A DNA stretch of 64,000 nucleotides from contig NZ_JAVDDV010000005.1 of the NCBI RefSeq assembly GCF_030848565.1, forward strand, positions 1 to 64,000. Direction: 5' to 3'. Position 1 is the stretch's first letter. Each line of letters begins with the position of its first letter. This document shows positions 1 to 64,000 of the stretch, piece after piece. The translations under genes were made by a program, and so were the position numbers. This DNA is from Natronolimnohabitans sp. A-GB9 (GTDB taxonomy: Archaea; Halobacteriota; Halobacteria; Halobacteriales; Natrialbaceae). Below the pieces are notes generated by a model, which was not told the origin of the DNA, did no database searches, and saw nothing but the letters and a program-made list of their open reading frames with translations.

Positions 1-25
1 GGCAAATGACCTACAGCGGTCCGGA

Positions 26-511
26 TCAGTCGTGCTCGAGGACGTCCTCGAGATCGCTTAACCCCTCAACGACGTGGAAGCTGATCGCGTCATCGACCGC
101 TTCGGAGCCGAAGACGATCGCGAGCAGTTCTTTTTCGGTATCGTCGATCATTACCATCTTCTCCGCGCTCGATTTGCCGTCGATTTCGAGTCCGTCCTCT
201 AGCTCGACGGCAACCTCATACGAGCCGGCATCCGTCCAAACGTCGCTGAACCCCTGTTGAGTTTCTTCTTCGGTCGCGGTGAACGAGCCGTCGAAGACGG
301 TTTCGCCGCCGGGCCCCTCGATCACGAGTTCGCCGCTGACGTCCTCGTCGATTTGGTTGATCGCGTTCACTTCCTCGAGAGCCATATCGTCGAATAATCC
401 GGCGAGCGTCGAACAGCCGGCCAGGGGGGCAAGTACCACAGTTCCGCCGCCGGCAATAATCTGACGGCGTGAGGGCGCGAACGGCTTCCAGCGGTGATTC
501 TTTCCAGTCAT
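26..511 (-). CDS. Tat-exported lipoprotein of unknown function
   Basis: A 161-residue protein. The N-terminus has a twin arginine (R15-R16), a hydrophobic stretch and a lipobox LAGC ending at Cys33, the standard haloarchaeal Tat-lipoprotein arrangement. It is therefore probably anchored to the outer face of the membrane. The mature part is acidic and predicted to be beta-rich (alternating GELVIEGPGGETVFDGSF-type strands), suggesting an Ig-like or beta-sandwich domain, but no enzyme motif is visible. It ends in the acidic tail DLEDVLEHD. The start is supported by the signal sequence directly after it and by AT-rich promoter-like DNA upstream (about 530-560). No operon partner is visible inside the window. 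A substrate-binding or cell-surface role is possible but unproven. Confidence 0.85.
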   Translation of the reverse strand: MTGKNHRWKPFAPSRRQIIAGGGTVVLAPLAGCSTLAGLFDDMALEEVNAINQIDEDVSGELVIEGPGGETVFDGSFTATEEETQQGFSDVWTDAGSYEVAVELEDGLEIDGKSSAEKMVMIDDTEKELLAIVFGSEAVDDAISFHVVEGLSDLEDVLEHD

Positions 512-906
512 GTATGAACTTCCAGTTATCGTTTATTGAAATAGAATATTAATACTTTCGAAGCCAATCAGTAACTATAATAATAGCAGGAAAGCACTGT
601 TAAATAAGACGTTATGAAATAATTTCATGCAGTTTAGTCCGAATTCCCTACTATGTGAATCAGGACAACAGGGGTTGACAGAGACCCGAGTGAGATGGGG
701 TACAACAAGCACGCCAGTGGCGTCCTCGGCTTGAACCGATGGGGAAATCGAAGTCGATCGGCTGCTTTTCCCCATCAGTCGACGTTGAGGAGGCTACTAA
801 AAAATAGTTCGTACCGCGAAAGTAAACCGTAAGTTTTGCCAGCTATGGGTTTTACTCAATCATCTCAACCAGTATCTTTTTCTTGTCGGTCGTCGTTCGT
901 TCGGAT
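512..906. other. Intergenic region with promoter DNA and a C-family palindrome
   Basis: About 395 bases without a convincing gene. The left part (530-600) is AT-rich and should hold the promoter of the minus-strand lipoprotein. The C-family palindrome lies at 716-799. The stretch at 590-700 (frequent short A/T runs, stop codons in all frames) could be decayed mobile DNA, but I cannot assign it. Confidence 0.6.
716..799. repeat. C-family palindromic element, copy 1
   Basis: Begins AGTGGCGTCC and ends GGCTACTA. The inner arms GATGGGGAAA and TTTTCCCCATC pair. The outer arms pair through TCCTC and GAGGA. The loop region GTCGATCGGCTG resembles the other copies at 1267, 43546 and 43631, while the stem sequence differs, so pairing is kept although sequence is not. 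Confidence 0.8.
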
Positions 907-1173
907 ATGGCGACAGAACGTCCGAATACGCAGAACGACTCCACCCTCAAGCGACTGGTGAAACTGCTTGTTTCCGTAGTCGTACTGGTCCCGGTCACGG
1001 TATTTCTCGGGTACGGCGGTGGTGTGTTCCTCACGCTGACGGCGAAGATCGGTGTGTACGACCCGACGACGGCCGACGGCGAACCGCTCCGACGTCGATT
1101 GTTTTCCTGGCCCGACCGCAATCGCGAGGTCATGCGGACTAACGGCCGCGCGGAACTGCCGTTGAAACCATAG
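907..1173 (+). CDS. Small single-span membrane protein
   Basis: An 88-residue protein starting at ATG 907 (MATERPNTQ). An in-frame start 24 nt upstream is possible but less likely. Residues about 16-45 form one hydrophobic helix (LVKLLVSVVVLVPVTVFLGY), flanked by a basic Lys/Arg segment on the N-side. The C-terminal 40 residues are hydrophilic and Arg/Pro-rich (RRRLFSWPDRNREVMRTNG), so by the positive-inside rule one end is cytosolic. I do not recognise the family. It is isolated between two C-family palindromes, with no operon partner. Confidence 0.65.
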   Translation: MATERPNTQNDSTLKRLVKLLVSVVVLVPVTVFLGYGGGVFLTLTAKIGVYDPTTADGEPLRRRLFSWPDRNREVMRTNGRAELPLKP

Positions 1174-1266
1174 CAGATCGTCGACCGCAGTTCCCGACCG
1201 GTTTGCAGGCCAGCGTCCGCGACCCTCGTTTTCTTGAAACGGACCTGTCGGCTGATGGCGAGCACT

Positions 1267-1349
1267 AGTGGCGTCCCCAGCCTAAACTGATGGCTGAAAT
1301 CGGCGTCGGTCGGCTGATCTCAGCCATCAGTCGACGCTGGGGGGTACTA
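1267..1349. repeat. C-family palindromic element, copy 2
   Basis: Best-formed copy of the family. Outer stem CCCCAGC with GCTGGGG; inner stem ACTGATGGCTGA with TCAGCCATCAGT; loop TCGGCGTCGGTCGGCTG. It is bounded by AGTGGCG on the left and GGTACTA on the right. Confidence 0.85.
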
Positions 1350-1416
1350 CAGCCTCGAGTACGAGTGTCGACGATTGAACACACTCCTTTATGTTCGACG
1401 AATTGTTGGGTTACGT

Positions 1417-1680
1417 ATGGTTGATGGTGACCTGACGTCCAGGGCCGAGGACGCCCTCGAGCGGCACGGACCCTGTGACACCTGGACGGTCAGTGCCGAC
1501 CTGTTCGGCGACCTCGAGAGCATCCACATCCTCCATGGACCCGGCGAATCGTACGCCCACCTCGAGCACCTAGAGCGGGCGGGGACCGTCGTCCGCGAGG
1601 GGACCGACTACCGGCTAGCCGACGGCGTCGCCGACGAACTCGCCACCGGCGACGAGCAGCGGTGGGAACTCGAGTACTGA
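1417..1680 (+). CDS. Small winged-helix-like protein
   Basis: An 87-residue acidic protein. The start chosen is ATG 1417 (MVDGDLTSRAEDALERHGP); an earlier in-frame ATG at 1375 would add a basic, atypical extension. The order helix-helix (EDALERHGPCDTWTVSADL), recognition-like helix (ESYAHLEHLERAGTVVREG) and a wing-like beta pair ending TDYRLADG fits a minimal winged-helix fold, so it may bind DNA or act as an adaptor. The motif HLERAGTVVREG is typical of the helix-3/wing junction of haloarchaeal winged helices. It is transcribed alone. Function unknown. Confidence 0.65.
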   Translation: MVDGDLTSRAEDALERHGPCDTWTVSADLFGDLESIHILHGPGESYAHLEHLERAGTVVREGTDYRLADGVADELATGDEQRWELEY

Positions 1681-1968
1681 GACGGTTCTCGAGACGAACT
1701 GTTCGCTCTCAAAAGCGAGAGTCCCCAAAGCGGGGATGTGGGGCACGGAGCCGACCGCATGTCAGAGGCACGTTCGTGGTGCAGCGTCCGCGCACCGGAA
1801 AGTGGGGGATTCCGATTGATATATCTACTGGTTAGGGGACGTTGCGATCGATCGCCACTTGCCGTCCAATTCATCGACGGATCGGGGGAGCTTTGATCCC
1901 GGCGGCGTTGTATCCTCGTATATGGGTGCTCGCGAGACCGGCCGCGATCGGATCCGGAGGCGATCGTG

Positions 1969-2433
1969 ATGATCGACGAGATAGACGACCTGCTCGAGGA
2001 GATCGGGTTCGACTCCGAAACGAGTGTACTGACCTATCGACAGGCACAGGTACTGGCGCTGCGCGAACGCGACGTCTCGCAGGCGAACATCGCAGACGAG
2101 CTCGGGACGTCGCGGGCGAACGTCTCCTCGATCGAGTCGAGCGCGCGCGAGAATCTAGAGAAAGCCCGCGAGACGGTCGCATTCGCCGAGGCACTGCGAG
2201 CACCGGTCCGGGTTCGCATCTCCGAAGGGACGGACCTCTACGACGTGCCACAGCTGGTCTACGAGGCCTGTGACGAGAAAGGTGTCAAAGTCGACCACAC
2301 TGCGCCGGACCTGATGAAAGTCGTCAGCGACGCCGCGGGCTCGGCGGTCTCCGGGCGGAAGGTCGCGACGCCGTTGATCGTCGGCGTCACCTCCGAGGGG
2401 ATGGTTCGAGTGCGCCACCAGGACGGAGACTGA
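1969..2433 (+). CDS. Tfx-family DNA-binding transcriptional regulator
   Basis: A 154-residue protein. Residues about 18-65 form the helix-turn-helix typical of the Tfx family: LTYRQAQVLALRERDVSQANI followed by ADELGTSRANVSSIESSARENLEKA. The C-terminal half (about 75-154) is the conserved archaeal Tfx domain, including GTDLYDVPQLVYEACDEKGV and the end VGVTSEGMVRVRHQ. Tfx was first described in methanogens as a regulator near formylmethanofuran dehydrogenase, but the haloarchaeal members have no settled target. The start is ATG 1969; a GTG lies directly before it. The stop TGA (2431-2433) is the first triplet of an A-family palindrome. Confidence 0.85.
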   Translation: MIDEIDDLLEEIGFDSETSVLTYRQAQVLALRERDVSQANIADELGTSRANVSSIESSARENLEKARETVAFAEALRAPVRVRISEGTDLYDVPQLVYEACDEKGVKVDHTAPDLMKVVSDAAGSAVSGRKVATPLIVGVTSEGMVRVRHQDGD

Positions 2434-2515
2434 GACGGTCTCCTGTAGTCACGTTCTACCACTCACCAGCACGGGGTCGGCGATCGGCGGGTGATCGGAC
2501 AGCAGTCCGTACGAG
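2431..2515. repeat. A-family palindromic element, copy 1
   Basis: Starts TGAGACGGTCTCCTGTAGTC and ends CAGCAGTCCGTACGA, with a central GGTCGGCGATCGGCGGG. Its first three bases are the stop codon of the Tfx gene. About 85 bp, the usual length of the family. Confidence 0.8.
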
Positions 2516-2587
2516 ACCGAAACCGGCGTACTGGTAGGTCGAACGGAACCGGCAAACCGAAAGGCGACGACCGCCTACGCGAGGGCG

Positions 2588-3211
2588 ATGACTGCGTATC
2601 TGCCGGAGTCGCTCGCCCAGTCGTGGCGGGTATCGGGGAGCCGGACCGGGGAATCGAGCGTGTTGCTTGCATCAGTCACCGCCGAGACGACAGTGTACGA
2701 ACCGGCCGATCCCGCCGACGGGGTGGTCGCACTGAACGAAAGCGACATTCCCACCCGATCGCTGTTTACGGTCGATCTCTCGTTTTCGCCGTCGCTGTCG
2801 ACGCTTGGCGTCGCGCCAGAGTCGGCCCTCGAGAAAGCGGCACCGAAGGCCAAATCACAGTTCACCGACACTCTCGAAGACGAGGCCCTGCGCGTCGAGT
2901 CGACGCGGGACACCCTCGAGTTCGAGGCGTCGAACGGCAACGCGGGCCGCTGGTACGTCCTCGACGTCGGCTATCCGGTCGCACTCGAGGGCGACGAGCC
3001 GATCTATCTCGAGGCCGAAGCCCACACCGCCGTCTGGCCCCTCGATTCGACGTTCGGAATGGCCGGCGGCGTCCTCCCACTCGAGGGCGTCGACGCCGAA
3101 ACGGCGGCGACTGCCGACGAACTCGACGTCGATCCGGAGCGCGACCGCGAGACGATCGCGAAACTGATCCGAACGGTCGACCTCGGCGACGAGCCCGCGG
3201 ACGTGGCCTGA
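2588..3211 (+). CDS. Conserved-looking haloarchaeal protein of unknown function
   Basis: A 207-residue acidic soluble protein with no signal peptide or membrane span. The N-terminal 100 residues look like alternating beta strands (SSVLLASVTAETTVYEPADP, RSLFTVDLSFSPSLSTLGV). The middle has a helix of charged residues and then a second beta-rich part (RWYVLDVGYPVALEGDEPIY). The C-terminus is helical and acidic (DPERDRETIAKLIRTVDLGD). Codon use is typical of the window, with many ctcgag codon pairs, which supports this frame over the longer overlapping reading frames. No catalytic motif is recognised. It precedes the HFX_2341-type gene by about 90 bp and may share its transcript. Confidence 0.75.
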   Translation: MTAYLPESLAQSWRVSGSRTGESSVLLASVTAETTVYEPADPADGVVALNESDIPTRSLFTVDLSFSPSLSTLGVAPESALEKAAPKAKSQFTDTLEDEALRVESTRDTLEFEASNGNAGRWYVLDVGYPVALEGDEPIYLEAEAHTAVWPLDSTFGMAGGVLPLEGVDAETAATADELDVDPERDRETIAKLIRTVDLGDEPADVA

Positions 3212-3304
3212 TCGGGATCGTCGACGATCCCGGTCGCCGGGACCGTGGCCCACACTGCCCGCGACGTACAGGGATTGATTACCTCGCCGTTCTACGGCAC
3301 AACT

Positions 3305-4204
3305 ATGCAAACACACATCGTTCCGGTCGGCTTCGACTACGACCGGCTGATCGCGCCGCTGGTACGCGATCAGATCGACGTCGACAGCGTCATCCTGCTC
3401 GAGGGTGCCGTCGGCAGCGAGGCCAACGTCGAGTACTCCCGCCACCTCTCGGAGAAACTCGAGACCGACTTCCAGAACCTGCTGGGTGCGAGTACGGAGC
3501 GGTTCGTTCTTTCGGACGTCTACGACTACGATGCGGCCTTCGAGCAGGCCTACGAACTCATCACCGCGGAGTTAGACGCCGGTAACGAGGTCTGGGTCAA
3601 CGTCGCCGCGATGCCCCGGACCGTCAGCTTCGCCTTTGCCAACGCCGCCCACTCGCTGATGGTCGAACGCGAGGAAGACCGCGAGGGGATTCACACCTAC
3701 TACACCGCACCCGAGAAGTACCTCGAGACGGAACTCGCCGAGGAACTGCGCGAACAGATCGCCTTACTCGAGGACGTCAAGAGCGCGGACGACCTCGAGG
3801 ACGAGCGGATCGAAGACCGTCTCGAGAGTGCTCGAGACCTCCTCTCGGAGTTCGACGAGCGCGGGACGACGATCGGCGCGAAGGAGATCGACGGCGGCCA
3901 CATCGTCGAACTGCCGGTCGCCTCCTTCTCGAACGTCAAACCCTTCGAGGAACTCATCCTGTTCAAACTCGGCGAGGACGGCGAGTTCGACTCGGTTTCG
4001 GAGCTCGCGGAGTCGCTGGCCGACGAACTCAACGAGGAGTACACCGACAGCTTCCGGTCGAAAGTCATCTACAACGTCGACCGACTGGGTCCGGGCGGCA
4101 AGGGGTACATCGAACGCGAGGAACAGGGGAAATCGTACCGAACCCGCCTCTCTCGGATCGGCGAACTGTGGGTGCGGGCACACTCCGATTCCGGTCCTCG
4201 GTGA
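3305..4204 (+). CDS. HFX_2341-family regulator (CARF-like domain plus winged helix)
   Basis: A 299-residue protein starting at ATG 3305 (MQTHIVPVGFDYDRL). The N-terminal half is a Rossmann-like domain opening with a beta strand and VGFDYDRLIAPLV, then DVDSVILLEG and WVNVAAMPRTVSFAFANAAH, as in HFX_2341/DUF6293 proteins related to CARF nucleotide-sensing domains. A charged linker follows (about 165-200). The C-terminal region (about 220-295) is a winged helix with FDSVSELAESLADELNEEY and a wing ending RTRLSRIGELWV. Family knowledge suggests ligand-dependent DNA binding; neither the ligand nor the target is visible. There is no CRISPR locus in the window. Its TGA stop (4202-4204) begins an A-type terminus, TGATACAGTCTCCTG. 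Confidence 0.8.
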   Translation: MQTHIVPVGFDYDRLIAPLVRDQIDVDSVILLEGAVGSEANVEYSRHLSEKLETDFQNLLGASTERFVLSDVYDYDAAFEQAYELITAELDAGNEVWVNVAAMPRTVSFAFANAAHSLMVEREEDREGIHTYYTAPEKYLETELAEELREQIALLEDVKSADDLEDERIEDRLESARDLLSEFDERGTTIGAKEIDGGHIVELPVASFSNVKPFEELILFKLGEDGEFDSVSELAESLADELNEEYTDSFRSKVIYNVDRLGPGGKGYIEREEQGKSYRTRLSRIGELWVRAHSDSGPR

Positions 4205-4222
4205 TACAGTCTCCTGTATCGA
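4202..4222. repeat. Solo A-family terminus
   Basis: TGATACAGTCTCCTGTATC matches the end of A elements (TSATACGGTCTCCTGTCGTC), but the remaining 60 bp are absent. It is itself a short palindrome (GATACAG...CTGTATC). It supplies the stop codon of the upstream gene. Confidence 0.55.
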
Positions 4223-4292
4223 TGTCCTGGCACATCGGGTATCGAACACGGTACCACGGGTCGGGTGATTCGTGGAACTCTCGCCGCACTCT

Positions 4293-5213
4293 TTAGACGA
4301 GATCGAAGACGGTCGCCAAGATCACGAGGTTGAGCGCGACGAATCCGGCGGTAAATACGACAGACAACAGTGCATATGCCGCCGGACCAGAGACGGAGCC
4401 ACGCTTGAGATCCCGAAAGCCGCGGCTACGCAGATTGTGCCAGCCGAGCGCGTCGACGAGGACCCAGTAGCCGTCGCCTTCGATGAGTGGATTGAGCACG
4501 AAGACGGCCCGTGCCGCGATCAACAAAGCGAGGAAGCCGAAGATCGGCTGCGCGGGCATGGCAACGAACATGACGGCGAAGCCGGCTGCGACGACGATGT
4601 CGGCGAACGGACCGGCGAGGCTGATCCAGATGCGGACGTTCCGTGGGCATTGCCACGCATCAGTCGTTCGCGTGATAATCGCCGGAATTACCTTATTCAA
4701 TGTTCCGAGCCGAAGATTCGGATCGAAATACCGCCGACTCGGGACGTAGTGGCCGAGTTCGTGAATCGCGATCGATCCCAGTAACACTGGGAGGACGACG
4801 ATCGAGAGTTCGAATCCGAACTCGATATCTGCCGGCAGCGATTGAAGTTCCGGCCAGCGAACCACCAGACAGAGGAGAAGTACCGCGACGCTTACGGCAA
4901 GCAGGCCGAGACGTGGTGCGAGTCGAATGTCGGCCGGCGTTTCGTGGCGGATGACGTCGCCGCCCGGCTTCAGGTAGCCGTTGTCATACAATGACGTGAT
5001 TGTGTGTTGAACGCGCTCGTCGCATTCATCCGGATGTGTTGATCCGTCCGCGAGGTCGTGTAACCGATCGAAAAACACTGGATGGACGCGCTTGTAGTCA
5101 CCATCGTCGTTTCGCAGCCACGTCGTCCCGTCGGTCTCCCCCCACCGGAAGCCGAACCCGTTTTCCAACAGTTCCGCGAGGGTGTAGTCGTGGTCGGTAT
5201 CGTCGTCGCTCAT
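4293..5213 (-). CDS. M50 metalloprotease with N-terminal PqqD-like domain
   Basis: A 306-residue membrane protein. Residues about 10-85 form a soluble domain with the pattern of PqqD-like RiPP recognition elements: WLRNDDGDYKRVHPVFFDRL, then a helix and ITSLYDNGYLKPG. Residues 100-306 contain about six hydrophobic helices. HELGH (151-155) is the zinc site of site-2-protease-like M50 enzymes, and NPLIEGDGYW (about 241-250) supplies the third ligand, Asp247. M50 proteins of this kind occur in bacterial peptide loci such as yyd and daptide clusters. It lies 7 bp downstream of the ATP-grasp gene on the same strand, clearly one operon. I infer intramembrane removal of a leader or peptide export; a housekeeping protease is the alternative. 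Confidence 0.85.
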   Translation of the reverse strand: MSDDDTDHDYTLAELLENGFGFRWGETDGTTWLRNDDGDYKRVHPVFFDRLHDLADGSTHPDECDERVQHTITSLYDNGYLKPGGDVIRHETPADIRLAPRLGLLAVSVAVLLLCLVVRWPELQSLPADIEFGFELSIVVLPVLLGSIAIHELGHYVPSRRYFDPNLRLGTLNKVIPAIITRTTDAWQCPRNVRIWISLAGPFADIVVAAGFAVMFVAMPAQPIFGFLALLIAARAVFVLNPLIEGDGYWVLVDALGWHNLRSRGFRDLKRGSVSGPAAYALLSVVFTAGFVALNLVILATVFDLV

Positions 5214-5220
5214 CGGTGTT

Positions 5221-6171
5221 TCAGTTCGGCGTGACGTCGCGATCGGCGAGTAGGTCAGCGAGCGCGCCGGCAACGTCCGTGCCCGCTTGCTCGTCGAAGG
5301 TCGCAAACATCGGGGAGGGGTTAGCCTCGAGGACACGGAACCGATCACCGCCATCGACGACGTCGACACCTGAAAACGCCAGCCCGAGGCAATCGGTTGC
5401 CTGGACGGCAGCGTCGGCGATATCGGAGTCGAGCGTCGAGTGGTCGATCCGTTCGACGTCGTGATCGGTCGTCCGATAGTCGAGTTCGTCAGCGACGATT
5501 CGAGCCGCTGCAACGATCTCCCCATTGACGACGAAGATGCGGAGGTCGTCCCCGTCGATTCGCTCCTGAAACTGTACCGGGGCGTTGGTAAGCAACGACA
5601 GCCGGTCGGCAGTCAGATCCGCGGCCGTGACCGGTGCGGCGTGGCCACCGCCACTGACCGGTTTGTAAACGACGTCCTCGAGTCGGTCGACGAACGCTCG
5701 TGCCGCATCCGGATCGGTCGTCGTTAGCGTCTCCGGGACGGGGACGCCCGCGTCCGCAAGTCGTGACAGCTGCCAGGGTTTCCGTTTGTGGACGTCTTGA
5801 CTCTCGAGAGGATTGATCATCCGGACGCCACGTCGTTGCAGGTCGTACAGCATCGACTCGAGGACGGCCTGATACTCACGTAGCTGGTTGAGAAGGGAAA
5901 AGGGTCGATTCTCGAGTTGGCTTTCGTACTCGGATAGCCGCGGGTTGAGCGCGAAGTTTCGAAGATACGCGGTGTGAACGCTCGATCCGTCGACGACGGT
6001 ATCGGAAGCAGCCACTCGAACGTCCTCGTTCGTCTGATGGAACGACAACTTGCCGTCACCCGGCCAGTTGTCGGCGTTCCAGACGACAGTTTCGACGCCT
6101 CGTGTCTCGAGTTCGTGTTCTACGGCTTCGAGTTGTGGATCTGATCGAGGGCCCAGTAACAAGACTGCCAT
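5221..6171 (-). CDS. ATP-grasp peptide ligase (RimK/graspetide-synthetase-like)
   Basis: A 316-residue protein. The start chosen is ATG 6171 (MAVLLLGPRSD); an upstream in-frame ATG would add a hydrophobic AT-rich extension. Residues 1-120 are a pre-ATP-grasp domain. The ATP-grasp fold includes VVYKPVSGGGHA (Lys170, glycine loop 174-176), FQERIDGDDLRIFVVNGEI (202-219) and the Mg-binding FRVLEANPSP (Glu282, Asn284). This is the layout of RimK-type and MvdD-like ligases that join side chains of a ribosomal peptide. It heads an operon with the M50/PqqD-like protein and diverges from the 40-residue peptide gene. LysX- or GshB-like chemistry is less likely because no lysine, arginine or glutathione genes are near. 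Confidence 0.85.
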   Translation of the reverse strand: MAVLLLGPRSDPQLEAVEHELETRGVETVVWNADNWPGDGKLSFHQTNEDVRVAASDTVVDGSSVHTAYLRNFALNPRLSEYESQLENRPFSLLNQLREYQAVLESMLYDLQRRGVRMINPLESQDVHKRKPWQLSRLADAGVPVPETLTTTDPDAARAFVDRLEDVVYKPVSGGGHAAPVTAADLTADRLSLLTNAPVQFQERIDGDDLRIFVVNGEIVAAARIVADELDYRTTDHDVERIDHSTLDSDIADAAVQATDCLGLAFSGVDVVDGGDRFRVLEANPSPMFATFDEQAGTDVAGALADLLADRDVTPN

Positions 6172-6377
6172 TATCAAAATATAATATGTAGACAATATAA
6201 AACTAATCATCGGTCAATTAGGCCACTATCAAGTCGAAAGCAAATCCCACGCTGGCGTGTCTTATTTCTCGTTTGATACGACGATCGTTGCTGCGCTACC
6301 AGCTGGTTACCCAAGTTGAAATAATAATATTCTAGAAGAAAGATATAATATTATATGGTGGGAAGATTAGAACGGAT
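6172..6377. promoter_or_regulatory. AT-rich divergent promoter region of the putative RiPP locus
   Basis: A 206 bp spacer between the ATP-grasp gene (leftward) and the peptide gene (rightward), far richer in A/T than its surroundings. The rightward TATA candidate is TATAATATTATAT at 6344-6356, 22-34 nt before the peptide ATG. On the leftward side, AT-rich DNA at 6175-6205 can serve the ligase operon. The symmetric TAATATTA-type sequences could also be an operator. Confidence 0.6.
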
Positions 6378-6500
6378 ATGGATTCAGAAACCGACGAACA
6401 GATCCACTTCGTTGAAGACCTCGAGGAGCGATCGAACGCGACGACACTCGGCGATTTCACGACGACGGTAGTCGGCGAGTGTCCGGAGAAGTGCTGGTAA
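6378..6500 (+). CDS. Candidate RiPP precursor peptide (40 aa)
   Basis: A 40-residue reading frame starting MDSETDEQIHFVEDLEERSN and ending TTTVVGECPEKCW. It has no signal peptide or membrane span. The first 25 residues are acidic and helical, like a leader. The tail is short and carries two Cys, a Trp, a Lys, Thr residues and acidic side chains, which would be donors and acceptors for ATP-grasp cross-links (ester or amide). A TATA-like box lies the right distance upstream, and a run of six T follows the stop (6520-6525). Its neighbour across the promoter region is the ATP-grasp/M50 operon. The peptide assignment rests on this context and composition; I know no described family with this C-terminus. 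Confidence 0.7.
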   Translation: MDSETDEQIHFVEDLEERSNATTLGDFTTTVVGECPEKCW

Positions 6501-6731
6501 CGCCCGGCAAACGTAGCCGTTTTTTCGAGCCCCGCGAACTGGCGGGCGGGGACCGACGTGCACCGTGCGCTCTGCGATCGGTGTGGGAACAGCTTCAGCT
6601 GGTACTATAGCCAGGACAGTGCTACAGGCAGACCGCTTCGGGATTGAACGGGTACCCGTCTGGTGCGGGCTTCCACGTCAACGTTCGTACTCGTCGCGGT
6701 GTGGACAACTCTCAGAGATCATACGACGCTA
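6501..6731. other. Spacer with a possible tiny CxxC open frame
   Basis: Between the peptide gene and the acyl-CoA synthetase. In the same frame as the peptide, after its stop, GTG 6558 opens 29 codons that include CDRCGNSFSWYYSQDS and stop at about 6647. It could be a tiny zinc-binding peptide or a decayed 3' part of an older gene. There is no clear promoter. Confidence 0.35.
6519..6526 (+). terminator. T-run terminator after the peptide gene
   Basis: GTTTTTTC, 19 nt past the stop codon. Oligo-T runs without a required hairpin are the usual archaeal termination signal. It would restrict the transcript to the 40-residue peptide gene. Confidence 0.45.
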
Positions 6732-8405
6732 CTACTCGAGCGACGACTCCCGGAGTTCCTCGCGCCGAACTGTACCCGCTGCAGTCTGTGGTAGTGTATC
6801 GCAAATCTCGATCGCCGCTGGGACCTCGCGTTCGGACAGCGACGACGATGCGTGAGAACGAAGGTCGTCGACGAACGGCTTGCCCGGCTCGACGTCGTCG
6901 GTCGGCACGACGTAGCCTTTGATGGCCTGCTCGAGGTCCGGATGGTCGGTCGGAACGGCAGCAGCCTCCATGACGGCTTCGTGATCTTCGAGCGCGTCCT
7001 CGACTACGCGCGGCCCGATCCGCGTGCCGCCGCTGATGATCACGTCGTCGGCCCGTCCCTGATACCAGACGTAGCCGTCCTCGTCCCGTCGTGCCAGGTC
7101 GTCGGTGAGATACCATTCGCCGTCGGGGCCGTCGACGAACGCGTCCGCCGTCCGCTCCGGGTCGTCCCAGTAGCCGAGGAAGAAACAGGGGTAATCCCCC
7201 CTGACGGCGATCACGCCGGTCTCGTCGGCCTCGAGTCGCGATCCGGAGTCCGGATCGACGACGGCGGCCTCGACGCCGGGCAGCGGTTTGCCGATGCTTC
7301 CGGGGCGGGTCTCGATGGACGGATAGTCGTTGATGATCATGTTGCCCGTCTCGGCCTGGCCGTAGGTCTCGTGAATCGGGACGCCGAGGACTTCCTCGCC
7401 CCACTCGATAAGTTCGGGATCGAGGGGTTCGCCGGTGCTGAGCGCCCGGTGAAGATCGAGGTCCGCGTCAGCGAGAGCGTCCTCGGCGTCGCGTAGCTTC
7501 CGGTAGATCGGCGGGATGCTCGAGAGTATCGTCACGGGAAACTCGTCGAGGATCGACACCCACGTCTCCGCGTCGAACGCACCGTCGTAGGCCAGCAGGC
7601 TGTGGCCCCAGAACCAGACGCCGAGCGCGTTGACCGGTGCGGTCAGCCAGCCGCGCTCGCCCGTTCCCCAGTAGATGTCGGTCCCGTGTTGCAGGAGGTC
7701 GGCCGCATAGAGGGTCGCGGCGGCGACGCCGACGATCCACCGGTGGCCGTGGACGATCCCCTTGGCGGGGTCAGTCGTCCCGCTCGTGTAGTACAGCAAC
7801 GCGGGATCCGACCCTTCGGTCTCGACGGTCTCGTATGCGGACGAGGCGTTGTCCATCGCCTCGTAGTAGCTCACGTCGCCCCGGCGAACCCCCTTCCCGT
7901 CGTCGCTGACGACGACGACGTGTTCGACCGACGGTGCGTCTTCGAGCGCCGTGGCCAGCGTCTCCCGGTGTTCGGGCGTCGTAACGACTACGTTCGGACC
8001 GGCGTCCTCGAGTCGGTAGGCGACCCGGTCGGCACCGTACTGTGGGTCGATACCGCCGAACACACAGCCCGACTTGAGCGCGCCGAGCATCGCCGTGTAC
8101 TGTTCGGGCACCCGCGGCATGAACGCGAACACACGATCGCCACGCTCGAGGCCGAGTTCCGCTAAAATGTTCGCGAACCGACTCGAGTACTGTGAGAGCT
8201 CCCAGAAGGTAATTCGTTCGCGCTCGCCGTCGGCCCCGATGAAAAAGAGCGCGACGGTACCGCGATCGGACGTATGGCGTTCACACACTTCGTGAGCGAC
8301 GTTTACCTCGTCGGGGGCATCCCAGTCGGCGTCCGTGTAGATGTGGTCCCACTCGAAGACCGTCGAGAGCCCCTCGTAATCCGCGAGATTCGGTGACGTG
8401 TCCAT
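6732..8405 (-). CDS. Acyl-CoA synthetase-like AMP-dependent ligase lacking the A10 lysine
   Basis: A 557-residue member of the ANL superfamily (acetyl- or acyl-CoA synthetases). Visible motifs: A3 YYTSGTTDPAKGIVHGH, A5 IHETYGQAETGN, A7 YLTDDLARRDEDGYVWYQGR and A8 DDVIISGGTRIGP. The A10 segment reads LPQTAAGTVRREELR, where the family normally has GK(I/V)RR. The catalytic lysine that drives adenylation is therefore Thr here. This predicts a weakened adenylation step, or a protein that uses a pre-formed adenylate or is regulatory. The start chosen is ATG 8405 (MDTSPNLADYE); a GTG 15 nt earlier is possible. It lies just downstream of the MMPL transporter on the same strand and is likely co-transcribed. 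Confidence 0.85.
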   Translation of the reverse strand: MDTSPNLADYEGLSTVFEWDHIYTDADWDAPDEVNVAHEVCERHTSDRGTVALFFIGADGERERITFWELSQYSSRFANILAELGLERGDRVFAFMPRVPEQYTAMLGALKSGCVFGGIDPQYGADRVAYRLEDAGPNVVVTTPEHRETLATALEDAPSVEHVVVVSDDGKGVRRGDVSYYEAMDNASSAYETVETEGSDPALLYYTSGTTDPAKGIVHGHRWIVGVAAATLYAADLLQHGTDIYWGTGERGWLTAPVNALGVWFWGHSLLAYDGAFDAETWVSILDEFPVTILSSIPPIYRKLRDAEDALADADLDLHRALSTGEPLDPELIEWGEEVLGVPIHETYGQAETGNMIINDYPSIETRPGSIGKPLPGVEAAVVDPDSGSRLEADETGVIAVRGDYPCFFLGYWDDPERTADAFVDGPDGEWYLTDDLARRDEDGYVWYQGRADDVIISGGTRIGPRVVEDALEDHEAVMEAAAVPTDHPDLEQAIKGYVVPTDDVEPGKPFVDDLRSHASSSLSEREVPAAIEICDTLPQTAAGTVRREELRESSLE

Positions 8406-8463
8406 ATCGCATGTGGCCACGAGCGGTCGTATAATTCATCGGCCAGCAAATCCGTCGCCGAGA

Positions 8464-11400
8464 TCACGCCACTCGCTCGAGGACCCGCTCGCGGAGCACG
8501 AGCAGGCTAGGCAGGACGGTAACGCAGGCGACGAACGCGAAGACGATACTCAGACCGGTTACGAGACCGAACCGCTGTAGCGGCGGGGCGAGTGCAAGCG
8601 CGAGGACGCCGAACCCAGTGGCGGTCGTCGCAGCGCTGCCGAGCAGTGCCCCGCCGGTGCCGGTAAGCGTCGCCTGGAGGGCGTCGACGACGTCTTGATG
8701 CCGATCGCGCTCGATGACGAACCGCTCGCCGAGGTGGATGCTGTAGTCGACGCCCAGCCCGATCGCGAGGCTGGTGATGACGGCCGTCTCGCTGTTGAAG
8801 GGGACGTCGAGGACGGCCATCGTCCCGAGTAGCCACGCCAGCGCGGCGACGACCGGCGCGAGCGTAACGGCACCGAGCGAGAGCGCCCGGTAGCGAACCC
8901 AGTACAACAGCGTCAAGAACGCGAAGATGACGACGAGGGTGACTGCGAGTGCCTGGACCAGCGTCTCGAGTAACGCGTCCTGGACTACCGCAGTCGTGAC
9001 GGGGCCACCCGTCGCGATGGCCGTCACCGCCGCGCCGTCTTCGATCTCGTCGGCGAACGAACCGACGTCGTCGGCGACGGTCTGGGAGCCTGCGTCGCCG
9101 CGGACGCTGACGACGAGCCGAGCCGACTCGTACTCGCCATCGGTGGACGCATCGTCCACCGTGGATCGCTCACCATCCCCGGTTCGCTCGAGGACGGTCG
9201 CGGCCGCATCGGGGTCGGCGTCGTACAGCAGGTCGTAGAGGCCAGCCAGATCCTCGTTCGGGACGTCGTCGTCGGTGGTGTCTCGTTCGTCGATCGCGGC
9301 CGCGACCGTTTCGTTGTCGGCCGCGACGTCCTCGAGGACCGACAGCGGGCCGTCGACGGCGGCCGTCCCGTCCGGCTCGGTGTCGATGCTGCTATCGGCG
9401 CTCGTGACGGCGTCTCCCTCACGAGCGTCCTCGATCGCGGTCAGCGTGGCCGGATCCGTCACGTCCCCGCGTATCAGTATCTCCGCCTGGGAGTCGGGGT
9501 CCTGGAAGTTCTCGCCGAGGTATTCGGCGTCGTCGCTGACGGTGTAGGTGTCCGGCGCGAGCGGGCCGGGAAGCGACTGGGCCCAGTCGGGGGCGTCCTC
9601 GGGCAGGAAATCGGCCTCGTTGAACTCGGTGTCGATGCCAGTCGCACCGTAGGCGCCACCGACGGCCAACAGGAGGGCGACGGCGACGACCGCTACCGGC
9701 GCCCGTCGCGCCAGCGAGACACCCCCAGAGAGTACCCGGTTGACCGGCCCCGGCGTGACGCCGAACGCCGGCTTCGCCCGATCGCGACCGAACCGGTTCT
9801 CGAGTAGGCCGTCGACTTCGGTCTTGAGTGCGGGGACGAAGATCCCGAACGCGACGAACGTCGCGAGGATGCCACCCGCGCTCAGAATCGCGAAGTCCTG
9901 AATGGCGGGCAGCGGACTGACGACGTTCGAGAGAAAGCCGATCCCCGTCGAGAACGTGGCTGCGGCCAACGCGAGCACGACGCCACCCAGGCCGAGGGCC
10001 ATGCCAGCCCGGACGCCACGGTCCACGCCGCCGTCGGTACTGAGCGTCGCGATCCTGGCGTCCGGGTTCTCGATCTCGAGCGTGCCTGCCCGTGCTTCAC
10101 GGTACCGCATAACGACGTGTAACGCGTAGTCGATCGAGAGCCCGATCAGCAAGAACGGGACGGCGATCAGCAGCTGGCTCATGGGGATCTCGAGCCAGCC
10201 CATCAGGCCGGCGAGCCACCCCATCACGACGCCGATTCCGGCCAGGCCGATGAGGACGTCGACGACGTCTCGGTACGTGACCGCGAGGATCCCGAGGACG
10301 AACACGAGCGCGACGGGCGTGATGATCGCGAAGCTATCGCCGACCGCGCTCGCCGACGCGGCGTCGGTGATCCCCTGGCCGAAGACGAAGCCGTCGTCGA
10401 ACCGCTCCTCGAACAGCGACTCGACCTCGAGCTGGGCGTCGGCGGCCGCCGCGGAGAGTTCGTCGTCGCCGGCGTCGTCCTGGAACATGAGCGTGAGCCG
10501 GGCCTCGGCCTCGGTCTCGCCGGGTTCGTAATCGGACGGCAGGAACTCGTAGGCGTCCTCGCCACCCCGATCGGCGTCGGGATCGAGGACGTCAGCGAGC
10601 AGTGCCTCGACTTCCTCGTCGGAACGGTCCTCGAGTGCTGTGACTTGCTCGTCGAGCGTCGGCGCGCTGTCGTTCTCGAACGCCTCCTGCTCCGCCTCGA
10701 GCGCATCGAACTCCGCTTCGAGGGCGTCGAACTCGTCCTCGAGAGCGTCGAACTCCGCTTCGAGGAGCCCGACCGTGCCGGCGGCGTAGACGCCATCGAG
10801 GGACTCCTGGACCTCCCGATACGGGTCACTCTCTTGGGGTTGTGCGGTCGATTGTTCGATCTCGAACAGCGCCGACTCGAGCTCCTGGGCCTGTCGGGCG
10901 AGTTCCGCGTACTCCGCCGCGTCCTCGTCGTCGAGTTGCGCTGCCGCCGTGGCGTTTTCGACGGTGGTCTCGAACTCCGCCTCGAGTTCGGCGGCGCCTG
11001 CCTGATAGTCGGAGTCGTTCTCGTCGGTCGTCGCGTTCAGTTCCTCGTAGTCGCGCTGGATCTCCCGACTCTCGTCGAGTCCGTCTTCGAGGGCGTCGCT
11101 TCTGGTCTCGAGTTCGGCCCGTCGCTCCTCGAGTTCGGCCCGTTGCTCCCCGAGTTCCTCACCGCGTTCCTCGAACGATTCGATGCGATCTTCGGTGTAG
11201 GCAGCGGTTCCGACTGCGTTCTCGAGGCCGACGAAGCCGTCGTCGGTGAGCGTCGCGTTTACCGACTCGTTGGCCCGTGCGTCCTGCTGGAGGGCCAGCC
11301 CGTCGAGCAGCGATTCCCTCGTGAGGACGTCACCACCCTCGTCGCGGACGACGATCTGTGTCACGTCCCCGTCGTCGGTCTCGTAGTTCTCGTCGATGTA

Positions 11401-11577
11401 CTCGAAGGCCGCCTCCTCCTCGGAGTCGGTCTCGAACTCGCCGATGCCGGCGTCTTCGGTCTCCCCGACGACTGCACCTGCGGCGACGACGAGGGTAACC
11501 ACGAGCAGGAGGGCGACGACGAGGCGGCTGTGGTCGGTAATCGCCGCCGCGTATCGGCCGGCGAGATCACCCGCCAT
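8464..11577 (-). CDS. MMPL/RND-superfamily exporter
   Basis: A 1037-residue membrane protein with the two-fold RND layout. TM1 (about 18-38) is followed by a large external loop. Within it, residues about 120-340 are acidic with heptad-like Glu/Ala/Leu repeats, reading as a long coiled coil. Five to six spans follow (about 400-600) with the sterol-sensing-like segment LLIGLSIDYALHVVMRYREA. The second half repeats this: TM, external loop (about 640-860), then spans with AIGLGVDYSIHLGERFVIER. The two GLxxDYxxH motifs are where MMPL proteins carry proton-relay residues. It probably exports lipids or other hydrophobic molecules by ion antiport. It is co-directional with the acyl-CoA synthetase-like gene, hinting at lipid-related cargo, which is inference. 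Confidence 0.9.
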   Translation of the reverse strand: MAGDLAGRYAAAITDHSRLVVALLLVVTLVVAAGAVVGETEDAGIGEFETDSEEEAAFEYIDENYETDDGDVTQIVVRDEGGDVLTRESLLDGLALQQDARANESVNATLTDDGFVGLENAVGTAAYTEDRIESFEERGEELGEQRAELEERRAELETRSDALEDGLDESREIQRDYEELNATTDENDSDYQAGAAELEAEFETTVENATAAAQLDDEDAAEYAELARQAQELESALFEIEQSTAQPQESDPYREVQESLDGVYAAGTVGLLEAEFDALEDEFDALEAEFDALEAEQEAFENDSAPTLDEQVTALEDRSDEEVEALLADVLDPDADRGGEDAYEFLPSDYEPGETEAEARLTLMFQDDAGDDELSAAAADAQLEVESLFEERFDDGFVFGQGITDAASASAVGDSFAIITPVALVFVLGILAVTYRDVVDVLIGLAGIGVVMGWLAGLMGWLEIPMSQLLIAVPFLLIGLSIDYALHVVMRYREARAGTLEIENPDARIATLSTDGGVDRGVRAGMALGLGGVVLALAAATFSTGIGFLSNVVSPLPAIQDFAILSAGGILATFVAFGIFVPALKTEVDGLLENRFGRDRAKPAFGVTPGPVNRVLSGGVSLARRAPVAVVAVALLLAVGGAYGATGIDTEFNEADFLPEDAPDWAQSLPGPLAPDTYTVSDDAEYLGENFQDPDSQAEILIRGDVTDPATLTAIEDAREGDAVTSADSSIDTEPDGTAAVDGPLSVLEDVAADNETVAAAIDERDTTDDDVPNEDLAGLYDLLYDADPDAAATVLERTGDGERSTVDDASTDGEYESARLVVSVRGDAGSQTVADDVGSFADEIEDGAAVTAIATGGPVTTAVVQDALLETLVQALAVTLVVIFAFLTLLYWVRYRALSLGAVTLAPVVAALAWLLGTMAVLDVPFNSETAVITSLAIGLGVDYSIHLGERFVIERDRHQDVVDALQATLTGTGGALLGSAATTATGFGVLALALAPPLQRFGLVTGLSIVFAFVACVTVLPSLLVLRERVLERVA

Positions 11578-11763
11578 CGGTCAGGGCCACCTCCGGCCGA
11601 TCGTCCCGCGAGGGCCGTCGGGAGTCGACGATACATCGGTCAGCGAAAACGAGCCGTCTCCGACGGCCATCGATCGCTCGCGGAACGCCATTGTGATCGG
11701 ATCCGAACCGTACGTTCTTATACCTTCGGTTGAAAGCAGGTGATGCGTAACCGGAAATGGATT

Positions 11764-12420
11764 ATGAACACTGCAATCGACCGCGACCGGGGCTTTCTCA
11801 CTGAGGCCGACCGGGCGTATCTGCTAGGCGAGACCGAGATGAGCCACGAGGGTTCGAAGCGAAACGCGGAGGCGCGCATCCGGAACCGGACCCGGAACGC
11901 GATCCTCGATTTCGACGTGCTGACCCAGATGCTCTCGAAAAAAGACCGCAGACAGGTGTTCGAACACGTAGGGAGCGACGACGACCTCCAAAGCGGGTTG
12001 ACCGCGATGCTCGCATTCGCGTACCTCGGCCTCCGGGAGCAGGGCGTCGACTTCGAGGAGGTGCTCGTCCCCGCTGTCCGAAGCGCCGAAGAGGCTTACG
12101 CCGCCGACCAGCTCGAGGCAAAGGTTTCCGTCGACATCGCGTTCGACGTCGAGACGAGCATCGAAGCGACCCACGAGGGGATCGCCGATCGGCTCGCTGC
12201 GGGCGACCCCGTCACGCCTCGAGAACTGTTCTCGCTCGTCCTCGAGCGCGGTCACGACGTGACCTCCTACGACGAGGTCGCGATCGCACTCTCGGCGGAT
12301 ACCGACGAGGAGTTCCTCGAGCGACTGGCGTCGTACCACGGCGGCGACCTCAGATACGTAAGCGATTCTCGAGCCATCATCGATCTGACGGACGCGCCCG
12401 ACGAGCCCGGCCGAAACTGA
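11764..12420 (+). CDS. Conserved-looking haloarchaeal protein of unknown function
   Basis: A 218-residue protein. The start used is ATG 11764 (MNTAIDRDRGFLTEADRAYL). A TATA box CTTATAC at 11717-11723 would place transcription start near 11743, where another in-frame ATG adds seven residues, so that start is equally plausible. The N-terminal part (RGFLTEADRAYLLGETEM, then NAEARIRNRTRNAILDFDVL) looks like the haloarchaeal domain that begins many paired-helix DNA/RNA-associated proteins, but I cannot name it. The middle is helical (SKKDRRQVFEHVGSDDDL). It ends with a short acidic tail. It diverges from the MMPL transporter across 186 bp. No catalytic residues are recognised. Confidence 0.75.
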   Translation: MNTAIDRDRGFLTEADRAYLLGETEMSHEGSKRNAEARIRNRTRNAILDFDVLTQMLSKKDRRQVFEHVGSDDDLQSGLTAMLAFAYLGLREQGVDFEEVLVPAVRSAEEAYAADQLEAKVSVDIAFDVETSIEATHEGIADRLAAGDPVTPRELFSLVLERGHDVTSYDEVAIALSADTDEEFLERLASYHGGDLRYVSDSRAIIDLTDAPDEPGRN

Positions 12421-12743
12421 CGTCGGATCGCGACTCGAGTGACAGACGGGGTCTCGAGTGAACGGCCGCGGCTGCCGACCACGGTCGTGACGAAACAACT
12501 AACATCGAGCCGGGCAGTACTACGTGTATGACCGATGCCGGCGCGGCCACGGCCGATCCGTTCGTCGGCCCGAACGGCGCGATTTTCGTAGGGGCGGTTT
12601 AGCCCCGAATTTCCAACCCCGTTTCGACGGATGTATTGTCGGCGACACGCATTCACCGAGCAACGACCGGTATCAGCAATGAACGAACGCACTCTTCAGG
12701 CACCGACGATGCACGGACGACGCCCGTCGCGGGCGGTGAGACT
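12421..12743. other. Leader region of valS with two mini-ORFs
   Basis: A 323 bp gap. ATG 12528 opens a 24-codon frame (MTDAGAATADPF... ending IFVGAV) that stops at 12602. The stop overlaps a hairpin GGGGC-GGTTTA-GCCCC at 12591-12606. A second frame, MNERTLQAPTMHGRRPSRAV plus two residues, ends in TGA at 12745-12747 and overlaps the valS ATG (ATGA). These may be leader peptides coupling translation to valS, or chance. Confidence 0.35.
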
Positions 12744-15446
12744 ATGAGTATGGACACGCCCGGTCAGGATCAAGACCAAGACCAGGACCAGGACGCAGCA
12801 GCCGAGGAACCAACCCTCGAGGGCGGCTACGACCCCGAAACGGTCGAAAAGCGTTGGCAGCAACGCTGGGTCGACGAAGGCGTCTACGCCTACGAGAGCG
12901 ATCCCGAGAAAGATCCCAACACCGTCTACGCGATCGACACGCCGCCGCCGACGGTGTCGGGCAGCCTCCATATGGGGCATCTCTACGGGCACACGCTACA
13001 GGACTTCGCCGCGCGATTCCAGCGGATGCACGACGGTGACGTCCTCTTTCCGTTCGGCTACGACGACAACGGGATTGCAAGCGAGCGCCTGACCGAGAAG
13101 GAACTCGACATCCGCCACCAGGACTACGAGCGACGGGAGTTCCAGCAGCTCTGTCGGGAGGTCTGTCAGGAGTACGAGGCAGAGTTTACGGAGAAGATGC
13201 AGGGGCTCGGAACCTCGATCGACTGGTCGAACACCTACAAGACGATCGAGCCTCGCGTCCAGCGCATCTCCCAGCTCTCCTTTATCGATCTCTACGAGCA
13301 GGGACGGGAGTACCGAAAGAAAGCGCCCGCGATCTGGTGTCCCGAGTGTGAGACGGCGATCTCGCAGGTCGAGATGGAGGACATGGAGAAGGGCGCACAC
13401 TTCAACGACATCGCGTTCGAACTCACCGGGGACGCCCCGCGAGACGAGTTCGTCATCTCGACGACCCGCCCCGAACTGATCCCGGCCTGTGTCTCCGTCT
13501 TCGTCCACCCCGACGACGACGAGAACCAGGATCTGATCGGCGAAACTGCCCGCATCCCGATCTTCGGCCACGAGGTGCCGATCATCGCCGACGACCGCGT
13601 CGACATGGAGAAAGGAAGCGGCGTCGTGATGTGCTGTACCTTCGGTGACCAGAAGGACATCGAGTGGTACCAGGCCCACGACCTGCCGCTGCGAGTCGCC
13701 ATCGACGAGTCGGGGACGATGACCGATCTCGCGGGCGACTACGAGGGCATGTCCACCGACGAGGCCCGCGAGGCGATCATCGAGGATCTGGACGACGAAG
13801 GGTATCTGCGAGACCGCGAGTCGATTACCCACACCGTTCAGGTCCACGAACGCTGTGACACGCCAGTCGAGTTCCGCGTCTCCAAGCAGTGGTACGTCGA
13901 GATCTTAGATCACAAAGCGGAGTACCTCGAGGCCGGCCGGGAGATGGACTGGTATCCCGAGAAGATGTTCACCCGGTACAAACACTGGATCGAGGGCCTC
14001 GAGTGGGACTGGCTGATCTCCCGCCAGCGTGACTCGGGGATTCCGTTCCCGGTCTGGTACTGCGAAGACTGCGATCACGAGATCATCGCGGAGAAAGAGG
14101 ACCTGCCGGTCGATCCGCTCTCGGACGAGCCGCCGGTCGACACCTGTCCCGAATGTGGCGGCGACGAGTTCGTCGCCGAGGACGACGTCTTCGACACCTG
14201 GGCGACCTCCTCGCTGACGCCCCTGATCAACGCCGGCTGGGACTGGGACGAAGACGCCGAGGAGTTCACGATGGCAAAGCCGGAGCTGTACCCCTTCGAC
14301 CTCCGGCCCCAGGGCCACGACATCATCTCCTTCTGGCTGTTCCACACCGTCGTCAAATGTTACGAGCACACCGGCGAGGTGCCGTTCGACGCGACGATGA
14401 TCAACGGCCACGTCCTAGACGAGAACCGCGAGAAGATGTCCAAATCGCGGGGCAACGTCGTCGAACCCGACGAGGTGCTCGCGGAGTACCCCGTCGACGC
14501 GGTCCGGTTCTGGGCGGCAAGCGCCGCCGTCGGCGACGACTTCCCCTACCAGGAGAAAGACCTCACCGCGGGCGAGAAGCTGCTTCGCAAACTCTGGAAC
14601 GCCTCGAAGCTGGTCGATACCCTCGCGCCACGCGAGCCCGACGAACCCGCAGAACTCGAGCCGATCGACCGCTGGCTGCTCGCCGAGTTAGACGACGCGA
14701 TCGAGGAGCTGACGGCCCAACTCGAGAACTACGAGTTCGCGAAGGCCCGCGACCGCCTGCGGACGTTCTTCTGGAACACGTTCTGTGACGACTACCTCGA
14801 GATCGCCAAAGAGCGTGAGGACAACCCGTCGACCCAGTACGCGCTACGGACGGCCCACCGCACGTTCCTCGAGCTGTGGGCGCCGTTTCTCCCACACGTC
14901 ACGGAAGAGATCTGGCAGGCTGTCTACAGCGATAGCGAGTCGCGAGACGACAACCTCGAGGAGACCAGCATCCACATCCGCGAGTGGCCGAGTCCACAGG
15001 GCTACGCGGCCGACCTCGAGGCCGGCGAGACCGCGATGGAGGTCATCTCGGCGCTGCGACGCTACAAGAGCGAAAACCAGCTACCGCTGAACGCCGACCT
15101 CGAGTCGGTCTCGGTCTACGGCCCCATCGAAGGCTTCGAGGACGCCATCCAGAACGTGATGCACGTCCAGGACCTGACCGTACTCGAGGACGAACCCGAA
15201 GTGACCACCGAGGTCGCCGCGATCGACCTCGACTACTCGACACTCGGCCCCAAATACGGCCAGAAGGTCGGCGATATCGACGCCGGCATCGAGAGCGGCG
15301 ACTACGAGATCGACGACGATGCGGGCGTCCTCCGCGTCGCCGGCGAGGAGCTCGACGAAGACGTATTCGAGGTCGAACTCGAGCGCTCCTACTCCGGCGA
15401 GGGTGAGATGATCGAGACCGAGTCGGCGGTCGTCATCCTCGAGTAG
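12744..15446 (+). CDS. valS: Valyl-tRNA synthetase
   Basis: A 900-residue class I synthetase that charges tRNA-Val. The start is ATG 12744 (MSMDTPGQDQ), overlapping the stop of an upstream mini-ORF. The first 20 residues include a (QD)n repeat coded by a CAAGAC/CAGGAC hexamer run. The HIGH-type motif is HMGHLYGHTLQDF (about residue 75). The connective-peptide editing domain contains ISTTRPELIPACVSVFVHPD. WCPECETA and CPECGGDEF give Cys pairs for zinc. The KMSKS motif is EKMSKSRGNVVEPDE (about 564). The C-terminal anticodon-binding helices follow, but the long bacterial coiled coil is absent, as usual in haloarchaea. Cytosolic, essential. It is followed by a convergent HTH gene. Confidence 0.97.
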   Translation: MSMDTPGQDQDQDQDQDAAAEEPTLEGGYDPETVEKRWQQRWVDEGVYAYESDPEKDPNTVYAIDTPPPTVSGSLHMGHLYGHTLQDFAARFQRMHDGDVLFPFGYDDNGIASERLTEKELDIRHQDYERREFQQLCREVCQEYEAEFTEKMQGLGTSIDWSNTYKTIEPRVQRISQLSFIDLYEQGREYRKKAPAIWCPECETAISQVEMEDMEKGAHFNDIAFELTGDAPRDEFVISTTRPELIPACVSVFVHPDDDENQDLIGETARIPIFGHEVPIIADDRVDMEKGSGVVMCCTFGDQKDIEWYQAHDLPLRVAIDESGTMTDLAGDYEGMSTDEAREAIIEDLDDEGYLRDRESITHTVQVHERCDTPVEFRVSKQWYVEILDHKAEYLEAGREMDWYPEKMFTRYKHWIEGLEWDWLISRQRDSGIPFPVWYCEDCDHEIIAEKEDLPVDPLSDEPPVDTCPECGGDEFVAEDDVFDTWATSSLTPLINAGWDWDEDAEEFTMAKPELYPFDLRPQGHDIISFWLFHTVVKCYEHTGEVPFDATMINGHVLDENREKMSKSRGNVVEPDEVLAEYPVDAVRFWAASAAVGDDFPYQEKDLTAGEKLLRKLWNASKLVDTLAPREPDEPAELEPIDRWLLAELDDAIEELTAQLENYEFAKARDRLRTFFWNTFCDDYLEIAKEREDNPSTQYALRTAHRTFLELWAPFLPHVTEEIWQAVYSDSESRDDNLEETSIHIREWPSPQGYAADLEAGETAMEVISALRRYKSENQLPLNADLESVSVYGPIEGFEDAIQNVMHVQDLTVLEDEPEVTTEVAAIDLDYSTLGPKYGQKVGDIDAGIESGDYEIDDDAGVLRVAGEELDEDVFEVELERSYSGEGEMIETESAVVILE

Positions 15447-15485
15447 AGTCGCGCCGTCCGTTTTCGAACGCGCTCGAGTCCGGCA

Positions 15486-16172
15486 TCAGTGCCGTTCTCG
15501 ATCGTATCCGTTCGAATTCTCGCTGTCATCCATCAGGGAAGAAACGATGAGTCGTTTGGTCCCACGCCGAAGGAGACCACTGGCTGCAGGTTGAGAGATA
15601 TCCAGATTAGCGGCGACTTCACTGAGAGTTGCGTTCCGTGGGTCGTCGAAATACCCTGTCTCGAGTGCGACGAGGAGTGCCTCTCGTTGGCTATCGGTCA
15701 ATCCTGCGTCAGTAGTCCCTAAACTAGCGTATTCGTTCACGCGCAGTAAATCGATATCAATGTCGTGCTGTTCTGCATAGTCCCATAGAGGGGCCAGATT
15801 CGTCCGGTCGGGCATCCATACCGTTAGGATCCAACCGTTTCCGTCGTTCTCCATATCGAGGATGACACCATTCGCGGTCGAAATAATTGGAGAGATGACC
15901 TTCGCTTCGTCTGTATATTCGAAGCTATAGATCGCCTTCTCGTCTCTAGTTTCAATAACTCGTTCAAACTCGCCAATGGTGTGATCATTCCGCAATCCGT
16001 CTTCGAACTGGCGGAAATCAGCTGACTGTACGCGATAGAAAAATTTCCCCGATGTAGGGTCAGTTCCTGCCTCTAACACCGACTTGACTTTCGAACTCTG
16101 GTCGTGAGTGACTGTCTTTGTGAGTACTATGTCAGGGTGCTCGATTCGGACAACTGCTTTGATATCAGTCAC
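15486..16172 (-). CDS. Bacterio-opsin activator-type HTH regulator
   Basis: A 228-residue protein. Residues about 155-210 form the HTH_10 domain found at the C-terminus of Bat-type haloarchaeal regulators: LTDSQREALLVALETGYFDD, then ATLSEVAANLDISQPAASGL and LLRRGTKRLIVSSL. The N-terminal 150 residues are a beta-rich sensory region resembling the BAT_GAF/HTH-associated module, with a pair of VxWMPDRTNLAPLWDYAEQH-like segments, and no heme or flavin motif. Base composition is noticeably more A/T-rich than in neighbouring genes, hinting at recent acquisition. It probably regulates transcription of unknown targets. Its promoter lies in AT-rich DNA near 16190-16220. Confidence 0.85.
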   Translation of the reverse strand: MTDIKAVVRIEHPDIVLTKTVTHDQSSKVKSVLEAGTDPTSGKFFYRVQSADFRQFEDGLRNDHTIGEFERVIETRDEKAIYSFEYTDEAKVISPIISTANGVILDMENDGNGWILTVWMPDRTNLAPLWDYAEQHDIDIDLLRVNEYASLGTTDAGLTDSQREALLVALETGYFDDPRNATLSEVAANLDISQPAASGLLRRGTKRLIVSSLMDDSENSNGYDRERH

Positions 16173-16302
16173 TGTTCTATGGAGTAGGTGTCTTTAATAT
16201 ATGAATATGTATCTGGAAAAGCCCGTAGCAACTATCAGAACTAGTTTGTTGCATACAGAGGATATATAAGAGAGCGGTCCGCCAGAGTTGGTGGGACACA
16301 AC

Positions 16303-16387
16303 TCATACGGACTGCTGTAACTAGTTACCGCCGATCACCGACCCCGTCCTGGCGATCTGCGGTAATTGACTACAGAAGACCGTCTCA
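16303..16387. repeat. A-family palindromic element, copy 2
   Basis: Starts TCATACGGACTGCTGTAACT and ends AGACCGTCTCA, in reverse orientation to copy 1. Its last three bases are also the first three of the adjacent B element. Confidence 0.8.
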
Positions 16388-16497
16388 TACTGTCGGACAG
16401 CAGTCAGTGAGACGCCGGTCGCGAACTCGCGGCCGTCACCCTCGGGACGGCCGCAGTCGCGCGACCGATCGTCGAATCGTGCTCTCCAACAGTATCA
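16385..16497. repeat. B-family palindromic element, copy 1
   Basis: Starts TCATACTGTCGGACAGCAGT and ends TCCAACAGTATCA. A perfect internal hairpin GCGGCCGTC...GACGGCCGC has the loop ACCCTCGG. Almost identical to the copy at 41885. Confidence 0.85.
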
Positions 16498-16701
16498 GAA
16501 CGAGGATGAACGCGCATCGAAACTCTCTCGAGGAGTCCGCTGGACGATAATCATCCGTTTTGCTCGCCCTCATCGTCCTCACTGCATCCACCGAACAACC
16601 TGCGAAAGCGGTCAGGAATGGATGAAATCTTCTAGACCCGATATAAATGGATTATTCGATTAAGAGAGAGACCAATGCGATCACGGTCGGTATCAGTATG
16701 T

Positions 16702-16848
16702 ATGGCACAGCGATACCATGCCGATGACCGAGGCAACGACACGAACCCAAACTGCTACCTCCCCGCTGGGGTCACCCCGCTGTTCGATACCAGTCGCTTC
16801 GAGCGTCTCTGGACGTCGCTATTCGACCAGTACGTTGAATCACGATGA
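16702..16848 (+). CDS. 48-residue protein coupled to the EamA gene
   Basis: A short reading frame of 48 codons starting MAQRYHADDRGNDTNPNCY and ending WTSLFDQYVESR. Its TGA (16846-16848) overlaps the ATG of the EamA gene (TGATG), a typical translational coupling. It is soluble, with a helical C-terminal part and no motif I recognise. It could be a small accessory protein of the transporter, or the decayed C-terminal end of a longer gene, since the C-terminal helix looks like part of a globular domain. Nothing else codes in the spacer. The overlap is the main support. Confidence 0.45.
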   Translation: MAQRYHADDRGNDTNPNCYLPAGVTPLFDTSRFERLWTSLFDQYVESR

Positions 16849-17273
16849 TGAATTTCCCTGAGATAGATTCGGCTGTATTCTTCGGTTTGATTACAATGGT
16901 GACCTGGGGAATCTGGGTAGTCTTGGGTAACGCTGCGTCGGAGTCTATCGACCCGAGGACGGCCGCCGCGATCTCCTATCTCGTTGCGGGACCCCTTGCA
17001 CTCGGATACATCCTCGTTTCAGACGCATCGCTTGCCATTACTGCGAGAGGAGGCCTGCTCGCTGGCGTGGCCGGATTGTTCACCGGAATAGGCCTGATTT
17101 CGATGTACATCGGTCTTTCCGGAGGGTCGACGACCGTCGTCTCTACTCTCGGTGCGATGTATTTCGTCGTCGCGGCACTCATCGGTATGGTCATCCTCGG
17201 AGACGAAGTGACGATAACGAGATTTGCTGGGATAGCGTTTACAGTTATTGGGATCATCCTGGTTACCCGATAG
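16848..17273 (+). CDS. EamA-family half transporter
   Basis: A 141-residue membrane protein with about four to five hydrophobic helices: FFGLITMVTWGIWVVLGNA, AAAISYLVAGPLALGYILV, GGLLAGVAGLFTGIGLISMY and MYFVVAALIGMVILGDEVT. It ends with the EamA signature TRFAGIAFTVIGIILVTR. It is one half of the usual ten-helix DMT transporter, so it should dimerise like small multidrug resistance proteins. The substrate is unknown. The start may be ATG 16845 or 16848; the second gives the TGATG overlap with the upstream mini-gene. Related half transporters are encoded at 39.3-40.1 kb. Confidence 0.85.
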   Translation: MNFPEIDSAVFFGLITMVTWGIWVVLGNAASESIDPRTAAAISYLVAGPLALGYILVSDASLAITARGGLLAGVAGLFTGIGLISMYIGLSGGSTTVVSTLGAMYFVVAALIGMVILGDEVTITRFAGIAFTVIGIILVTR

Positions 17274-17445
17274 AGTGGCCTACGCAACTGTTGGGTATGG
17301 GGCGGTGTTCTCGAAAGAAGCGAGCGAAGGCGCGTCTTCTACTCGAGAAAATAAACGAATGGCCAAAATATATCTATGGCACACTCACTGAACGTCGCTG
17401 TACACCTGATCGCCGGACGGCGTTGCGATCGGTGTGGAAATCGGT

Positions 17446-17500
17446 TCATACGGTCTCCTGTCGTCACTGGCCGCCGATCTCGCCCTGGCGCGCGATGTGC
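17446..17500. repeat. Truncated A-family element, copy 3
   Basis: Starts TCATACGGTCTCCTGTCGTC and continues ACTGGCCGCCGATCTCG, then loses similarity before the second arm. This places a decayed A copy beside transposase remnants. Confidence 0.65.
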
Positions 17501-17530
17501 GATATCACGACATCGAACCGCGTAGAACGG

Positions 17531-17630
17531 AGTGTGTACGTCTGCTCGTCGTGCGAACTGGTAGCTACCGCAGATTGTAACGGGGCGGAGAATATGCGAC
17601 AGAAGATAACTCCGAGTCCTCACGGCGAGG
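17531..17630 (+). pseudogene. IS200/IS605-type TnpB C-terminal remnant
   Basis: About 30 codons read VYVCSSCELVATADCNGAEN followed by MRQKITPSP. This is the end of the TnpB zinc finger as found in haloarchaeal IS1341-type elements, where an ADxNGAENIRQK...PSP segment closes the protein. The RuvC domain and the rest of the gene are missing. It shows that an IS200/IS605-like element once occupied this gap. Confidence 0.65.
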
Positions 17631-17636
17631 CGGATG

Positions 17637-18647
17637 TCACTCGGTAACCGTCCCGTTTACCTCTCGCCACGTGCCCGCCGCGGTAACGCGATTCTCGTCG
17701 ATATCGACCGACCGTTCGTCCGCAGAGGACCCGAGTAGCGCCTCGAGTTCGTCTTCGTCGGGATCGTCGACGATCGCCGCGAACTCGCCGGTTCCCGTCT
17801 CCGCGTCCTCGGCGGTGAACGACGTGATGACACCGTCGGCGTCCTCGAAGCCCTCGAAGCGTACGTCGGTAACTCCTCCGTTCGCGTCGGCAACGATCCG
17901 GTCGCCGTACTGTCCGACGACGGCGTCGCCGTCACCCGCCGTTTCGACGAGCCACGCGACCACGTCGGAGACCTCAGTTGCCCGGTCGACGTCGCCCGCT
18001 GTGACCGCGATGGTCGTCTCGAGTCTCGCCATCGGGTCCGTGTCGTCCTCGAGTGCGTCGCTGTCGACGAACACGATCGCGTCGCTGCTGACGGCGATCA
18101 CCGCGTCGGCGGCCTCGTCGATCGGCGTGTAGACGTCGTAGTCGCCGATCTCGTCCGTTCGTTCCATCTGTCTGAGAAAGTCCGCTGCCGGTTCGGCGGT
18201 GAGTTCGTCGTCGATCTCTGCGGGATCGATTGCGCCCGTCACGATCAACACGTCGTTTACCAACAGCAGTTCCTCGACGGTCGACTCGAACGCCGCTTCG
18301 TCGACGAGCCTACCGAGTCGGTACTGGGCGAGGTCCAGGCCGACGGTGAAATACGCTGCGAGCATACCGTTGGATACGGGTGCGACCATCGGATCCGCTT
18401 CGTACTCCGCCGGGACCGCTTCGTCCGGTCCCGCTTCCTCGAGTTCTCGCTGTGCTTCGTCCTCGAGATCCGCCCAGTCGAGGACGACGAACTCGAGGCC
18501 GCCATCTTCGATAGTGAGCCATTGACTGTACGCCGGGAGATCGTCGGTGTCTTCCTGTGCGCTGATCGTGGCACTCCCTGCTACGCCGGCGGTCGCCGCT
18601 GTCGTCGCGCCTACGAGCGCGAGCACGTCTCGTCGACTCGGAGTCAT
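17637..18647 (-). CDS. Tat-exported protein of unknown function
   Basis: A 336-residue secreted protein. The N-terminus MTPSRRDVLALVGATTAATA has the twin-arginine motif SRRDVL, a hydrophobic core and an A-x-A-like cleavage site near residue 30 (SATISAQ), with no lipobox. The mature protein is very acidic and seems to have two similar alpha/beta halves: DDLPAYSQWLTIEDGGLEFV to about residue 180, and ADAVIAVSSDAIVFVDSDAL to the end. It contains long Asp/Glu runs (DDPDEDELEALLG). No catalytic motif is recognised. Probably extracellular or loosely surface-bound. Convergent with the remnant region; it is isolated, and no operon partner is seen. Confidence 0.8.
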   Translation of the reverse strand: MTPSRRDVLALVGATTAATAGVAGSATISAQEDTDDLPAYSQWLTIEDGGLEFVVLDWADLEDEAQRELEEAGPDEAVPAEYEADPMVAPVSNGMLAAYFTVGLDLAQYRLGRLVDEAAFESTVEELLLVNDVLIVTGAIDPAEIDDELTAEPAADFLRQMERTDEIGDYDVYTPIDEAADAVIAVSSDAIVFVDSDALEDDTDPMARLETTIAVTAGDVDRATEVSDVVAWLVETAGDGDAVVGQYGDRIVADANGGVTDVRFEGFEDADGVITSFTAEDAETGTGEFAAIVDDPDEDELEALLGSSADERSVDIDENRVTAAGTWREVNGTVTE

Positions 18648-18738
18648 TGTTCGGTAGCACGTGCCCGATTTCGATATAGCACAGGCCTTCGTTCATCACT
18701 TCGGATAATACGGATCGCCGTAGCCGTGTCCCGGCTGT

Positions 18739-18823
18739 CTTATACGATCTCCTGTCGTCACCGACCGCCGGTCGCCGACCCCGTGTGGCGATCGGCGGGA
18801 CAGCGGCACAACAGTCCGTATCA
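18739..18823. repeat. A-family palindromic element, copy 4
   Basis: Starts TTATACGATCTCCTGTCGTC and ends ACAACAGTCCGTATCA. Read on the minus strand it begins TGATACGGACTG, and that TGA is the stop codon of the permease ending at 18821. Confidence 0.8.
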
Positions 18824-19648
18824 GATATCCCGGCGCGTGAAGACGACGACGGCGATGGCCACCAGGAGGAGAAAAACCGCAAGGAGAATGCCGGCGTCGG
18901 CGATGGCGTACTCCTCGTGAACGAGGATTGCCGTCTCGTCGTAGTACCGGCTCGGCGTTGCCGCGCCGATCCACTCGAAATCGGGATCCAATCCGGAGAC
19001 GGCGTCGACGACCCAGAGGACGAACACGAGCGTCAGCGCCGCCGCCCTGGCAGTTCTCGGTCGGTCGACGATCACCGAGAGCACGAGTCCGATCCCGGCA
19101 CAGACCAGCAGGTACGGAACCGAAAGCAGATGGACCATCGCGAGTGCGACCGGGTCGAACGACTCGCCGATGACGAGTGCGCCGACGTAGACGATGGTCG
19201 CCACCCCGACGTTCAGGACGACCAGTGGAACCCACAGCGCGGCGACTTTCTGGAGGACGACCGACTCCCGCGAGATCGGATTCGAGAGCGTGAGATCCAT
19301 CTTCCGGTCGTCGATGTCGGCCGCGATCAGTCCCGCGCCGACGTACGCGAAGTAGATGCCGACGAGGATCACCCAGAAGAACGCGTAAATTTCGGCGGCG
19401 ATGAACCCCTCGATCGTGTGTAACGCTTCGATTCCGAAGAGCTCGAAGAAAAACGCCGGAAACGCCTGCTCGATCGCTTCCATCTCTTCGGAGAGGCTCG
19501 GGAACATCGAGAAGTAAAGTGCCGACAGGAGGACGAAAATGACGACGAGCCCGACCGAGCCGCGAATGCGCTTTCCCGACTCGACGCGGAGGATGGCCGT
19601 CGTCGTACCAGTACTAGTGCCAGTACCAGTGCCCGTATCTGCCGTCAT
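18821..19648 (-). CDS. ABC-2 type transporter permease (second copy)
   Basis: A 275-residue protein with six hydrophobic helices: LVVIFVLLSALYFSMF, IYAFFWVILVGIYFAYVGAG, VLNVGVATIVYVGALVIG, LAMVHLLSVPYLLVCAGIGL, AALTLVFVLWVVDAVSGL and ILLAVFLLLVAIAVVVFTRR. This is the ABC-2/NatB-type permease pattern. The N-terminus carries a Thr/Gly repeat (TGTGTSTGTTT) coded by an ACTGGT-like hexamer run, which is prone to slippage. It is closely similar to the next gene (shared DLTLSNPISRESVVLQKVAA segment and RRDI end), so the pair arose by tandem duplication. It works with the ATP-binding protein at 20489-21460 as an exporter of unknown cargo. Its stop codon is supplied by an A element. Confidence 0.88.
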   Translation of the reverse strand: MTADTGTGTGTSTGTTTAILRVESGKRIRGSVGLVVIFVLLSALYFSMFPSLSEEMEAIEQAFPAFFFELFGIEALHTIEGFIAAEIYAFFWVILVGIYFAYVGAGLIAADIDDRKMDLTLSNPISRESVVLQKVAALWVPLVVLNVGVATIVYVGALVIGESFDPVALAMVHLLSVPYLLVCAGIGLVLSVIVDRPRTARAAALTLVFVLWVVDAVSGLDPDFEWIGAATPSRYYDETAILVHEEYAIADAGILLAVFLLLVAIAVVVFTRRDI

Positions 19649-19709
19649 GAAGGCACCTCCTGTGTCGGTCGCGACCGACCGATCGTCGCCGAGGAGTTCG
19701 AGCGGTACA

Positions 19710-20492
19710 TCAGATATCCCTCCGGACGAAGACGACGATTGCGATGGCCAGCAGTACGAGAAACGCCGCCAGAAGAACGCCGGCGTCCGTAAACGCGTAC
19801 TCCTCGTGGACTAAGATCGCCCCCGGATCGAAGTACCGACTCGGTGTTATCGCGCCGATCCACTCGAAATCCTGATCCATGTGGGTGAGTCCGTCGACCA
19901 GCCAGAGGACGAACACGAGTGCCGGGGCGGCAGCCTGGGCGGTCTCGACGCGCTCGAGAACGACCGAGAGGACGATGCCGATCCCAGCACAGACCAGCAA
20001 GTAGGGGACGGTCAACAGATGTGCCAACACGAGCGTGGCAGGGTCGAGCGTCTCGCTGATGACCTGGATGCCGACGTAGAGGACCGCGAACAGGCCGACG
20101 TGTAACGCGACCAGCGGAACCCACAGGGCGGCGACCTTCTGGAGGACGACCGACTCCCGCGAGACCGGCGTCGAGAGGAGGAGATCCATCCGACGCGTAC
20201 GGATGTCGTCGACGATCATCCCAGCGCTGACGTACGCGAAGTAGATGCCGGCAAACAGCAGCCAGACGATGGAGAAAACGTACCCGCCGACGAACCCTTC
20301 GATCGTGTGTATCTCCTCGATACCCAACAGTCCGAGTAGGACCGGCGGAAACGCCTCTTCGATGAGTTCGGCCTCTTCCGCGAAGCCGGGAAAGACGGCG
20401 AGTACGAACGCAAGCAACAGCCCCAACAGGCCGGTCAGGACGATCGAACTGCGGGTCAGCTGCCTGGACTCGGCACGCAGAATCGCCGTCAT
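19710..20492 (-). CDS. ABC-2 type transporter permease (first copy)
   Basis: A 260-residue membrane protein with the same six-helix pattern as its downstream paralogue: IVLTGLLGLLLAFVLAVF, FSIVWLLFAGIYFAYVSAGM, ALHVGLFAVLYVGIQVI, HLLTVPYLLVCAGIGIVL, AAPALVFVLWLVDGLTHM and VLLAAFLVLLAIAIVVFVRR. The cytosolic loop MDLLLSTPVSRESVVLQKVA is the coupling region to the ATPase. The ATG overlaps the stop of the ATP-binding gene by 4 nt (ATGA), so the two are translationally coupled. A 61 bp gap separates it from the second permease. Probably a heterodimeric exporter with that paralogue. Substrate unknown. Confidence 0.9.
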   Translation of the reverse strand: MTAILRAESRQLTRSSIVLTGLLGLLLAFVLAVFPGFAEEAELIEEAFPPVLLGLLGIEEIHTIEGFVGGYVFSIVWLLFAGIYFAYVSAGMIVDDIRTRRMDLLLSTPVSRESVVLQKVAALWVPLVALHVGLFAVLYVGIQVISETLDPATLVLAHLLTVPYLLVCAGIGIVLSVVLERVETAQAAAPALVFVLWLVDGLTHMDQDFEWIGAITPSRYFDPGAILVHEEYAFTDAGVLLAAFLVLLAIAIVVFVRRDI

Positions 20493-21460
20493 CCTCCCTC
20501 CGAGGACGTATCGTCCCCGTAGTAGTGTTTGAAGATGTCGTCGAGCTGAGGGTCCCCGATGTCGACGTCTTCGATCTCGAATTCGACGAGATGCTCGAGC
20601 AACGCGCTCGACTCGCCGGTGTAAGTGAATCGGACCGTCCTGTCGACGGTCTCGACGTCGATCATCTCCTCCGTGACGAACGCCGCTTCGTCGACCGGCT
20701 CCGCCAGCTGTACCCGGACCTGTTTCCCGCTGCGTTTGAGCAAGTCGTCGATGTCCTCGAGGGCGACCAACCCTCCCTCACGGATGATCCCCACCCGGTC
20801 GCAGATGCGTTGGACTTCGCTGAGGACGTGCGAGGAGAAGAAGATCGTCTTCCCGGCGTCGCGTTCGGCCTCGAGGAAGGCGTGCATCCGGTCTTGCTTG
20901 AGCGGGTCGAGTCCGGACGTCGGCTCGTCGAGGATGATCAGGTCCGGATCGTGCATGAACGCCTGGACGATCCCGAGCATTCGTTTGTTCCCGTGTGAGT
21001 ACGTCTCGACCGGCTTCTCGAGTGGCGGATGGAACAGGTCAAGCAGCTCCGCCCGTCGTTCGTCGCCGCGCATCCGGGCGAAGTAATCGAGCACCTGTCT
21101 CCCCGTCAGTCGTTCCTCGAACCCGAGCGTGTCCGGCAGATACCCGACGGCTGATTTCGCCTCGGTGAGCGCCCGTCGATCGCGGATATCCGCACCGAGA
21201 ACTTCTGCCGTTCCGGCAGTCGGTTTGATGAGTCCGAGGAGTAATCGAATCGTCGTCGTCTTCCCTGCCCCGTTCGGGCCGAGGTAGCCGAAGATCTCGC
21301 CCGAGTAGACGTCGAAGGTGACGTCGTCGTTTGCGGTAACGTCGCCGTAGCGCTTCGTGAGGCCGTCGATGCGGATTACGGGCGACTCTCGAGTGCTCTC
21401 TGCTTCGGTCGCGGATTCGGTCTCAACCGCAGGTTCGTCGGCGTCGGTCTGGGTACGCAT
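20489..21460 (-). CDS. ABC transporter ATP-binding protein
   Basis: A 323-residue ATPase. A disordered acidic start (TDADEPAVETESATEAES) is followed by the nucleotide-binding domain: Walker A GPNGAGKTTTIRLLLGL, Q-loop SAVGYLPDTLGFEERLTG, signature VETYSHGNKRMLGIVQ (a variant of LSGGQ), Walker B DLIILDEPTSGLDP and the H-loop SSHVLSEVQRICDR. The C-terminal domain (about 240-323) is of the type found in NatA/CcmA-like ATPases. It is first in the operon with the two duplicated permeases. It energises export of an unknown substrate; antibiotic, sodium or lipid export are family possibilities. Acts at the cytosolic membrane face. Confidence 0.93.
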   Translation of the reverse strand: MRTQTDADEPAVETESATEAESTRESPVIRIDGLTKRYGDVTANDDVTFDVYSGEIFGYLGPNGAGKTTTIRLLLGLIKPTAGTAEVLGADIRDRRALTEAKSAVGYLPDTLGFEERLTGRQVLDYFARMRGDERRAELLDLFHPPLEKPVETYSHGNKRMLGIVQAFMHDPDLIILDEPTSGLDPLKQDRMHAFLEAERDAGKTIFFSSHVLSEVQRICDRVGIIREGGLVALEDIDDLLKRSGKQVRVQLAEPVDEAAFVTEEMIDVETVDRTVRFTYTGESSALLEHLVEFEIEDVDIGDPQLDDIFKHYYGDDTSSEGG

Positions 21461-21811
21461 GATCGGTCCTCCGGGCTCGGTCGGGTTCGGCCTGTGAATT
21501 CGGACTTCGGGAACGGAGCCTCATACGGTCTCCTGTCGTCACTGCCCACCGATCGCCAGCACGGGATCGGCGATCAGCGGGACATCGTTACAGCAGCCCG
21601 TATCACAGCCGCCCACAACGATTGGTATCAATACAGACGCTATGACAGACCATAAAGTGGTGGTTGAATGAGGGGTCGTCAACGGTCCGGTCGAAGACGT
21701 GCCTCGAACCTGGATGGAACGATCCGATCAAAGTAACGGGCGAGCGGGACGACCCAGTCGCTCGAGGCGCCAACCCGCCAACCCGGGTCGTCACTCGCCG
21801 CCGGTCTCGAG
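21461..21811. other. Intergenic region with an A element
   Basis: 351 bp. The A element lies at 21521-21605. The remainder (21606-21811) has no start/stop pair that looks coding and no recognised signal beyond a possible T-poor convergent end of the histidine kinase gene. Confidence 0.55.
21521..21605. repeat. A-family palindromic element, copy 5
   Basis: 85 bp, TCATACGGTCTCCTGTCGTC to ACAGCAGCCCGTATCA, with a central CCGATCGCC...GGCGATCAGCGG dyad. A well-preserved representative. Confidence 0.85.
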
Positions 21812-23749
21812 CTACCGGCCCTCGGCTTCGGCGACCGGCAGCGTAAACGAGAACGTCGATCCGTCGCCCGGCACCGACTCGACCCAGATGTCGCCGCCGT
21901 GGCGCTCGACGATTCGCTGACAGAGCGCCAGCCCGATCCCCGTGCCCTCGTACTCCTCGCGGCTGTGGAGTCGGTCGAAGACAGTGAACACGCGGTCCTG
22001 ATCCTCCGGATCGATACCGATCCCCTCGTCGTGGACGGCGATCACGCACTTCCGACCGCGCCGTTTCGCGTCGACGTGAACTCGCGGCGGCTCGTCGCCG
22101 CTGTAGGTGATCGCGTTGGAGATCAGGTTCTGGAGTACCTGCCGAAGCTGGCTGGCATCGCCTTCGACGCGCGGGAGTGGCTCGGTCGTGACCGTCGCGT
22201 CACACTCCTCGATCTGGAGGTGAAGGTCGTTGAGCACGTCACCCAACACCACGTCCAGTTCGACCGGCTCGAAGGGATCACCCTGCGTGTCGACTCGTGA
22301 GTAGGCCAGCAGCGCGTCGATCATCTCGCGCATCCGATCGGCGCCATCGACGGCGTACGCGAGGAACTCCTCGCCGTCCTCGTCGAAGGCGTCGCCGTAG
22401 CGGTTTTCGAGCAGTTGGAGGTAGCTCGTCACCATCCGCAGCGGTTCCTGGAGGTCGTGGCTGGCGGCGTAGGCGAACTGCTCTAGGCGCTCGTTTGACT
22501 CCTCGAGTTTGCGCTCGTGGCGTCGCTGCTCGAGTTCGTACGTCACCCACTGGCCCATCAGGTGGTTGAACGTGCGATCGGCGTCGGAGAACCCGTCGGG
22601 TCGGGGCTCCGAGGAGACGAAAAACAGCGTCCGATCGGGCGCGTCCTCGACCCTGATCCGCGTGCCGAGATACGTCTCGAAGCCGAACTTCTCGTATGCC
22701 ATCGTTCCGGCGAAGCCACAGTCTTCCGGGTCGGTGATCGCTGCGGTCTCGTCGGCGGCGACCGCAGCACGACAGTAGGTCTCCGAGAGCGGCGCCTCGA
22801 GGCCGGGACGGAGATGCTCGTGGTCGTCGCTGACTGCCTCCACCTCGAAGGAATCCCGTACCGGATCGACCGTTGCGAGACCGCCGAGTTCGAGATCGAA
22901 CCGATCACACCCCAGTTCGAAGAGAGCCTGGAGTTTCTCCTCGAACGAGCTGTCGGCGTCTGCTGCGATCTCGATCTGGCGCTCGAGGTGTTGGTGGTGC
23001 TCCCGCAGTTCGACGCGGGCCTGTGTTCGATCGAGCAGCGTCCCCATCATGCGGTCGATTTCGCGTTCCGGCTGGTCGGGCCCGAAAAACTCCTCGGGTG
23101 GCGTGTAGTAGAAGTTCTGACAGACGGTATCGTCGTAAATCAGGTGTGGATGGGTCTTGATAACGTCGCGGATGATTTCGGCTGGGAAGCGCTCGCGGTT
23201 GTACTGACAGAGGGCGATCCCGTTCGCGTCGGGTAACAACTCGTTGAGCTTCCCCTCGTACTCGATGAGTTTCTCGAGCGGCGGATCGTCGCCGAACACC
23301 CACGTCATCTCGCCGGTGATCCGCACGCCGGCGTACTCCTCGGTCCCTTCCTCGATCGCGTCCGCGATAAACGAGATCATTTCGTCGGGCTCGAACGAGC
23401 CGTTCCGGAGGTAGGAGTCCTGTGCGGTGTACATGACCAGCGCCCCGGACTCTATGGCGGCGTCGGCGTCGACCCCTGCCTCCCGAAGGGCCGCAAGCAC
23501 CTCCGAGGTGTCGTTCTCGTCGGCGATGTAGACGCATCGCTCTCCGCGCTCGAGGCCGTGTTCGATGTACGGTACGGCAGTGGCGAACTGTTCTGCCTGG
23601 GACTCGTAGATGAACGCGAGATGGTCGTAGGACTCGTGTTCCGAAATCGGTTCGACGAGGCCGCCAAACTCCGGACTGTCCTGGAGCGCTTCGAGGCCGG
23701 TCTCGAGGCCGAGGAGGTCGTCTTGTGGGGAATCGATGGTTTGACTCAT
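21812..23749 (-). CDS. MEDS-domain sensor histidine kinase
   Basis: A 645-residue soluble kinase. The start is ATG 23749 (MSQTIDSPQDD); the frame stays open upstream but codes unlikely sequence there. Residues about 35-200 are a MEDS (DcmR-type sensory) domain: YDHLAFIYESQAEQFATAVP, ERGERCVYIADEND and ITGEMTWVFGDDP. A GAF-like domain (about 285-420) contains LGCDRFDLELGGLATVDP. HisKA has FAYAASHDLQEPLRMV with the phospho-His near residue 432. HATPase_c shows LQNLISNAITYSGD, DEGIGIDPEDQDRVFTVFDR and GTGIGLALCQRIVERHGGDI. No receiver domain or response regulator is adjacent. The signal is unknown; MEDS domains are thought to bind small molecules or tetrapyrroles. Confidence 0.93.
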   Translation of the reverse strand: MSQTIDSPQDDLLGLETGLEALQDSPEFGGLVEPISEHESYDHLAFIYESQAEQFATAVPYIEHGLERGERCVYIADENDTSEVLAALREAGVDADAAIESGALVMYTAQDSYLRNGSFEPDEMISFIADAIEEGTEEYAGVRITGEMTWVFGDDPPLEKLIEYEGKLNELLPDANGIALCQYNRERFPAEIIRDVIKTHPHLIYDDTVCQNFYYTPPEEFFGPDQPEREIDRMMGTLLDRTQARVELREHHQHLERQIEIAADADSSFEEKLQALFELGCDRFDLELGGLATVDPVRDSFEVEAVSDDHEHLRPGLEAPLSETYCRAAVAADETAAITDPEDCGFAGTMAYEKFGFETYLGTRIRVEDAPDRTLFFVSSEPRPDGFSDADRTFNHLMGQWVTYELEQRRHERKLEESNERLEQFAYAASHDLQEPLRMVTSYLQLLENRYGDAFDEDGEEFLAYAVDGADRMREMIDALLAYSRVDTQGDPFEPVELDVVLGDVLNDLHLQIEECDATVTTEPLPRVEGDASQLRQVLQNLISNAITYSGDEPPRVHVDAKRRGRKCVIAVHDEGIGIDPEDQDRVFTVFDRLHSREEYEGTGIGLALCQRIVERHGGDIWVESVPGDGSTFSFTLPVAEAEGR

Positions 23750-23892
23750 GATGGTTGCTGGGGACTGTACCGGATTTGGACCGTCTTCGATTGGACGGCA
23801 GCGACGGTCGAGCACCGGTGTTCGGGTACGCCGGGTATACTGCCTGCATTGATAAAGGCCGCGGTTAAATACGCATCGTACTCCCGACGGAA

Positions 23893-24621
23893 CTATCCAC
23901 CGTCGGTCGCACGACTGCGGCTGTCTCCGACGGTGCCACGCTCGCACTTCTTGACGCGGATCGCGAGCGCGAGAAACAGCGCCAACAGCGTAAACGTCAC
24001 CTCGCCGGCGGCGACGACGCCGAGTGCGTCCGCGCCCAGAAACATCGGTTCGTCCTGTGGAACGGGGATCGTCGTGTGGTGGACGCCGTGTGGCCCCTCG
24101 AGTACCGGTACGAAGTAGTCGACGATCAGGTTGCTCGTGTACCAGACGGCGGCGACGGCAACACCCCAGACGGGGAAGTCGGTGATCCGGTGGAGGACGA
24201 AGGCCTGGACGACCATCGCGAGGTGGCTCCAGAAGAGAAACTGGTACATCAGCGGATGGGTCTGGGTCGCGTACGTCTCGTGGAAGACGAGCAGCGTGTA
24301 CGGCGTCCACAGCCCGAGGATGACGTTGCCGAAGAAGGCCAGTGCGGTCAGCCACGGTAGTTCGTAGCCGAGTTTCCACGCCGCGATCGCAACTGCGATC
24401 AGCAGCGTCGCCATCGGGCTGTCGGGGATCCACGGCCACATGACCATGGCGGTGTCCAGCAACTGCTGGCGGTAGTACCAGAAGCCGAAGACCGTCCCCG
24501 CGAGGTTGATCGCGACGACGAGCCACGCGAACCGCAACCCGAGGTCCTCGATTCGTTTCGGTACGGGTGCGAGCCATCGCGGCAACGGATCGCGGTTCGG
24601 GGGTTCGGTCGTCGCGGACAT
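23893..24621 (-). CDS. DUF1405 family membrane protein
   Basis: A 242-residue integral membrane protein with about seven helices: FAWLVVAINLAGTVFGFWYY, WPWIPDSPMATLLIAVAIAA, LTALAFFGNVILGLWTPYTL, MYQFLFWSHLAMVVQAFVLH, ITDFPVWGVAVAAVWYTSNL and EVTFTLLALFLALAI. The N-terminal segment FWYYRQQLLDTAMVMWPWIP and the DYFVPVLEGPHGVHHTTIP motif are features of DUF1405 proteins (YpjA-like). Function unknown in the literature known to me. The start is ATG 24621 (MSATTEPPNRD). It diverges from the acetoacetate decarboxylase-like gene across 168 bp and is co-directional with the histidine kinase, 143 bp away. Confidence 0.88.
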   Translation of the reverse strand: MSATTEPPNRDPLPRWLAPVPKRIEDLGLRFAWLVVAINLAGTVFGFWYYRQQLLDTAMVMWPWIPDSPMATLLIAVAIAAWKLGYELPWLTALAFFGNVILGLWTPYTLLVFHETYATQTHPLMYQFLFWSHLAMVVQAFVLHRITDFPVWGVAVAAVWYTSNLIVDYFVPVLEGPHGVHHTTIPVPQDEPMFLGADALGVVAAGEVTFTLLALFLALAIRVKKCERGTVGDSRSRATDGG

Positions 24622-24789
24622 CGTTTCATCCGACGTGACGGTCGACGTGTGCAAAACAGTAGCGGTCGGCGACAGTTCGACGGCGGTGATACCGTTCGAT
24701 TGGACCGACATCTCCGACGGATTGGTGTCCGTAGGAGCCCGTCTGACTGGCCCCAACAGTATAACTATTCCAGCGTGCTGGCCCATCGT

Positions 24790-25569
24790 ATGCAGCCCAC
24801 ACCCACGGATCGACGACGCGTCACGCTCTCGACCGGCCACGAGGTCACGTTGCCCCTCGAGCTCGAGTGTACGGTCGGTGGCGTGACCGTCCTGGCGCGG
24901 CGAAAGCGACTCGAGTCGATCCTTCCCGAGAAGCTCGCTGCGCTCGCCGTCGCTCCTGGTGTCGGCTGCGTGATGGTCGTCGGAATCCGATATCACCGCG
25001 TGGGAAGGACGAGCGACGAGTCGGACGAGGACGGCGGACCCGGACTCGAACCCTACGACGAGTTCGGCGTCATCGTTCCCGCCGTCCGCGGGAGTCGAAG
25101 CGCCCTCCCGTTTCTACAGGCCGTCGACGGCGAGTTCGGTGGCTACGTCCACTGGCTGCCGGTGACGACCGAGGCGTCCGTCGCGCTCGGCCGCGAGATC
25201 TGGGGGTATCCGAAAGAACGCGCCGCGATCTCGATAACGGACGACCCGCAGGGGTTTCGAACCGTCGTCCGTGACGACGACGGCACGCAGCGAGTCCGTC
25301 TCGAGGTCCCCCGGCCGTGGACACGGATCGGTTCCCGGCAACGCGAGTGGGCGCTGTGGAGTTACACTACGATGGACGGCGAACTGGTACGAACGCGAGC
25401 CGAACTCGAGGGTGAGATCGCACTCGGCTCGCCCGTCGGTGCGAGCCTCGAGATCGATCCGGAGCTGCAGACGGCGCTGGGCTGTCGGCCCCAGCCGCTG
25501 GCGCGACTGTACGGCACTCGAGTGCGGGCACGACTGTCCGCTGGGAAGACGCGAGCGAACCGCTCCTGA
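24790..25569 (+). CDS. Acetoacetate decarboxylase family protein
   Basis: A 259-residue soluble protein. The start is ATG 24790 ([16 protein letters not shown]). The family core is present: [20 protein letters not shown] (substrate pocket strands), [20 protein letters not shown] and the active-site segment [15 protein letters not shown]. Lys142 aligns with the Schiff-base lysine of acetoacetate decarboxylase. The following residue is Glu rather than the second Lys that lowers the pKa in the clostridial enzyme. Many such proteins are not true decarboxylases but aldolase/dehydratase-like, so the reaction is uncertain. It stands alone, 81 bp before pdxS on the same strand. Confidence 0.8.
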
Positions 25570-25649
25570 TCGGGATCGGGCCGTACTCGTCGTCGATCGA
25601 CCCGTCACGAACGGACACGCGTAAGTGCGGTGGATCCAAACCCCGTACC

Positions 25650-26564
25650 ATGACTGCTAGTCACGATACTGATCTCGAGGAACTGCGACGCGGGACCGAC
25701 CTCGTCAAGCGCGGTTTCGCCCAGATGCAGAAAGGCGGCGTCATCATGGACGTCGTCAACCCCGAACAGGCCCGCATCGCCGAGGACGCCGGTGCGGTCG
25801 CCGTCATGGCACTGGAAGCCGTTCCAGCGGACATCCGCAAGCGTGGCGGCGTCGCCCGGATGGCCGACCCTGCAGACGTCGAAGAAATCGTCGAGGAAGT
25901 CTCCATTCCGGTAATGGGGAAAGCCCGTATCGGCCACACGAAAGAGGCCCAGATCCTCGAGGCCACCGGCGTCGACATGATCGACGAGTCGGAAGTGCTC
26001 ACCCCGGCCGACGACGCCTACCACATCGACAAGCGCGACTTTACCGCGCCCTTCGTCTGTGGTGCTCGCAACCTCGGTGAAGCCCTGCGCCGGATCAACG
26101 AGGGCGCGGCGATGATCCGAACCAAAGGCGAAGCGGGGACGGGCGACGTCAACCAGGCCGTCCACCACCAGCGAACGATCAAAGGCGCGATCCGCGAACT
26201 CGAGGGGATGACCCACGAGGAGCGCGAGGCCTACGCTCGTGAGATCGAAGCGCCCGCGGAACTGGTCCACGAGACCGCCGAGCTGGGTCGGCTTCCGGTC
26301 GTCAACTTCGCGGCTGGCGGTATCGCGACGCCAGCCGACGCCGCGCTCATGATGCACCACGAGTGCGACGGCATCTTCGTCGGCAGCGGCATCTTCGGCG
26401 CCGAGAACCCGCCGGCGATGGCCGAAGCGATCGTCGAGGCGACGAACAACTGGGACGATCCCGAACGCCTCGCCGAGATCTCGAAGAACCTCGGTAAAGG
26501 GATGAAAGGCGACGCGAACGCCGATCTCCCCGAGGAAGAGCAGTTGCAGGGTCGGGGCGTCTAG
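25650..26564 (+). CDS. pdxS: Pyridoxal 5'-phosphate synthase lyase subunit PdxS
   Basis: A 304-residue (beta/alpha)8 protein that makes PLP from ribose 5-phosphate, glyceraldehyde 3-phosphate and ammonia. Signature segments: [57 protein letters not shown] with the catalytic Lys91, and [19 protein letters not shown] carrying the second active lysine. [19 protein letters not shown] and [12 protein letters not shown] bind phosphate. Its length is standard. The glutaminase partner PdxT is not encoded nearby and must lie elsewhere. The start is ATG 25650 ([20 protein letters not shown]). Cytosolic dodecamer in known homologues. Confidence 0.97.
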
Positions 26565-26663
26565 ACCGACTACGCTTTTCGTCGCGGCTCCAGCCCGCTC
26601 GTTTTCCGTTCGTCGAACCGCACCACCACCGGTACGGTACTCGAGACCCTACTACCGGCTACG

Positions 26664-27800
26664 ATGTCCTCTCCGCACGAACTCGACGGGGCAAACGCAG
26701 GCGGTCAGTTCGTCCGCACCGCGCTGACGCTGTCGGTCCTCGAGAACGAGCCCATCCGGATCGAAAACGTCCGTGGCAACCGATCGACGCCTGGCCTTCG
26801 CCACCAGCATCTTGCCGTCCTCGAGACGATGGCCGCGATCTGTAACGCCGACGTCTCCGGCGCCGAACTCGGCGCGGAGACGATCGAGTTCGATCCGGGC
26901 CTCGAGTCGACCGCCGAGACGACGGGCTGGAACGGGCAGGGACGAGGCTCACTTCCAGGCGGGGAGTACGAGGTCGACATCGGTACAGCTGGGAGCGTGA
27001 CGCTGCTGTTCGACGCCGTGCTCCCGCTTGCCGCAGTGCTCGAGTCGGAGCTCTCGGTGACGGTCACCGGCGGCACCGACGTCCCGTTTTCGCCGCCGAT
27101 CGACTACGCTCGCCACGTCAAGCGTCCGTTGCTCCGACGGTTCGGCCTCGAGGCGACCTACGACGTCGAGCGCCGAGGGTTCATGCCCGAAGGTGGCGGC
27201 CGCGTGACCCTCGAACTCGCCCCGTCGGACCTCGAGTCGATCGACCTCACGGAACGGGGGTCGCTCGAGTCCGTCCACGTCTACGCGACCGAGTCGGAGT
27301 CACTGGCCGACCGCGACGTCGCCCACCGCCAGGCAGAAGGCGCACTCGACCGACTGGGACTCGAGGGACGGGAACTCGAACTCGGCGAGCGACGCGAGAC
27401 GACGGCCGAGAGTCCCTCGACCGGGTCGGCGATCGTCCTTCGAGTCGATCATGGAACTGGTGTCGCCGGTTTCTCGGCGCTCGGCGAGCGCGGGAAGCCG
27501 GCCGAGCGCGTCGGTGAAGAGGCCGCGGACGCCGCGAACCGCTTTCTCGAGCGAACGACCGACCCGGCTCCGCCGGTCGATCGCCACATGGCCGATCAGT
27601 TGCTCGTCTACATCGCCCTCGCAGGCGGGCGCGTTCGTGTCCCCGAGGTTACAGACCACGTCGTCTCGAGCTGTGAGCTACTCGAGGCCTTCGGCGCATC
27701 GATGACGATCGATATCGAAGGCGGTGATGGGACGACCGACGAACTCGAGGCCGTCGACGAACCGGGGGTCGTCGCGGTCGAAGAGACCGTCGATGGCTGA
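26664..27800 (+). CDS. rtcA: RNA 3'-terminal phosphate cyclase
   Basis: A 378-residue enzyme that converts RNA 3'-phosphates to 2',3'-cyclic phosphates using ATP through an enzyme-AMP intermediate. Visible family features: the N-terminal motif GANAGGQFVRTALTLSVL, RGNRSTPGLRHQHLAVLE, GSVTLLFDAVLPLAAVL, GGTDVPFSPPIDYARHV and FMPEGGGRVTLEL. The catalytic His lies in VDRHMADQLLVYIALAGG (about residue 306), where AMP is attached. The length matches the family with a modest acidic insertion. No RtcB is adjacent. The stop TGA at 27798-27800 is the start of an A-type terminus (TGATACGGACTGCTG). Confidence 0.95.
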   Translation: MSSPHELDGANAGGQFVRTALTLSVLENEPIRIENVRGNRSTPGLRHQHLAVLETMAAICNADVSGAELGAETIEFDPGLESTAETTGWNGQGRGSLPGGEYEVDIGTAGSVTLLFDAVLPLAAVLESELSVTVTGGTDVPFSPPIDYARHVKRPLLRRFGLEATYDVERRGFMPEGGGRVTLELAPSDLESIDLTERGSLESVHVYATESESLADRDVAHRQAEGALDRLGLEGRELELGERRETTAESPSTGSAIVLRVDHGTGVAGFSALGERGKPAERVGEEAADAANRFLERTTDPAPPVDRHMADQLLVYIALAGGRVRVPEVTDHVVSSCELLEAFGASMTIDIEGGDGTTDELEAVDEPGVVAVEETVDG

Positions 27801-27817
27801 TACGGACTGCTGTAACG
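27798..27817. repeat. Solo A-family terminus
   Basis: TGATACGGACTGCTGTAACG, identical to the end of complete A elements, without the rest. It provides the rtcA stop codon. Confidence 0.6.
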
Positions 27818-27914
27818 ATGTACTGGTACAACCGCGAGCCATCCGATGTCGCTCCGGAACGCGATTTCTCGAAACCGAGCGCTTGGTAACAAGTTTTCGA
27901 CATAACACTATGAC

Positions 27915-27920
27915 TTATAT
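27915..27920 (+). promoter_or_regulatory. TATA box for the leader ORF and kdgK
   Basis: TTATAT with its centre 26 nt before ATG 27944, the spacing of haloarchaeal leaderless promoters. It points to translation of the mini-ORF 27944-27994 from the very 5' end of the mRNA. Confidence 0.6.
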
Positions 27921-27943
27921 CACCGCCGTTCATTGATGCGGAT

Positions 27944-27994
27944 ATGACTGACGTATACAGTATCGGCGGGTCGATCCGGAGGGCCGAGCCGTGA
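27944..27994 (+). CDS. 16-residue leader ORF overlapping kdgK
   Basis: A 17-codon frame reading MTDVYSIGGSIRRAEP and stop. The ATG sits at the predicted leaderless transcription start. The TGA (27992-27994) overlaps the kdgK GTG (GTGA), and a strong Shine-Dalgarno sequence GGAGGG (27978-27983) lies inside the leader, 7 nt before the GTG. It looks like a translational coupling device. Whether the peptide itself matters is unknown. Confidence 0.5.
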   Translation: MTDVYSIGGSIRRAEP

Positions 27995-28944
27995 GCGATA
28001 TCGTCACGTTCGGTGAGACGATGCTCCGGCTGTCGCCACCGGGGAACGAACGACTCGAGAGTGCCGACGAGTTCGAGATCCACGCGGGCGGTGCTGAGAG
28101 CAACGTCGCGATCGCGGCCAGCCGGCTCGGGGCAACGGCGACCTGGATGTCGAAGCTCCCAGAGACTCCGCTTGGACGGCGTGTCGTCGGCGAAATCCGT
28201 AGTCACGGAATCGATACCGACGTCGTCTGGAGCCACCGCGGCCGCCTCGGAACGTACTACCTCGAGCGGGCGGGCGACCCTCGCGGAACGAACGTGGTTT
28301 ACGATCGGGAGAACAGCGCCGTCTCGACGGCCGAGGCGCGGGAGTTCGACGTCGATCGTATCCAGAACGCGCGCGTCTTTTTCACCAGCGGAATCACACC
28401 CGCGCTCTCGTCGACGCTGCGGGAAACGACGACGAACATGCTCAAGGCAGCCAAACAGGCCGGGACGACGACTGCCGTCGACTTCAACTACCGAAACAAG
28501 CTCTGGTCGCCCGAGCAAGCCCGCGAGACGATGACCCAGCTGTTCCCGGGGATCGACGTCCTCGTCATCGCCGCCAGAGACGCCCGCACTGTCCTCGGTA
28601 TCGAGGGCGACCCCCGCCAGTTGGCCCACCGGCTTGGCTCCCAGTTCGACTTCGAGACCGTCGTCGTCACCCGCGGTGCCGACGGTGCCGTCGGCTGGCA
28701 CGACGGCGTCGTCCACGAACAGGACGCCTACGAGACAGATACCGTCTCGCCGGTCGGCACCGGCGACGCCTTCACCGGCGCGTTCATCGCCCGCCGGCTC
28801 CACGGCGACGACGTCCCGACAGCCCTCGAGTACGGCGCGGCGACGGCGGCGCTGAAACGGACGATCCCCGGCGACGCCGCGCTCGTCTCCAAGTCGGAAG
28901 TCGACACCGTCGTTAGCGAGGGCGGGACGGAGATCTCTCGCTAG
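27991..28944 (+). CDS. kdgK: 2-keto-3-deoxygluconate kinase (PfkB family)
   Basis: A 317-residue sugar kinase starting at GTG 27991 behind GGAGGG. N-terminal family pattern: VTFGETMLRLSPPGNERLES, then the substrate-binding GGAESNVAIAASRLG. The C-terminal PfkB signature is DTVSPVGTGDAFTGAFIARR with the catalytic Asp near residue 258. VVTRGADGAVGW is the ATP-site strand. In haloarchaea, KDG kinase acts in the semi-phosphorylative Entner-Doudoroff pathway, giving 2-keto-3-deoxy-6-phosphogluconate. Another PfkB sugar specificity cannot be excluded from motifs alone. No aldolase or dehydrogenase gene is adjacent. Translation seems coupled to a 16-residue leader ORF. Confidence 0.88.
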   Translation: MSDIVTFGETMLRLSPPGNERLESADEFEIHAGGAESNVAIAASRLGATATWMSKLPETPLGRRVVGEIRSHGIDTDVVWSHRGRLGTYYLERAGDPRGTNVVYDRENSAVSTAEAREFDVDRIQNARVFFTSGITPALSSTLRETTTNMLKAAKQAGTTTAVDFNYRNKLWSPEQARETMTQLFPGIDVLVIAARDARTVLGIEGDPRQLAHRLGSQFDFETVVVTRGADGAVGWHDGVVHEQDAYETDTVSPVGTGDAFTGAFIARRLHGDDVPTALEYGAATAALKRTIPGDAALVSKSEVDTVVSEGGTEISR

Positions 28945-29045
28945 GACGGGACGAGTCGACGTCGTTCGCAGCGACCGAGCGTATCCGTCCGTTCCACTCC
29001 GACCTCGGGCGTACACCCAAGTCGAATGCGACCCAACGACTACGT

Positions 29046-29438
29046 ATGAGCGACGAGCCCGACCACGAGCGGACTCCCGACCGAGACGCAGACTCGATCG
29101 AAGAGGATCCGACGGATTCGATCGATCTCGAGCATACAGAACGCGTTTGCGTGGGCGTCACTCGCGGCGAGACCGACCTCGAGATTGGACCGCCGCGGGA
29201 CTACCCGGATCGGGCCGACATCTCGGTACGGCCCGAGTCGGACGACGAGATCGGCGATCGGATCGTCGTAAGCATCGACGCGATGGCCGGCGATCACGGC
29301 ACGGGCCACGCGGACGTCGAACTGACGCCGGCAGAGGCCCGCGAGATACGGGATCGGCTCGACGAGACGGTTCGCTGGCTGCCCGAAGACGCGGGAGTCG
29401 ACACGTCCGACTCAGAGACTGAGTCGGAGCAAAAGTAG
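29046..29438 (+). CDS. Small acidic protein of unknown function
   Basis: A 130-residue strongly acidic protein. The first 30 residues (SDEPDHERTPDRDADSIEED) and the last 15 are disordered. The core (about 33-110) has beta strands (RVCVGVTRGETDLEIGPP, RIVVSIDAMAG) and a helix with TPAEAREIRDRLDETVRWL. The TPAEAREIRDRLDE helix is the kind found at the end of small haloarchaeal domains that fold as beta-sheet plus helix. No catalytic residues are recognised. The start is ATG 29046 directly after a TACGT context, presumably leaderless or short-leadered. It is convergent with the CBS-domain gene. Confidence 0.7.
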   Translation: MSDEPDHERTPDRDADSIEEDPTDSIDLEHTERVCVGVTRGETDLEIGPPRDYPDRADISVRPESDDEIGDRIVVSIDAMAGDHGTGHADVELTPAEAREIRDRLDETVRWLPEDAGVDTSDSETESEQK

Positions 29439-29515
29439 GGTCCCGGCGACCGTCGGTCCGGACTTGGAGACGGACTCGAGGGCAACGTCGATACTCGAAT
29501 ACGGCGTCGAACCGA

Positions 29516-29920
29516 TTACGCGGGACTCGGTGCTTTTTCTCGAGAGAGGTACGACGCGAGGTCGGACGTCGTGATCATGCCGATGACGGCCTCGTCTTCG
29601 TCGACGACCGGCAGGTGGTGAAAGCCGTGTTCGACCATCGCGTCCGCGGCGTCACGGATGCCGTCCTGAGCCGTGGCGGTGATGACGTCCTCGCTCATGT
29701 ATTGTGAGACCGGCGTCTGATCCTTCGGCTTTCGCTCGGCGACGATCCGGACGAAGTCCGTCGTCGTCAGAATCCCCTCGAGTCGGCCGTCGCCGTCGGT
29801 GACGACGACCGAACCGATGTCGTTCTCGAGCATCGTTCCTGCGGCGTCCTCGACGAGTGTGTCCGATCGGACCGTGTGTACGGTCGTCGACATGACACGT
29901 GCGACGAAAATGTCTTCCAT
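29516..29920 (-). CDS. CBS-domain pair protein
   Basis: A 134-residue cytosolic protein made only of two CBS domains. The first (about 7-62) runs RVMSTTVHTVRSDTLVEDAA to GRLEGILTTTDFVRIVAER. The second (about 72-128) runs MSEDVITATAQDGIRDAADA to EAVIGMITTSDLASYLSRE. Paired CBS modules bind adenine nucleotides and act as energy or ligand sensors. The start used is ATG 29920 (MEDIFVARVMS), because the divergent TATA box at 29945-29951 lies 27 nt away; MRMEDIF at 29926 is the alternative. It shares its promoter region with the ThDP enzyme gene, so it may sense the state of that pathway, which is inference. Confidence 0.88.
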   Translation of the reverse strand: MEDIFVARVMSTTVHTVRSDTLVEDAAGTMLENDIGSVVVTDGDGRLEGILTTTDFVRIVAERKPKDQTPVSQYMSEDVITATAQDGIRDAADAMVEHGFHHLPVVDEDEAVIGMITTSDLASYLSREKAPSPA

Positions 29921-29981
29921 ACGCATACTGTGTGGCGTCGCAACTATAAGGCTTGTCGAAGGGGAACAGTACACATAGTAT
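29921..29981. promoter_or_regulatory. Divergent promoter of the CBS and ThDP-enzyme genes
   Basis: A 61 bp region with one TATA element, ACTATAAGG, at about 29944-29951, readable in both directions (CTTATAG on the minus strand). Leftward it sits 27 nt from the CBS ATG; rightward about 35 nt from ATG 29982. A single bidirectional box would force competition between the two genes. Confidence 0.5.
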
Positions 29982-31631
29982 ATGGACGTGAGCCAGGCGG
30001 TCCTCGAGCGGTTGACGGCTGCAGGGATCGATACCGTGTTCGGAATCCCGGGCAAGCAGACGCTGCCGCTAAACGAGGCGATCGACCGGCGTGACGACGT
30101 CCGGTTCGTACTCGCCCGCCACGAGACCGCCGTCACTCACCAGGCCTGGGGCTACGCCGAGACGAGCGGCCGGCCCGCGGCGACGGTCGTCGTTCCCGGA
30201 CCGGGAGATATGAACGCGATGAACGGACTGAAAAACGCGTGCAACGACTGTACGCCGCTGGTTCATCTCGCCGTCGAGACCGACCCCGAGATCCGCGGCG
30301 GGGACGGGATCCATGAGACGCCACTCGAGACCTACGACACCGTCGTCAAGACGAACCGTCTCGTCGAACGACCCGAACGCACCGCGGCCGTCCTCGAGGA
30401 GGCGATCGCCGTCGCCGAGACGCCTCCGAAGGGACCGGTCCGCGTCGGGATTCCGAAGTCCTTCCTCTCGATGGACGTCTCGCTCGCGGCGACCGGGACA
30501 TACAGCCGGACGTCCGTCACCGACGTTCCCGAGACCGCCCTCGAGTCTGCAGTCGACCTGCTTGCCGACGCCGACGAACCGGTGGTCGTCGTCGGCGGCG
30601 GCGTCCGGTCTGCAAACGCGAGCGACGACCTCCGGCGCGTCGCCGACCGACTCGGTGCGCCCGTCGTGACCACGTACAAGGGCAAAGGCGTCCTCCCCGA
30701 CGGCGACGGCGGCCCTGTCGCCGGCACGCTCTCGGGCAGCGCCGCCCCGGAACTGCTCGCGACGCTTGCCGAGGCCGACGCCGCGCTCGCGGTCGGTACG
30801 GACTTCGACGCCGTTGCGACCCGCGCCTGGTCGGTCGACGTCCCCGAGACGCTCGTCCACGTTACACTCGAGGCCGACGACCTCGCTACCGGCTACGAAC
30901 CGACCGTCGGGATCGTCGCCGACGCCGGCACGGCCCTCACAGCCCTCGAGGACGCACTCGCCGACCGTGGCCTCGAACCCCGACCCGACGACGCCGTCGA
31001 ACGCGCCGCGGCCGTCCGGGAGGCGACGAGCGAGCGCCTCGCGCCGTTGCGGACCTCGTCGCCGCCGCTTCCGTCGGTGAGCGCGCTCGAGGCCGTCCGC
31101 GAGGGAGTGCCACGAGAAGCGATCGTGGCGGCCGACGCCGGCGGCTTCCGCGTCTGGGGCCTGAACGTCTTCGAGGCCACCGGGCCGCGATCGTACGTCA
31201 ACCCCGGCTCGTGGGCGACGATGGGAACCGGACTCCCGTCGGGAATCGGCGCCCAGTGTGCAAACCCCGACGCCGACGTGGTCGTGCTGACCGGCGACGG
31301 CGGCCTCATGATGTGTGTTCACGAACTTCACACGATCGTCGCCGAGGCCCTCCCGCTAACGGTCGTCGTCTTCGTCAACGAGGATTACGCGATCATCAGC
31401 GACGAGGCCGACCGGACGTACGATCTCGAGGCCGGCGCCTACGGCTGGGGCGAGACGCCCATCGACTTCGAGGGCCTCGCCTCGAGTTTCGGCCTGCGCG
31501 CCGATCGCGCCGAGACGCCGTCGGCGATCCAGGAGACACTCGAGTCAGCGGTCGCCGCGGACGAACCCGTCCTCGTCGCGATCCCGACGGATCCCGAGGA
31601 GCCACAGGCGGGCGACTGGATGCAATCGTGA
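29982..31631 (+). CDS. ThDP-dependent enzyme of the acetolactate synthase type
   Basis: A 549-residue enzyme with the three domains of the pyruvate oxidase/acetolactate synthase family. The N-terminal PYR domain has GIDTVFGIPGKQTLPLNEAI and the catalytic Glu in VLARHETAVTHQAWGYAE. The central domain has EPVVVVGGGVRSANASDDL. The C-terminal PP domain has the ThDP/Mg motif VVVLTGDGGLMMCVHELH followed by PLTVVVFVNEDYAII. It lacks the FAD-pocket features I would expect of biosynthetic IlvB, and no ilvN or ilvC is near. It may therefore act on another 2-keto acid (benzoylformate, oxalyl-CoA or sulfopyruvate types). Its TGA stop opens a B-family palindrome. Confidence 0.88.
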   Translation: MDVSQAVLERLTAAGIDTVFGIPGKQTLPLNEAIDRRDDVRFVLARHETAVTHQAWGYAETSGRPAATVVVPGPGDMNAMNGLKNACNDCTPLVHLAVETDPEIRGGDGIHETPLETYDTVVKTNRLVERPERTAAVLEEAIAVAETPPKGPVRVGIPKSFLSMDVSLAATGTYSRTSVTDVPETALESAVDLLADADEPVVVVGGGVRSANASDDLRRVADRLGAPVVTTYKGKGVLPDGDGGPVAGTLSGSAAPELLATLAEADAALAVGTDFDAVATRAWSVDVPETLVHVTLEADDLATGYEPTVGIVADAGTALTALEDALADRGLEPRPDDAVERAAAVREATSERLAPLRTSSPPLPSVSALEAVREGVPREAIVAADAGGFRVWGLNVFEATGPRSYVNPGSWATMGTGLPSGIGAQCANPDADVVVLTGDGGLMMCVHELHTIVAEALPLTVVVFVNEDYAIISDEADRTYDLEAGAYGWGETPIDFEGLASSFGLRADRAETPSAIQETLESAVAADEPVLVAIPTDPEEPQAGDWMQS

Positions 31632-31712
31632 TACTGTCGGACAGCAGTCACTGAAGAGAATTCGCCGGACGGAAGCGGCAACTGCTCACAATAGTTCTGT
31701 CCGACAGTATGA
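31629..31712. repeat. B-family palindromic element, copy 2
   Basis: Starts TGATACTGTCGGACAGCAGT and ends TCTGTCCGACAGTATGA. Its first triplet is the stop codon of the ThDP enzyme gene. The interior differs from copies 1 and 4, so only the arms are conserved. Confidence 0.8.
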
Positions 31713-32129
31713 TTCCCGTCCGGGCTCGACGCGTTCGACACCCCTCTCCCGTCGCTTGCGTCCCCGAACTCGAGATCGATGGTCGCCGCGTCGTTCCATC
31801 GCTCGAGCCCAACGAGCCGATGTGCGGTGGCGCGCGCCGATCCGCGGCGAACCGAACGTGAGTCGCGGATCGAATCGTGCGAGGGATGAGCGAGCGACTG
31901 TCGGGAGCGAGCGAATCGGCTGGGGAGGACGTGGAAATCCATGCCACCAGCACGATCGTCCGGCTATCGCCGACGCGTCGAATTTCGTCTGCCTCTTGTT
32001 TTCTGTAGTGTCTCGATGCTACTTACCGCCCAAATATCACTTTCGTCGATCACATAACGAGGACGACCACATCCGCACGACGGCGCACATTTAAGTACTG
32101 AACGGGCTATACTCGACGACGTATCACCG
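31713..32129. other. Intergenic region upstream of the AddAB-like operon
   Basis: About 417 bp without a supportable gene after the B element. ATTTAAGT near 32090 is a possible TATA box for the operon at 32130, which would give a short 5' leader. The rest shows no repeat or RNA gene I recognise. Confidence 0.5.
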
Positions 32130-34367
32130 ATGGCGTCCCCGCCCGCCTCTCTCGAGGGAACGTGTACACTCCTCTCCGAACCCGCTCCCAGCGACGTCCT
32201 CTTCGAGTGGATCGCCGAGGAGTACGCCACACTCGCCGAGACGTACGGCCCCCGGAACGTGCTGGTGTTGAAACGCCATCCGGCGGGCCTCGAGACGCTT
32301 TCCGACGCGCTCGCCGACGTCGCCGCGACCGACGGATCTCCTGGCTCACCCCGCGTCGAGTCGCTTCCGGAACACGCCTCGAAGACCCTCGAGGCCGACG
32401 ACCCGACGCTCGACCGACTCGAGTACGAAGAACGTATCGAGCTCATCTCGCTGGTGATCGACGGCGCCAGCCGGTCGGTTCCGGAGTATCTAGAGCGGGC
32501 CGCCGACCACGAGGGCTTTACCCGTGACGTCGGGCAGCTACTGCTCGAGGCGACCCGCCAGCAGCTTCGCCTCGAGGACGTCGAGCAGGCCGATCCCCAC
32601 GACTGTCTGGCCTTCCTCTATGCGATGAACGATCGGTTCCACGCGGAACTCGAGGACCGGGGCTACGTCGAGCGGGCGGACGTGATCCCTCGCACCGTCG
32701 AACTGCTCGAGGCGGACGCCGACGGCCTGCGCTCGCGGATCGGCGAGTCGATCGATGCCGTCCTCGCCGTCGAGTTCGAGGAGTTTCGCCGGCTCGATCG
32801 GCGCTACCTTGCGGCGCTGACACGCGACGCCGAACTCCGCTGTCTGGGCGAACGCCACGCCAGCGTCGAACGGACGCGAGTCGAGCCGGGTTGTATCGAA
32901 GACCACGTCGGCACCGGACTCGACGTCGAGAGACTCGAGCGAGACGGGGTTGGCGACCGATCGAGGCGACCACACCGGGCGATCACGCGATTTTTGTCGA
33001 CTGGCGCCACACCGCGAGCGGACACCGACGCGCAGCGAGACGGGGGCCGAGCGTACCGGATCCGAACCCGGACCGCACGCCAGCAAGTCCGTGCAGTTGC
33101 CACCGAGATCCAGGCGCTTCGCGACCGCTACGGCTGGAGCTACGACGAGTTCGCCGTCGCGGTTCCGCGGATCGAACGCGTGCCGGAGACGCGACGGCGG
33201 CTCCGTGAGGCCGGTCTGCCGACGGCGACCATCGGAACGCCCTCACTCGCCGAAGACCCCGTCGTCAACGAGTGCTACGCGTTCGTCACACTGCAGTGTG
33301 CCCGCGACGGTGCCGCCCTCGAGACACATCTCGACGGGTACGGACGCCGCGACGGAGTCGGCTCCGACGTCGACGATCCCGACCCAGTCGAGGTCGCACT
33401 CGATCGCCTGCATGCCCGCGTCGACGACTTCGAACTGGAGTTGCTCGAGGCCTGTGCCGGCTCGAGCGTTGCCCGTTCGCTCGAGCGCTGGATCCGGCAG
33501 ACGGACCTGAAGGGACGGATCGCCCGCGAGGAGTCGTGGGTCGACGCCCGCGAGCAGTACGAGAGCATCCGTCGAATCCTCGAGATCGCCCGGTTCGTCG
33601 AAGAGACGGACCTCGTCGGGCCCGACTGGCAGGGGCTTCGTCGGATGCTTCGCCGAACGATCCAGTACGACGCGCCCTACGTCCACGCCGTCGAGGCCCA
33701 GCCGCCGACCGGCGGCGTTACGGTCTGTCCTGCCGAGGACTGCAAGCACGACTCCCGGGAAGTCGTTTTCCTGCTCGATCTGACCGACGACAACTATCCC
33801 GGCGAGCAGTTTCTCACACAGCTATTCCCGACGGCGTGGCTCCGCGAGATGGAGACATACCCCGCCGTGACTGCGCCGAACGAGGACGATATCACGGCTA
33901 CCTTCGACACCGTCGGCGCGGACGATGTTGGCGATCCGTTCGAGACCTACCACGCCCAGCGGTCCCGCCGGCGGCTCGCACTCGCCGCCCGCGCCGCGCG
34001 GAGCCGGCTCTACTGTTGTTCCTACGAGCGCGGTTCCGGGAGCTTACAGCGAACGTACGACGAGTCACGCTACCTTCAGGGGATCGACGCGACGCCGGGA
34101 CTCGTCCTCGAGAGCGTCGACGCCGACGCGAACGCGGCGATCCACGGCGAAGAAAACGCCCTCGAGGCGCTGCTCGACCAGCCTCACGGCGAACTCGAGC
34201 GAATCCTTCGGGAAGCCAGCACCGGCGGTGAGGCCGACCTCGGTGCGACCGAGGAACTGTTCGAGGAGATCGCGGTCGTCCTCGCAGACGACGTCGATCC
34301 CGAACTCGCCGAGGCGGTCCGTTCACAGTTCGAGTTCGCCGCGGGTGAGGTGGTCCGAGATGACTGA
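32130..34367 (+). CDS. AddB/RecC-like inactivated helicase subunit
   Basis: A 745-residue protein. It has the C-terminal architecture of superfamily I helicase relatives: RTARQQVRAVATEIQALRDR and FAVAVPRIERVPETRRRL (start of the second RecA lobe), CKHDSREVVFLLDLTDDNYP with FPTAWLREMETY (AddB/RecC-like motif V region), and RRRLALAARAARSRLYCCSY (motif VI-like). No Walker A lysine is visible near the N-terminus (GTCTLLSEPAPSDVLFEWI), so it probably does not hydrolyse ATP and acts as a scaffold, like AddB or RecC. It overlaps the next gene by 8 nt, and that gene in turn overlaps the helicase-nuclease. Together they look like a split AddAB machine for processing DNA ends. Confidence 0.75.
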   Translation: MASPPASLEGTCTLLSEPAPSDVLFEWIAEEYATLAETYGPRNVLVLKRHPAGLETLSDALADVAATDGSPGSPRVESLPEHASKTLEADDPTLDRLEYEERIELISLVIDGASRSVPEYLERAADHEGFTRDVGQLLLEATRQQLRLEDVEQADPHDCLAFLYAMNDRFHAELEDRGYVERADVIPRTVELLEADADGLRSRIGESIDAVLAVEFEEFRRLDRRYLAALTRDAELRCLGERHASVERTRVEPGCIEDHVGTGLDVERLERDGVGDRSRRPHRAITRFLSTGATPRADTDAQRDGGRAYRIRTRTARQQVRAVATEIQALRDRYGWSYDEFAVAVPRIERVPETRRRLREAGLPTATIGTPSLAEDPVVNECYAFVTLQCARDGAALETHLDGYGRRDGVGSDVDDPDPVEVALDRLHARVDDFELELLEACAGSSVARSLERWIRQTDLKGRIAREESWVDAREQYESIRRILEIARFVEETDLVGPDWQGLRRMLRRTIQYDAPYVHAVEAQPPTGGVTVCPAEDCKHDSREVVFLLDLTDDNYPGEQFLTQLFPTAWLREMETYPAVTAPNEDDITATFDTVGADDVGDPFETYHAQRSRRRLALAARAARSRLYCCSYERGSGSLQRTYDESRYLQGIDATPGLVLESVDADANAAIHGEENALEALLDQPHGELERILREASTGGEADLGATEELFEEIAVVLADDVDPELAEAVRSQFEFAAGEVVRDD

Positions 34368-35436
34368 CGGCGTCTCCGACACCCCGGCGAACGCGGGAAC
34401 CGTCGGTCCCATCCCGATCGAGGGCGTCACGACGTACCTTCGGTGTCCCCGACAGTACGAGTATGCCCACGTCCAGGAACTCGAGGGCGAACGCGACGAG
34501 GCCGCGGCCACGATCGAGGACCGCGTCGCGATCCTCAAAACGGCGATCTGTGACGCCCTGGACCGTGACGAGGCCGACCGCGACCGGACGACCCTCCTCG
34601 ACGCCGCGCGAGCGCGACTCGAGACGCTCTGGGAAGACCACGACGAGCGGTTTCACTCGGTGGCCCAGCGCCGCCACGAACGACGCGTCCTCGAGGCGAC
34701 CCTCGAAGCCTACGTCGACGCGGTCGGACTCGAGCACGCGTCCGGAATCGATCGGTTGCGATCGGCGATCGATGGCGGCGAGGTGATCGGCCCGGAGTGT
34801 TCGCTCTCGAGTACGCAGTCGCTGTCCGAGACGGCGACGGCCGACGAGGGCGACGCCGTTACGATCTCGGCTCCCATCGACTACTGCTACGCCGACGGCT
34901 CGTCTATCGTCGGCGTCCGGTTCGTCCCGACGCTGCGCCCGCTTGGTCTGTTGCGCTACCGATCGGACTGGGAGGGCGCCGTCGCCGAGCAGTTTACCGA
35001 CCACTTCGATCCCGAGGCGGACGTCTTCGAGCCCTCGTTCGTCGGTGCCCTCTTCGAGACCGCCGTCGTCCTCGACGGCCTCCGGAACAGGTGTAAGCGG
35101 TTCGGGCTCGAGGACCGGACCTGTCGGTACGTCCAGATTCCACTGGCCGATCGCTCTCGGACCGCGGTCAACTGGGTCCAGGAGACGGTCGAGACGACCC
35201 TCGAACCGATCGACCTGACCGATCGCTACGTCGACCACCACACCTACGGCATGACACACGAACACCGAAACCGGACGATCGACGACCGACTCGAGCGCGT
35301 CGTCGCCGACCTGACTGCCGGCGCGTTCGATCCGACCGACCGCTGGGAGCAGCTCTCGAGTGAGGTCTGTCCGGACTGTGCGTACACGGTCTGTTGTGAG
35401 GACTATATCGCGGCGGAGGTGCGTTTCGATGGGTAA
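34360..35436 (+). CDS. PD-(D/E)XK nuclease-like protein with Cys cluster
   Basis: A 358-residue protein starting at ATG 34360, inside the end of the preceding gene. TTYLRCPRQYEYAHVQELEG (about 25-44) and CPDCAYTVCCEDY (about 337-349) hold one plus three or four cysteines spaced as in the Fe-S nuclease domains of AddB and Cas4. The nuclease core is degenerate: APIDYCYADGSSIVGVRFVP has an Asp but lacks the expected (D/E)xK in the next strand, so it may be catalytically dead and keep only a structural Fe-S role. In bacteria this domain is the C-terminus of AddB; here it is a separate gene. Both ends overlap neighbours by 8 nt. Confidence 0.72.
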   Translation: MTDGVSDTPANAGTVGPIPIEGVTTYLRCPRQYEYAHVQELEGERDEAAATIEDRVAILKTAICDALDRDEADRDRTTLLDAARARLETLWEDHDERFHSVAQRRHERRVLEATLEAYVDAVGLEHASGIDRLRSAIDGGEVIGPECSLSSTQSLSETATADEGDAVTISAPIDYCYADGSSIVGVRFVPTLRPLGLLRYRSDWEGAVAEQFTDHFDPEADVFEPSFVGALFETAVVLDGLRNRCKRFGLEDRTCRYVQIPLADRSRTAVNWVQETVETTLEPIDLTDRYVDHHTYGMTHEHRNRTIDDRLERVVADLTAGAFDPTDRWEQLSSEVCPDCAYTVCCEDYIAAEVRFDG

Positions 35437-38400
35437 CGACGCCCACGGGTCGTCCGACGGCGGCCGGGCGGCCCACGAGCCGAAAGGCAACCAGCAGGCC
35501 GTCATCGACAGCCACGCCGCCTGTACCTCAGTCGACGCCGGTGCGGGGACGGGGAAGACGACGACGATGCTCATGCGGATCGAGCGTGCGATCGAACGAG
35601 ACGACGTCGATCCCGACGACGTGTTGGTTCTCACCTTCGCGAACGAGGCCGCCGGGAGCATTCGCGATGCGGTCGCCGAGCGACTCGATCCCGAGACCGC
35701 CGCGGCGATCGACGTCTACACGTACCACTCCTTCTGTTACCGGCTGGTCAGAGAGTACGCCTACTACCTCGGCTACTCGCCCGAGTTCGACGTCGTCACC
35801 GAGCGCAAGCGCCGTCGGATCGTCGGTCGACTGCTCGCGGCCAACGACTACGGGTTCGCGACCGCCGGGCGCGGCGACGGCTCGCCGGACGACCTTACCG
35901 CCGCCGTCGACGACTTCATCCAGGCGATGAGCCAGGAGGACATCACACCCGACCAGCTCCAGGCGCAACTGCCGGCAGTGCGAACTCTCGAGCTGTGCAA
36001 CGAGTTCGTCCTCTGGCTCGAGCGAACCGCCGGCAACGACCTCTCCTTTGACAACGAGGCGCTGCGGTACTTCAACGCGGACGACCACCTCGAGGCTGCC
36101 CAGGCGTCACTCGTCGACTACGGAAAGCTACTCGAGTACTGCCGCGAGAAGATCGCGGAGGCACCGGAACAGTTCCGCGAAGACGACGTCGTCCGCGATA
36201 TCGACCGCTATCTTCGGGTACTGCAGGACTGTGTAACCAACACGATCGAGGCGCTGTCGCTCGAGGATCCGACGACGAAACAGCTGCCCCGCGCACTGTT
36301 TGGCAACGAGATCTGGCGTACGAAGACCGACCGCCTCGAACAGAGCCCGTTCGGGCGGCTCAAACACTACGTCGAGTTCCTGCGGCTGGCCCGCCACTAC
36401 ACCGACGTCTACGCCGACTACCACGACTCCCTCGAGCGCGAGCGGACGCTCGATTTCGACGAACTGGTGCGGACGGCGACCGAGTTACTCGACGACGAAG
36501 CGATCGCCGCCGAGATCACTGGACAGTGGACGCAGGTCTACTGCGACGAGTTCCAGGACACCGACGAGACCCAGTTTGCGCTGATCACCGAGCTCACCGA
36601 CGGTCCCGAGCGGCCGGATCTGCTCGCGATCGGTGACAAGGATCAGGCGATCTACGGCTGGCGAGGAACCGACCGGGAGGGGCTCGACCGACTCGCAGCG
36701 GCCTACGACGACCACGAGGCAATCGAACTCGAACTCAACTTCCGCTCCCGTCAGGAGATCCTCGATCTGACAAACCACTGTGATTACGGTTCCCAGACCT
36801 CGAAAACGCTCCGAGAGGACGGTCGAACCCCTGGGGAGTACTGGGCCGACGGCGACGTCGATACTGACGACGACGCCGATACGGCAGTCGAGACCCCGCG
36901 GGAAATCGACGCGGAGCCACCGGATCGCGTCGTCAAAATCGAGAGCGACGAACTCGGCCAGTCGACGGCCACTCAGGTCGCGACGACCGTCTCGCGGCTG
37001 TTAAACGGCGACGCCGAGAACATCTCGTCGCGATCGCTCGCGGATATCGCGGTCATCGTCCGGACGAACCGCCACGCGCAGGCAGTCGCCGACGCGCTCC
37101 GGGAGCGACGGATCCCCTACGAGATTTCGGGCTCGCCCAGCGGCGACATCGCTCCCGGGATCCAGACGCTCGTCTCGTACCTGCGCGTACTGGTCGACCC
37201 CGACGCCGACGTCCACCTCCGGCGCGTGTTGCTGTATCGGTACCGGCTCTCCGAGGCCGACCTCGCGACGCTACAGCGACGGGACGGCTCGCTGTACGAC
37301 GCGGTGATGAACACCGCCCTGTCCGACGAGCTCGACCGTCCCGAACGCGTCGAGTGTGCGCGCAAACACCTCACTGAACTCGAGGAGCTTCGCGACGTCT
37401 ACCCGCTGTCTGGGTTCGTCCGGCGGTTCCGCGAGACCACTCGTCTCGAGTGGTTTCTCACGACTGAGGAACGCGAGGAGCTCGAGCGCGTCGAGCGATT
37501 CGTCGACGCCTACACCGGCGATTCGGTGATCCAGACGTTGACGCCCGCGTTCGTCGAGGCCCTCGAGGGGGCGTTACAGGGCGGGGGGAGCGAGCGCACT
37601 CGCGGCACACAGTCGACGGACTCGGTCGACGTCATGACCGTCCACCAGGCAAAGGGCCTCGAGTTCGACACCGTACTCGTCCCCTACCTCTCCGACGAGG
37701 AGTGGTGTGTCGAACGCGACTACGCACGACGGGCTCGCTATCGGCTGCTCGCGGCGACGCTCTCGACGGAAGTCGAGTCGCCGTTGCGTGCCGATCTGGC
37801 GACCGAGACGGTCGGCGAGGAGTGGCGCGTGCTCCACGTCGCGCTTACGCGCGCCGAGAACCACCTGTTCGTCTTCGGATCGACGTACGATTACGACGGC
37901 AACGAGGACGAGCTTGCGGTCTCGACGGCCGATGCCTGTCTGGCCGACGCGATCGAATGGTCGGTCGCCGGCGAGCGGATGGGACTGTGGTCGTCGCTTC
38001 GCGAGAGCTTCGAGCGAGTGCGAGACACCTATCCCGAAACCGTCGTCGACCGAACCGACGAGCTCGCGGTCGCGGCACGCCAGACGCCGGGAACGATCAC
38101 CTACTACGCCGGCTACGACGACCGTCAGATCGAACCCCTCGAGACGCGCGAGGCGATCGAGACCGTCCATCGACTGGGGCGGCTGCTTCGCGACGAAACG
38201 CTGTTGCCAGCGGCCGACGCGGCGAGTTACGGCGCCCTCGAGCGTGAAAGCGGAGACGGGGACAAGGACCGCGACGAGCCAGGGAGAGACACGGACAGGA
38301 CGGCCCGACCACGGCGGCTCCCGAGCGGCCGGCGACTCTCGGCGCTGACGCCCGATACCGTCCGGTTCCCCGTCGAGACGCTCGCGAACGCGACCGAGCT

Positions 38401-39214
38401 GCCGGCCGCGTTGCGCCACAGCTACACCGCCCTCGAGACCCACGAGACCTGTCCACGAAAACACTACCTCGACCACGTCGTGCGGGCGTTCGACGATCCG
38501 GCCGCCGACGAGTCACCGCCCTCGCGGTCTGGGGACGGCCTCGAGTCTAGCTCCCGGATCGTCGGGACGGTCTTCCACGACGTCGCGGAGGAGGCTTTCT
38601 ACCGTGGGTATCGGACCCGCAAAGAGTGGCGTGAGGTTGCCGTCCGACAGCTCACGGCGCGAGGCCTACTCGAGCATCGCGAGGCCGTCTTGGGCTGTGT
38701 CGATCGGTTCTTCGAGGCGACCGCTCCCGCCTTCGACGCGCCCGTCGCCGACTGGGAGCCGCTGGCAGCGGAAGTATCGTTCGCGCTCGAGGACGTCGAC
38801 GGCGTGACCGGCGACGTCGTCGGCGCCGTCGACTCGATCCGGCGAACGCCGGCCGGCGACCTCGCCGTACTCGACTACAAGACGACCACAGCTCGGATCG
38901 CATCCGGGGATGCGACCCAACTGGCGCTGTACGCCCGCGCCTGCGAGGAGCGATTCGACGAACCCGTCACACGAGTCGGTTACGTCTACGTCGGTGCGGA
39001 CGCGGGGCCAGCCGTCGATCTCATCGACTCCGACGAGCTCCCGTCGTGGCCGACAGTCCGCGAGACGCTCGAAGCGGTCGACACCCCGACATACTGGGAG
39101 ACGACGCCGGGCGACCACTGCCGATACTGTCCCCACCGATCGTTAGGCTGTGCGCCCGCGGAGTACGTCAGTGAACCGGCCGGCGATGTCGACCTCGAGG
39201 CCGACGACGACTGA
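35429..39214 (+). CDS. AddA-like UvrD helicase fused to Cas4-type nuclease
   Basis: A 1261-residue protein starting at ATG 35429 (MGNDAHGSSD). Helicase motifs: Walker A DAGAGTGKTTTML (36-48), Ia VLVLTFANEAAGSIRDAV, II VYCDEFQDTDETQFAL, III IGDKDQAIYGWRG, IV ELNFRSRQEILDL, V TVHQAKGLEFDTVLVPYL and VI EEWRVLHVALTRAENHLFVF. The C-terminal nuclease has TCPRKHYLDHVVRAF (about 1007), GTVFHDVAEEAF, LAVLDYKTTTARIA (about 1148, the DxK site), ATQLALYARACEE and HCRYCPHRSLGC (about 1230), a four-Cys Fe-S arrangement. It is the active motor and nuclease of the three-gene operon and probably resects double-strand breaks or degrades foreign DNA. The acidic linker at about 470-490 is a halophile insertion. 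Confidence 0.92.
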   Translation: MGNDAHGSSDGGRAAHEPKGNQQAVIDSHAACTSVDAGAGTGKTTTMLMRIERAIERDDVDPDDVLVLTFANEAAGSIRDAVAERLDPETAAAIDVYTYHSFCYRLVREYAYYLGYSPEFDVVTERKRRRIVGRLLAANDYGFATAGRGDGSPDDLTAAVDDFIQAMSQEDITPDQLQAQLPAVRTLELCNEFVLWLERTAGNDLSFDNEALRYFNADDHLEAAQASLVDYGKLLEYCREKIAEAPEQFREDDVVRDIDRYLRVLQDCVTNTIEALSLEDPTTKQLPRALFGNEIWRTKTDRLEQSPFGRLKHYVEFLRLARHYTDVYADYHDSLERERTLDFDELVRTATELLDDEAIAAEITGQWTQVYCDEFQDTDETQFALITELTDGPERPDLLAIGDKDQAIYGWRGTDREGLDRLAAAYDDHEAIELELNFRSRQEILDLTNHCDYGSQTSKTLREDGRTPGEYWADGDVDTDDDADTAVETPREIDAEPPDRVVKIESDELGQSTATQVATTVSRLLNGDAENISSRSLADIAVIVRTNRHAQAVADALRERRIPYEISGSPSGDIAPGIQTLVSYLRVLVDPDADVHLRRVLLYRYRLSEADLATLQRRDGSLYDAVMNTALSDELDRPERVECARKHLTELEELRDVYPLSGFVRRFRETTRLEWFLTTEEREELERVERFVDAYTGDSVIQTLTPAFVEALEGALQGGGSERTRGTQSTDSVDVMTVHQAKGLEFDTVLVPYLSDEEWCVERDYARRARYRLLAATLSTEVESPLRADLATETVGEEWRVLHVALTRAENHLFVFGSTYDYDGNEDELAVSTADACLADAIEWSVAGERMGLWSSLRESFERVRDTYPETVVDRTDELAVAARQTPGTITYYAGYDDRQIEPLETREAIETVHRLGRLLRDETLLPAADAASYGALERESGDGDKDRDEPGRDTDRTARPRRLPSGRRLSALTPDTVRFPVETLANATELPAALRHSYTALETHETCPRKHYLDHVVRAFDDPAADESPPSRSGDGLESSSRIVGTVFHDVAEEAFYRGYRTRKEWREVAVRQLTARGLLEHREAVLGCVDRFFEATAPAFDAPVADWEPLAAEVSFALEDVDGVTGDVVGAVDSIRRTPAGDLAVLDYKTTTARIASGDATQLALYARACEERFDEPVTRVGYVYVGADAGPAVDLIDSDELPSWPTVRETLEAVDTPTYWETTPGDHCRYCPHRSLGCAPAEYVSEPAGDVDLEADDD

Positions 39215-39275
39215 TTCCGGCCGCCATCGTTCCACGTCCGCTCGCTCGAGTAGCGATCACATAGACACGAGGGGA

Positions 39276-39695
39276 TCACATGGACATGAGGACGACCGCG
39301 AGCACGGCGAAGACGATTCCAAGTCCTTTCCGGGGCGTCAACGCTTCCTCGAGAGCGACGATCCCGATGACAGAGCTGACGGCGATGAACAGCCCGTAGA
39401 TCGGAACGACGACGCTGACGGGCCCGAGTTCCAGCGCACGGTAGTAGGCGAGCAGTCCAACGGCGAGCAAGAGCCCCCAGGCGACGATATGGGGAGTCTT
39501 CGGATGCGAGAGATACGGTCGTGGCGAGATCCCCTGATAGTACATCAAGAGCCCGATCAGGACGAGCATGACCGTATTCGACATGAAGACCGCGGCCGTA
39601 CTCGGGATCGTCTCCATCGCGACTTTCAACAACGGGGCGACGACGCTGTACGCGGCGAACGCGACAACCGAGAGCAACAGGTACCGTCGCCTCAT
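39276..39695 (-). CDS. EamA half transporter, second of pair
   Basis: A 139-residue protein with four hydrophobic helices: YLLLSVVAFAAYSVVAPLL, AAVFMSNTVMLVLIGLLMYY, HIVAWGLLLAVGLLAYYRAL and VSVVVPIYGLFIAVSSVIGI, then GLGIVFAVLAVVLMSM. It retains the EamA signature ALELGPVSVVVPIYG. Its ATG overlaps the stop of the upstream half-transporter gene by one base (TGATG), so the two halves are made together and probably pair as a heterodimer. Substrate unknown; the family exports metabolites or drugs. The tandem origin is obvious from the shared LELGPVSxVVPIxGxFI motif. Confidence 0.88.
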   Translation of the reverse strand: MRRRYLLLSVVAFAAYSVVAPLLKVAMETIPSTAAVFMSNTVMLVLIGLLMYYQGISPRPYLSHPKTPHIVAWGLLLAVGLLAYYRALELGPVSVVVPIYGLFIAVSSVIGIVALEEALTPRKGLGIVFAVLAVVLMSM

Positions 39696-40114
39696 CAGTC
39701 ACCACCCGCAGTGAGGACGATCGCGAGCACTGCACAGGCGATCCCAGCCACTCGAGTCGCCGTCAGTGACTCGTCGAGAACGAGGATACCGAGAACCGAA
39801 CTGCCGACGATGAACATGCCGAAGATCGGAACCACGATACTCACGGGCCCGATCTCGAGGGCGGCCGTATACGCCAGGATCCCGACTGCCAGAAAGGCAC
39901 CCGCGACGTAGACGTAGCCCGCCTCGAGGGAGACCGCGTAGGACGGATCGGCGGTTCCGGTCGCCACCATGACGACGGAGGCGATCGCGAGGAAGACGAC
40001 CGTCGCGAGAAACAGTCCCGGCGCCGGCGGGACGTCTTGCATGACGATACTCGTCAACGGTGCGACGAAGGAGTAGGCGAGAAGCGCCAGCAAGACCCAC
40101 AGCAAGTACTCCAT
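39695..40114 (-). CDS. EamA half transporter, first of pair
   Basis: A 139-residue membrane protein with helices LLWVLLALLAYSFVAPLTSI, LFLATVVFLAIASVVMVAT, VYVAGAFLAVGILAYTAAL, VSIVVPIFGMFIVGSSVLGI and VAGIACAVLAIVLTAGG. The EamA motif is ALEIGPVSIVVPIFG. It is the upstream partner of the gene ending at 39276 (1 nt overlap). Two four-to-five-helix halves would rebuild the ten-helix DMT fold, the ancestral state of this superfamily. Promoter probably in the 139 bp gap shared with the divergent NUDIX gene. Another, single half transporter lies at 16848. Confidence 0.88.
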   Translation of the reverse strand: MEYLLWVLLALLAYSFVAPLTSIVMQDVPPAPGLFLATVVFLAIASVVMVATGTADPSYAVSLEAGYVYVAGAFLAVGILAYTAALEIGPVSIVVPIFGMFIVGSSVLGILVLDESLTATRVAGIACAVLAIVLTAGGD

Positions 40115-40253
40115 ACGGTGGGCAATCGTACGTGTCGGCTTAACAGTTGACGGTCCCGCAGCTGCGAAGCCGGGCCGATAGTACCACCGGAACTGGTCTC
40201 ACATCGATCGCTCGAGGCGGGCGCTTTATTCCTGATCGAACGAACGGGTGCGT

Positions 40254-40775
40254 ATGGCCGAGACTGAGACGACGCTGTGTTTCCCGCTGCGGAGTCGCGG
40301 CTCCGACGACGCCGCGACCGACGAGGTGCTCCTGATCGAGAAACGCCGTGGACTCGGCGAGGGGTGGTACAACGGACCCGGCGGCAAACTCGAGCCCGGC
40401 GAGACGCCCCGGGAGTGTGCGGTCCGTGAGACTCGCGAGGAGGTCAGCCTCGAGGTCGATCCCGATGCCCTCACGAAGGCTGGCGAACTCACCTTCCTGC
40501 TCGACGGCAACGTACACACGTTCTGTCACGTCTATCGGACGCGGTCGTTTACTGGCGAGCCGACGGTCACCGACGAAGCACGCCCGGAGTGGGTCTCCGT
40601 CGACGACGTCCCCTACGATCGAATGTGGGACGATGACCACCTCTGGCTGCCGGGCGTCCTCGAGGGGAAGACCGTCGTCGGCGAGTTTCGCTTCGAGGGC
40701 GGGACACCACTCGACGAGGCCGAGTTCGTCGATTACGACCTCGAGTGGAACGGCTCGTTCGAAGTCGAGGGCTGA
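40254..40775 (+). CDS. NUDIX hydrolase (8-oxo-dGTPase-like)
   Basis: A 173-residue protein. The start is ATG 40254 (MAETETTLCF); the TATA-like CTTTATT lies 27 nt upstream, so the mRNA is probably leaderless. The Nudix box runs GPGGKLEPGETPRECAVRET plus REEVSLEV (about 41-68), matching G-x5-E-x7-REUxEE, but with Ser in place of the last conserved Gly. The segment RGLGEGWYNGPGGKLEPGE resembles MTH1/MutT-type sanitising enzymes that hydrolyse oxidised purine triphosphates. DEARPEWVSVDDVPYDRMWD is the usual Nudix strand/helix that contacts the base. Its TGA stop starts a B-family palindrome. Cytosolic monomer in the known family. Confidence 0.9.
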   Translation: MAETETTLCFPLRSRGSDDAATDEVLLIEKRRGLGEGWYNGPGGKLEPGETPRECAVRETREEVSLEVDPDALTKAGELTFLLDGNVHTFCHVYRTRSFTGEPTVTDEARPEWVSVDDVPYDRMWDDDHLWLPGVLEGKTVVGEFRFEGGTPLDEAEFVDYDLEWNGSFEVEG

Positions 40776-40885
40776 TACTGCCGGACAGAACTATTCACCG
40801 ATCGGTCGCGCGACTGCGGCCGTCCCGACGGTGACGGCCGCGCGTTCGCGACCGACGGGTCACTGACTTCTGTCCGGTAGTATGA
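40773..40885. repeat. B-family palindromic element, copy 3
   Basis: Starts TGATACTGCCGGACAGAACT and ends TTCTGTCCGGTAGTATGA. It gives the NUDIX gene its stop codon. The interior GCGGCCGTC...GACGGCCGCG hairpin occurs in inverted order relative to copy 1. Confidence 0.8.
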
Positions 40886-40967
40886 GACGGTTTCCTGTCG
40901 TCACGTCCCGCTGATTGCCAGATATGGGTCGGCGATTGGCAGGACATCGGTACAGTAGTCCGTACGA
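40883..40967. repeat. A-family palindromic element, copy 6
   Basis: Starts TGAGACGGTTTCCTGTCGTC and ends ACAGTAGTCCGTACGA. It shares its first TGA with the end of the preceding B element, the same junction style as at 16385. Confidence 0.8.
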
Positions 40968-41052
40968 GACGGACAACGACCCGCACAAGACAGAGGGAGT
41001 ATCGCAACGTCAACACACTTCCGTGGTATCGTGATACCGTCGTCCCGCTACT

Positions 41053-41661
41053 ATGGTCGATACGACTCGTCGGCGGACACTCGTCGCATCAGTTGTCGGA
41101 ACGATCGGCGCACTCGCTGGGTGTCTGGACGGAAGTTTCGATAACGATCCCGACGAAGACAGCGAGACCGAAGACGAGATGTTCGGAGACGACTCGGAAG
41201 CGGTCGGTGATGACGAGGCTGTCGACGAGGATGCCGACGATGACGGTGAGGACGGCGATGTCGATGCCCAAAACGAGAGCGAGAACGCCGACGAGGACGA
41301 CGACGAGGATGAGGAAGACGACGGAGATGGGGATGAGGACGACGAGGAAGATGACGACGAGGATGAAGACGATGAGGGCGATGGCGAGGACGACGAGGAT
41401 GAGGAAGACGACGGAGATGGGGACGATGACGACGAGGATGAGGACGATGAGGGCGATGGCGAGGACGGCGAGGACGAGGAGGACGAGGATGATGACGACG
41501 AGGATGAGGAAGACGACGGAGATGGGGACGATGACGACGAGGATGAGGACGATGAGGGCGATGGCGAGGACGGCGAGGACGAGGAGGACGAGGATGATGA
41601 CGACGAAGATGAGGACGACGAGGACGATGACGAGGACGACGATGATGACGAAGACGAGTGA
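41053..41661 (+). CDS. Poly-acidic Tat lipoprotein
   Basis: A 202-residue protein. Residues 1-24 are a Tat lipoprotein signal: TTRRRTLVASVVGTIGALAG with Cys24 of the lipobox LAGC. Nearly everything after residue 75 is only Asp, Glu and Gly, about 125 residues, coded by GAC/GAG/GAT-rich tandem repeats (90 and 105 bp periods, starting at 41302, 41392 and 41497). The mature protein is thus a long, flexible, highly negative tether on the cell surface. It could bind divalent cations or keep a hydration layer at high salt. There is no globular domain. Poly-acidic tails of this length are unusual even for haloarchaea. The repeats may expand or contract between strains. Confidence 0.75.
   Translation: MVDTTRRRTLVASVVGTIGALAGCLDGSFDNDPDEDSETEDEMFGDDSEAVGDDEAVDEDADDDGEDGDVDAQNESENADEDDDEDEEDDGDGDEDDEEDDDEDEDDEGDGEDDEDEEDDGDGDDDDEDEDDEGDGEDGEDEEDEDDDDEDEEDDGDGDDDDEDEDDEGDGEDGEDEEDEDDDDEDEDDEDDDEDDDDDEDE
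41302..41640. repeat. Tandem repeats coding the Asp/Glu tail
   Basis: A segment beginning GACGAGGATGAGGAAGACGA recurs at 41302, 41392 and 41497 (spacings 90 and 105 bp). The last two units are nearly identical over about 100 bp. All units stay in frame. Confidence 0.8.
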
Positions 41662-42064
41662 GAAATCCGCCGATCGACTGTCGGCCTACTGCGATCCGCT
41701 CGAGGGCACAGATTTCGGTACGACCGTTCTCGAACGCTTTCGACCTTCGATGTCCTGGTCGGTTTCGACAGTGCTCTCGAGGCGAACATTCCGCCCGATA
41801 TTGTATTGCTCTCGTTCCGTGTGAGACAGTTCCCGGTGTTTGACACCGTCGTGACGACGTTTGGAGGCGATCCGGATGTCACAGTCATACTGTCGGACAG
41901 CAGTCATGAGACGTCGGTCGCGAACGCGCGGCCGTCACCCTCGGGACGGCCGCAGTCGCGCGACCGATCGTCGAATCGTGCTGTCCAACAGTATCAACAC
42001 CGGACAACCCGTGGGCGTCCGCCCTTCGCATGGTTTAAGACTGCGCTGACTGCATGTGGAATCA
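41662..42064. other. Intergenic region with a B element and the proS promoter
   Basis: 403 bp. B copy 4 lies at 41885-41996. TTTAAGA at 42034-42040 is a TATA box 28 nt before the proS ATG (leaderless). 41662-41880 shows nothing I recognise. Confidence 0.55.
41885..41996. repeat. B-family palindromic element, copy 4
   Basis: Starts TCATACTGTCGGACAGCAGT and ends TCCAACAGTATCA. About 112 bp and nearly identical to the copy at 16385, including GCGGCCGTC / GACGGCCGC and the GTCGCG / CGCGAC arms. Confidence 0.85.
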
Positions 42065-43546
42065 ATGAGCGACGAGAGCCAGGAACTCGGGATCACCGAG
42101 TCGAAATCGCACAAACCCGGCGAGTGGTACGCCGAGGTCGTCCAGAAGGCGGATCTCGCTGACTACGCCCCGATGGGCGGCTTCATCGTCACGAAGCCTC
42201 GTGGCTACGCGCTGTGGGAAGCTATCCAGGACGCGCTGGACGGCTGGTTCAAAGAGACCGGCGTCGACAACGTCTACTTCCCGATGTTCATCCCCGAGTC
42301 CTTCCTCGAGCGTGAGAAGGACATCGTCGAGGGGTTCGACCCCGAGGTCGCGTGGGTGACCCAGGGCGGCCACGACGAGTTAGAGGAGCGGCTGGCGGTT
42401 CGACCGACCAGCGAATCGATCATCGCACCGTTTATGGCCGACTGGACCCGCAGCCACCGTGATCTGCCGCTGCGGATCAACCAGTGGTGTTCCGTTGTTC
42501 GGTGGGAGGCCACGGAGACCAAGCCGTTCTTCCGGACGAAGGAGTTCATGTGGCAGGAGGGCCACACCGCCCACGCCACAAACGAGGAGGCCTGGGAGGA
42601 AGTCTGGACTCGTCTCGATCAATACGAGCGCGTCTACGAGGACGTGCTTGCGATCCCGGTGCTGCGCGGCAAGAAACCCGAACACGACAAGTTCCCCGGC
42701 GCCGACACGACGACGACCGTCGAGGCGCTGATGCCCGACGGGAAGTCCGTCCAGGGAGCGACGAGTCACAACCTCGGCCAGAGCTTCGCCGAGGCGTTTG
42801 ACATCACCTACGTCGACGAGGACGAGGAAGAGCGGACGGCTTATACCACCTCGTGGGGACTGTCCTGGCGTGCTATCGGTGCGCTGATCATGACCCACTC
42901 CGACGACCAGGGGCTCGTACTCCCACCGACGGTCGCGCCCACGCAGGTCGTCATCGTCCCGATCTGGCAGGAAGACACCAAAGACGAGGTTCTCGAGTAC
43001 TCCGAGGACCTCGCCGAGGACCTCGAGGCGGCCGGCTTCCGCGTCGAACTCGACGATCGCGACGAGCGCAACCCCGGCTTCAAGTTCAACGAACACGAGT
43101 TAAACGGCGTGCCGTTGCGACTCGAGATCGGCCCCTACGAGGTCGAAGATCAGGAAGTCACGCTGGTCCACCGGCCGGACAGCGAGGAGGCAGTCGAGGA
43201 CCGCGACGGAATCGTCGACGCCGTCGACGAACACCTCGAGGAGATCTACGACAAACTGTACGCGGCCGCCGAGGAGAACCTCGAAGCGAACATCCGTGAA
43301 GCCGACAGCCCCGAGGAGATCATGGGGACGATCGGCCAGCACGGCGGCTACGTGAAGACGGCGTGGTGCGGTGACGAAGCCTGTGAGGAGGCCATCAAGG
43401 AGAAGGTCGCCGCCGAGATCGTCATGCAGCCACTCGAGGACGAGGGCGGCCAGACAGCCGGCGAGGTTCCCGAACCCGAAGACGACGAGTGTGCCGTCTG
43501 TGGCGATCCCGCCGACGAGATCGCGTACTTCGCGAAGTCGTACTAA
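42065..43546 (+). CDS. proS: Prolyl-tRNA synthetase, archaeal/eukaryotic type
   Basis: A 493-residue class II synthetase. The start is ATG 42065 (MSDESQELGITESKSHKPGE) with a TATA box 28 nt upstream. Catalytic-core motifs: motif 1 region TGVDNVYFPMFIPESFLERE, motif 2 RINQWCSVVRWEATETKPFFRTKEFMW (split in two parts), and motif 3 TTSWGLSWRAIGALIM. The anticodon-binding domain starts VAPTQVVIVPIWQED. The C-terminal zinc-binding-like domain has KTAWCGDEACEEAIKEKV and DDECAVCGDPADEIAYFAKS, giving four Cys and the conserved terminal Tyr of archaeal ProRS. The length matches the short archaeal form without an editing insertion. Its TAA abuts the first C-family element. Confidence 0.97.
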   Translation: MSDESQELGITESKSHKPGEWYAEVVQKADLADYAPMGGFIVTKPRGYALWEAIQDALDGWFKETGVDNVYFPMFIPESFLEREKDIVEGFDPEVAWVTQGGHDELEERLAVRPTSESIIAPFMADWTRSHRDLPLRINQWCSVVRWEATETKPFFRTKEFMWQEGHTAHATNEEAWEEVWTRLDQYERVYEDVLAIPVLRGKKPEHDKFPGADTTTTVEALMPDGKSVQGATSHNLGQSFAEAFDITYVDEDEEERTAYTTSWGLSWRAIGALIMTHSDDQGLVLPPTVAPTQVVIVPIWQEDTKDEVLEYSEDLAEDLEAAGFRVELDDRDERNPGFKFNEHELNGVPLRLEIGPYEVEDQEVTLVHRPDSEEAVEDRDGIVDAVDEHLEEIYDKLYAAAEENLEANIREADSPEEIMGTIGQHGGYVKTAWCGDEACEEAIKEKVAAEIVMQPLEDEGGQTAGEVPEPEDDECAVCGDPADEIAYFAKSY

Positions 43547-43630
43547 GTGGCGTCCCCAGCCTGCAGTGATGGGTACAACCGATAGCGGTCGGCTGTGTGT
43601 ACGCATCACTCGACGCTGGGGACGGTACTA
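43546..43630. repeat. C-family palindromic element, copy 3
   Basis: Begins AGTGGCGTCCCCAGCCTGCA directly at the proS stop and ends GGACGGTACTA. Inner arms AGTGATGGGTACA and TGTGTACGCATCACT pair with one mismatch. Outer arms CCCCAGC/GCTGGGG. Confidence 0.85.
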
Positions 43631-43715
43631 AATGGCGGTCCACGCCTGAACTGCCAGGTCGAACCCTGCCGTTCAGGTCGGTTCGACCCAGCAATCGACG
43701 GTTGGAACGGTACTA
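43631..43715. repeat. C-family palindromic element, copy 4
   Basis: Tandem with copy 3. Its inner arms GGTCGAACC and GGTTCGACC are unlike those of the other three copies but pair perfectly. It ends AACGGTACTA. Confidence 0.75.
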
Positions 43716-43748
43716 GGTAACGTCCTCCAAATCACGATATGTTCGGCT

Positions 43749-43832
43749 CATACGGTCTCCTGTCGTCAATTACCGCCGGACGCCGACCTCGTCCTGGCGA
43801 TCGGCGGTACATCGTTACAGCAATCCGTATCA
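43749..43832. repeat. A-family palindromic element, copy 7
   Basis: Starts TCATACGGTCTCCTGTCGTC and ends ACAGCAATCCGTATCA, with the central dyad GCCGGACGCC...GGCGATCGGCGG. Complete length. Confidence 0.8.
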
Positions 43833-43895
43833 GTGCCTCGAGCGACCCCGTTTCTGCCGAGGATCGCTTTGCCCGTCCGTCAGGGCCCCTGTTTC

Positions 43896-43954
43896 TGATA
43901 CTACCGGACAGCAGTCAGTGAACCGTCGGTGAATCGTTCTCTCCGGCAGTATGA
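43896..43954. repeat. B-family palindromic element, copy 5 (short)
   Basis: Starts TGATACTACCGGACAGCAGT and ends TCTCCGGCAGTATGA. The central hairpin is deleted, leaving about 59 bp of arms. Confidence 0.7.
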
Positions 43955-44419
43955 GAGTCATCGAGGCGGTCGTCACGGTGGATCGTCGAGGCACGTATGC
44001 AGCCAACGGGGGTGCTTGACCCCGGGGTGCGTTCACCAGCTAGTGGTACCATGGGAGGGTGCCCGGATTCAAACCTAACTCTTTAACCCAATAGTGCTTA
44101 CCGATGGAACGTTGATGAACACGTGTGGTGTTCACTCTGGTGGGTGAGCACTACGTGCCTCTGACATCGCTGCCCTGCCCGGGCAGCATTCCTGCCCGTT
44201 CTCGTACTGTCCCCGGACCCAGTCGATAGCAGTCCGTGAGACTGTCGTACTCTGCCAGAACCGACCGCTCGCGTCGGATACACGTCCCGCCGGTCAACGA
44301 CCGCTCGTGCGCGATCGACGTGTGACTATCATTGTCGATCAGGCCCATTCAATTGTAACAGTATACCTTATATCCGATTGTATGTGTCTATAATACACTT
44401 AGTCATTATGGGGTAGCCT

Positions 44420-44427
44420 CTTATATC
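44420..44427 (+). promoter_or_regulatory. TATA box of the glutamate synthase gene
   Basis: CTTATATC centred 24 nt before ATG 44448, consistent with a leaderless transcript. The 90 bp upstream are unusually AT-rich and include the dyad GTGTCTATAATACAC (44384-44398), a possible operator. Confidence 0.6.
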
Positions 44428-44447
44428 AGTTCTGGGTATCACAGTGT

Positions 44448-47400
44448 ATGACACAGCCACAGATGGGATCATCCGCCAAGCGTTCGCGGGGGCTCGCGGA
44501 TCCCACGGACGAACGGTCGAACTGCGGTGTCGGCGTCGTCATGGACCTCGATGGAGACGGAGGACACGACGTCGTCGCGGACGGACTCGAACTGCTCGTC
44601 AATCTCGAACATCGCGGGACCACCGGCGCAGAGGAGAATACGGGCGACGGCGCGGGTATCATGATCCAGACACCCGACGCCTTCTTCCAGGACGTCCTCG
44701 AGGTAGAGCTTCCCGAGACCTACGCCATCGGATCGCTCTTTTTCCCACAGGACGACGAAGCCCGCGCCGAACTCGTCGAACTGGTCGAAGAGTCGCTGTC
44801 GACCTACGATCTCGAGGTCCTCGAGTGGCGATCGGTGCCGACGAACAACGCGGACCTCGGCGAGACGGCTGTCGAGTCCGAGCCCGACGTCTGGCAGGTC
44901 GCCGTCGCGCCCGTCGACGACGTCGACGATGAGACCTTCGACCGGCGGCTCTACGTCGCTCGCCGCGCACTCGAAAACGCCGTTGAGCAGCGTGCGCAAC
45001 GAGCCACAGATCGCGACGCCGCCATCGAACGCTTCTACGTCTGCTCTCTCGATTCGGATACGATCGTCTACAAGGGGCTGCTCAAAGGCGTTCAAGTTCC
45101 CTCGTACTACCCCGACCTGACCGACGAACGCGTCGCGTCGACGTTCGCGATGGTCCACGAACGGTTCTCGACGAACACGCTCGGCGCCTGGCACCTCGCT
45201 CACCCCTACCGCAACATCATCCACAACGGCGAGTTCAACACCATCCAGGGCAACATCAACTGGATGCGGGCTCGCGAGACCGACCTCGAGAGCGACGTGC
45301 TCTCCGACCTCGAGGCGGTCAAACCGATCATCGACGACCCAGACCAGTCGGACACCGCAAGCGTCGACAACGCCTTGGAACTGCTCATGCAGGACGGCCG
45401 CGACCTCGAACACGCGTTGCGGATGCTCGTCCCCGAGGCCTGGCGCGGTGACGACGAGATGGACCAGGACCGCAAGGACTGGTACGACTTCCACGCCTCG
45501 CTCGTCGAACCGTGGGACGGTCCCGCGCTGGTGGCTGCGACCGACGGCGAACGCGTCGGCGCCGTCCTCGACCGCAACGGGCTGCGCCCCTGCCGGTACG
45601 ACGTGACGACCGACAACCGCCTGATCATGGCCAGCGAGGCCGGCGCGCTCGAGACCAGTCCCGACGAGATCGAAGAGCGCGGGCGTCTCCAGCCCGGCCA
45701 ACTCTTCCTGGCTGACCCGAACGAGGGTCGAGTCATCCCCGACGACGAGGTGTTCGACGACCTCACCGACGACCGCTACGGCGAGTGGATCGAACAGGAG
45801 CAGGTCCACCTCGACGACGTCCGAACGACCGGCGAGAGTACGCCCCAGCAGCCGGTCGCGGGGCTGCGTGACTACCAGGCCGCGTTCGGCTACACCCACG
45901 ACGAACTCGAGAACCTGATCGAGCCGATGACCCAGAAGGGGAAAGACCCCGTCGGCTCGATGGGCGACGACACGCCGCTGTCCGTACTGACGGAGTTCAA
46001 CCGACCGCTGTTTTCCTACTTCAGGCAGCTGTTCGCTCAGGTCACCAACCCGCCGCTGGACTACATCCGCGAGGAGCTCGTGACCTCGATGGAGAGCCGG
46101 CTCGGATTCCAGCACAACTTGCTCGACGAGTCTCCCGAGCACGCCCGCCAGCTCGTACTCGACTCGCCGATCCTGACCGACGCCGAACTCGAGTCGATCC
46201 GTGGCTCCTCGGCAAACGACATTACGGCCGCGACGATCGACATCACTTACGAGCCGACCAGTGAGGAACCCGGTACGGACCTCGAGGCGGCTATCGAACG
46301 CGTCCGCGAGGACGTCGTCGACGCGATCGAGGACGGCGGCCACGAGATCATCGTCCTCTCGGATCGGAACGTCGACGCAGATCGGGCCGCGATCCCGAGC
46401 CTGCTCGCGACCGGCGGCGTCCACCACCATCTCGTCCGCAACGGGCTTCGCAACCACGTCGGGCTCGTCGTCGAGTCCGCTGATCCACGTACCGTCCACC
46501 ACTTCGCGACGCTGGTCGGCTACGGAGCGGGGGCGGTCAACCCGTACCTGGCCTACCAGACGATCACGGATCTCACCGCCGGCGACGACGGCGCAGATGC
46601 CGAGGACGCGATCGACGCCTACGTCGGCGCCGTCGAGGACGGCCTGTTGAAGATCATGGCCAAGATGGGGATCTCGACCGTCGAGAGCTACCAGGGCGCC
46701 CAGATCTTCGAAGCCGTCGGGCTCGATAGCGATCTCGTCGCCGAGTACTTCGAGGGCACCGAGAACCGTACCGAAGGAATCGGCCTCGCGGAGATCGAGG
46801 AGGACGTCCGCGAGCGCCACGCGACCGCCTTCGCCGAGGACGAGACGGACCTCGACCGCCACGGCGAGTTCGAACACCGGTCGGACGGTATCCACCATCA
46901 GTGGAACCCCGACACGGTCGGCGCGCTCCAGCAGTCCGTCCGCGCAAACGACTACGAGCGCTACCAGGAGTTCGCCGCGATGGTAAACGAGCAAAACGAG
47001 AACCTTCAGACCTTGCGTGGCTTGCTCGAGTTCGACTCCGATCGCGATCCGATCCCCCTCGAGGAGGTCGAACCCATCGAGGAGATCGTCCAGCGGTTCT
47101 CCACCGCCGCGATGAGTCTGGGCAGCCTCTCGCCGGAGGCCCACGAGAACAACTCGATCGCGATGAACCGAATCGGCGGCAAGTCCAACTCCGGCGAGGG
47201 CGGCGAGCCGCCCGAACGGTTCGGAACCGAACGGGAGTGCAACGTCAAGCAGGTCGCGTCCGGACGGTTCGGCGTCACCTCGACGTACCTCTCGTCGGCC
47301 GACGAACTCCAGATCAAGATGGCTCAAGGCTCGAAGCCGGGTGAGGGCGGCCACCTCCCCGGCTCGAAGGTCAACGAGATGATCGCTCACGTCCGCAAGT

Positions 47401-49019
47401 CGACGCCGGGTGTCGGGCTAATCTCGCCGCCGCCGCTGCACGACATCTACTCGATCGAGGACTTGAAGCAGCTGATCTTCGACCTCAAGGCCGCCAACGA
47501 GGACGCCGACATCAACGTCAAGCTCGTCAGCGAAGCCGGCATCGGGACGGTCGCAGCAGGGGTCGCGAAGGCAAACGCCGACGTCGTCCACATCTCGGGT
47601 CACTCCGGTGGGACGGGTGCCTCGCCGCGCACCTCGATCAAGAACGCCGGCCTTCCCTGGGAGCTCGGGCTTGCGGAAGCGAACCAGATGCTCCGTGCGA
47701 CGGGGCTGCGAGATCGCATTCGCGTCTCCGCCGACGGCGGGATGAAGACCGGCCGCGACGTCGCCGTCGCCGCCTTGCTCGGTGCCGAGGAGTACGTCTT
47801 CGGTACCGCCTCGCTGGTCACCAGCGGCTGCGTGATGGCCCGTCAGTGTCACAACAACACCTGTCCAGTCGGTGTCGCCACCCAGCGTGAGGACCTGCGC
47901 AAGCGGTTCCCCGGTGAGCCAGAACACGTCATCAACTACATGACGTTCATCGCACAGGAGCTGCGCGAGATCATGGCCGAACTCGGCTTCGAAACCGTCG
48001 ACGAGATGATCGGCCAGGTCGACGTCCTCGCCCAGCGCGACGACGTCGACCACCCCAAGGCCCGAAACGTCGATCTCTCTGCGGTGCTCGCCGACCCCGA
48101 GGGCGACGTTCGACGGAAGATCCGCGAACAGGACCACGAACTCGAGGACCAGCTCGATCGCGATCTCATCGAGGCCGCGGCCGACGCCATCGAAGACGAG
48201 GAACCAGTCAACGTAGCGACCGAGGTGACGAACGTCGACCGCACCGTCGGTGCGATGCTCTCGAATCGCATCACCAGCCGTTACGGTGAACCCGGTCTCC
48301 CCGAGGATACCATCACGGTCGACCTCGAGGGGACCGCCGGACAGAGCTTCGGTGCGTTCCTGGCAAGCGGCGTCTCGTTGCACCTCGACGGTAGCGCCAA
48401 CGACTACGTCGGCAAGGGGCTCTCGGGTGGCAAGGTCACGGTTCGAACGCCCGAGATAGCCAGCTACGATCCGACGGAGAACGTCGCCATCGGCAACGTC
48501 GCGCTCTACGGTGCGACCGACGGCCAGCTGTACGTCAACGGCGTCGCCGGCGAACGCTTCGCAGTCCGTAACTCCGGTGCCAAGGCCGTCGTCGAGGGCG
48601 TCGGCGACCACGGCTGTGAGTACATGACCGGCGGCGTCGTCGCCGTTCTCGGCGAGACGGGCAAGAACTTCGCCGCCGGCATGTCCGGCGGCGTCGCCTA
48701 CGTCTACGACCCCGACGACGAGTTCGCCGACAACGCCAACACCGGGATGGTCTCGCTGTACGACGAACTCGAGGAGAAAGACGAGGAGATGCTTCGACGG
48801 CTCGTCGAGAACCACGTCGCCTACACCGGCTCCGAGCGGGGCGAACGCCTCCTCGAAAACTGGGAGCGAACGCTCGATGCCTTCGTGAAGGTGATGCCCG
48901 AAGCCTACCACGAAGCGATCACCGAGCAGGGATCGGACGACGTCCGCGACGAACTGCCCGGCATGCCCGAGGTCGACGTCGAAGCCGACTCGACCAGTTT
49001 CGCCGCGAGCGACGACTGA
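44448..49019 (+). CDS. gltB: Glutamate synthase large subunit (GOGAT)
   Basis: A 1523-residue amidotransferase that makes two glutamates from glutamine and 2-oxoglutarate. The N-terminal glutaminase domain starts at Cys26 (DERSNCGVGVVMDLDG) after a 25-residue propeptide that must be cleaved to expose Cys1. FSTNTLGAWHLAHPYRNIIH, GEFNTIQGNINWM and RNGLRPCRYDVTTDNRLIMA are glutaminase features. The FMN domain contains KPGEGGHLPGSKVNEMIAHV, VHISGHSGGTGASPRTSIKN and ADGGMKTGRDVAVA. A [3Fe-4S] site is GCVMARQCHNNTCPVGVAT (about 1127-1140). A C-terminal beta-helix (about 1290-1460) follows. No small NADPH-binding subunit gene is adjacent, so ferredoxin or a distant partner may supply electrons. Confidence 0.97.
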   Translation: MTQPQMGSSAKRSRGLADPTDERSNCGVGVVMDLDGDGGHDVVADGLELLVNLEHRGTTGAEENTGDGAGIMIQTPDAFFQDVLEVELPETYAIGSLFFPQDDEARAELVELVEESLSTYDLEVLEWRSVPTNNADLGETAVESEPDVWQVAVAPVDDVDDETFDRRLYVARRALENAVEQRAQRATDRDAAIERFYVCSLDSDTIVYKGLLKGVQVPSYYPDLTDERVASTFAMVHERFSTNTLGAWHLAHPYRNIIHNGEFNTIQGNINWMRARETDLESDVLSDLEAVKPIIDDPDQSDTASVDNALELLMQDGRDLEHALRMLVPEAWRGDDEMDQDRKDWYDFHASLVEPWDGPALVAATDGERVGAVLDRNGLRPCRYDVTTDNRLIMASEAGALETSPDEIEERGRLQPGQLFLADPNEGRVIPDDEVFDDLTDDRYGEWIEQEQVHLDDVRTTGESTPQQPVAGLRDYQAAFGYTHDELENLIEPMTQKGKDPVGSMGDDTPLSVLTEFNRPLFSYFRQLFAQVTNPPLDYIREELVTSMESRLGFQHNLLDESPEHARQLVLDSPILTDAELESIRGSSANDITAATIDITYEPTSEEPGTDLEAAIERVREDVVDAIEDGGHEIIVLSDRNVDADRAAIPSLLATGGVHHHLVRNGLRNHVGLVVESADPRTVHHFATLVGYGAGAVNPYLAYQTITDLTAGDDGADAEDAIDAYVGAVEDGLLKIMAKMGISTVESYQGAQIFEAVGLDSDLVAEYFEGTENRTEGIGLAEIEEDVRERHATAFAEDETDLDRHGEFEHRSDGIHHQWNPDTVGALQQSVRANDYERYQEFAAMVNEQNENLQTLRGLLEFDSDRDPIPLEEVEPIEEIVQRFSTAAMSLGSLSPEAHENNSIAMNRIGGKSNSGEGGEPPERFGTERECNVKQVASGRFGVTSTYLSSADELQIKMAQGSKPGEGGHLPGSKVNEMIAHVRKSTPGVGLISPPPLHDIYSIEDLKQLIFDLKAANEDADINVKLVSEAGIGTVAAGVAKANADVVHISGHSGGTGASPRTSIKNAGLPWELGLAEANQMLRATGLRDRIRVSADGGMKTGRDVAVAALLGAEEYVFGTASLVTSGCVMARQCHNNTCPVGVATQREDLRKRFPGEPEHVINYMTFIAQELREIMAELGFETVDEMIGQVDVLAQRDDVDHPKARNVDLSAVLADPEGDVRRKIREQDHELEDQLDRDLIEAAADAIEDEEPVNVATEVTNVDRTVGAMLSNRITSRYGEPGLPEDTITVDLEGTAGQSFGAFLASGVSLHLDGSANDYVGKGLSGGKVTVRTPEIASYDPTENVAIGNVALYGATDGQLYVNGVAGERFAVRNSGAKAVVEGVGDHGCEYMTGGVVAVLGETGKNFAAGMSGGVAYVYDPDDEFADNANTGMVSLYDELEEKDEEMLRRLVENHVAYTGSERGERLLENWERTLDAFVKVMPEAYHEAITEQGSDDVRDELPGMPEVDVEADSTSFAASDD

Positions 49020-49034
49020 TAGCGACCGAAGCCG

Positions 49035-49640
49035 TCACTCCCGGCCGAGCGTGTGGAACTCGTCGTTCGGTCGGATCCCCGCGAACATCGCCAGTCGGTT
49101 GCTCAGGTTGTAGAAGGCCGTGACCGCTGCGATATCCCAGATCTCCTCGTCGTCGAATCCGACCTCCCGGAGGCGCTCAAGGTCGTCCGCTTCGACGTCG
49201 GTCGGTCGTTCGGTGAGTTTCACCGCAACGTCGAGCATAGCGCGATGGGCAGTACCGATATCGGCCGTCCGGTAGTTGGCCACGAGCTGGTCTGCAAGCG
49301 TCGGATCGTCGGCGTAGATCCGAACGAGCGCGCCGTGGGCGACGTTGCAGTAGTAACAGTGATTGATCCCCGAAACCGCGACGACGATCATCTCGATCTC
49401 CTCGCGCTCGAGTGCGGCGTCCTCGACGAGCGCGTCGTGGTACTCGAAAAACGCCCGGAAATGGGACGGTTTGTACGCCATCGCGGCGAAGACGTTCGGC
49501 GTGAACCCGGCCCGCTCCGTCTCGTGATCGATGCGTTCGCGGAGATCCGCTGGGAGGTCCTCGTAGTCGGGAACGGGGAATCGCTCCATCGCGTCGTCGG
49601 CTAAAACGGCGGTCGAATCAGTTGGATCAGTGTCACTCAT
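49035..49640 (-). CDS. AhpD-like carboxymuconolactone decarboxylase family protein
   Basis: A 201-residue protein of the peroxidase-related/AhpD superfamily. The diagnostic redox pair is in VSGINHCYYCNVAHGALVR (CxxC with the proton-relay His, about 94-102), preceded by the helices GFTPNVFAAMAYKPSHFRAF and EREEIEMIVVAV. The end LSNRLAMFAGIRPNDEFH is typical of the uncharacterised peroxidase-related subgroup. It probably reduces peroxides or transfers electrons as a dithiol-dependent antioxidant enzyme, as an all-helical oligomer in the cytosol. It is convergent with gltB (15 bp gap) and not obviously linked to it. The start is ATG 49640 (MSDTDPTDSTAVL). Confidence 0.9.
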   Translation of the reverse strand: MSDTDPTDSTAVLADDAMERFPVPDYEDLPADLRERIDHETERAGFTPNVFAAMAYKPSHFRAFFEYHDALVEDAALEREEIEMIVVAVSGINHCYYCNVAHGALVRIYADDPTLADQLVANYRTADIGTAHRAMLDVAVKLTERPTDVEADDLERLREVGFDDEEIWDIAAVTAFYNLSNRLAMFAGIRPNDEFHTLGRE

Positions 49641-49737
49641 GGACGTCGATTCTCGAGCCCGGGTAATAACGTTCGGTGCCGGGCACCGACCCGTGGCGAC
49701 CGTACTCGAGCGCTGGTGACGATGTCAGAAGCGGAAC

Positions 49738-49858
49738 GCATACGGACTGCTGTCGTCATTCTGTCGGACAGCAGTCAGGCGGTCTCCTGTCGTCACTGGC
49801 CGCCGATCGCAACGCGGGGACGGCGATCGGCGGGAACTCGGGAAAGCAGTCCGTATCA
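49738..49858. repeat. A-family element interrupted by a B-type segment, copy 8
   Basis: Starts GCATACGGACTGCTGTCGTC, passes through a B-like ATTCTGTCGGACAGCAGTCA, resumes GGCGGTCTCCTGTCGTCACT and ends AAAGCAGTCCGTATCA. Read on the minus strand, its first TGA (49858-49856) is the stop codon of the S14 paralogue. Confidence 0.75.
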
Positions 49859-50056
49859 ATCGTACTTCCGGAACCCCATATCGCGGGCCATCTCTCGAAA
49901 CGACTGTCGGCAGAGCCAGATATCGTACTTCCCGATCAGTCCCTGTTCCCGTCCGGTCGCTCGGCAGACTCGCGTCTGTCCGGTTTGCTCGTCGGTTTGG
50001 TCTTCGGATTCGGTCGTGCTTTCGGCCGTGTCCCGTTCGGTCTGCTCATCGCTCAT
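49856..50056 (-). CDS. Ribosomal protein S14 paralogue without the zinc site
   Basis: A 66-residue protein. After a 28-residue acidic, disordered start ([20 protein letters not shown]) comes an S14/uS14 core: [20 protein letters not shown] then [13 protein letters not shown], which matches archaeal S14 almost throughout. The normal archaeal protein has [23 protein letters not shown] with four zinc cysteines. Here only two of the four remain (CRATGRE and LCRQS), so it cannot bind zinc in the usual way. It is far from any ribosomal operon. It resembles the zinc-free paralogues that replace S14 under zinc limitation in bacteria, but could be a decaying duplicate. Its stop codon is part of an A element. 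Confidence 0.78.
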
Positions 50057-50227
50057 ATACTGCTTTCCGACCGCCACGATGAAAACGTTTGCTAAAAATG
50101 AGAATGGCGTTAATAAGATCGTGGGCTCGACGGCTCGATATCGCTCGACGAGTTGCCGGAACGGGATCGTGGCTCCCCTCGAGTCGCGTCGGGTATCGAT
50201 CGTGATACGAGGCGAGACGCAGGCCGG

Positions 50228-51469
50228 TCACTGCACTACCGGTTCACGGTCCGAACCGACCGGCTCGGAAGCGACGGTGTCGACGATGAGATCACCCGCT
50301 CGCCGGGCACCGATGACGTTGTGGGCGAACGGGCCGAGCACCTGGCGTGCAGCGGCACCCGAGACAGCGATCCGGGACCGCGATCCATCCTCGCGAACCC
50401 ACCGCAACGTCTCGTCGTCGAGGACGGGTGCTCCCTGAAATCCGGTTTCGAGCGTCGAACTCGAGCGCAGTCGCCGGAACAGCGGGCCGTCGTACGGCGA
50501 CCCGAACCCGGTCGCACAGACGAGCGCGTCGAGACACATCGCAGTTCCATCGCGGCAGGTAACGACGACGGTACCTCCGGCTTCGGTCGCGACGGTGATC
50601 TCGGATCGCTCGAGTTCGACTGCTTCCCGATCGATCGCTCGCCGCAGACGACGGAAGACGTACGGCGGCATCGTCCCATCGTAGCGCGCCTCGACGACGG
50701 CTTGCTGGCGGGCACGCGACGCCGGCGGGAGGTCGTGGAGTTCATCGACGACGCCGGAAAAGTGCATCCAGTCGGTACTGGCCTCGAGCGATTCGACGCG
50801 AAACGGACTCCGGGCGAACAGCGTCACCTCCCGACCGGGCCGGGCAAGCGACGTCGCGAGTTGTGCGGCCGTGATCCCACCACCGACGACACCGATCGAG
50901 GCCGTCTCGTCGATAGCTTCGGGATCGAACGTCCGATCCCAGACGTGGGTGACGGGCGCCGTCGGTGGGAGGTCGCGACACCACTCCGGAAGCGTGTACG
51001 ACCCGCCGTAGCCGACGGTGAGGAGACACCACCGTGTCGAGATCGTGCCGGCCGTCGTCTCTACCGCCACGCGGTCGCGTTCGTCGTGGACGTCCGTCGC
51101 GGCCGCGTCGACGACCGCCGACTCGAGATCGTATCGATCACAGATCCAGTCGGCGTGATCGAAGAACAACGAGAGTGTCGGCCGGTCCGCTCCGACCTCG
51201 CTTTCGACGAGTTCGCACTCGCGGCCACGTTCCCGTGCGAAATCCCGTAGCGAGAACGGATCGTTGCTCACGTGATGGACGAACGGCGATCGGAGCTCGT
51301 CCATTCCACATTGGCGACACTTCCGGCGAAAGCCGCCGAGGAGTCCGGCCGGCTCGACGATACGCAGCTGCGCTAACCCGACCGCGTCGGCCTCGAGAAG
51401 CCGCACTGCCAGGTGGACCCCGTGGACACCGCCGCCGACGATCGTGACGGCGGCCGTATCAGCTGGCAT
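50228..51469 (-). CDS. FAD/NAD(P)-binding flavoprotein (monooxygenase-like)
   Basis: A 413-residue protein with two dinucleotide-binding sites: N-terminal VTIVGGGVHGVHLAVRLLEA (FAD) and central IGVVGGGITAAQLATSLA (NADPH, about 193-210). Between them are GGFRRKCRQCGMDELRSPFV and HVSNDPFSLRDFARE, typical of the lysine/ornithine N-hydroxylase-like flavoproteins. C-terminal LDALVCATGFGSPYDGPLFR is the conserved ATGxxxP-type motif of this class. It probably oxidises a small substrate or acts in siderophore-like chemistry, but no biosynthetic cluster surrounds it. No membrane anchor. The start is ATG 51469 (MPADTAAVTIVGG). Confidence 0.85.
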   Translation of the reverse strand: MPADTAAVTIVGGGVHGVHLAVRLLEADAVGLAQLRIVEPAGLLGGFRRKCRQCGMDELRSPFVHHVSNDPFSLRDFARERGRECELVESEVGADRPTLSLFFDHADWICDRYDLESAVVDAAATDVHDERDRVAVETTAGTISTRWCLLTVGYGGSYTLPEWCRDLPPTAPVTHVWDRTFDPEAIDETASIGVVGGGITAAQLATSLARPGREVTLFARSPFRVESLEASTDWMHFSGVVDELHDLPPASRARQQAVVEARYDGTMPPYVFRRLRRAIDREAVELERSEITVATEAGGTVVVTCRDGTAMCLDALVCATGFGSPYDGPLFRRLRSSSTLETGFQGAPVLDDETLRWVREDGSRSRIAVSGAAARQVLGPFAHNVIGARRAGDLIVDTVASEPVGSDREPVVQ

Positions 51470-51581
51470 AGGCAGTATCCTGCCCCCCTACTATGATGTT
51501 CGAACACGCCATTGTACAAAAGTTGTTATCTACTGCAGCAATTTTAATAATAACGGTGCTGCCACGGGACGGTGTCTCGAC

Positions 51582-51656
51582 TCATACTGTCGGACAGCAG
51601 TCAGTGAGACGTCGGTCGCGCGACCGATCGTCGACTCGTGCTGTCCAACAGTATCA
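51582..51656. repeat. B-family palindromic element, copy 6 (deletion form)
   Basis: 75 bp, TCATACTGTCGGACAGCAGT to TCCAACAGTATCA. Equals copies 1 and 4 with the central GCGGCCGTC hairpin removed exactly between the GTCGCG and CGCGACC arms. Confidence 0.85.
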
Positions 51657-51750
51657 CGAAACGAAACAGAAAGGAGATGGACACGACGGTGACAGCTCGG
51701 ACGACCGATAGCGCGTCGCTACCGTGTAGGTTCCCGTTCGGTCGAACCGG

Positions 51751-52167
51751 TTACCGATCTCGATCGCGGATGCCACCGGCCTCGATCGCCGCTTCGCGAA
51801 TCGTCTCGCAGTCGGGAGCGGCGAGCAAGTGGGCCGGACAGTCACAGTCGGAGGAACCGAACTCCGGAACCGGTTCGCCCGGTAGCGTGGCAGCCAGTTC
51901 ACACTCCCGAGCGGCGTCGGGGAACGTGATCGCTGCCTCGAGTCCGGTCTCGGGATGGCCGAGCAGGTAGTCGATGTGCCAGTGGCGCGTCTCACGGTCG
52001 CCGCGGGCGAGTTCCCGGTGGCGATCGAGTCGGGCGAAGCCGCCGGATCCGAACGCGCTGCCGACGTAGGCGTAAGTGCCCGCCGAAAAATCACAGGTGC
52101 CGAGGGCCCCAACGTCGATGCTCGTCGCTCGAGGCACGTCGACGAGGAGGACGTACGTTCCGCCCAT
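51751..52167 (-). CDS. GIY-YIG nuclease family (DUF123-type) protein
   Basis: A 138-residue protein. The start is ATG 52167 (MGGTYVLLVDVPR). The two-strand GIY-YIG hallmark is GTYVLLVDV (3-11) and GTYAYVGSAFGSGGFARLDR (30-49), followed by the catalytic-type Arg and RHRELARGDRETRHWHIDYL. The last segment HWHIDYLLGHP is typical of the DUF123 subgroup found alone or fused to archaeal endonuclease III. The C-terminal half has a Cys pair in GSSDCDCPAHLLAAPD that may bind a metal. It likely acts on DNA (repair), which is inference from family. The neighbouring genes are unrelated. Isolated between A and B elements. Confidence 0.88.
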   Translation of the reverse strand: MGGTYVLLVDVPRATSIDVGALGTCDFSAGTYAYVGSAFGSGGFARLDRHRELARGDRETRHWHIDYLLGHPETGLEAAITFPDAARECELAATLPGEPVPEFGSSDCDCPAHLLAAPDCETIREAAIEAGGIRDRDR

Positions 52168-52206
52168 ATCGGGTATCGAACTCGAGGCGGCAAAAACGAA
52201 CGTGGT

Positions 52207-52291
52207 TCGTACGGACTGCGGGACCGATCTCCCGCCGATCTCCAGCACGGAGTCGGCAATCGGCGGGACGTGACGACAGGGGACCGTATCA
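52207..52291. repeat. A-family palindromic element, copy 9
   Basis: Starts TCGTACGGACTGCGGGACCG and ends AGGGGACCGTATCA; central CCGCCGATC...GGCAATCGGCGGG dyad. Reverse orientation relative to copy 5. Confidence 0.75.
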
Positions 52292-52361
52292 CAGCCGCTG
52301 GAAAGTATCAGACCGGTTCTACGGGCGATACGGGATCGGTGGCCGTCAGTGCCGAAGTTCG

Positions 52362-54095
52362 TTAGCGTTCGTCGCGACGCTCCTCGTCGTCGTGCTCCGG
52401 CAGATTCTCGTGGACGTGTCGACGGTTGCTCATGTCCTCGTCGGGTCGCTGGGCGTGATGGCGCTCCTCGCCACCGCCGGATCGTTGGGATTGTCCCAGG
52501 TCTCGATCCCGATCCTGATCGCGGCCCATCTCCTGCTCTCGGTCCCGGCCTCGAGTGCGGTCGAACTCCGGCTCACTGGTCCAGTCACCGCTCTGGGATC
52601 GTTGCTCGTGTCGGCGGTGCTCGAGGCCGCCACCGGACCGATCGTCGCCGCGGTAGTTGGTGTCACCACGGTCGCCGGATCGGTCTTGGCTGCCGCGTCG
52701 CCCGGGCTGATTTTGGGGCCCCTCGTCACGTCGACGCTGGCGCTGGTCATCGCTCTGGCGGGACTCCCTCCGGCGCTCGTGACCGCGCTGGAAGCCCTGC
52801 TGGCTCCCCCCACGCTGTGAGTCGTCGTCGTGTCGGCCACCCTGGCCGCGGTGACGGCGCTGCTCCTGGTGGGGGCCTCGATAGCCACGTTCCCGGCGGT
52901 CCTGTTGCTCCTGTTGGCCCTGCATCTCCGTTCGACCGCGGGATTGGCGCCGGTCGGTGCCGCGGTCCTGTCGGCCGCCTTGCTGGCCTCGCTGCTGCTG
53001 GCGTCGGTCGCCTTGTTGGCCTCGCTGCTGCTGGCGTCGGTCGCCTTGTTGGCCTCGCTGCTGCTGGCGTCGGTCGCCTTGTTGGCCTCGTTGCTGTTGC
53101 TGGCGTCGGTCGCCTTGCTGGCCTCGTTGCTGTTGCTGGCGTCGGTCACCGCCCTGTTGGCCTCGCTGCTGTTGCTGGCTCCGGTCCTGTCCCTGGTGGC
53201 CCTGCTGACCACCCGGCGGCTGCTGGCTTCGCCGTTGCTGTTGTTGCTCGCCGCCAAACTGCGATCGCTCGCCCTGATCTTGACGGGTCGTTCGCCGTGC
53301 GACACCGCCGTACTCGAGGTCCGCCTCGTCGGTTACGTCGGGTTCGAACTGACTGCCGGTGTGTTCCTGCCGTTCGCGACGGGACTCCTCGCGGCCGCCG
53401 TGTTCGGCGTACTGGCCTTGTCGTTCGCGCCCCTGCTGGCTCCGTCGTCCCTGCTGGCCCTCTCGTTCGTGTCCCTGCTGACCGCTTCGTTCGCGTCGTG
53501 GCTGTCCACCGCTCGAGCCGGCCTCGGGCTGTCGACTGTACTCCTGCTGTCGTTGTCGTCCCCCCATCGGCTGCTGGCGCTGCTTACTACGTCCCTGACC
53601 ACGCTGCTGGTGGCCTTCTCGACCGAACTGTTCGTCTCCCTGTCGCCCGCGGCGCTGTCGTGGTTGCTGTCCTCGCTGACTCTGTCGATCCTGCTGGGGC
53701 GGCGTCTCCTGTCGACCGCGTTCCTGCCGGCCGTAGCTCTGCTGTCCTTCTTGGCCGTATCCCTGCTGTCTCTGCTGACCCGTCGTCGACTGTCCGCGTT
53801 GTCGACCGCCCGTCGGCTGCTGACCCTGTTGACTCTGTCCGCCGCCGTGAGCGTCCTGTCGACGGGCTTCGCCGCCGTACTCGAGCGATCCGTCACGAAT
53901 CGCGTCCGTTTCGAAGCCCTGCTCACGGTGCTGGTCCCGTCGCGAGCGGTCGGTCCGTTCGCGTCCGGCCTCCCCGCGTTGTCCTCGCTGTCGATCGCCG
54001 CCGCCGCGGCCGCCCTGCTGGCGACGGTCGCCGCCCTCACTCGAGTGCTCGGTACCCCGATCGCTCGTTCGTCGCCGGTCGTTTCGGTCGTTCAT
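52362..54095 (-). CDS. Arg/Gln/Gly-rich repeat protein (disordered)
   Basis: A 577-residue protein built almost entirely of Arg, Gln, Gly, Asp, Glu and Ser, strongly basic in parts, which is unlike the acidic neighbours. About six tandem units of the form DRRQQQRGQQG lie at 52982-53170 (33 bp period). Two copies of the motif FE(T/P)D...LEYGG(E/V)ARR occur (about residues 60-80 and 255-275), using the ctcgag codon pair of true haloarchaeal genes, which supports this strand and frame. All other frames are also open because of the composition. There is no signal peptide or membrane span. RNA- or nucleic-acid-binding condensate behaviour is plausible for such RGQ-rich chains, but this is inference. 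Confidence 0.65.
   Translation of the reverse strand: MNDRNDRRRTSDRGTEHSSEGGDRRQQGGRGGGDRQRGQRGEAGRERTDRSRRDQHREQGFETDAIRDGSLEYGGEARRQDAHGGGQSQQGQQPTGGRQRGQSTTGQQRQQGYGQEGQQSYGRQERGRQETPPQQDRQSQRGQQPRQRRGRQGDEQFGREGHQQRGQGRSKQRQQPMGGRQRQQEYSRQPEAGSSGGQPRRERSGQQGHEREGQQGRRSQQGRERQGQYAEHGGREESRRERQEHTGSQFEPDVTDEADLEYGGVARRTTRQDQGERSQFGGEQQQQRRSQQPPGGQQGHQGQDRSQQQQRGQQGGDRRQQQQRGQQGDRRQQQQRGQQGDRRQQQRGQQGDRRQQQRGQQGDRRQQQRGQQGGRQDRGTDRRQSRGRTEMQGQQEQQDRRERGYRGPHQEQRRHRGQGGRHDDDSQRGGSQQGFQRGHERRRESRQSDDQRQRRRDEGPQNQPGRRGSQDRSGDRGDTNYRGDDRSGGGLEHRRHEQRSQSGDWTSEPEFDRTRGRDREQEMGRDQDRDRDLGQSQRSGGGEERHHAQRPDEDMSNRRHVHENLPEHDDEERRDER
52982..53170. repeat. 33-bp tandem repeats in the RGQ-rich gene
   Basis: The plus-strand unit contains CTGCTGCTGGCGTCGGTCGC and returns every 33 bp (11 codons) about six times, with occasional 3 bp additions that extend the Gln run. 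All lengths keep the reading frame. Confidence 0.8.
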
Positions 54096-54239
54096 AATCG
54101 TAGTAGATCGCGTTTGATTCGGTCGCGGTCGAACCGATCTCGTCGGTCGTTCGCCACCGCCCCTACCGTCGTGAGGCGGATAAAAGCAGAGCGTGAGTTC
54201 GCGTGCACTGATTTCGGGACGTCGGTACAGAGGACCACA

Positions 54240-55241
54240 TCACTGGATCGTTCGCGGGTTTCGCTCGACGGGACCGCGGTCGAGCGCCCGATCCGGGTCT
54301 GTCGTCGACCCGAGTGCGAACAGCCCCCGGGCTGGCTCGTACTCGTAAGCGATCCACTGCGGGAGATGGCGGGCACCGGTCAGCTTCCGGACGCCGAGTT
54401 GCCGCTGGCGCGTCTCCGACTCGAGGCCGTCGACGATACGGAGGTCGACGATCCCATCGAAGACGGCCGCGTCGTCGACGGCGACCGCGCCGTCCTCGGC
54501 CGTGGTGGCGGCGACGATCGGTACGTACCGGGCCTTACAGATCGTCGCCCGCAGCGCCAGGAGGGTATCGTGAAGGCGATCCCCCTGGAGTCGGCGGGCG
54601 AGCACCTCGAGTGAGTCGATCGTGACCAGCCCCGTCTCGCTCATCTCGAGAGCGTCGAGGGCGTCGGTCAGACGCGCCCGGATCACGTCGACGTCGTCCG
54701 GGTGGTCGACCGTGACGATCGACTCGGCTGCTGCTTTGCCGACGAACTCGATCCACTCGCTGTGTCGTTCCCGGTCCGTCTCGCGGTCCGTGAGATCGTG
54801 TGTGAAACAGTCGACGAGACGGAGTCGGTCGTCTTCGAGCGCCGGCAAGACGTTCCAGCCGTTCTCGAAGAACCGCTCTAACACCGCCGTCGGTGGCGTC
54901 GTCGCCGTCACCACGACTGCGGGCTCGCCCCGCTCGAGGGCACGCCAGACGAGCTCCGTCAGGAGTTCGCTCCGACGGGTTCCCGCAGCGCCCGCCAGCC
55001 GGACGAACGCGTCCGCCGGAACGCCGTTCGGCACCAGCGAATCCAGCGGTTCGACGCCGGTAACGATCCGCTTGTACGCGCCCGGGTTGGGCATCGGGCT
55101 TCCGTCGTCGCCCTCGAGACAAGCCGCCGAACAGAAGACGCCGTCGTCGCTCTCTACGGGATCGCCGGGGATCGGATACTGACAGTAGTCACACTCGAGT
55201 GGGTACTCGCCCGCCCCGCTTGACCGCTGTTGGAAGGACAT
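54240..55241 (-). CDS. RecA-like ATPase-fold protein with zinc-finger N-terminus
   Basis: A 333-residue protein. The N-terminal LECDYCQYPIPGDPVESDDG plus VFCSAACLEG gives a CxxC...CxxxC zinc knuckle (C17, C20, C37, C41), like the YHS/FCS-type fingers. The rest resembles the KaiC/RadA-like haloarchaeal domain (DUF7504-type): RIVTGVEPLDSLVPNGVPAD, then a Walker A position reading LAGAAGTRRSELL without the lysine, and GLVTIDSLEVLARRLQGDR as a Walker B-like strand. The ATPase is thus probably inactive and used as a binding or signalling scaffold. ATG 55241 fits the finger start. Transcribed toward the RGQ-rich gene and about 140 bp from it. Confidence 0.75.
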   Translation of the reverse strand: MSFQQRSSGAGEYPLECDYCQYPIPGDPVESDDGVFCSAACLEGDDGSPMPNPGAYKRIVTGVEPLDSLVPNGVPADAFVRLAGAAGTRRSELLTELVWRALERGEPAVVVTATTPPTAVLERFFENGWNVLPALEDDRLRLVDCFTHDLTDRETDRERHSEWIEFVGKAAAESIVTVDHPDDVDVIRARLTDALDALEMSETGLVTIDSLEVLARRLQGDRLHDTLLALRATICKARYVPIVAATTAEDGAVAVDDAAVFDGIVDLRIVDGLESETRQRQLGVRKLTGARHLPQWIAYEYEPARGLFALGSTTDPDRALDRGPVERNPRTIQ

Positions 55242-55330
55242 TCGTGGTATCGAGTACCACAAACAGGCCAAAAGAACCAGTTCGCCACGTCGGAGACTGT
55301 TCCGCTCGCGAGAGTGTCCGGCCTCGTCTG

Positions 55331-55423
55331 TGATACGGTCTCCTGTCGTCACGTCCCGCCGATCGCCGACCGCCGATCGCCAGCACGGCGATAGGCGGAA
55401 CAGCGGAACAGCAGTCCGTATGA
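55331..55423. repeat. A-family palindromic element, copy 10
   Basis: Starts TGATACGGTCTCCTGTCGTC and ends ACAGCAGTCCGTATGA. The centre contains a duplicated CCGATCGCC segment, making it about 93 bp rather than 85. Confidence 0.8.
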
Positions 55424-55488
55424 GCCAGTGCGAGTCGTGGCAACGGACGGGTCGCCACCGTTTTCCCCGCCACCGACGACGGTCCGAT

Positions 55489-56478
55489 ATGGACGACGCA
55501 CTCGTCATCGGCGGCACGCGGTTTATCGGCCGCCATCTCGTCGATGAGTTACTCGAGAGTGGCTACGACGTGACGTTGCTCAACCGCGGAACCCACGACA
55601 ACCCCTTTGCGGACGACGACCGCGTTGCCCACGTCGAAGGCGACCGGACGAACGACTCGGCGCTCGAGGCCGCGGCGACGACGATCGACCCCGACGCGGT
55701 CTTCGACTGCGTGGCCTACCAGCCGAAAGACGTTCGCGCGGCGACGCGTGTCTTCGCCGACTGTGAGGCGTACGTCTACGTCTCGAGTGGCGCGGCCTAC
55801 GGTCGCGAGGAGATCCCGAAACGGGAGGGAGAGACGCCACTCGAACCCTGTACGGCCGACCAGGCGACCGACGACTCCCGGGAGACGTACGGCAATCGCA
55901 AAGCCGAGGGCGACCGCGCGGTCTTCGCGGCCGCCGAGGACGGCGTCGCTGCGATGAGCGTCCGACCGCCGATCGTCTACGGTCCTCACGACTACACCGA
56001 ACGTCTCGGCTGGTGGATCGACCGCGTGAACCGCTTCGACCGGGTTCTCGTCCCCGGCGACGGAACGAACGTCAGACACCGCGCGTACGTCGAGGACGTC
56101 GCAAGCGCCCTTCGGATCGTCGCCGAACGCGGTGAGGCCGGCGAGGCGTACAACGTCGGTGATCGACGGCTGGTGACCCTCGAGGAGCTGGTGACGGTCG
56201 TCGCCGACGCAGTCGGGACGACGGTCGACGTGGTCACCGCTGGCCCCCGCGAACTCGAGGCCGGCGGAATCGAACTCGACGACTACCCGCTCTATCGGGA
56301 GTACCCACACATCCTCTCGACGGACAAACTCGCCGCGCTGGGCTGGGAGTCGACACCCCCGGACGAGGCGATGGAACGGACGGTCGAGGACCACCTCGAG
56401 AGCGACCGCGACGGTGACGACAACGGACCGAGTCGAGAAGCCGAGGAACGCGTGCTGGGGATTTTAGAGACGTTCTGA
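55489..56478 (+). CDS. NAD-dependent epimerase/dehydratase (extended SDR)
   Basis: A 329-residue protein starting at ATG 55489 (MDDALVIGGTRFIGRHLVDE). GGTRFIGRHL is the NAD-binding glycine motif. FDCVAYQPKDVRAATRVFAD and YVYVSSGAAYGREEIPK carry the SDR Ser/Thr site. The family YxxxK appears as ETYGNRKAEGDRAVFAA. AMSVRPPIVYGPHDYTERLG matches the substrate-binding region of CSP41-like and isoflavone-reductase-like extended SDRs. The protein ends with an acidic helix. It probably reduces or epimerises a nucleotide-sugar or a small carbonyl compound; the specific substrate is not visible. The start at 55489 follows a short GGTCCGAT leader. Confidence 0.88.
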   Translation: MDDALVIGGTRFIGRHLVDELLESGYDVTLLNRGTHDNPFADDDRVAHVEGDRTNDSALEAAATTIDPDAVFDCVAYQPKDVRAATRVFADCEAYVYVSSGAAYGREEIPKREGETPLEPCTADQATDDSRETYGNRKAEGDRAVFAAAEDGVAAMSVRPPIVYGPHDYTERLGWWIDRVNRFDRVLVPGDGTNVRHRAYVEDVASALRIVAERGEAGEAYNVGDRRLVTLEELVTVVADAVGTTVDVVTAGPRELEAGGIELDDYPLYREYPHILSTDKLAALGWESTPPDEAMERTVEDHLESDRDGDDNGPSREAEERVLGILETF

Positions 56479-56507
56479 GACCCTGACACTCTGCGTTTCG
56501 TCGACGG

Positions 56508-57683
56508 TCAGCGGCGCCGGGCGATCGCGATGCCGGCGACGGCCGCGACGAGGTTTAACAGCCCGATGAGGGCGAAGGCGAGCGTGTACTCGCCGGTCGC
56601 GTCCCGGAGGTGGCCGGTGATCGCGGGAAGCAATAGGGCGGCGACGTTACCCGAGGCGACGACGAACGCGACCGCCGTCCCGTCGCGACCCGCAGCCGTC
56701 GACGCCGTCTTGAAGATCGCGCCGAACGGCAGCGAGACCGCGGCGAGGGCAAGCAACGGCAGCGCGACGAGAGCGACGCCGTCGGCGACGAGGAGGACGA
56801 ACAGACTCGCCGCGCCGACGCTTGCCGCACCCGCGATCACCCGGCCGTCGGGAACGCTGGGACGGAGAACTGCGATACCGCCACCGAGCCGACCCAGCGA
56901 GGCGACGAACAGGGCGAGCGCGCTCAACGGCCCCGCCAGTCCGAGATCGGCGAAGTACGCCGCCACGAACGTCGAGAGCGTCACGTACCCGCCCAGCGTC
57001 GCGAAGTTACAGGCCGCGGCGAGTAGGACGGTCGGCGAGCGCAACACCGCGAGAGTACTCGGTGTGGTCCCGCCGTCGGTGCGTCGCTGCGGGTTGGAAT
57101 CGACGCTCTCGGTGACAGGACGCGTCCGGTCGGCACGGTCCGAGTCGAGCCAGAGCACGACGCCGGCCGGAACCGCGACGAGTGCTCCCACGGCGTGGAC
57201 GCCGAACCAGCCCGTCGAATCGACGACCGACGGCGTTACGAGATAGGCGACTGCACCGCCGGCAGTGAACATACCGCCGTTGAGTCCCTGGTGCCACGTC
57301 GCCCGTGGTCCCGTATACACCCGCGAGATCTGGGTCGCACAGACGGTCACCGCGAGCCCGCCGGCGAGCCCCCAGAGCGCTCGCAGCGCCAGCAACGACC
57401 CGAAGGAGTCGACGAGATCCATGACGACGGCCAGGACGGAACTGGCACACACGATGCCGAGGAGTACGGGTACCGTCGATCGGCCGTCGACGAACCGACC
57501 GCCGAGCGGTTGGACGATCACGAACGCGGCCAGCGCCGCGCTCATCAACAGCCCGACTGCGGTGTAGCCGACGTCGAACTGACCGACGACGGCGCCCGGA
57601 ACCGACGCATACGAAAACAGGACGTACCCGACACTGAACGCCGCGAGATGCGGACCGTACTCGATCCCGTACGTTCGTTCCAT
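56508..57683 (-). CDS. MFS transporter
   Basis: A 391-residue membrane protein with 12 predicted helices, starting at ATG 57683 (MERTYGIEYGPHLAAFSVGY). Helices 2-3 include GYTAVGLLMSAALAAFVIVQ and the MFS loop GGRFVDGRSTVPVLLG (motif A: GxxxDrxgrR-like). Further helices are WGLAGGLAVTVCATQI and LNGGMFTAGGAVAYLVTPSV. A charged central loop (about 195-220) divides the two halves. The last helices are FVVASGNVAALLLPAITGHL and LAFALIGLLNLVAAVAGIAI. It probably exports or imports a small solute by proton coupling. It is convergent with the epimerase gene (about 30 bp) and divergent from egsA. Confidence 0.9.
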   Translation of the reverse strand: MERTYGIEYGPHLAAFSVGYVLFSYASVPGAVVGQFDVGYTAVGLLMSAALAAFVIVQPLGGRFVDGRSTVPVLLGIVCASSVLAVVMDLVDSFGSLLALRALWGLAGGLAVTVCATQISRVYTGPRATWHQGLNGGMFTAGGAVAYLVTPSVVDSTGWFGVHAVGALVAVPAGVVLWLDSDRADRTRPVTESVDSNPQRRTDGGTTPSTLAVLRSPTVLLAAACNFATLGGYVTLSTFVAAYFADLGLAGPLSALALFVASLGRLGGGIAVLRPSVPDGRVIAGAASVGAASLFVLLVADGVALVALPLLALAAVSLPFGAIFKTASTAAGRDGTAVAFVVASGNVAALLLPAITGHLRDATGEYTLAFALIGLLNLVAAVAGIAIARRR

Positions 57684-57844
57684 TCGAATCCGTGTCTGTC
57701 CGGACGAACAGAAAGACGACATAGCTTACGGGATTGACTCGGGACGCTCGTCGGATCGCCGTCGGCTATCGTATCGATGCCAACGGACCTCGTCGTTCGT
57801 GTCGACGAGAACGGTTTTATGGGTCCCCGCTCGTGGAACGAACT

Positions 57845-58906
57845 ATGTTCGAGAAGTCGACGTGGATCCGTCTGCCGCGAAACGTCGTCGTCGGCCACGG
57901 CGTCATCGATCGCGTCGTCGACGTCGTCGACGATCTCCACCTGCAGGGCCGGCCGCTGTTCGTCACCAGCCCGACACCCCGCGAGGTCGCCGCCGACCCG
58001 ATCGCCGCGGACTTTGTGGCCGCCGGTATCGACCCGGCGATCGTCACGATCGAGAAAGCGACGTTCGACGCCGTCGAACGCGTCATCGAGACCGCCGAGG
58101 CCGAGGACGTCTCGTATCTGGTCGGCATCGGCGGCGGGAAGGCCATCGACATCGCCAAGATGGCGAGTCATCACCTCGAGATGGGCTTTTGCTCGGTACC
58201 GACGGCAGCCAGCCACGACGGGATCGTCAGCAACCGTGGCTCCGTCCCGGAAGGCGATACGCGCCACAGCGTCGCAGCCGAGCCGCCGCTGGCAGTCGTC
58301 GCGGACACCGAAGTGTTGGCACAGGCCCCCTGGGAACTGACGACTGCGGGCTGTGCCGACATCATCTCGAACTACACCGCGGTGATGGACTGGCGGCTTG
58401 CGAAACGCCTCAAAAACGCCGAGTACTCCGAGTACGCCGCCGCGCTCTCGGAGATGACCGCCGAGATTCTGGTCAGCAACGCCGACCTCGTCCGCCCCGG
58501 ACTCGAGGAGTCGGCCTGGATCGTCAGCAAGGCGTTGATGTCTTCGGGCGTCGCGATGAGCATCGCCGACTCCTCACGACCCGCAAGCGGTGCCGAACAC
58601 CTCTTTTCCCACCAACTCGATCGGCTGGCGCCTGATGCGGCGTTGCACGGCCACCAGGTCGGCGTCGGCTCGATCATGACGGCCTACCTTCATGGCGGTG
58701 AAGACGGCGTCTGGACGAACATCCGCGATGCGCTTTCGAGCATCGACGCGCCGACGACCGCCGCCGAACTCGGAATCGGCGACGAGACCGTCATCGAGGC
58801 GTTGACCACCTGCCACGAGATCCGCGATCGCTACACGATTCTGGGTGACGGGATGGACGAACGGGCCGCACGCGAGGTCGCGACCAAAACGGGCGTCATC
58901 GACTGA
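57845..58906 (+). CDS. egsA: sn-glycerol-1-phosphate dehydrogenase
   Basis: A 353-residue NAD(P)-dependent enzyme that reduces dihydroxyacetone phosphate to G1P, the first step of archaeal phospholipid synthesis. The start is ATG 57845 (MFEKSTWIRLPRNVVVGHGV). NAD-binding: YLVGIGGGKAIDIAKMAS. Metal and active site: FCSVPTAASHDGIVSNRGS (Asp), EHLFSHQLDRLAPDAALHGH with the two zinc-binding His residues, then QVGVGSIMTAYLHGG. WELTTAGCADIISNYTAVMD is the family signature before the metal site. The protein has the standard length. It belongs to the iron-containing alcohol dehydrogenase superfamily and is essential in archaea. A small conserved-looking gene follows 60 bp downstream on the same strand. 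Confidence 0.97.
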   Translation: MFEKSTWIRLPRNVVVGHGVIDRVVDVVDDLHLQGRPLFVTSPTPREVAADPIAADFVAAGIDPAIVTIEKATFDAVERVIETAEAEDVSYLVGIGGGKAIDIAKMASHHLEMGFCSVPTAASHDGIVSNRGSVPEGDTRHSVAAEPPLAVVADTEVLAQAPWELTTAGCADIISNYTAVMDWRLAKRLKNAEYSEYAAALSEMTAEILVSNADLVRPGLEESAWIVSKALMSSGVAMSIADSSRPASGAEHLFSHQLDRLAPDAALHGHQVGVGSIMTAYLHGGEDGVWTNIRDALSSIDAPTTAAELGIGDETVIEALTTCHEIRDRYTILGDGMDERAAREVATKTGVID

Positions 58907-58965
58907 TTCAAACTCTCGAGTTCGTAATCGTCATTGTGACGGGGCGGTAACGAACGTGTATGCGG

Positions 58966-59358
58966 ATGGAACTACGGGTGTGCAAGCACTGCTATACCGG
59001 GGAACACGGCAACGAACAGAAGACGGCGATTACGAAGGATATGGTCGCCTGTGCCGAACAGATCCGCGAGTACAAGGACCTCATCAATCTCGATGCGGTG
59101 TATATCACGAAAGTCGAGGAGGGCGACGCCGGCAACGCGGCGGCGATCGACGTCACCGTCGCGGGGATCGAAAACGACACGGTAACGCTGCGGGACACCC
59201 AGCTCGTGATCGAAGACAACGACGAAAGCGTCCTCGTCTATCCCGAGCCGGCCGACATCATTGAGGTCCTGACGCGCAACCTCGATCAGATCAGCGAGGG
59301 AACTCGACAGGACGTGTCGGTCGAAATCTCGGCCGAGAGCGCCGAACTGATCTCCTGA
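58966..59358 (+). CDS. Small protein of unknown function
   Basis: A 130-residue protein (an upstream start at 58960 adds Met-Arg). The first residues MELRVCKHCYTGEHGNEQ contain a CxxC pair with a nearby His, possibly a metal site, though a second pair is not obvious. The body is an alpha/beta fold: MVACAEQIREYKDLINLDAV, YITKVEEGDAGNAAAIDVTV and TQLVIEDNDESVLVYPEPAD. It ends acidic with IEVLTRNLDQISEGTRQDVS. It lies 60 bp after egsA on the same strand and may share its mRNA. I do not recognise the family; regulation or assembly of a lipid-pathway enzyme is only a guess. Confidence 0.7.
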   Translation: MELRVCKHCYTGEHGNEQKTAITKDMVACAEQIREYKDLINLDAVYITKVEEGDAGNAAAIDVTVAGIENDTVTLRDTQLVIEDNDESVLVYPEPADIIEVLTRNLDQISEGTRQDVSVEISAESAELIS

Positions 59359-59552
59359 CGGCCACCCTCCCGTCCGAAACCGCGACGTATCGGACGCCGT
59401 GTCCCGGTCGACTCACCACGTCTTCGGATATCATATATCCAGATATTCTGCATTGAACCTACAGTATCTCTCTCGAGCACCCATCATTGTTGAGGTTTAC
59501 CGGTCTGGTATCGCGACAGGTTTACGTCTCCGTACTTCATACCCTGCGGTCA

Positions 59553-61697
59553 ATGAACGTGGGTGCATTTCTTTGTTCGTGTGCGGGGACCTGCGACATC
59601 GACCTCGAGGAAGCCCGGGAGAACGTCGAGGGCGTCGAGGTGGCAGCGAGCTCCCAGCTGCTCTGTGGGGAGAAACTCGAGGCGGTCGATCAGCTCATCG
59701 AGGAGTACGACCTCGACGAGTTGGTCGTCACCTGTCCGGAGGCCAAAGCCCAGGAAAGAATCGAGCACGTCGCCGAGGAAAACGGGCTCTTCGCCGAGGA
59801 CATCGAGTTCGTCGACCAGCGAGAGGCCGCAGGCTGGGTCCACGACCGTGAGGCCGCGACCGCCAAGACCTCGCGGCTTGTCAACGCCGCCCAGGCCGGC
59901 CGGGAGACGGAGACGCTGCCGCGCTCGAGTATTCACCGGGCGGGCCACGACGTCGTCGTCGTCGGTGACGCCGAGGCCGCCGCGGCGATCGCCGACTCGG
60001 CCGACGTCACGCTGATCGCCGACGGTAAGGAGCTGGCGGCCGTCGACGCCGACCTCGAAAACGTCACCGTCGAGCGCGGGCGCGTCGTCGACGTCGACGG
60101 CACGTACGGCGAGTTCGAGCTCACACTCGAGGCGCGAGTGACCGACGACTGTATCTCCTGTATGAAGTGTGTCCACGCCGGCCCGGACGGGATGGTGACG
60201 CGCCACCCCGTCGATATCGATCCCGAGGCGCCGGTCGGCGAGTGGATTACCGTCTGTCCGACCGACGCCATCGAGATGGACGGCGTCAGGCGGACGATCG
60301 AGTGCGGTCAGGTGATCTACCCCGACGGCGACGACGGCACCGTCGGCGGGCAACGCGGCTTCCACACCGGTCGAATCACCCCGGCAACGATCGACGAGGT
60401 CGAACGACTGCTCGGCGGCTTCGAAGGGATCGACTTCCTCGACCTCGATATGGACGTCTGCGCTTCGGGTGCCGGCTCCGGCGAACAGGGCTGTACCGCC
60501 TGTTCCGACGCCTGTCCCCACGGGGCCGCCGAACGCGTGGCTATCGACGAAGTCGAGTTCCACCTCGACAGCTGCCAGAACTGCGGGGCCTGTACGAGCG
60601 CCTGTCCGACCGGCGCGACCCAGCTCAACGAACCGAGCAACGAGCGCATCGCCCGCGAGGTCGAGGCGTTGCTCGCTCCGACCGGCGACGACGGCGGCTT
60701 CGTCAGCGGACTGCTCGGTGGCTCGAGTGCGGGCATCGAGACGCCGATCGTCGCCTTCGTCTGCTCGGAGCGGGCCCAGGACGCCCTCCGGGAGTACGGC
60801 CGGCTGGCGGCCGCCGGCCGGGCCGATCTCGAGTACCCCCCGATCCTGCCGGTCGACGTCAACTGTACCGACACGGTCGGCGACGCACACGTCCTCCACG
60901 CGCTCGCGGCGGGCGCGGACGGCGTCGCGATCGTCGGCTGTGGCGGGAGCTGTCTCCACTCCGGCCCCGATCCGAAAGCAGAACTGGTCCGTCGTCTCAA
61001 CCGGGCGACGACCGATCTGGGACTCGGCGAGCGCGTCGCGTTCTTCGCGCCCGATCCCGAGGAACCGAAAGCGTTCGTCGAGGAACTCTCCCAGTTCGCC
61101 GTGACACAACTCGAGGCGTCGCCGGTACCGGCCGGCGAACACGAGGCGACTGGCGAACTCGACGACGCCGATCGGGAGAACCCGGCGTTCGACAACCACG
61201 CCTGGGCCCTAGAGAGCGTCCGCGCGATCCTCGAGCACGCCGAACCCGAGCGGGAGCTGATCCGCGGTCTGACGGACTTCGGCGTCGTCGAGGTCGGCGA
61301 CGGCTGTACGCTTACCCCGACCTGTACGAACTACTGTCCGACGGACGCGCTCCGCCGGACCGATACGGGACTCGAGTTCAACCACGAGCGCTGTGTCAAC
61401 TGCGGACTCTGTGAGGAGGTCTGCGTCGAGAACGTCATGACCGTCGAGGAAGGACTCGACCTCTCGCTGTTGCCCGAAAACGGCGCGCCGGACGACCCCG
61501 AACCTGCCTGGACGCAAGTCCACGAGGGCTCGATGCTCTCGTGTGCCGGCTGTGGACGGGAGTACACCAGCGAAGCGACTGCCGAAGCCATCGAGGACCG
61601 GGTCGGCGAGCGCGTCGCGAACCTCGCGCCCGACGCCGAAGAGAGCATCTTCCAGTACTGTCCAGAGTGCCGAGCGCAACTGCTCCACAACAGGTGA
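59553..61697 (+). CDS. Multi-cluster Fe-S protein of the HdrA/MvhD type
   Basis: A 714-residue soluble protein starting at ATG 59553 (MNVGAFLCSCAGTCDIDLEE). The first 115 residues carry CSCAGTC and CPEAKAQERIEHVAEENGL, as in HdrA-type N-termini. Ferredoxin-like clusters are CISCMKCVHAGPDGMVTRHP, CTACSDACPHGAAERVA (about 310) and CQNCGACTSACPTGATQLN (about 347). A hydrogenase iron-sulfur-subunit-like domain (IVGCGGSCLHSGPDPKAELV) follows near 470. A last 2[4Fe-4S] region has CTNYCPTDALRRTDT and CVNCGLCEEVCVENVMTV, with a rubredoxin-like CAGCGREYT...CPEC tail. No FAD motif of HdrA is visible. It should move electrons; the partner is unknown, as no hdrB/C gene is near. Aerobic haloarchaea keep such proteins without methanogenesis. 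Confidence 0.85.
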   Translation: MNVGAFLCSCAGTCDIDLEEARENVEGVEVAASSQLLCGEKLEAVDQLIEEYDLDELVVTCPEAKAQERIEHVAEENGLFAEDIEFVDQREAAGWVHDREAATAKTSRLVNAAQAGRETETLPRSSIHRAGHDVVVVGDAEAAAAIADSADVTLIADGKELAAVDADLENVTVERGRVVDVDGTYGEFELTLEARVTDDCISCMKCVHAGPDGMVTRHPVDIDPEAPVGEWITVCPTDAIEMDGVRRTIECGQVIYPDGDDGTVGGQRGFHTGRITPATIDEVERLLGGFEGIDFLDLDMDVCASGAGSGEQGCTACSDACPHGAAERVAIDEVEFHLDSCQNCGACTSACPTGATQLNEPSNERIAREVEALLAPTGDDGGFVSGLLGGSSAGIETPIVAFVCSERAQDALREYGRLAAAGRADLEYPPILPVDVNCTDTVGDAHVLHALAAGADGVAIVGCGGSCLHSGPDPKAELVRRLNRATTDLGLGERVAFFAPDPEEPKAFVEELSQFAVTQLEASPVPAGEHEATGELDDADRENPAFDNHAWALESVRAILEHAEPERELIRGLTDFGVVEVGDGCTLTPTCTNYCPTDALRRTDTGLEFNHERCVNCGLCEEVCVENVMTVEEGLDLSLLPENGAPDDPEPAWTQVHEGSMLSCAGCGREYTSEATAEAIEDRVGERVANLAPDAEESIFQYCPECRAQLLHNR

Positions 61698-61700
61698 ACT

Positions 61701-61722
61701 GTCTCGGGGTCAAGCCCCGAGG
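61701..61722. repeat. Perfect hairpin after the Fe-S protein gene
   Basis: CTCGGGG-TCAAG-CCCCGAG, just past the stop at 61697. It may be a terminator structure. Similar GGGGTCAAGCCCC hairpins occur at ends of haloarchaeal IS200/IS605-like elements, but I see no transposase here. Confidence 0.45.
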
Positions 61723-61879
61723 CATTCGGCCTGCTCCGCCTGTAGAATCGATCGGTCGCGAACCACAGATTAACCTCGCTCGAGTGAGATCGGGAGTCTA
61801 AGCCGAGCGCGCGGACTCGAAGCCGACGGCGCTGTCGACCAGCGGGCACCGGGCCGCGCGTTCACTCGCCTCTCGAGCC

Positions 61880-64000
61880 ATGACCGACGACACACCACAG
61901 GACACGGACATCCGCCAGCTAGACGAGGACACGGTCGCCCGGATCGCCGCCGGCGAGGTCGTCGAACGACCCGCAAGCGCCGTGAAAGAACTCGTCGAGA
62001 ACAGCCTCGATGCCGACGCTGACAGCGTCGACGTCACCGTCGAAGCGGGCGGCACCGAACTGATTCGCGTCGCCGACGACGGTCACGGGATGACCGAGGC
62101 CGACGTTCGCGCGGCCGTCCGCGAGCACACGACGAGCAAGATCGACGGTCTCGAGGACCTGGAGTCAGGCGTCGCGACGCTTGGCTTTCGCGGGGAAGCC
62201 CTGCACACGATCGGCTCGGTCTCGAGAGTGACGATCCAGTCCCGACCGCGGGACGGCGACGGCGCGGGGACCGAACTCGTCTACGAGGGCGGCGAGGTGA
62301 CGAGCGTCGAGCCGACGGGCTGTCCCGCGGGCACGATCGTCGAGGTCGAAGACCTCTTCTACAACACGCCAGCCCGCCGGAAGTTCCTCAAGACGACCGC
62401 GACGGAGTTCGCCCACGTCAACCGCGTCGTCACCCGCTACGCGCTGGCAAACCCGGACGTAGCCGTCTCCTTGACCCACGACGGCCGTGAGGTGTTCTCG
62501 ACGACGGGCCAGGGCGATCTGCAGGCCGCCGTGTTGTCGGTCTACGGCCGCGAGGTCGCCTCGGCGATGATCCCCATCGAGGCCGACGGCGACGAGCTAC
62601 CGCCGGGGCCCCTCGAGTCGGTCTCCGGGCTCGTTTCCCACCCCGAGACCAACCGCTCGAGTCGGGAGTACCTCTCGACGTACGTCAACGGCCGTGCGGT
62701 GTCGGCCGACGCCGTCCGCGAGGGGATCATGGGCGCCTACGGCGCGCAACTCGACAGCGACCGCTACCCCTTCGTCGTGCTCTTTCTCGACGTTCCGGGC
62801 GAGGCCGTCGACGTCAACGTCCATCCACGCAAGCGCGAAGTCCGATTCGACGACGACGACGCCGTCCGCCGGCAGGTCGACGCGGCCGTCGAGTCGGCGC
62901 TGCTCGAACACGGGCTGTTGCGCTCGCAGGCGCCCCGGGGCCGGTCGGCACCCGGCGAAGCGCGAGTCGAGCCCACCACGCTCGAAGACTCGACGCTCGC
63001 GGATCACGCGCCACGGGCCCGGAGCGAACGGACGGCATCGTCGGGAGAACACGAGTCGTCGGTGGGATCGCGTATCGATGCGGAGGCCGACTCCGACTCG
63101 AACTCGAGCGGCACGTCCGCGACGGCCTCGAGTTCCGAGTCCAGTACAGCCGCTGGAACCGAAGTCGACGGATCGGGGCCGACGACGGATGGACCGGACG
63201 CTACGAGCAGCAGTGGGGACACCGCGATCGACGGACCGGACACCGCAGCCGCCGGCCCCGACGCCACGACGTCGGCGGGCGATCGAGACGCTACCGGTGG
63301 CGTAGACGAGACCGAGACGACAGGAGCCGGCGAGACGGCCAAACCGACGGGCGACCGTCGGACGGCGACGGCCGACGACCACATGACTGAGGCCGAATCC
63401 GATCCCGACTCCGGGCGCAAGTTCGCCGCCGCGACAGACCAGCGGACGCTGTCGGGAGACGTCGCGACCGGCGACGACGCCGAGTTCGACTCGCTGCCTG
63501 CACTGCGGGTGCTTGGCCAACTTCACGACACCTACCTCGTCTGCGAGACGGACGACGGACTCGTCCTGATCGACCAACACGCCGCCGACGAACGAGTCAA
63601 CTACGAGCGCCTCCGGGAGGCGTTCGCCGACGACCCCACCGCACAGGCGCTCGCCGAGCCGGTCGACCTCGAGTTGACCGCCGCCGAAACCGAGGCCTTC
63701 GAGAGCTACCGCGAGGCGCTCTCGGAACTCGGCTTCGACGCCCAGCGGGTCGACGAACGGACGATCGCCGTCACGGCGGTCCCTGCCGTCCTCGAAGCGA
63801 CCATCGACCCCGAACGGCTCCGGGACGTCCTCGTCTCGGTCGTCGGCGGCGATCGAGAGGCGGGAGCAGAGACCGTCGACGCGCTGGCCGACGAGTTCCT
63901 GGCCGATCTGGCCTGTTATCCGTCGATCACGGGGAACACGTCACTGACCGAAGGGTCGGTGATCGACCTTCTCGAGGCGTTAGACGACTGTGAGAACCCC
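61880..64000 (+). CDS. mutL: DNA mismatch repair protein MutL (3' end beyond window)
   Basis: At least 707 codons, open to the window edge; the C-terminus is missing. The start is ATG 61880 (MTDDTPQDTDIRQLDEDTVA). GHKL ATPase motifs: KELVENSLDADADSVDVTVE, VADDGHGMTEADV, HTTSKIDGLED and TLGFRGEALHTIGSVSRV. The N-terminal pair of domains ends near residue 340. A long low-complexity Ser/Thr/Asp/Gly linker follows (about 345-520). The C-terminal dimerisation/endonuclease domain begins LPALRVLGQLHDTYLVCETD and has the nicking motif DQHAADERVNYE (fits DQHA-x2-E-x4-E) at about 565, so it should be a MutL endonuclease. mutS is not in the window. Confidence 0.95.
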   Translation, partial: MTDDTPQDTDIRQLDEDTVARIAAGEVVERPASAVKELVENSLDADADSVDVTVEAGGTELIRVADDGHGMTEADVRAAVREHTTSKIDGLEDLESGVATLGFRGEALHTIGSVSRVTIQSRPRDGDGAGTELVYEGGEVTSVEPTGCPAGTIVEVEDLFYNTPARRKFLKTTATEFAHVNRVVTRYALANPDVAVSLTHDGREVFSTTGQGDLQAAVLSVYGREVASAMIPIEADGDELPPGPLESVSGLVSHPETNRSSREYLSTYVNGRAVSADAVREGIMGAYGAQLDSDRYPFVVLFLDVPGEAVDVNVHPRKREVRFDDDDAVRRQVDAAVESALLEHGLLRSQAPRGRSAPGEARVEPTTLEDSTLADHAPRARSERTASSGEHESSVGSRIDAEADSDSNSSGTSATASSSESSTAAGTEVDGSGPTTDGPDATSSSGDTAIDGPDTAAAGPDATTSAGDRDATGGVDETETTGAGETAKPTGDRRTATADDHMTEAESDPDSGRKFAAATDQRTLSGDVATGDDAEFDSLPALRVLGQLHDTYLVCETDDGLVLIDQHAADERVNYERLREAFADDPTAQALAEPVDLELTAAETEAFESYREALSELGFDAQRVDERTIAVTAVPAVLEATIDPERLRDVLVSVVGGDREAGAETVDALADEFLADLACYPSITGNTSLTEGSVIDLLEALDDCENP

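Follow-up and report, generated by a model that had tools for sequence, protein, structure and literature searches.

A putative plesiocin-like graspetide locus with a linked M50 protease in haloarchaea

Introduction

The side-chain ester ring-forming chemistry of graspetides is known from bacteria, and the general core motif of group 2 members is TTxxxxEE. Within this group, the plesiocin pathway uses a single ATP-grasp enzyme (PsnB) and a precursor with four core repeats, and the PsnA2 leader is bound to PsnB in PDB entry 7drm. In microviridins, the leader motif PFFARFL binds the ATP-grasp enzyme (PMC8939145). An NHLM/C39-type transporter is usual in group 2 graspetides (PMC13097080). All graspetides characterised at the time of one survey were protease inhibitors, and the enzyme that removes their leaders was stated there to be unknown (PMC8939145). 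M50 enzymes take part in RiPP maturation as EpeP for epipeptides and TglG/TmoG for pearlins (PMC10885120).

Surveys of archaeal RiPPs cover lanthipeptides and YcaO, radical-SAM and lasso RiPPs and leave ATP-grasp ones unmentioned (PMC12144867; also PMC10105419). No haloarchaeal graspetide is mentioned in the surveys of graspetides and of archaeal RiPPs (PMC8939145, PMC12144867, PMC10105419); some of the loci described here may be listed in supplementary tables or in the original plesiocin and group-classification papers. A predicted group 36 is described as "only found in Thermoprotea" (PMC13097080), which means that graspetides in archaea have been proposed before.

Results

Layout of the locus

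The window analysed here is a 64,000-nucleotide stretch of a Natronolimnohabitans sp. A-GB9 contig. It contains an ATP-grasp gene, an M50-type protease gene and a short frame that is divergent from the pair (Table 1). The arrangement is that of the original prediction: 7 bp (5214-5220) separate the end of the ATP-grasp gene from the M50 start codon, and the 40-codon frame lies across an AT-rich gap. This 206-bp gap is 64% A+T, compared with 36% for the whole window, and a TATA-like run at ~6343-6356 lies 22-35 nt 5' of the precursor ATG. Other precursors are likewise preceded by AT-rich stretches.

A conserved HFX_2341-type regulator gene adjoins the locus in Natrialbaceae, and an MMPL gene is nearby in several genomes. 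Both look like conserved chromosomal flanks, and the MMPL gene was rejected as an exporter. An AMP-binding synthetase beside the window locus was rejected as a tailoring gene because it is absent from every other locus. The locus neighbourhoods contained no conserved transporter gene, NHLM/C39-type or other, which counts against a graspetide assignment.

Table 1. Features of the window locus and the four clade B cores that lack an acidic side chain (positions are those of the window unless a locus is named)
Feature	Position	Strand	Details
Precursor peptide gene	6378..6500	+	40 codons; translation MDSETDEQIHFVEDLEERSNATTLGDFTTTVVGECPEKCW
Leader and core of precursor			leader MDSETDEQIHFVEDLEERSNA, core TTLGDFTTTVVGECPEKCW; putative border
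ATP-grasp synthetase, graspetide type	5221..6171	-	316 aa from ATG, start codon at 6171
M50-type membrane metalloprotease, candidate leader peptidase/exporter	4293..5213	-	306 aa
HELGH zinc site of M50 protease	4749..4763	-	residues 151-155; H151, E152, H155 invariant
RRE/PqqD-like N-terminal domain of M50 protein	4962..5180	-	residues ~12-84; predicted topology only
Predicted cross-linking segment	6459..6488	+	T28 T29 ... E34 C35 P36 E37
AT-rich putative divergent promoter region	6172..6377		promoter function judged from composition
Acid-free core	L044, 7389-7490		VVSTPITWFGG
Acid-free core	L045, 9625-9723		YYTGGCIAYC
Acid-free core	L082, 7720-7830		ALTGVMGNVYFGA
Acid-free core	L084, 6560-6652		RVTCPLSC

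Conservation and distribution of the three genes

The M50 protein was used as a query in haloarchaeal genomes, and the surroundings of its matches were then read. Across 24 genomes, this yielded 26 distinct M50 loci, 25 of which (in 23 genomes) have an ATP-grasp homologue beside the M50 gene. In all 25 paired loci a small frame of 30-47 codons is close by, in which the leader is acidic and the tail varies; lack of such conservation had been named beforehand as a result that would refute the original prediction. The frames were located by tblastn and motif scans and, in divergent loci, by ORF conservation or profile search. Precursors at L047-L050, L081, L083, L085 and L086 were overlooked by the first motif scan and later recovered by ORF conservation or profile, and the last four frames were identified through ORF conservation.

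The precursor has two alternative positions, upstream of the ATP-grasp gene in divergent orientation or downstream of the M50 gene; its placement is thus more than frozen DNA. Beside orthologous pairs it is 47-83% identical. Pairwise comparison from HF to the end among the window, L038, L039 and L040 gave dN of 0.02-0.19, dS of 0.43-1.9 and ratios of 0.04-0.23; the window-type precursor is under purifying selection. Because it recurs beside orthologous pairs with low dN/dS, the small frame is not a chance reading frame.

A profile of 17 precursors was run against 392 genomes of the class Halobacteria. There were 12 matches at E < 1e-4, 11 at these loci and the twelfth at a relic; since the profile was built from locus sequences, this recovery is expected, and the telling result is that strong matches are almost absent elsewhere. 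The relic (L119, G204:C1:3839689-3839751) is a degenerate precursor, HSVEDLEERSNAPP, inside a longer frame, and its genome yielded no M50 locus homologous to these.

Divergent transcription of the frame, and HTH or regulator genes close by in some loci, would also fit a conserved small protein that is unrelated to the ligase (a regulator, for example), with the ATP-grasp enzyme acting on a small molecule. We regard this as extremely improbable. The leader tracks the ligase through all subclades while the core diverges, an intact frame is confined, within the 392 genomes, to the two positions given above, and leader and core resemble those of PsnA2. The frame was originally predicted to encode a RiPP precursor, and its conservation beside all pairs, purifying selection and PsnA2-like leader and core bear this out.

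The system has a patchy distribution. M50 matches occur in 10 of 125 genomes of the window's family (one of them a relic), 8 of 28 genomes of the Halorussus family and 1 of 171 in another family, and the sampled genomes of the phylum outside the class yielded no clear M50 orthologue. The system is plasmid-borne in Halocatena salina and Halorussus salilacus. Two genomes, G163 (L047/L048) and G492 (L082/L083), each carry two unlinked copies from different subclades. The relic in a genome of the window's genus (G001, L051:5237-8090) consists of the MMPL gene and, 17 bp past its match, the last 63 M50 codons, with nothing else of the locus; it is a deletion scar.

The single unpaired locus, L080 (4607-8604), has a homologous M50 gene without an ATP-grasp gene, beside an ABC transporter pair, and counts against a graspetide assignment. 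A precursor-like frame at this locus reads MNEDTDYIDDIERRRNLNHGGCKGTCPNTDPWPNDDDNDGRY. The locus also encodes a 288-aa protein that belongs to no Pfam family and resembles an isoprenoid-synthase relative, with a similar 334-aa protein nearby. L080 is possibly another type of RiPP that shares the same protease.

The ATP-grasp ligase

By sequence, the best PDB match of the ligase is the plesiocin macrocyclase PsnB (7drm, E 3e-48 over the whole length), followed by PruB (2e-18) and RimK (4e-8). Identity to PsnB is 32%. An AlphaFold2 (AF2) model (pLDDT 88.3) has the same fold: Foldseek ranks 1-15 are all PsnB (TM 0.76-0.84), and PruB, MdnC, AMdnB and CdnC follow ahead of LysX and RimK. The predicted catalytic features, K170, the GGG loop (174-176) and E282-x-N284, are all present; K170, E282 and N284 are conserved and correspond to K192, E302 and N304 of PsnB. 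The enzyme was originally predicted to cross-link a peptide, and its closeness to PsnB in both sequence and fold supports that role, specified here as a graspetide synthetase.

Profile matches are less clear. The ligase matches the RimK Pfam domain, and its NCBIfam matches are ribosomal-peptide maturases far below cut-off (TIGR04187, 122 versus 350 bits), which counts against a graspetide assignment. The SAV_5884/TgmB and MvdC/MvdD maturases share the ATP-grasp superfamily and appear among these sub-cut-off matches, but differ in falling on separate tree branches and, for microviridins, in the PFFARFL leader (PMC8939145). In a quick tree, the haloarchaeal enzymes split into clade A with 12 members and clade B with 16, and PsnB, TgmB and an MvdC/D-like protein fall outside both. 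The long bacterial branches make the deep branching order unreliable.

Three Halorussus-type loci (L050:4688-6666, L085, L086) have two tandem ATP-grasp genes each, and in all three the ATP-binding Lys is replaced by Gln in the first copy, which suggests a non-catalytic or altered partner. In Natrinema gelatinilyticum (L036:5075), the ATP-grasp frame lacks its first ~ten codons in frame, perhaps from a frameshift.

Leader and core of the precursor

The precursors have a common leader, H-F-V/I-E-D/E-L...E-R-x-N in most, and a variable core. In clade A, the window's clade of 12 loci, the leader reads H-F-V/I-E-D/E-L-E-E-R-x-N-A. A phmmer search of the 40-aa precursor against the PDB returned chance matches only, and a profile was needed. 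PsnA2(14-38) bound to PsnB was the third PDB match of the precursor profile (E 1.4), aligned at TTLAIGE. A second query consisted of the L076 leader and core plus three letters (GPY) borrowed from the PsnA2 alignment; its E-value is inflated by this construction, and the matching letters are the informative part. The PsnA2(14-38) peptide in 7drm reads xFIEDLGKVTGGKGGPYTTLAIGEE. The window leader has FVEDL where PsnA2 has FIEDL, and is thus of the FIEDL type that marks group 2, and the L076 core TTLAIGEE is identical to that of PsnA2.

The canonical TTxxxxEE motif is present in sister loci L036, L041-L043 and L076-L078, whose cores include TTLAIGEE, TTLAVGEE, TTLALGEE and TTMAMGEE. The window core, TTTVVGECPEKCW, contains TTTVVGEC and lacks the canonical second Glu, reading TTxxxxEC rather than EE, which counts against a graspetide assignment. 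The window and its four nearest relatives share TT-x4-E-C-P-E-K-C. Recurrence of the C-P-x-x-C-W ending, which the original prediction proposed as a search key, holds within the window's own Natrialbaceae subclade only; the conserved elements are the leader and a T-T-x-x-x-x-E core. Judged by sequence, the window core looks like a derived form within clade A. It looks like a plesiocin-type hairpin with the outer Glu shifted two residues outward (C35 in its place, then E37) and two Cys gained, so we class it with the graspetides as one from a plesiocin-like lineage, without strict membership of group 2. Each of the ten clade A cores tested has a Thr or Ser followed at +5 by Glu or Asp. In the window peptide, T29-E34 is predicted to form the inner ester, by analogy with the ring chemistry of plesiocin.

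Clade B leaders are recognisable (e.g., MEHFIENINEEDFAEVEERENT), and the cores are unlike each other. Ser/Thr to Asp/Glu at +5 occurs in 9 of 9 acid-containing clade B cores, compared with 2.2 expected (shuffling, 0 of 5000), and because these nine represent only ~four independent groups, the true significance is weaker. The same spacing separates T29 from E34 in the window and, in TTxxxxEE, the second Thr from the first Glu. In four other clade B cores, no acidic residue follows the leader (Table 1), which counts against a graspetide assignment. The ligases beside these four cores are of graspetide type and apparently intact.

These acid-free cores also bear on a reading in which the ligase is RimK-type and adds amino acids such as Glu to the precursor C-terminus, with the M50 protease trimming the carrier as in pearlin-type pathways. 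Several clade B cores without a side-chain carboxylate would fit this, as would the RimK Pfam domain, RimK/LysX as the next structural neighbours, and the release of C-terminal products by the M50 protease TglG (PMC10885120). However, PsnB, PruB, MdnC, AMdnB and CdnC outrank every RimK/LysX, clade A cores have the plesiocin TT..E core and spacing, and C-termini vary across loci; we consider C-terminal addition very unlikely. With a PsnB-like ligase and PsnA2-like leader and sister cores, we therefore take the locus to be a graspetide locus.

The M50 protease and its N-terminal domain

The protease is a membrane protein with HExxH and the distal DG motif of M50 enzymes. HExxH and the GDG motif (H151, E152, H155, G246, D247, G248) are invariant in 16 of 16 aligned homologues. 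The window member scores 16.2 with Pfam Peptidase M50, compared with a cut-off of 27.2. Its best NCBIfam relatives are daptide and epipeptide maturation proteases (NF041824 and NF058609 matched, sub-cut-off); all 16 homologues match NF041824, with the window member at 65 versus 300 bits. The daptide (NF041824) and epipeptide (YydH/LiaK, EpeP) enzymes are likewise HExxH membrane proteases, but the window member falls far below their equivalog cut-offs. No other daptide (DapB/C/D) or epipeptide enzymes were found among the conserved neighbours.

The M50 protein is probably the leader peptidase. A rather unlikely reading, compatible with a graspetide product, is that it is an immunity or regulated-proteolysis factor and that a housekeeping protease removes the leader: graspetide loci are often without a leader-removing enzyme (PMC8939145), and co-occurring proteases may be resistance genes (PMC13097080). 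The strict one-to-one linkage, the invariant catalytic residues and the RiPP-maturation proteases as nearest families argue instead for leader removal by the M50 protein.

The first 85 residues had been predicted to form a PqqD/RRE winged helix. In the AF2 model (pLDDT 88.6), the N-terminal ~80 residues form three strands and then helices, as in PqqD/RRE, and the element order agrees with that claim to this extent. The fold itself was not confirmed, which counts against a graspetide assignment: Pfam PqqD did not match the N-terminus, hhalign against haloarchaeal PqqD proteins gave 21% over one helix, and Foldseek with the whole model returned no match, probably because the membrane part dominates. 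Peptide binding by this domain, as originally proposed, is a tentative assignment. As in the PsnB-PsnA2 and MdnC-MdnA complexes, it is most likely the ligase that recognises the leader. Known graspetide leaders bind the ATP-grasp enzyme, so an RRE-like domain, if there is one, is more likely to work for the protease.

Discussion

It is nearly certain that this is a RiPP locus with its precursor, and precursor conservation and homology to PsnB/PsnA2 uphold the original reading. Very probably it makes an ester-forming graspetide (omega-ester RiPP) and belongs to a haloarchaeal lineage that is plesiocin-like. The differences from the plesiocin pathway are one or two cores per precursor rather than four repeats, a window core (TTTVVGECPEKCW) with two Cys and without the EE pair, a linked M50 protease without a C39/NHLM transporter, and a haloarchaeal host.

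In the proposed pathway, the precursor would be translated and its leader (H-F-V-E-D-L-E-E-R-x-N-A) would dock on the ATP-grasp enzyme. Using ATP, the enzyme would phosphorylate Glu34 of the core, and probably Glu37, at the side-chain carboxylate. Attack by the Thr29 hydroxyl, and probably that of Thr28, would then form one or two nested ester rings (-18 or -36 Da), with a possible further disulfide between C35 and C39. Leader removal and product release would then fall to the membrane M50 protease, which possibly grips the peptide via its N-terminal RRE-like domain. The product may be a serine-protease inhibitor, a tentative suggestion by analogy with characterised graspetides.

A broader and speculative idea, which we think improbable, is a separate haloarchaeal graspetide radiation with a dedicated M50 protein that binds, cuts and exports, a sister-clade ligase that goes beyond Glu/Asp acceptors, and products that act on the extracellular proteases of competing haloarchaea. 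If so, the acceptor for the acid-free cores would have to be the C-terminal carboxylate or a Glu of the leader; we know of no description of a graspetide linkage via either.

The original statement that no described archaeal system of this three-part makeup was known needs qualifying. The synthetase/M50/precursor trio was not found for haloarchaea in the literature searched, and the class to which the system belongs, as an archaeal variant, is known from bacteria. Group 36 graspetides of "Thermoprotea" (PMC13097080) are also predicted archaeal synthetases, if the name means Thermoprotei; compared by description only, they differ in belonging to another archaeal lineage and in a co-occurring protein that is chromosome-segregation-like rather than M50. 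Given how short and divergent the precursors are, both of those checked (Halocatena salina, Halorussus salilacus) have no gene in a RefSeq-derived gene table, which is incomplete by design, and the pathway has therefore probably been missed by standard mining. If its product is confirmed, this would be the first haloarchaeal graspetide, as far as the literature searched shows, and the strictly linked M50 protease is a direct candidate for the removal of graspetide leaders.

Follow-up and report, generated by a model that had tools for sequence, protein, structure and literature searches.

The three overlapping genes at 32130–39214 of the window, i.e., the whole 64,000-nucleotide stretch of Natronolimnohabitans sp. 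A-GB9 DNA that was analysed, probably encode a single AddAB/RecBCD-type machine that processes DNA ends at the expense of ATP and consists of three polypeptides, with gene 3 as the sole motor and nuclease and gene 2 as a non-cutting, RecC-like guide. Gene 1 (32130–34367, 745 aa), gene 2 (34360–35436, 358 aa) and gene 3 (35429–39214, 1261 aa) all lie on the (+)-strand and form an operon in which neighbouring genes share 8 nt (atgactga at 34360–34367 and atgggtaa at 35429–35436, + strand), and the first-pass annotation was correct in the coordinates, gene order and overlaps that it gave. A TATA-like element that can be read from the sequence (tttaagta, 32090–32097, + strand), 33–40 nt upstream of the gene 1 ATG, is likely the operon promoter. 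As matches to genes 1, 2 and 3 recur in 31, 30 and 31 of 61 relatives' genomes, the operon is no chance reading. Across haloarchaea the three genes remain neighbours, in all 35 loci of a first set and in 78 of 79 named loci, the remaining one being cut by a contig end, and genes 1 and 2 are separate but overlapping in every locus examined, i.e., the single-polypeptide AddB of AddAB systems was found in none of them.

Structure models indicate that genes 1 and 2 are an AddB that has been divided at the helicase/nuclease border. The gene 1 model (pLDDT 84) covers AddB residues 2–767, with 610–620 residues aligned to AddB chains such as 3u4q_B and 4cej_B at Z 22.0–22.4; UvrD/Rep chains reached higher Z values (up to 26) with fewer aligned residues (at most 532), and RecC chains came lower in the Foldseek list. 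Single-sequence searches with gene 1 were uninformative; the gene 1 profile had AddB as its top match among PDB sequences (E 1.1e-7), and Pfam ADDB_N was matched by 6 of 52 gene 1 family members (best E 0.0016). A Walker A motif, searched as [AG]xxxxGK[ST] in the first 150 residues, is lacking in gene 1 of the window, as had been claimed, and in all 133 distinct relatives, and fold, profile and motif count thus agree on an SF1 helicase fold that lacks functional ATPase motifs, as in the N-terminal half of AddB. The gene 2 model (pLDDT 90) has its best fold match in the C-terminal half of AddB (residues 776–1138, Z 14.8, 285 residues aligned), followed by the AdnA nuclease (Z 14.3), with RecC chains among the last rows (Z about 6); Foldseek alone gave weak matches, the best again being AddB (E 0.006). 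A single-sequence search with gene 2 gave little information, and its profile found nothing among PDB sequences except a lysozyme and a potassium channel, which look like chance matches. Therefore, the assignment of gene 2 rests on the fold, the motifs and a Pfam PDDEXK_1 match whose best stretch spans residues 23–120 (25.3 bits). Its four conserved cysteines, Cys29 (34444–34446, + strand, computed codon position) and Cys337, Cys340 and Cys346 in a CxxCx5C motif (35368–35397, + strand, from the alignment), are arranged as in the AddB nuclease described in the available sections of PMC3466216, and an Fe-S cluster is predicted from them. The aligned D-x-K site (34918–34926, + strand) reads R187-F188-V189, and the competent D...D-x-K nuclease of AddB is thus not present in the window. 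Because the two models fit AddB 2–767 and AddB 776–1138, and the gene 1 profile also leads to AddB, both the AddB-like scaffold and the split, degenerate second nuclease of the first-pass annotation are supported; folds unrelated to AddB had been named there as the outcome that would speak against this reading, which survived the comparison with both models.

Gene 3 has the architecture of AddA, an SF1A helicase with a C-terminal PD-(D/E)XK nuclease, since UvrD N and UvrD C domains are followed by PDDEXK_1 at residues 998–1238 (Pfam). Walker A (GAGTGKT, 35540–35560, + strand) is found by the above pattern in 128 of 128 gene 3 relatives, motif II reads DEFQDT (36545–36562, + strand), and the nuclease domain (38420–39151, + strand) contains an intact H/D/DYK/Q set, with DYK at 38873–38881, and four cysteines. 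These cysteines and H1050, D1135, D1149, K1151 and Q1164 are invariant in all 128 relatives. The earlier claim of an AddA-like helicase with an intact Cas4-type nuclease was thus borne out, with the qualification that the helicase scores nearer to PcrA (200.7 bits) and Rep (187.4) than to addA_Gpos (150.3, against an NCBIfam equivalog cut-off of 707.65), and gene 3 lies far under the curated addA/recB cut-offs. PADLOC also matches gene 3 to GajB, which reflects general UvrD similarity. In the machine that we propose, gene 3 would contribute the only motor, a 3'-to-5' helicase, and the only working nuclease, which would do all the cutting; gene 1 would be a dead-helicase scaffold that threads the 3' strand; and gene 2, a former AddB nuclease folded around an Fe-S staple and unable to cut, would bind the broken DNA end and direct the 5' strand, like the inactivated nuclease domain of RecC. 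The three proteins would bind each other. Direct support exists for the order of the genes, their folds, the state of the motifs, the purifying selection and the single change of gene 2 that is described below.

The state of the gene 2 D-x-K site divides the family into two clades. Dropping entries identical over the compared tail reduced 160 gene 2 entries to 133 distinct proteins, of which 58 are intact and 75, including that of the window, are dead; the gene 2 of L117, missed by BLAST, has DYK when read in frame. On both the gene 1 and the gene 3 tree, each built from 42 of the available operons, the state changed once, and archaeal UvrD-Cas4 fusions, used as outgroup, join the gene 3 family through a long branch (2.21). 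The intact sister clade spreads horizontally and is carried by plasmids, with BREX-5, R-M and conjugation genes in its vicinity; pAgo and PLD genes each occur in 7 of 29 of its loci, and six loci have a pair of pAgo and PLD-family genes immediately upstream of genes 1–3, on the same strand. The sister clade is probably an anti-plasmid/antiviral system, and together with the patchy occurrence of the operon among relatives (31 of 61), this context could suggest that the window operon is the same kind of system, merely relocated to the chromosome. We consider this rather unlikely, as the window subclade has a fixed chromosomal address and, in 39 of 45 loci, a CBS-domain gene close by, and as these 45 loci lack all six sister-clade neighbour families as well as any pAgo or PLD neighbour. 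Its inheritance tracks EF-2 (r 0.46–0.60), with no pair out of 300 being closer than EF-2, and a search of 72,556 plasmids with the window-type gene 1 gave only 16 records, all with less than 60% identity and therefore sister-clade copies; all of these were opened but H26, which has no annotation, and H30, a partial match. The suggestion in the first-pass annotation that the pathway is possibly for foreign DNA thus fits the sister clade and fits the window subclade less well. UvrA is encoded near 19 of the 45 window-type loci, an observation from which no functional tie to repair follows. None of the eight neighbours scanned is a helicase, so that RecD is not among them.

The operon is dispensable: it is absent from ten listed genomes of the same family, eight of which are 99% complete. 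Relatives were not found in viral contigs or phages. Outside the order, the gene 1 profile gave weak matches in six genomes of one family and in G613; two of the six, L242 and L243, read with their ORF lists, carry single UvrD-Cas4-like fusions, and G613 carries a canonical AddB next to a nuclease-less AddA, so that none of these three has a split AddB and no such relative was found outside haloarchaea among the profile matches.

It might also be argued that gene 3 alone is a UvrD-Cas4-type helicase-nuclease, with genes 1 and 2 serving in regulation or recognition and without formation of an AddAB-like complex, as its top scores are with PcrA/Rep/UvrD models and lone UvrD-Cas4 fusions exist in other archaea (L242 and L243; also the available part of PMC5704561). 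We regard this as improbable, because no locus examined has genes 1 and 2 separated from gene 3, contig ends excepted, because their folds are complementary AddB halves that meet at residues 767/776, and because the pairwise distances of the three genes correlate at 0.85–0.98. It is still less probable that the window gene 2 cuts DNA through an active site rearranged around Asp174 (34879–34881, + strand, from the alignment). This is the sole catalytic-type residue kept in all 133 distinct proteins; however, the His, the D-x-K and the Gln have been replaced jointly, and the replacements are themselves conserved (R in 70, V in 66 and E in 60 of the 75 dead proteins), and an acidic residue at the second metal-ligand place occurs only in L333, which itself lacks the Lys. 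That the operon is decaying and on its way out, as the lost catalytic residues of gene 2 and isolated broken copies (in-frame TGA in L053, L072 and L085) might suggest, is hardly credible and largely refuted by purifying selection on the dead clade (dN/dS 0.11–0.38 for gene 2 in 9 close pairs, and 0.09–0.38 for all three genes) and by the retention of the four cysteines in 74 of its 75 gene 2 proteins, the exception being truncated, and the clade spans several families.

For the three-polypeptide machine, the chromosomal version of the window would then mainly serve DNA-end repair, and the loss of one nuclease would mark a shift from the destruction of invading DNA to a milder processing. An additional end-resection pathway, as was suggested in the first-pass annotation, is plausible, and the window genome also encodes a NurA-family protein and a DUF87 (HerA-like) protein in genes about 2.4 kb apart; the operon is a candidate haloarchaeal end-processing machine beyond Mre11-Rad50. 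Tentatively, and with clearly less confidence than for the machine itself, we suggest that the sister clade may be a mobile helicase-nuclease that shreds DNA in partnership with the Argonaute-PLD, BREX-5 and R-M systems of haloarchaea, and the window clade a domesticated descendant on the chromosome in which a single event removed one of the two nucleases. Inactivation of the RecC nuclease in an AddAB-like ancestor is an origin proposed for RecBCD (PMC1185551, in the part available), and if our suggestion is true, this AddB-to-RecC step was repeated independently in haloarchaea. A single archaeal family tree contains both the intact and the dead state and assigns the change to one branch, and since both states are still living, what a scaffold gains or loses upon the death of its nuclease can be directly tested by comparing the clades.

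Among known systems, UvrD-Cas4 fusions (pfam12705 branch), i.e., a UvrD helicase with a Cas4-like Fe-S nuclease, share their architecture with gene 3 only; in the accessible text of PMC5704561 they are reported in defence contexts, stand alone or lie beside R-M genes, and are not paired with a split AddB. The haloarchaeal APAP systems, which combine a long-A pAgo with PLD, resemble the six sister-clade loci with the pAgo-PLD pair; a helicase gene is described near some ago-agaP operons, and no AddAB-like machine is named, in the available portion of PMC11442185, and the operon family is a candidate for this unnamed helicase. A canonical two-gene AddAB with an unsplit AddB of 1018 aa and an AddA-like protein of 1211 aa is encoded on the Halobacterium salinarum plasmid PHS3, where a PglZ gene of BREX-5 lies about 7 kb from the pair. 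As a direct parent of the operon it was rejected as too distant: gene 3 has about 26% identity to the PHS3 AddA (E 8e-23), which lacks the cysteine cluster, and both PHS3 nucleases have DYK. In AdnAB of Actinobacteria, both subunits have ATPase motifs. The operon differs in that gene 1 has no Walker A, whereas the AdnA nuclease fold is close to gene 2 and gene 3 resembles the AdnB chain at the sequence level; among the genomes surveyed in PMC6452273, as far as available, AdnAB is confined to Actinobacteria. AddAB (RexAB) shares with the operon the AddB fold across genes 1 and 2, with a dead helicase scaffold and a four-cysteine Fe-S nuclease domain, and, as the partner of AddB, one SF1A motor that carries a nuclease at its C-terminus (architecture as in the available text of PMC4824097), but AddB is here two genes, its nuclease is dead in the window clade, and gene 3 has a cysteine cluster in its nuclease and a helicase nearer to UvrD/PcrA by family score. 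With RecC, whose dead nuclease domain is described as a hoop for DNA (PMC1185551, same part), genes 1 and 2 share the inactivated helicase and the inactivated nuclease-like domain within a scaffold, leaving putatively one working nuclease, although the operon keeps the Fe-S cysteines and its scaffold is split. Because the sister clade is intact, the dead state common to RecC and the window clade looks convergent.

The three genes lie co-directionally on a haloarchaeal contig, with an 8-nt overlap at each of the two joins, as the first-pass annotation had described: gene 1 (32130-34367), gene 2 (34360-35436), and gene 3 (35429-39214) are open reading frames on the forward strand whose starts are inferred. 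A predicted TATA-like element (tttaagta) lies on the same strand, 33-40 nt upstream of the gene 1 ATG, and overlaps of 4 or 8 nt account for most gene joins measured. Gene 3 has Pfam matches to UvrD-helicase, UvrD_C, and PDDEXK_1, a Pfam PDDEXK_1 match covers part of gene 2, and gene 1 as a single query matched nothing in Pfam, NCBIfam, or PDB sequences. When a gene 1 profile was compared with PDB sequences, AddB came first (E 1.1e-7). A monomer model of gene 1, calculated from a 52-sequence alignment (pLDDT 84, pTM 0.83), had its top Z score with UvrD/Rep chains (26.3, 518 residues aligned) and its longest alignments with AddB (610-620 residues, Z 22.0-22.4), covering AddB 2-767. The monomer model of gene 2 (pLDDT 90) matched AddB best (Z 14.8, 285 residues), covering AddB 776-1138, and AddB was also first, weakly (E 0.006), in Foldseek alone. 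As the alignments reach these two ranges, genes 1 and 2 together span AddB almost end to end, without overlap. Fold and profile thus both support the earlier proposal of an AddB-like scaffold, and the Walker A motif, which it was said to lack, is absent from 133/133 gene 1 proteins.

The three genes occur as a unit. A 61-genome sample contained gene 1 in 31 genomes, gene 2 in 30, and gene 3 (at E 1e-60) in 31, and the three lie side by side in 35/35 extracted operons (the window and 34 loci, with gene 2 of locus L117 identified by reading frame). A collection of 84,980 species yielded 79 named loci, drawn from the 80 best of its 90 matches; gene 2 adjoins gene 1 in 79/79 and gene 3 follows in 78/79, the contig ending at the remaining one. 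The frame of gene 3 at locus L229 has a late start and is possibly broken. By record title all 79 are haloarchaeal, the scan patterns having been built on haloarchaeal sequences. Gene 1 was found in 107/292 genomes of the class sample and matched in 38/392 of the phylum sample, where 7 of the 38 were partial matches outside the order (31-44 bits); the three of these checked by ORF list turned out to be other helicases or a canonical AddB. In the open-access literature, judged by title and start of abstract, we found neither a split AddB nor a haloarchaeal AddAB-like operon, which does not prove absence.

The nuclease of gene 3 was intact as annotated, with H, D, D, K, Q, and four cysteines in 128/128 proteins. 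Gene 2 (160 entries, 133 distinct proteins) exists in two states, as D...D-x-K is present in 58 and absent in 75. The 58 intact proteins have the Gln in 58 and the motif-I His in 56; in the other 75, His is replaced by Arg in 70, the Lys place is Val in 66, and Gln is Glu in 60; the replacements are conserved and non-random. Asp174 (residue number in the window's gene 2) is retained in 75/75 and the four cysteines in 74/75, the remaining protein being truncated; the description of gene 2 as a degenerate nuclease with cysteines and no DxK therefore agrees with the alignment. Archaeal UvrD-Cas4 proteins served to root a gene 3 tree, in which the 20 intact operons group together (SH-aLRT 98) and the 22 motif-less ones, which share the state of the window, are their sister clade (97); this implies a single change of state, as does the gene 1 tree. 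With a long outgroup branch (2.21) and two long rows, the root is less certain than the clade split. The motif is present in AddB, Cas4, and the outgroup, which makes its loss the likelier direction. For gene 2, nine close pairs of the motif-less clade gave dN/dS values of 0.11-0.38, and four of the intact clade values of 0.09-0.20.

Distances of 25 window-type operons followed those of EF-2 (Mantel r 0.52, 0.46, and 0.60 for genes 1, 2, and 3), and 0/300 pairs were closer than in EF-2. Correlations were lower among 22 intact-clade operons (r 0.27-0.29), and 52, 33, and 72 of their 231 pairs were closer than in EF-2, which indicates horizontal transfer. Among 72,556 plasmids, a window-type gene 1 query found 16 records, every one below 60% identity, and a sister-clade query 16 records, 10 at at least 80%. 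CBS-domain (39), UvrA (19), ProRS (14), and TPP enzyme (10) genes lie near the 45 window-type loci and near none of 29 sister-clade loci. The window operon itself is surrounded by CBS, TPP enzyme, two EamA, NUDIX, and ProRS genes. At 39276-40114 there are two adjacent half-size EamA genes (139 aa each), probably one small paired transporter; a 202-aa ORF at 41053-41661 has a lipoprotein-like start and a long Asp/Glu-rich tail at its end, and at 52001-54000 the AT skew is strong (-0.444), which sets this segment apart within the window.

Gene calls among neighbours were mechanical ORFs in one set. Of the 16 sister-clade plasmid matches, 14 neighbourhoods were inspected. BREX-5 was found in two, type III-like R-M in four (one by annotation, three by equal gene sizes and order), type I R-M in one, Piwi and PLD in one, a nuclease-ATPase pair together with SIR2 in one, and conjugation-type genes in three (VirB4 or TraM annotated in two, one by like order); two had no telling neighbours. 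By similarity search, Argonaute (pAgo) and PLD genes each occur in 7 of the 29 named sister-clade loci, and in 0/45 window-type and 0/5 Natrialba-type loci. In L214 (PADLOC score of its pAgo 1085 bits), L215, L216, L220, L221, and plasmid L257, pAgo, PLD, and genes 1, 2, and 3 follow each other on one strand, spaced by few nt where read in L220, and this run is possibly a five-gene defence operon. A divergent AAA/DUF4143 ATPase gene lies upstream of it. Such a pAgo-PLD pair restricts a plasmid and a virus, and the accessible part of the same report remarks on a helicase gene close by, its identity unstated there (PMC11442185). On a plasmid of Natrinema zhouii, genes for an AAA ATPase and for a nuclease annotated as 'DNA repair exonuclease' (L259:7188-11433) lie directly 5' of an intact-clade operon; the two might be a Mre11-Rad50-like pair. 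A 375-aa protein convergent to gene 3 (L201:15324-16448 and relatives), present in 3/29 sister-clade and 7/14 plasmid loci, matched nothing in Pfam or PADLOC.

Candidates for other resection genes occur in the genome as well. The window's genome has a NurA-family gene (C23:255016-255960) close to a DUF87 (HerA-like) match (C23:258351-259061), and Pfam NurA matches were found in 115/116 haloarchaeal genomes and the Haloferax volcanii control. The last match is at odds with a review which, in its accessible part, describes H. volcanii as being without HerA and NurA (PMC7776575).

In AddAB, a single SF1A motor serves two nucleases; that of AddA acts on the 3' strand and that of AddB on the 5' strand, and scanning for Chi is done by AddB's dead helicase (PMC4824097). 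In the window machine, gene 3 alone would cut, and genes 1 and 2 would bind and guide the end. Archaeal AddB also occurs unsplit: Halobacterium salinarum PHS3 has a two-gene AddAB-like pair (L246:8536-15220), some 7 kb from which lies a BREX-5 PglZ gene. A methanogen-type AddB query matched 17 haloarchaeal plasmids. At L244:1378-7622, an AddB of 1141 aa with DYK and cysteines adjoins a 952-aa AddA with no nuclease domain by eye, which is the single-nuclease arrangement opposite to that of the window. The inactivated nuclease domain of RecC became a DNA hoop, and AddAB was proposed as the stage preceding this inactivation (PMC1185551). With its AddB-side nuclease predicted to be inactive, the window machine resembles RecC; however, it differs in that the four cysteines, which in AddAB form a staple on which structural integrity depends (PMC3466216), are still in place, and from sequence its RecC-like state looks to have been attained separately from RecC.
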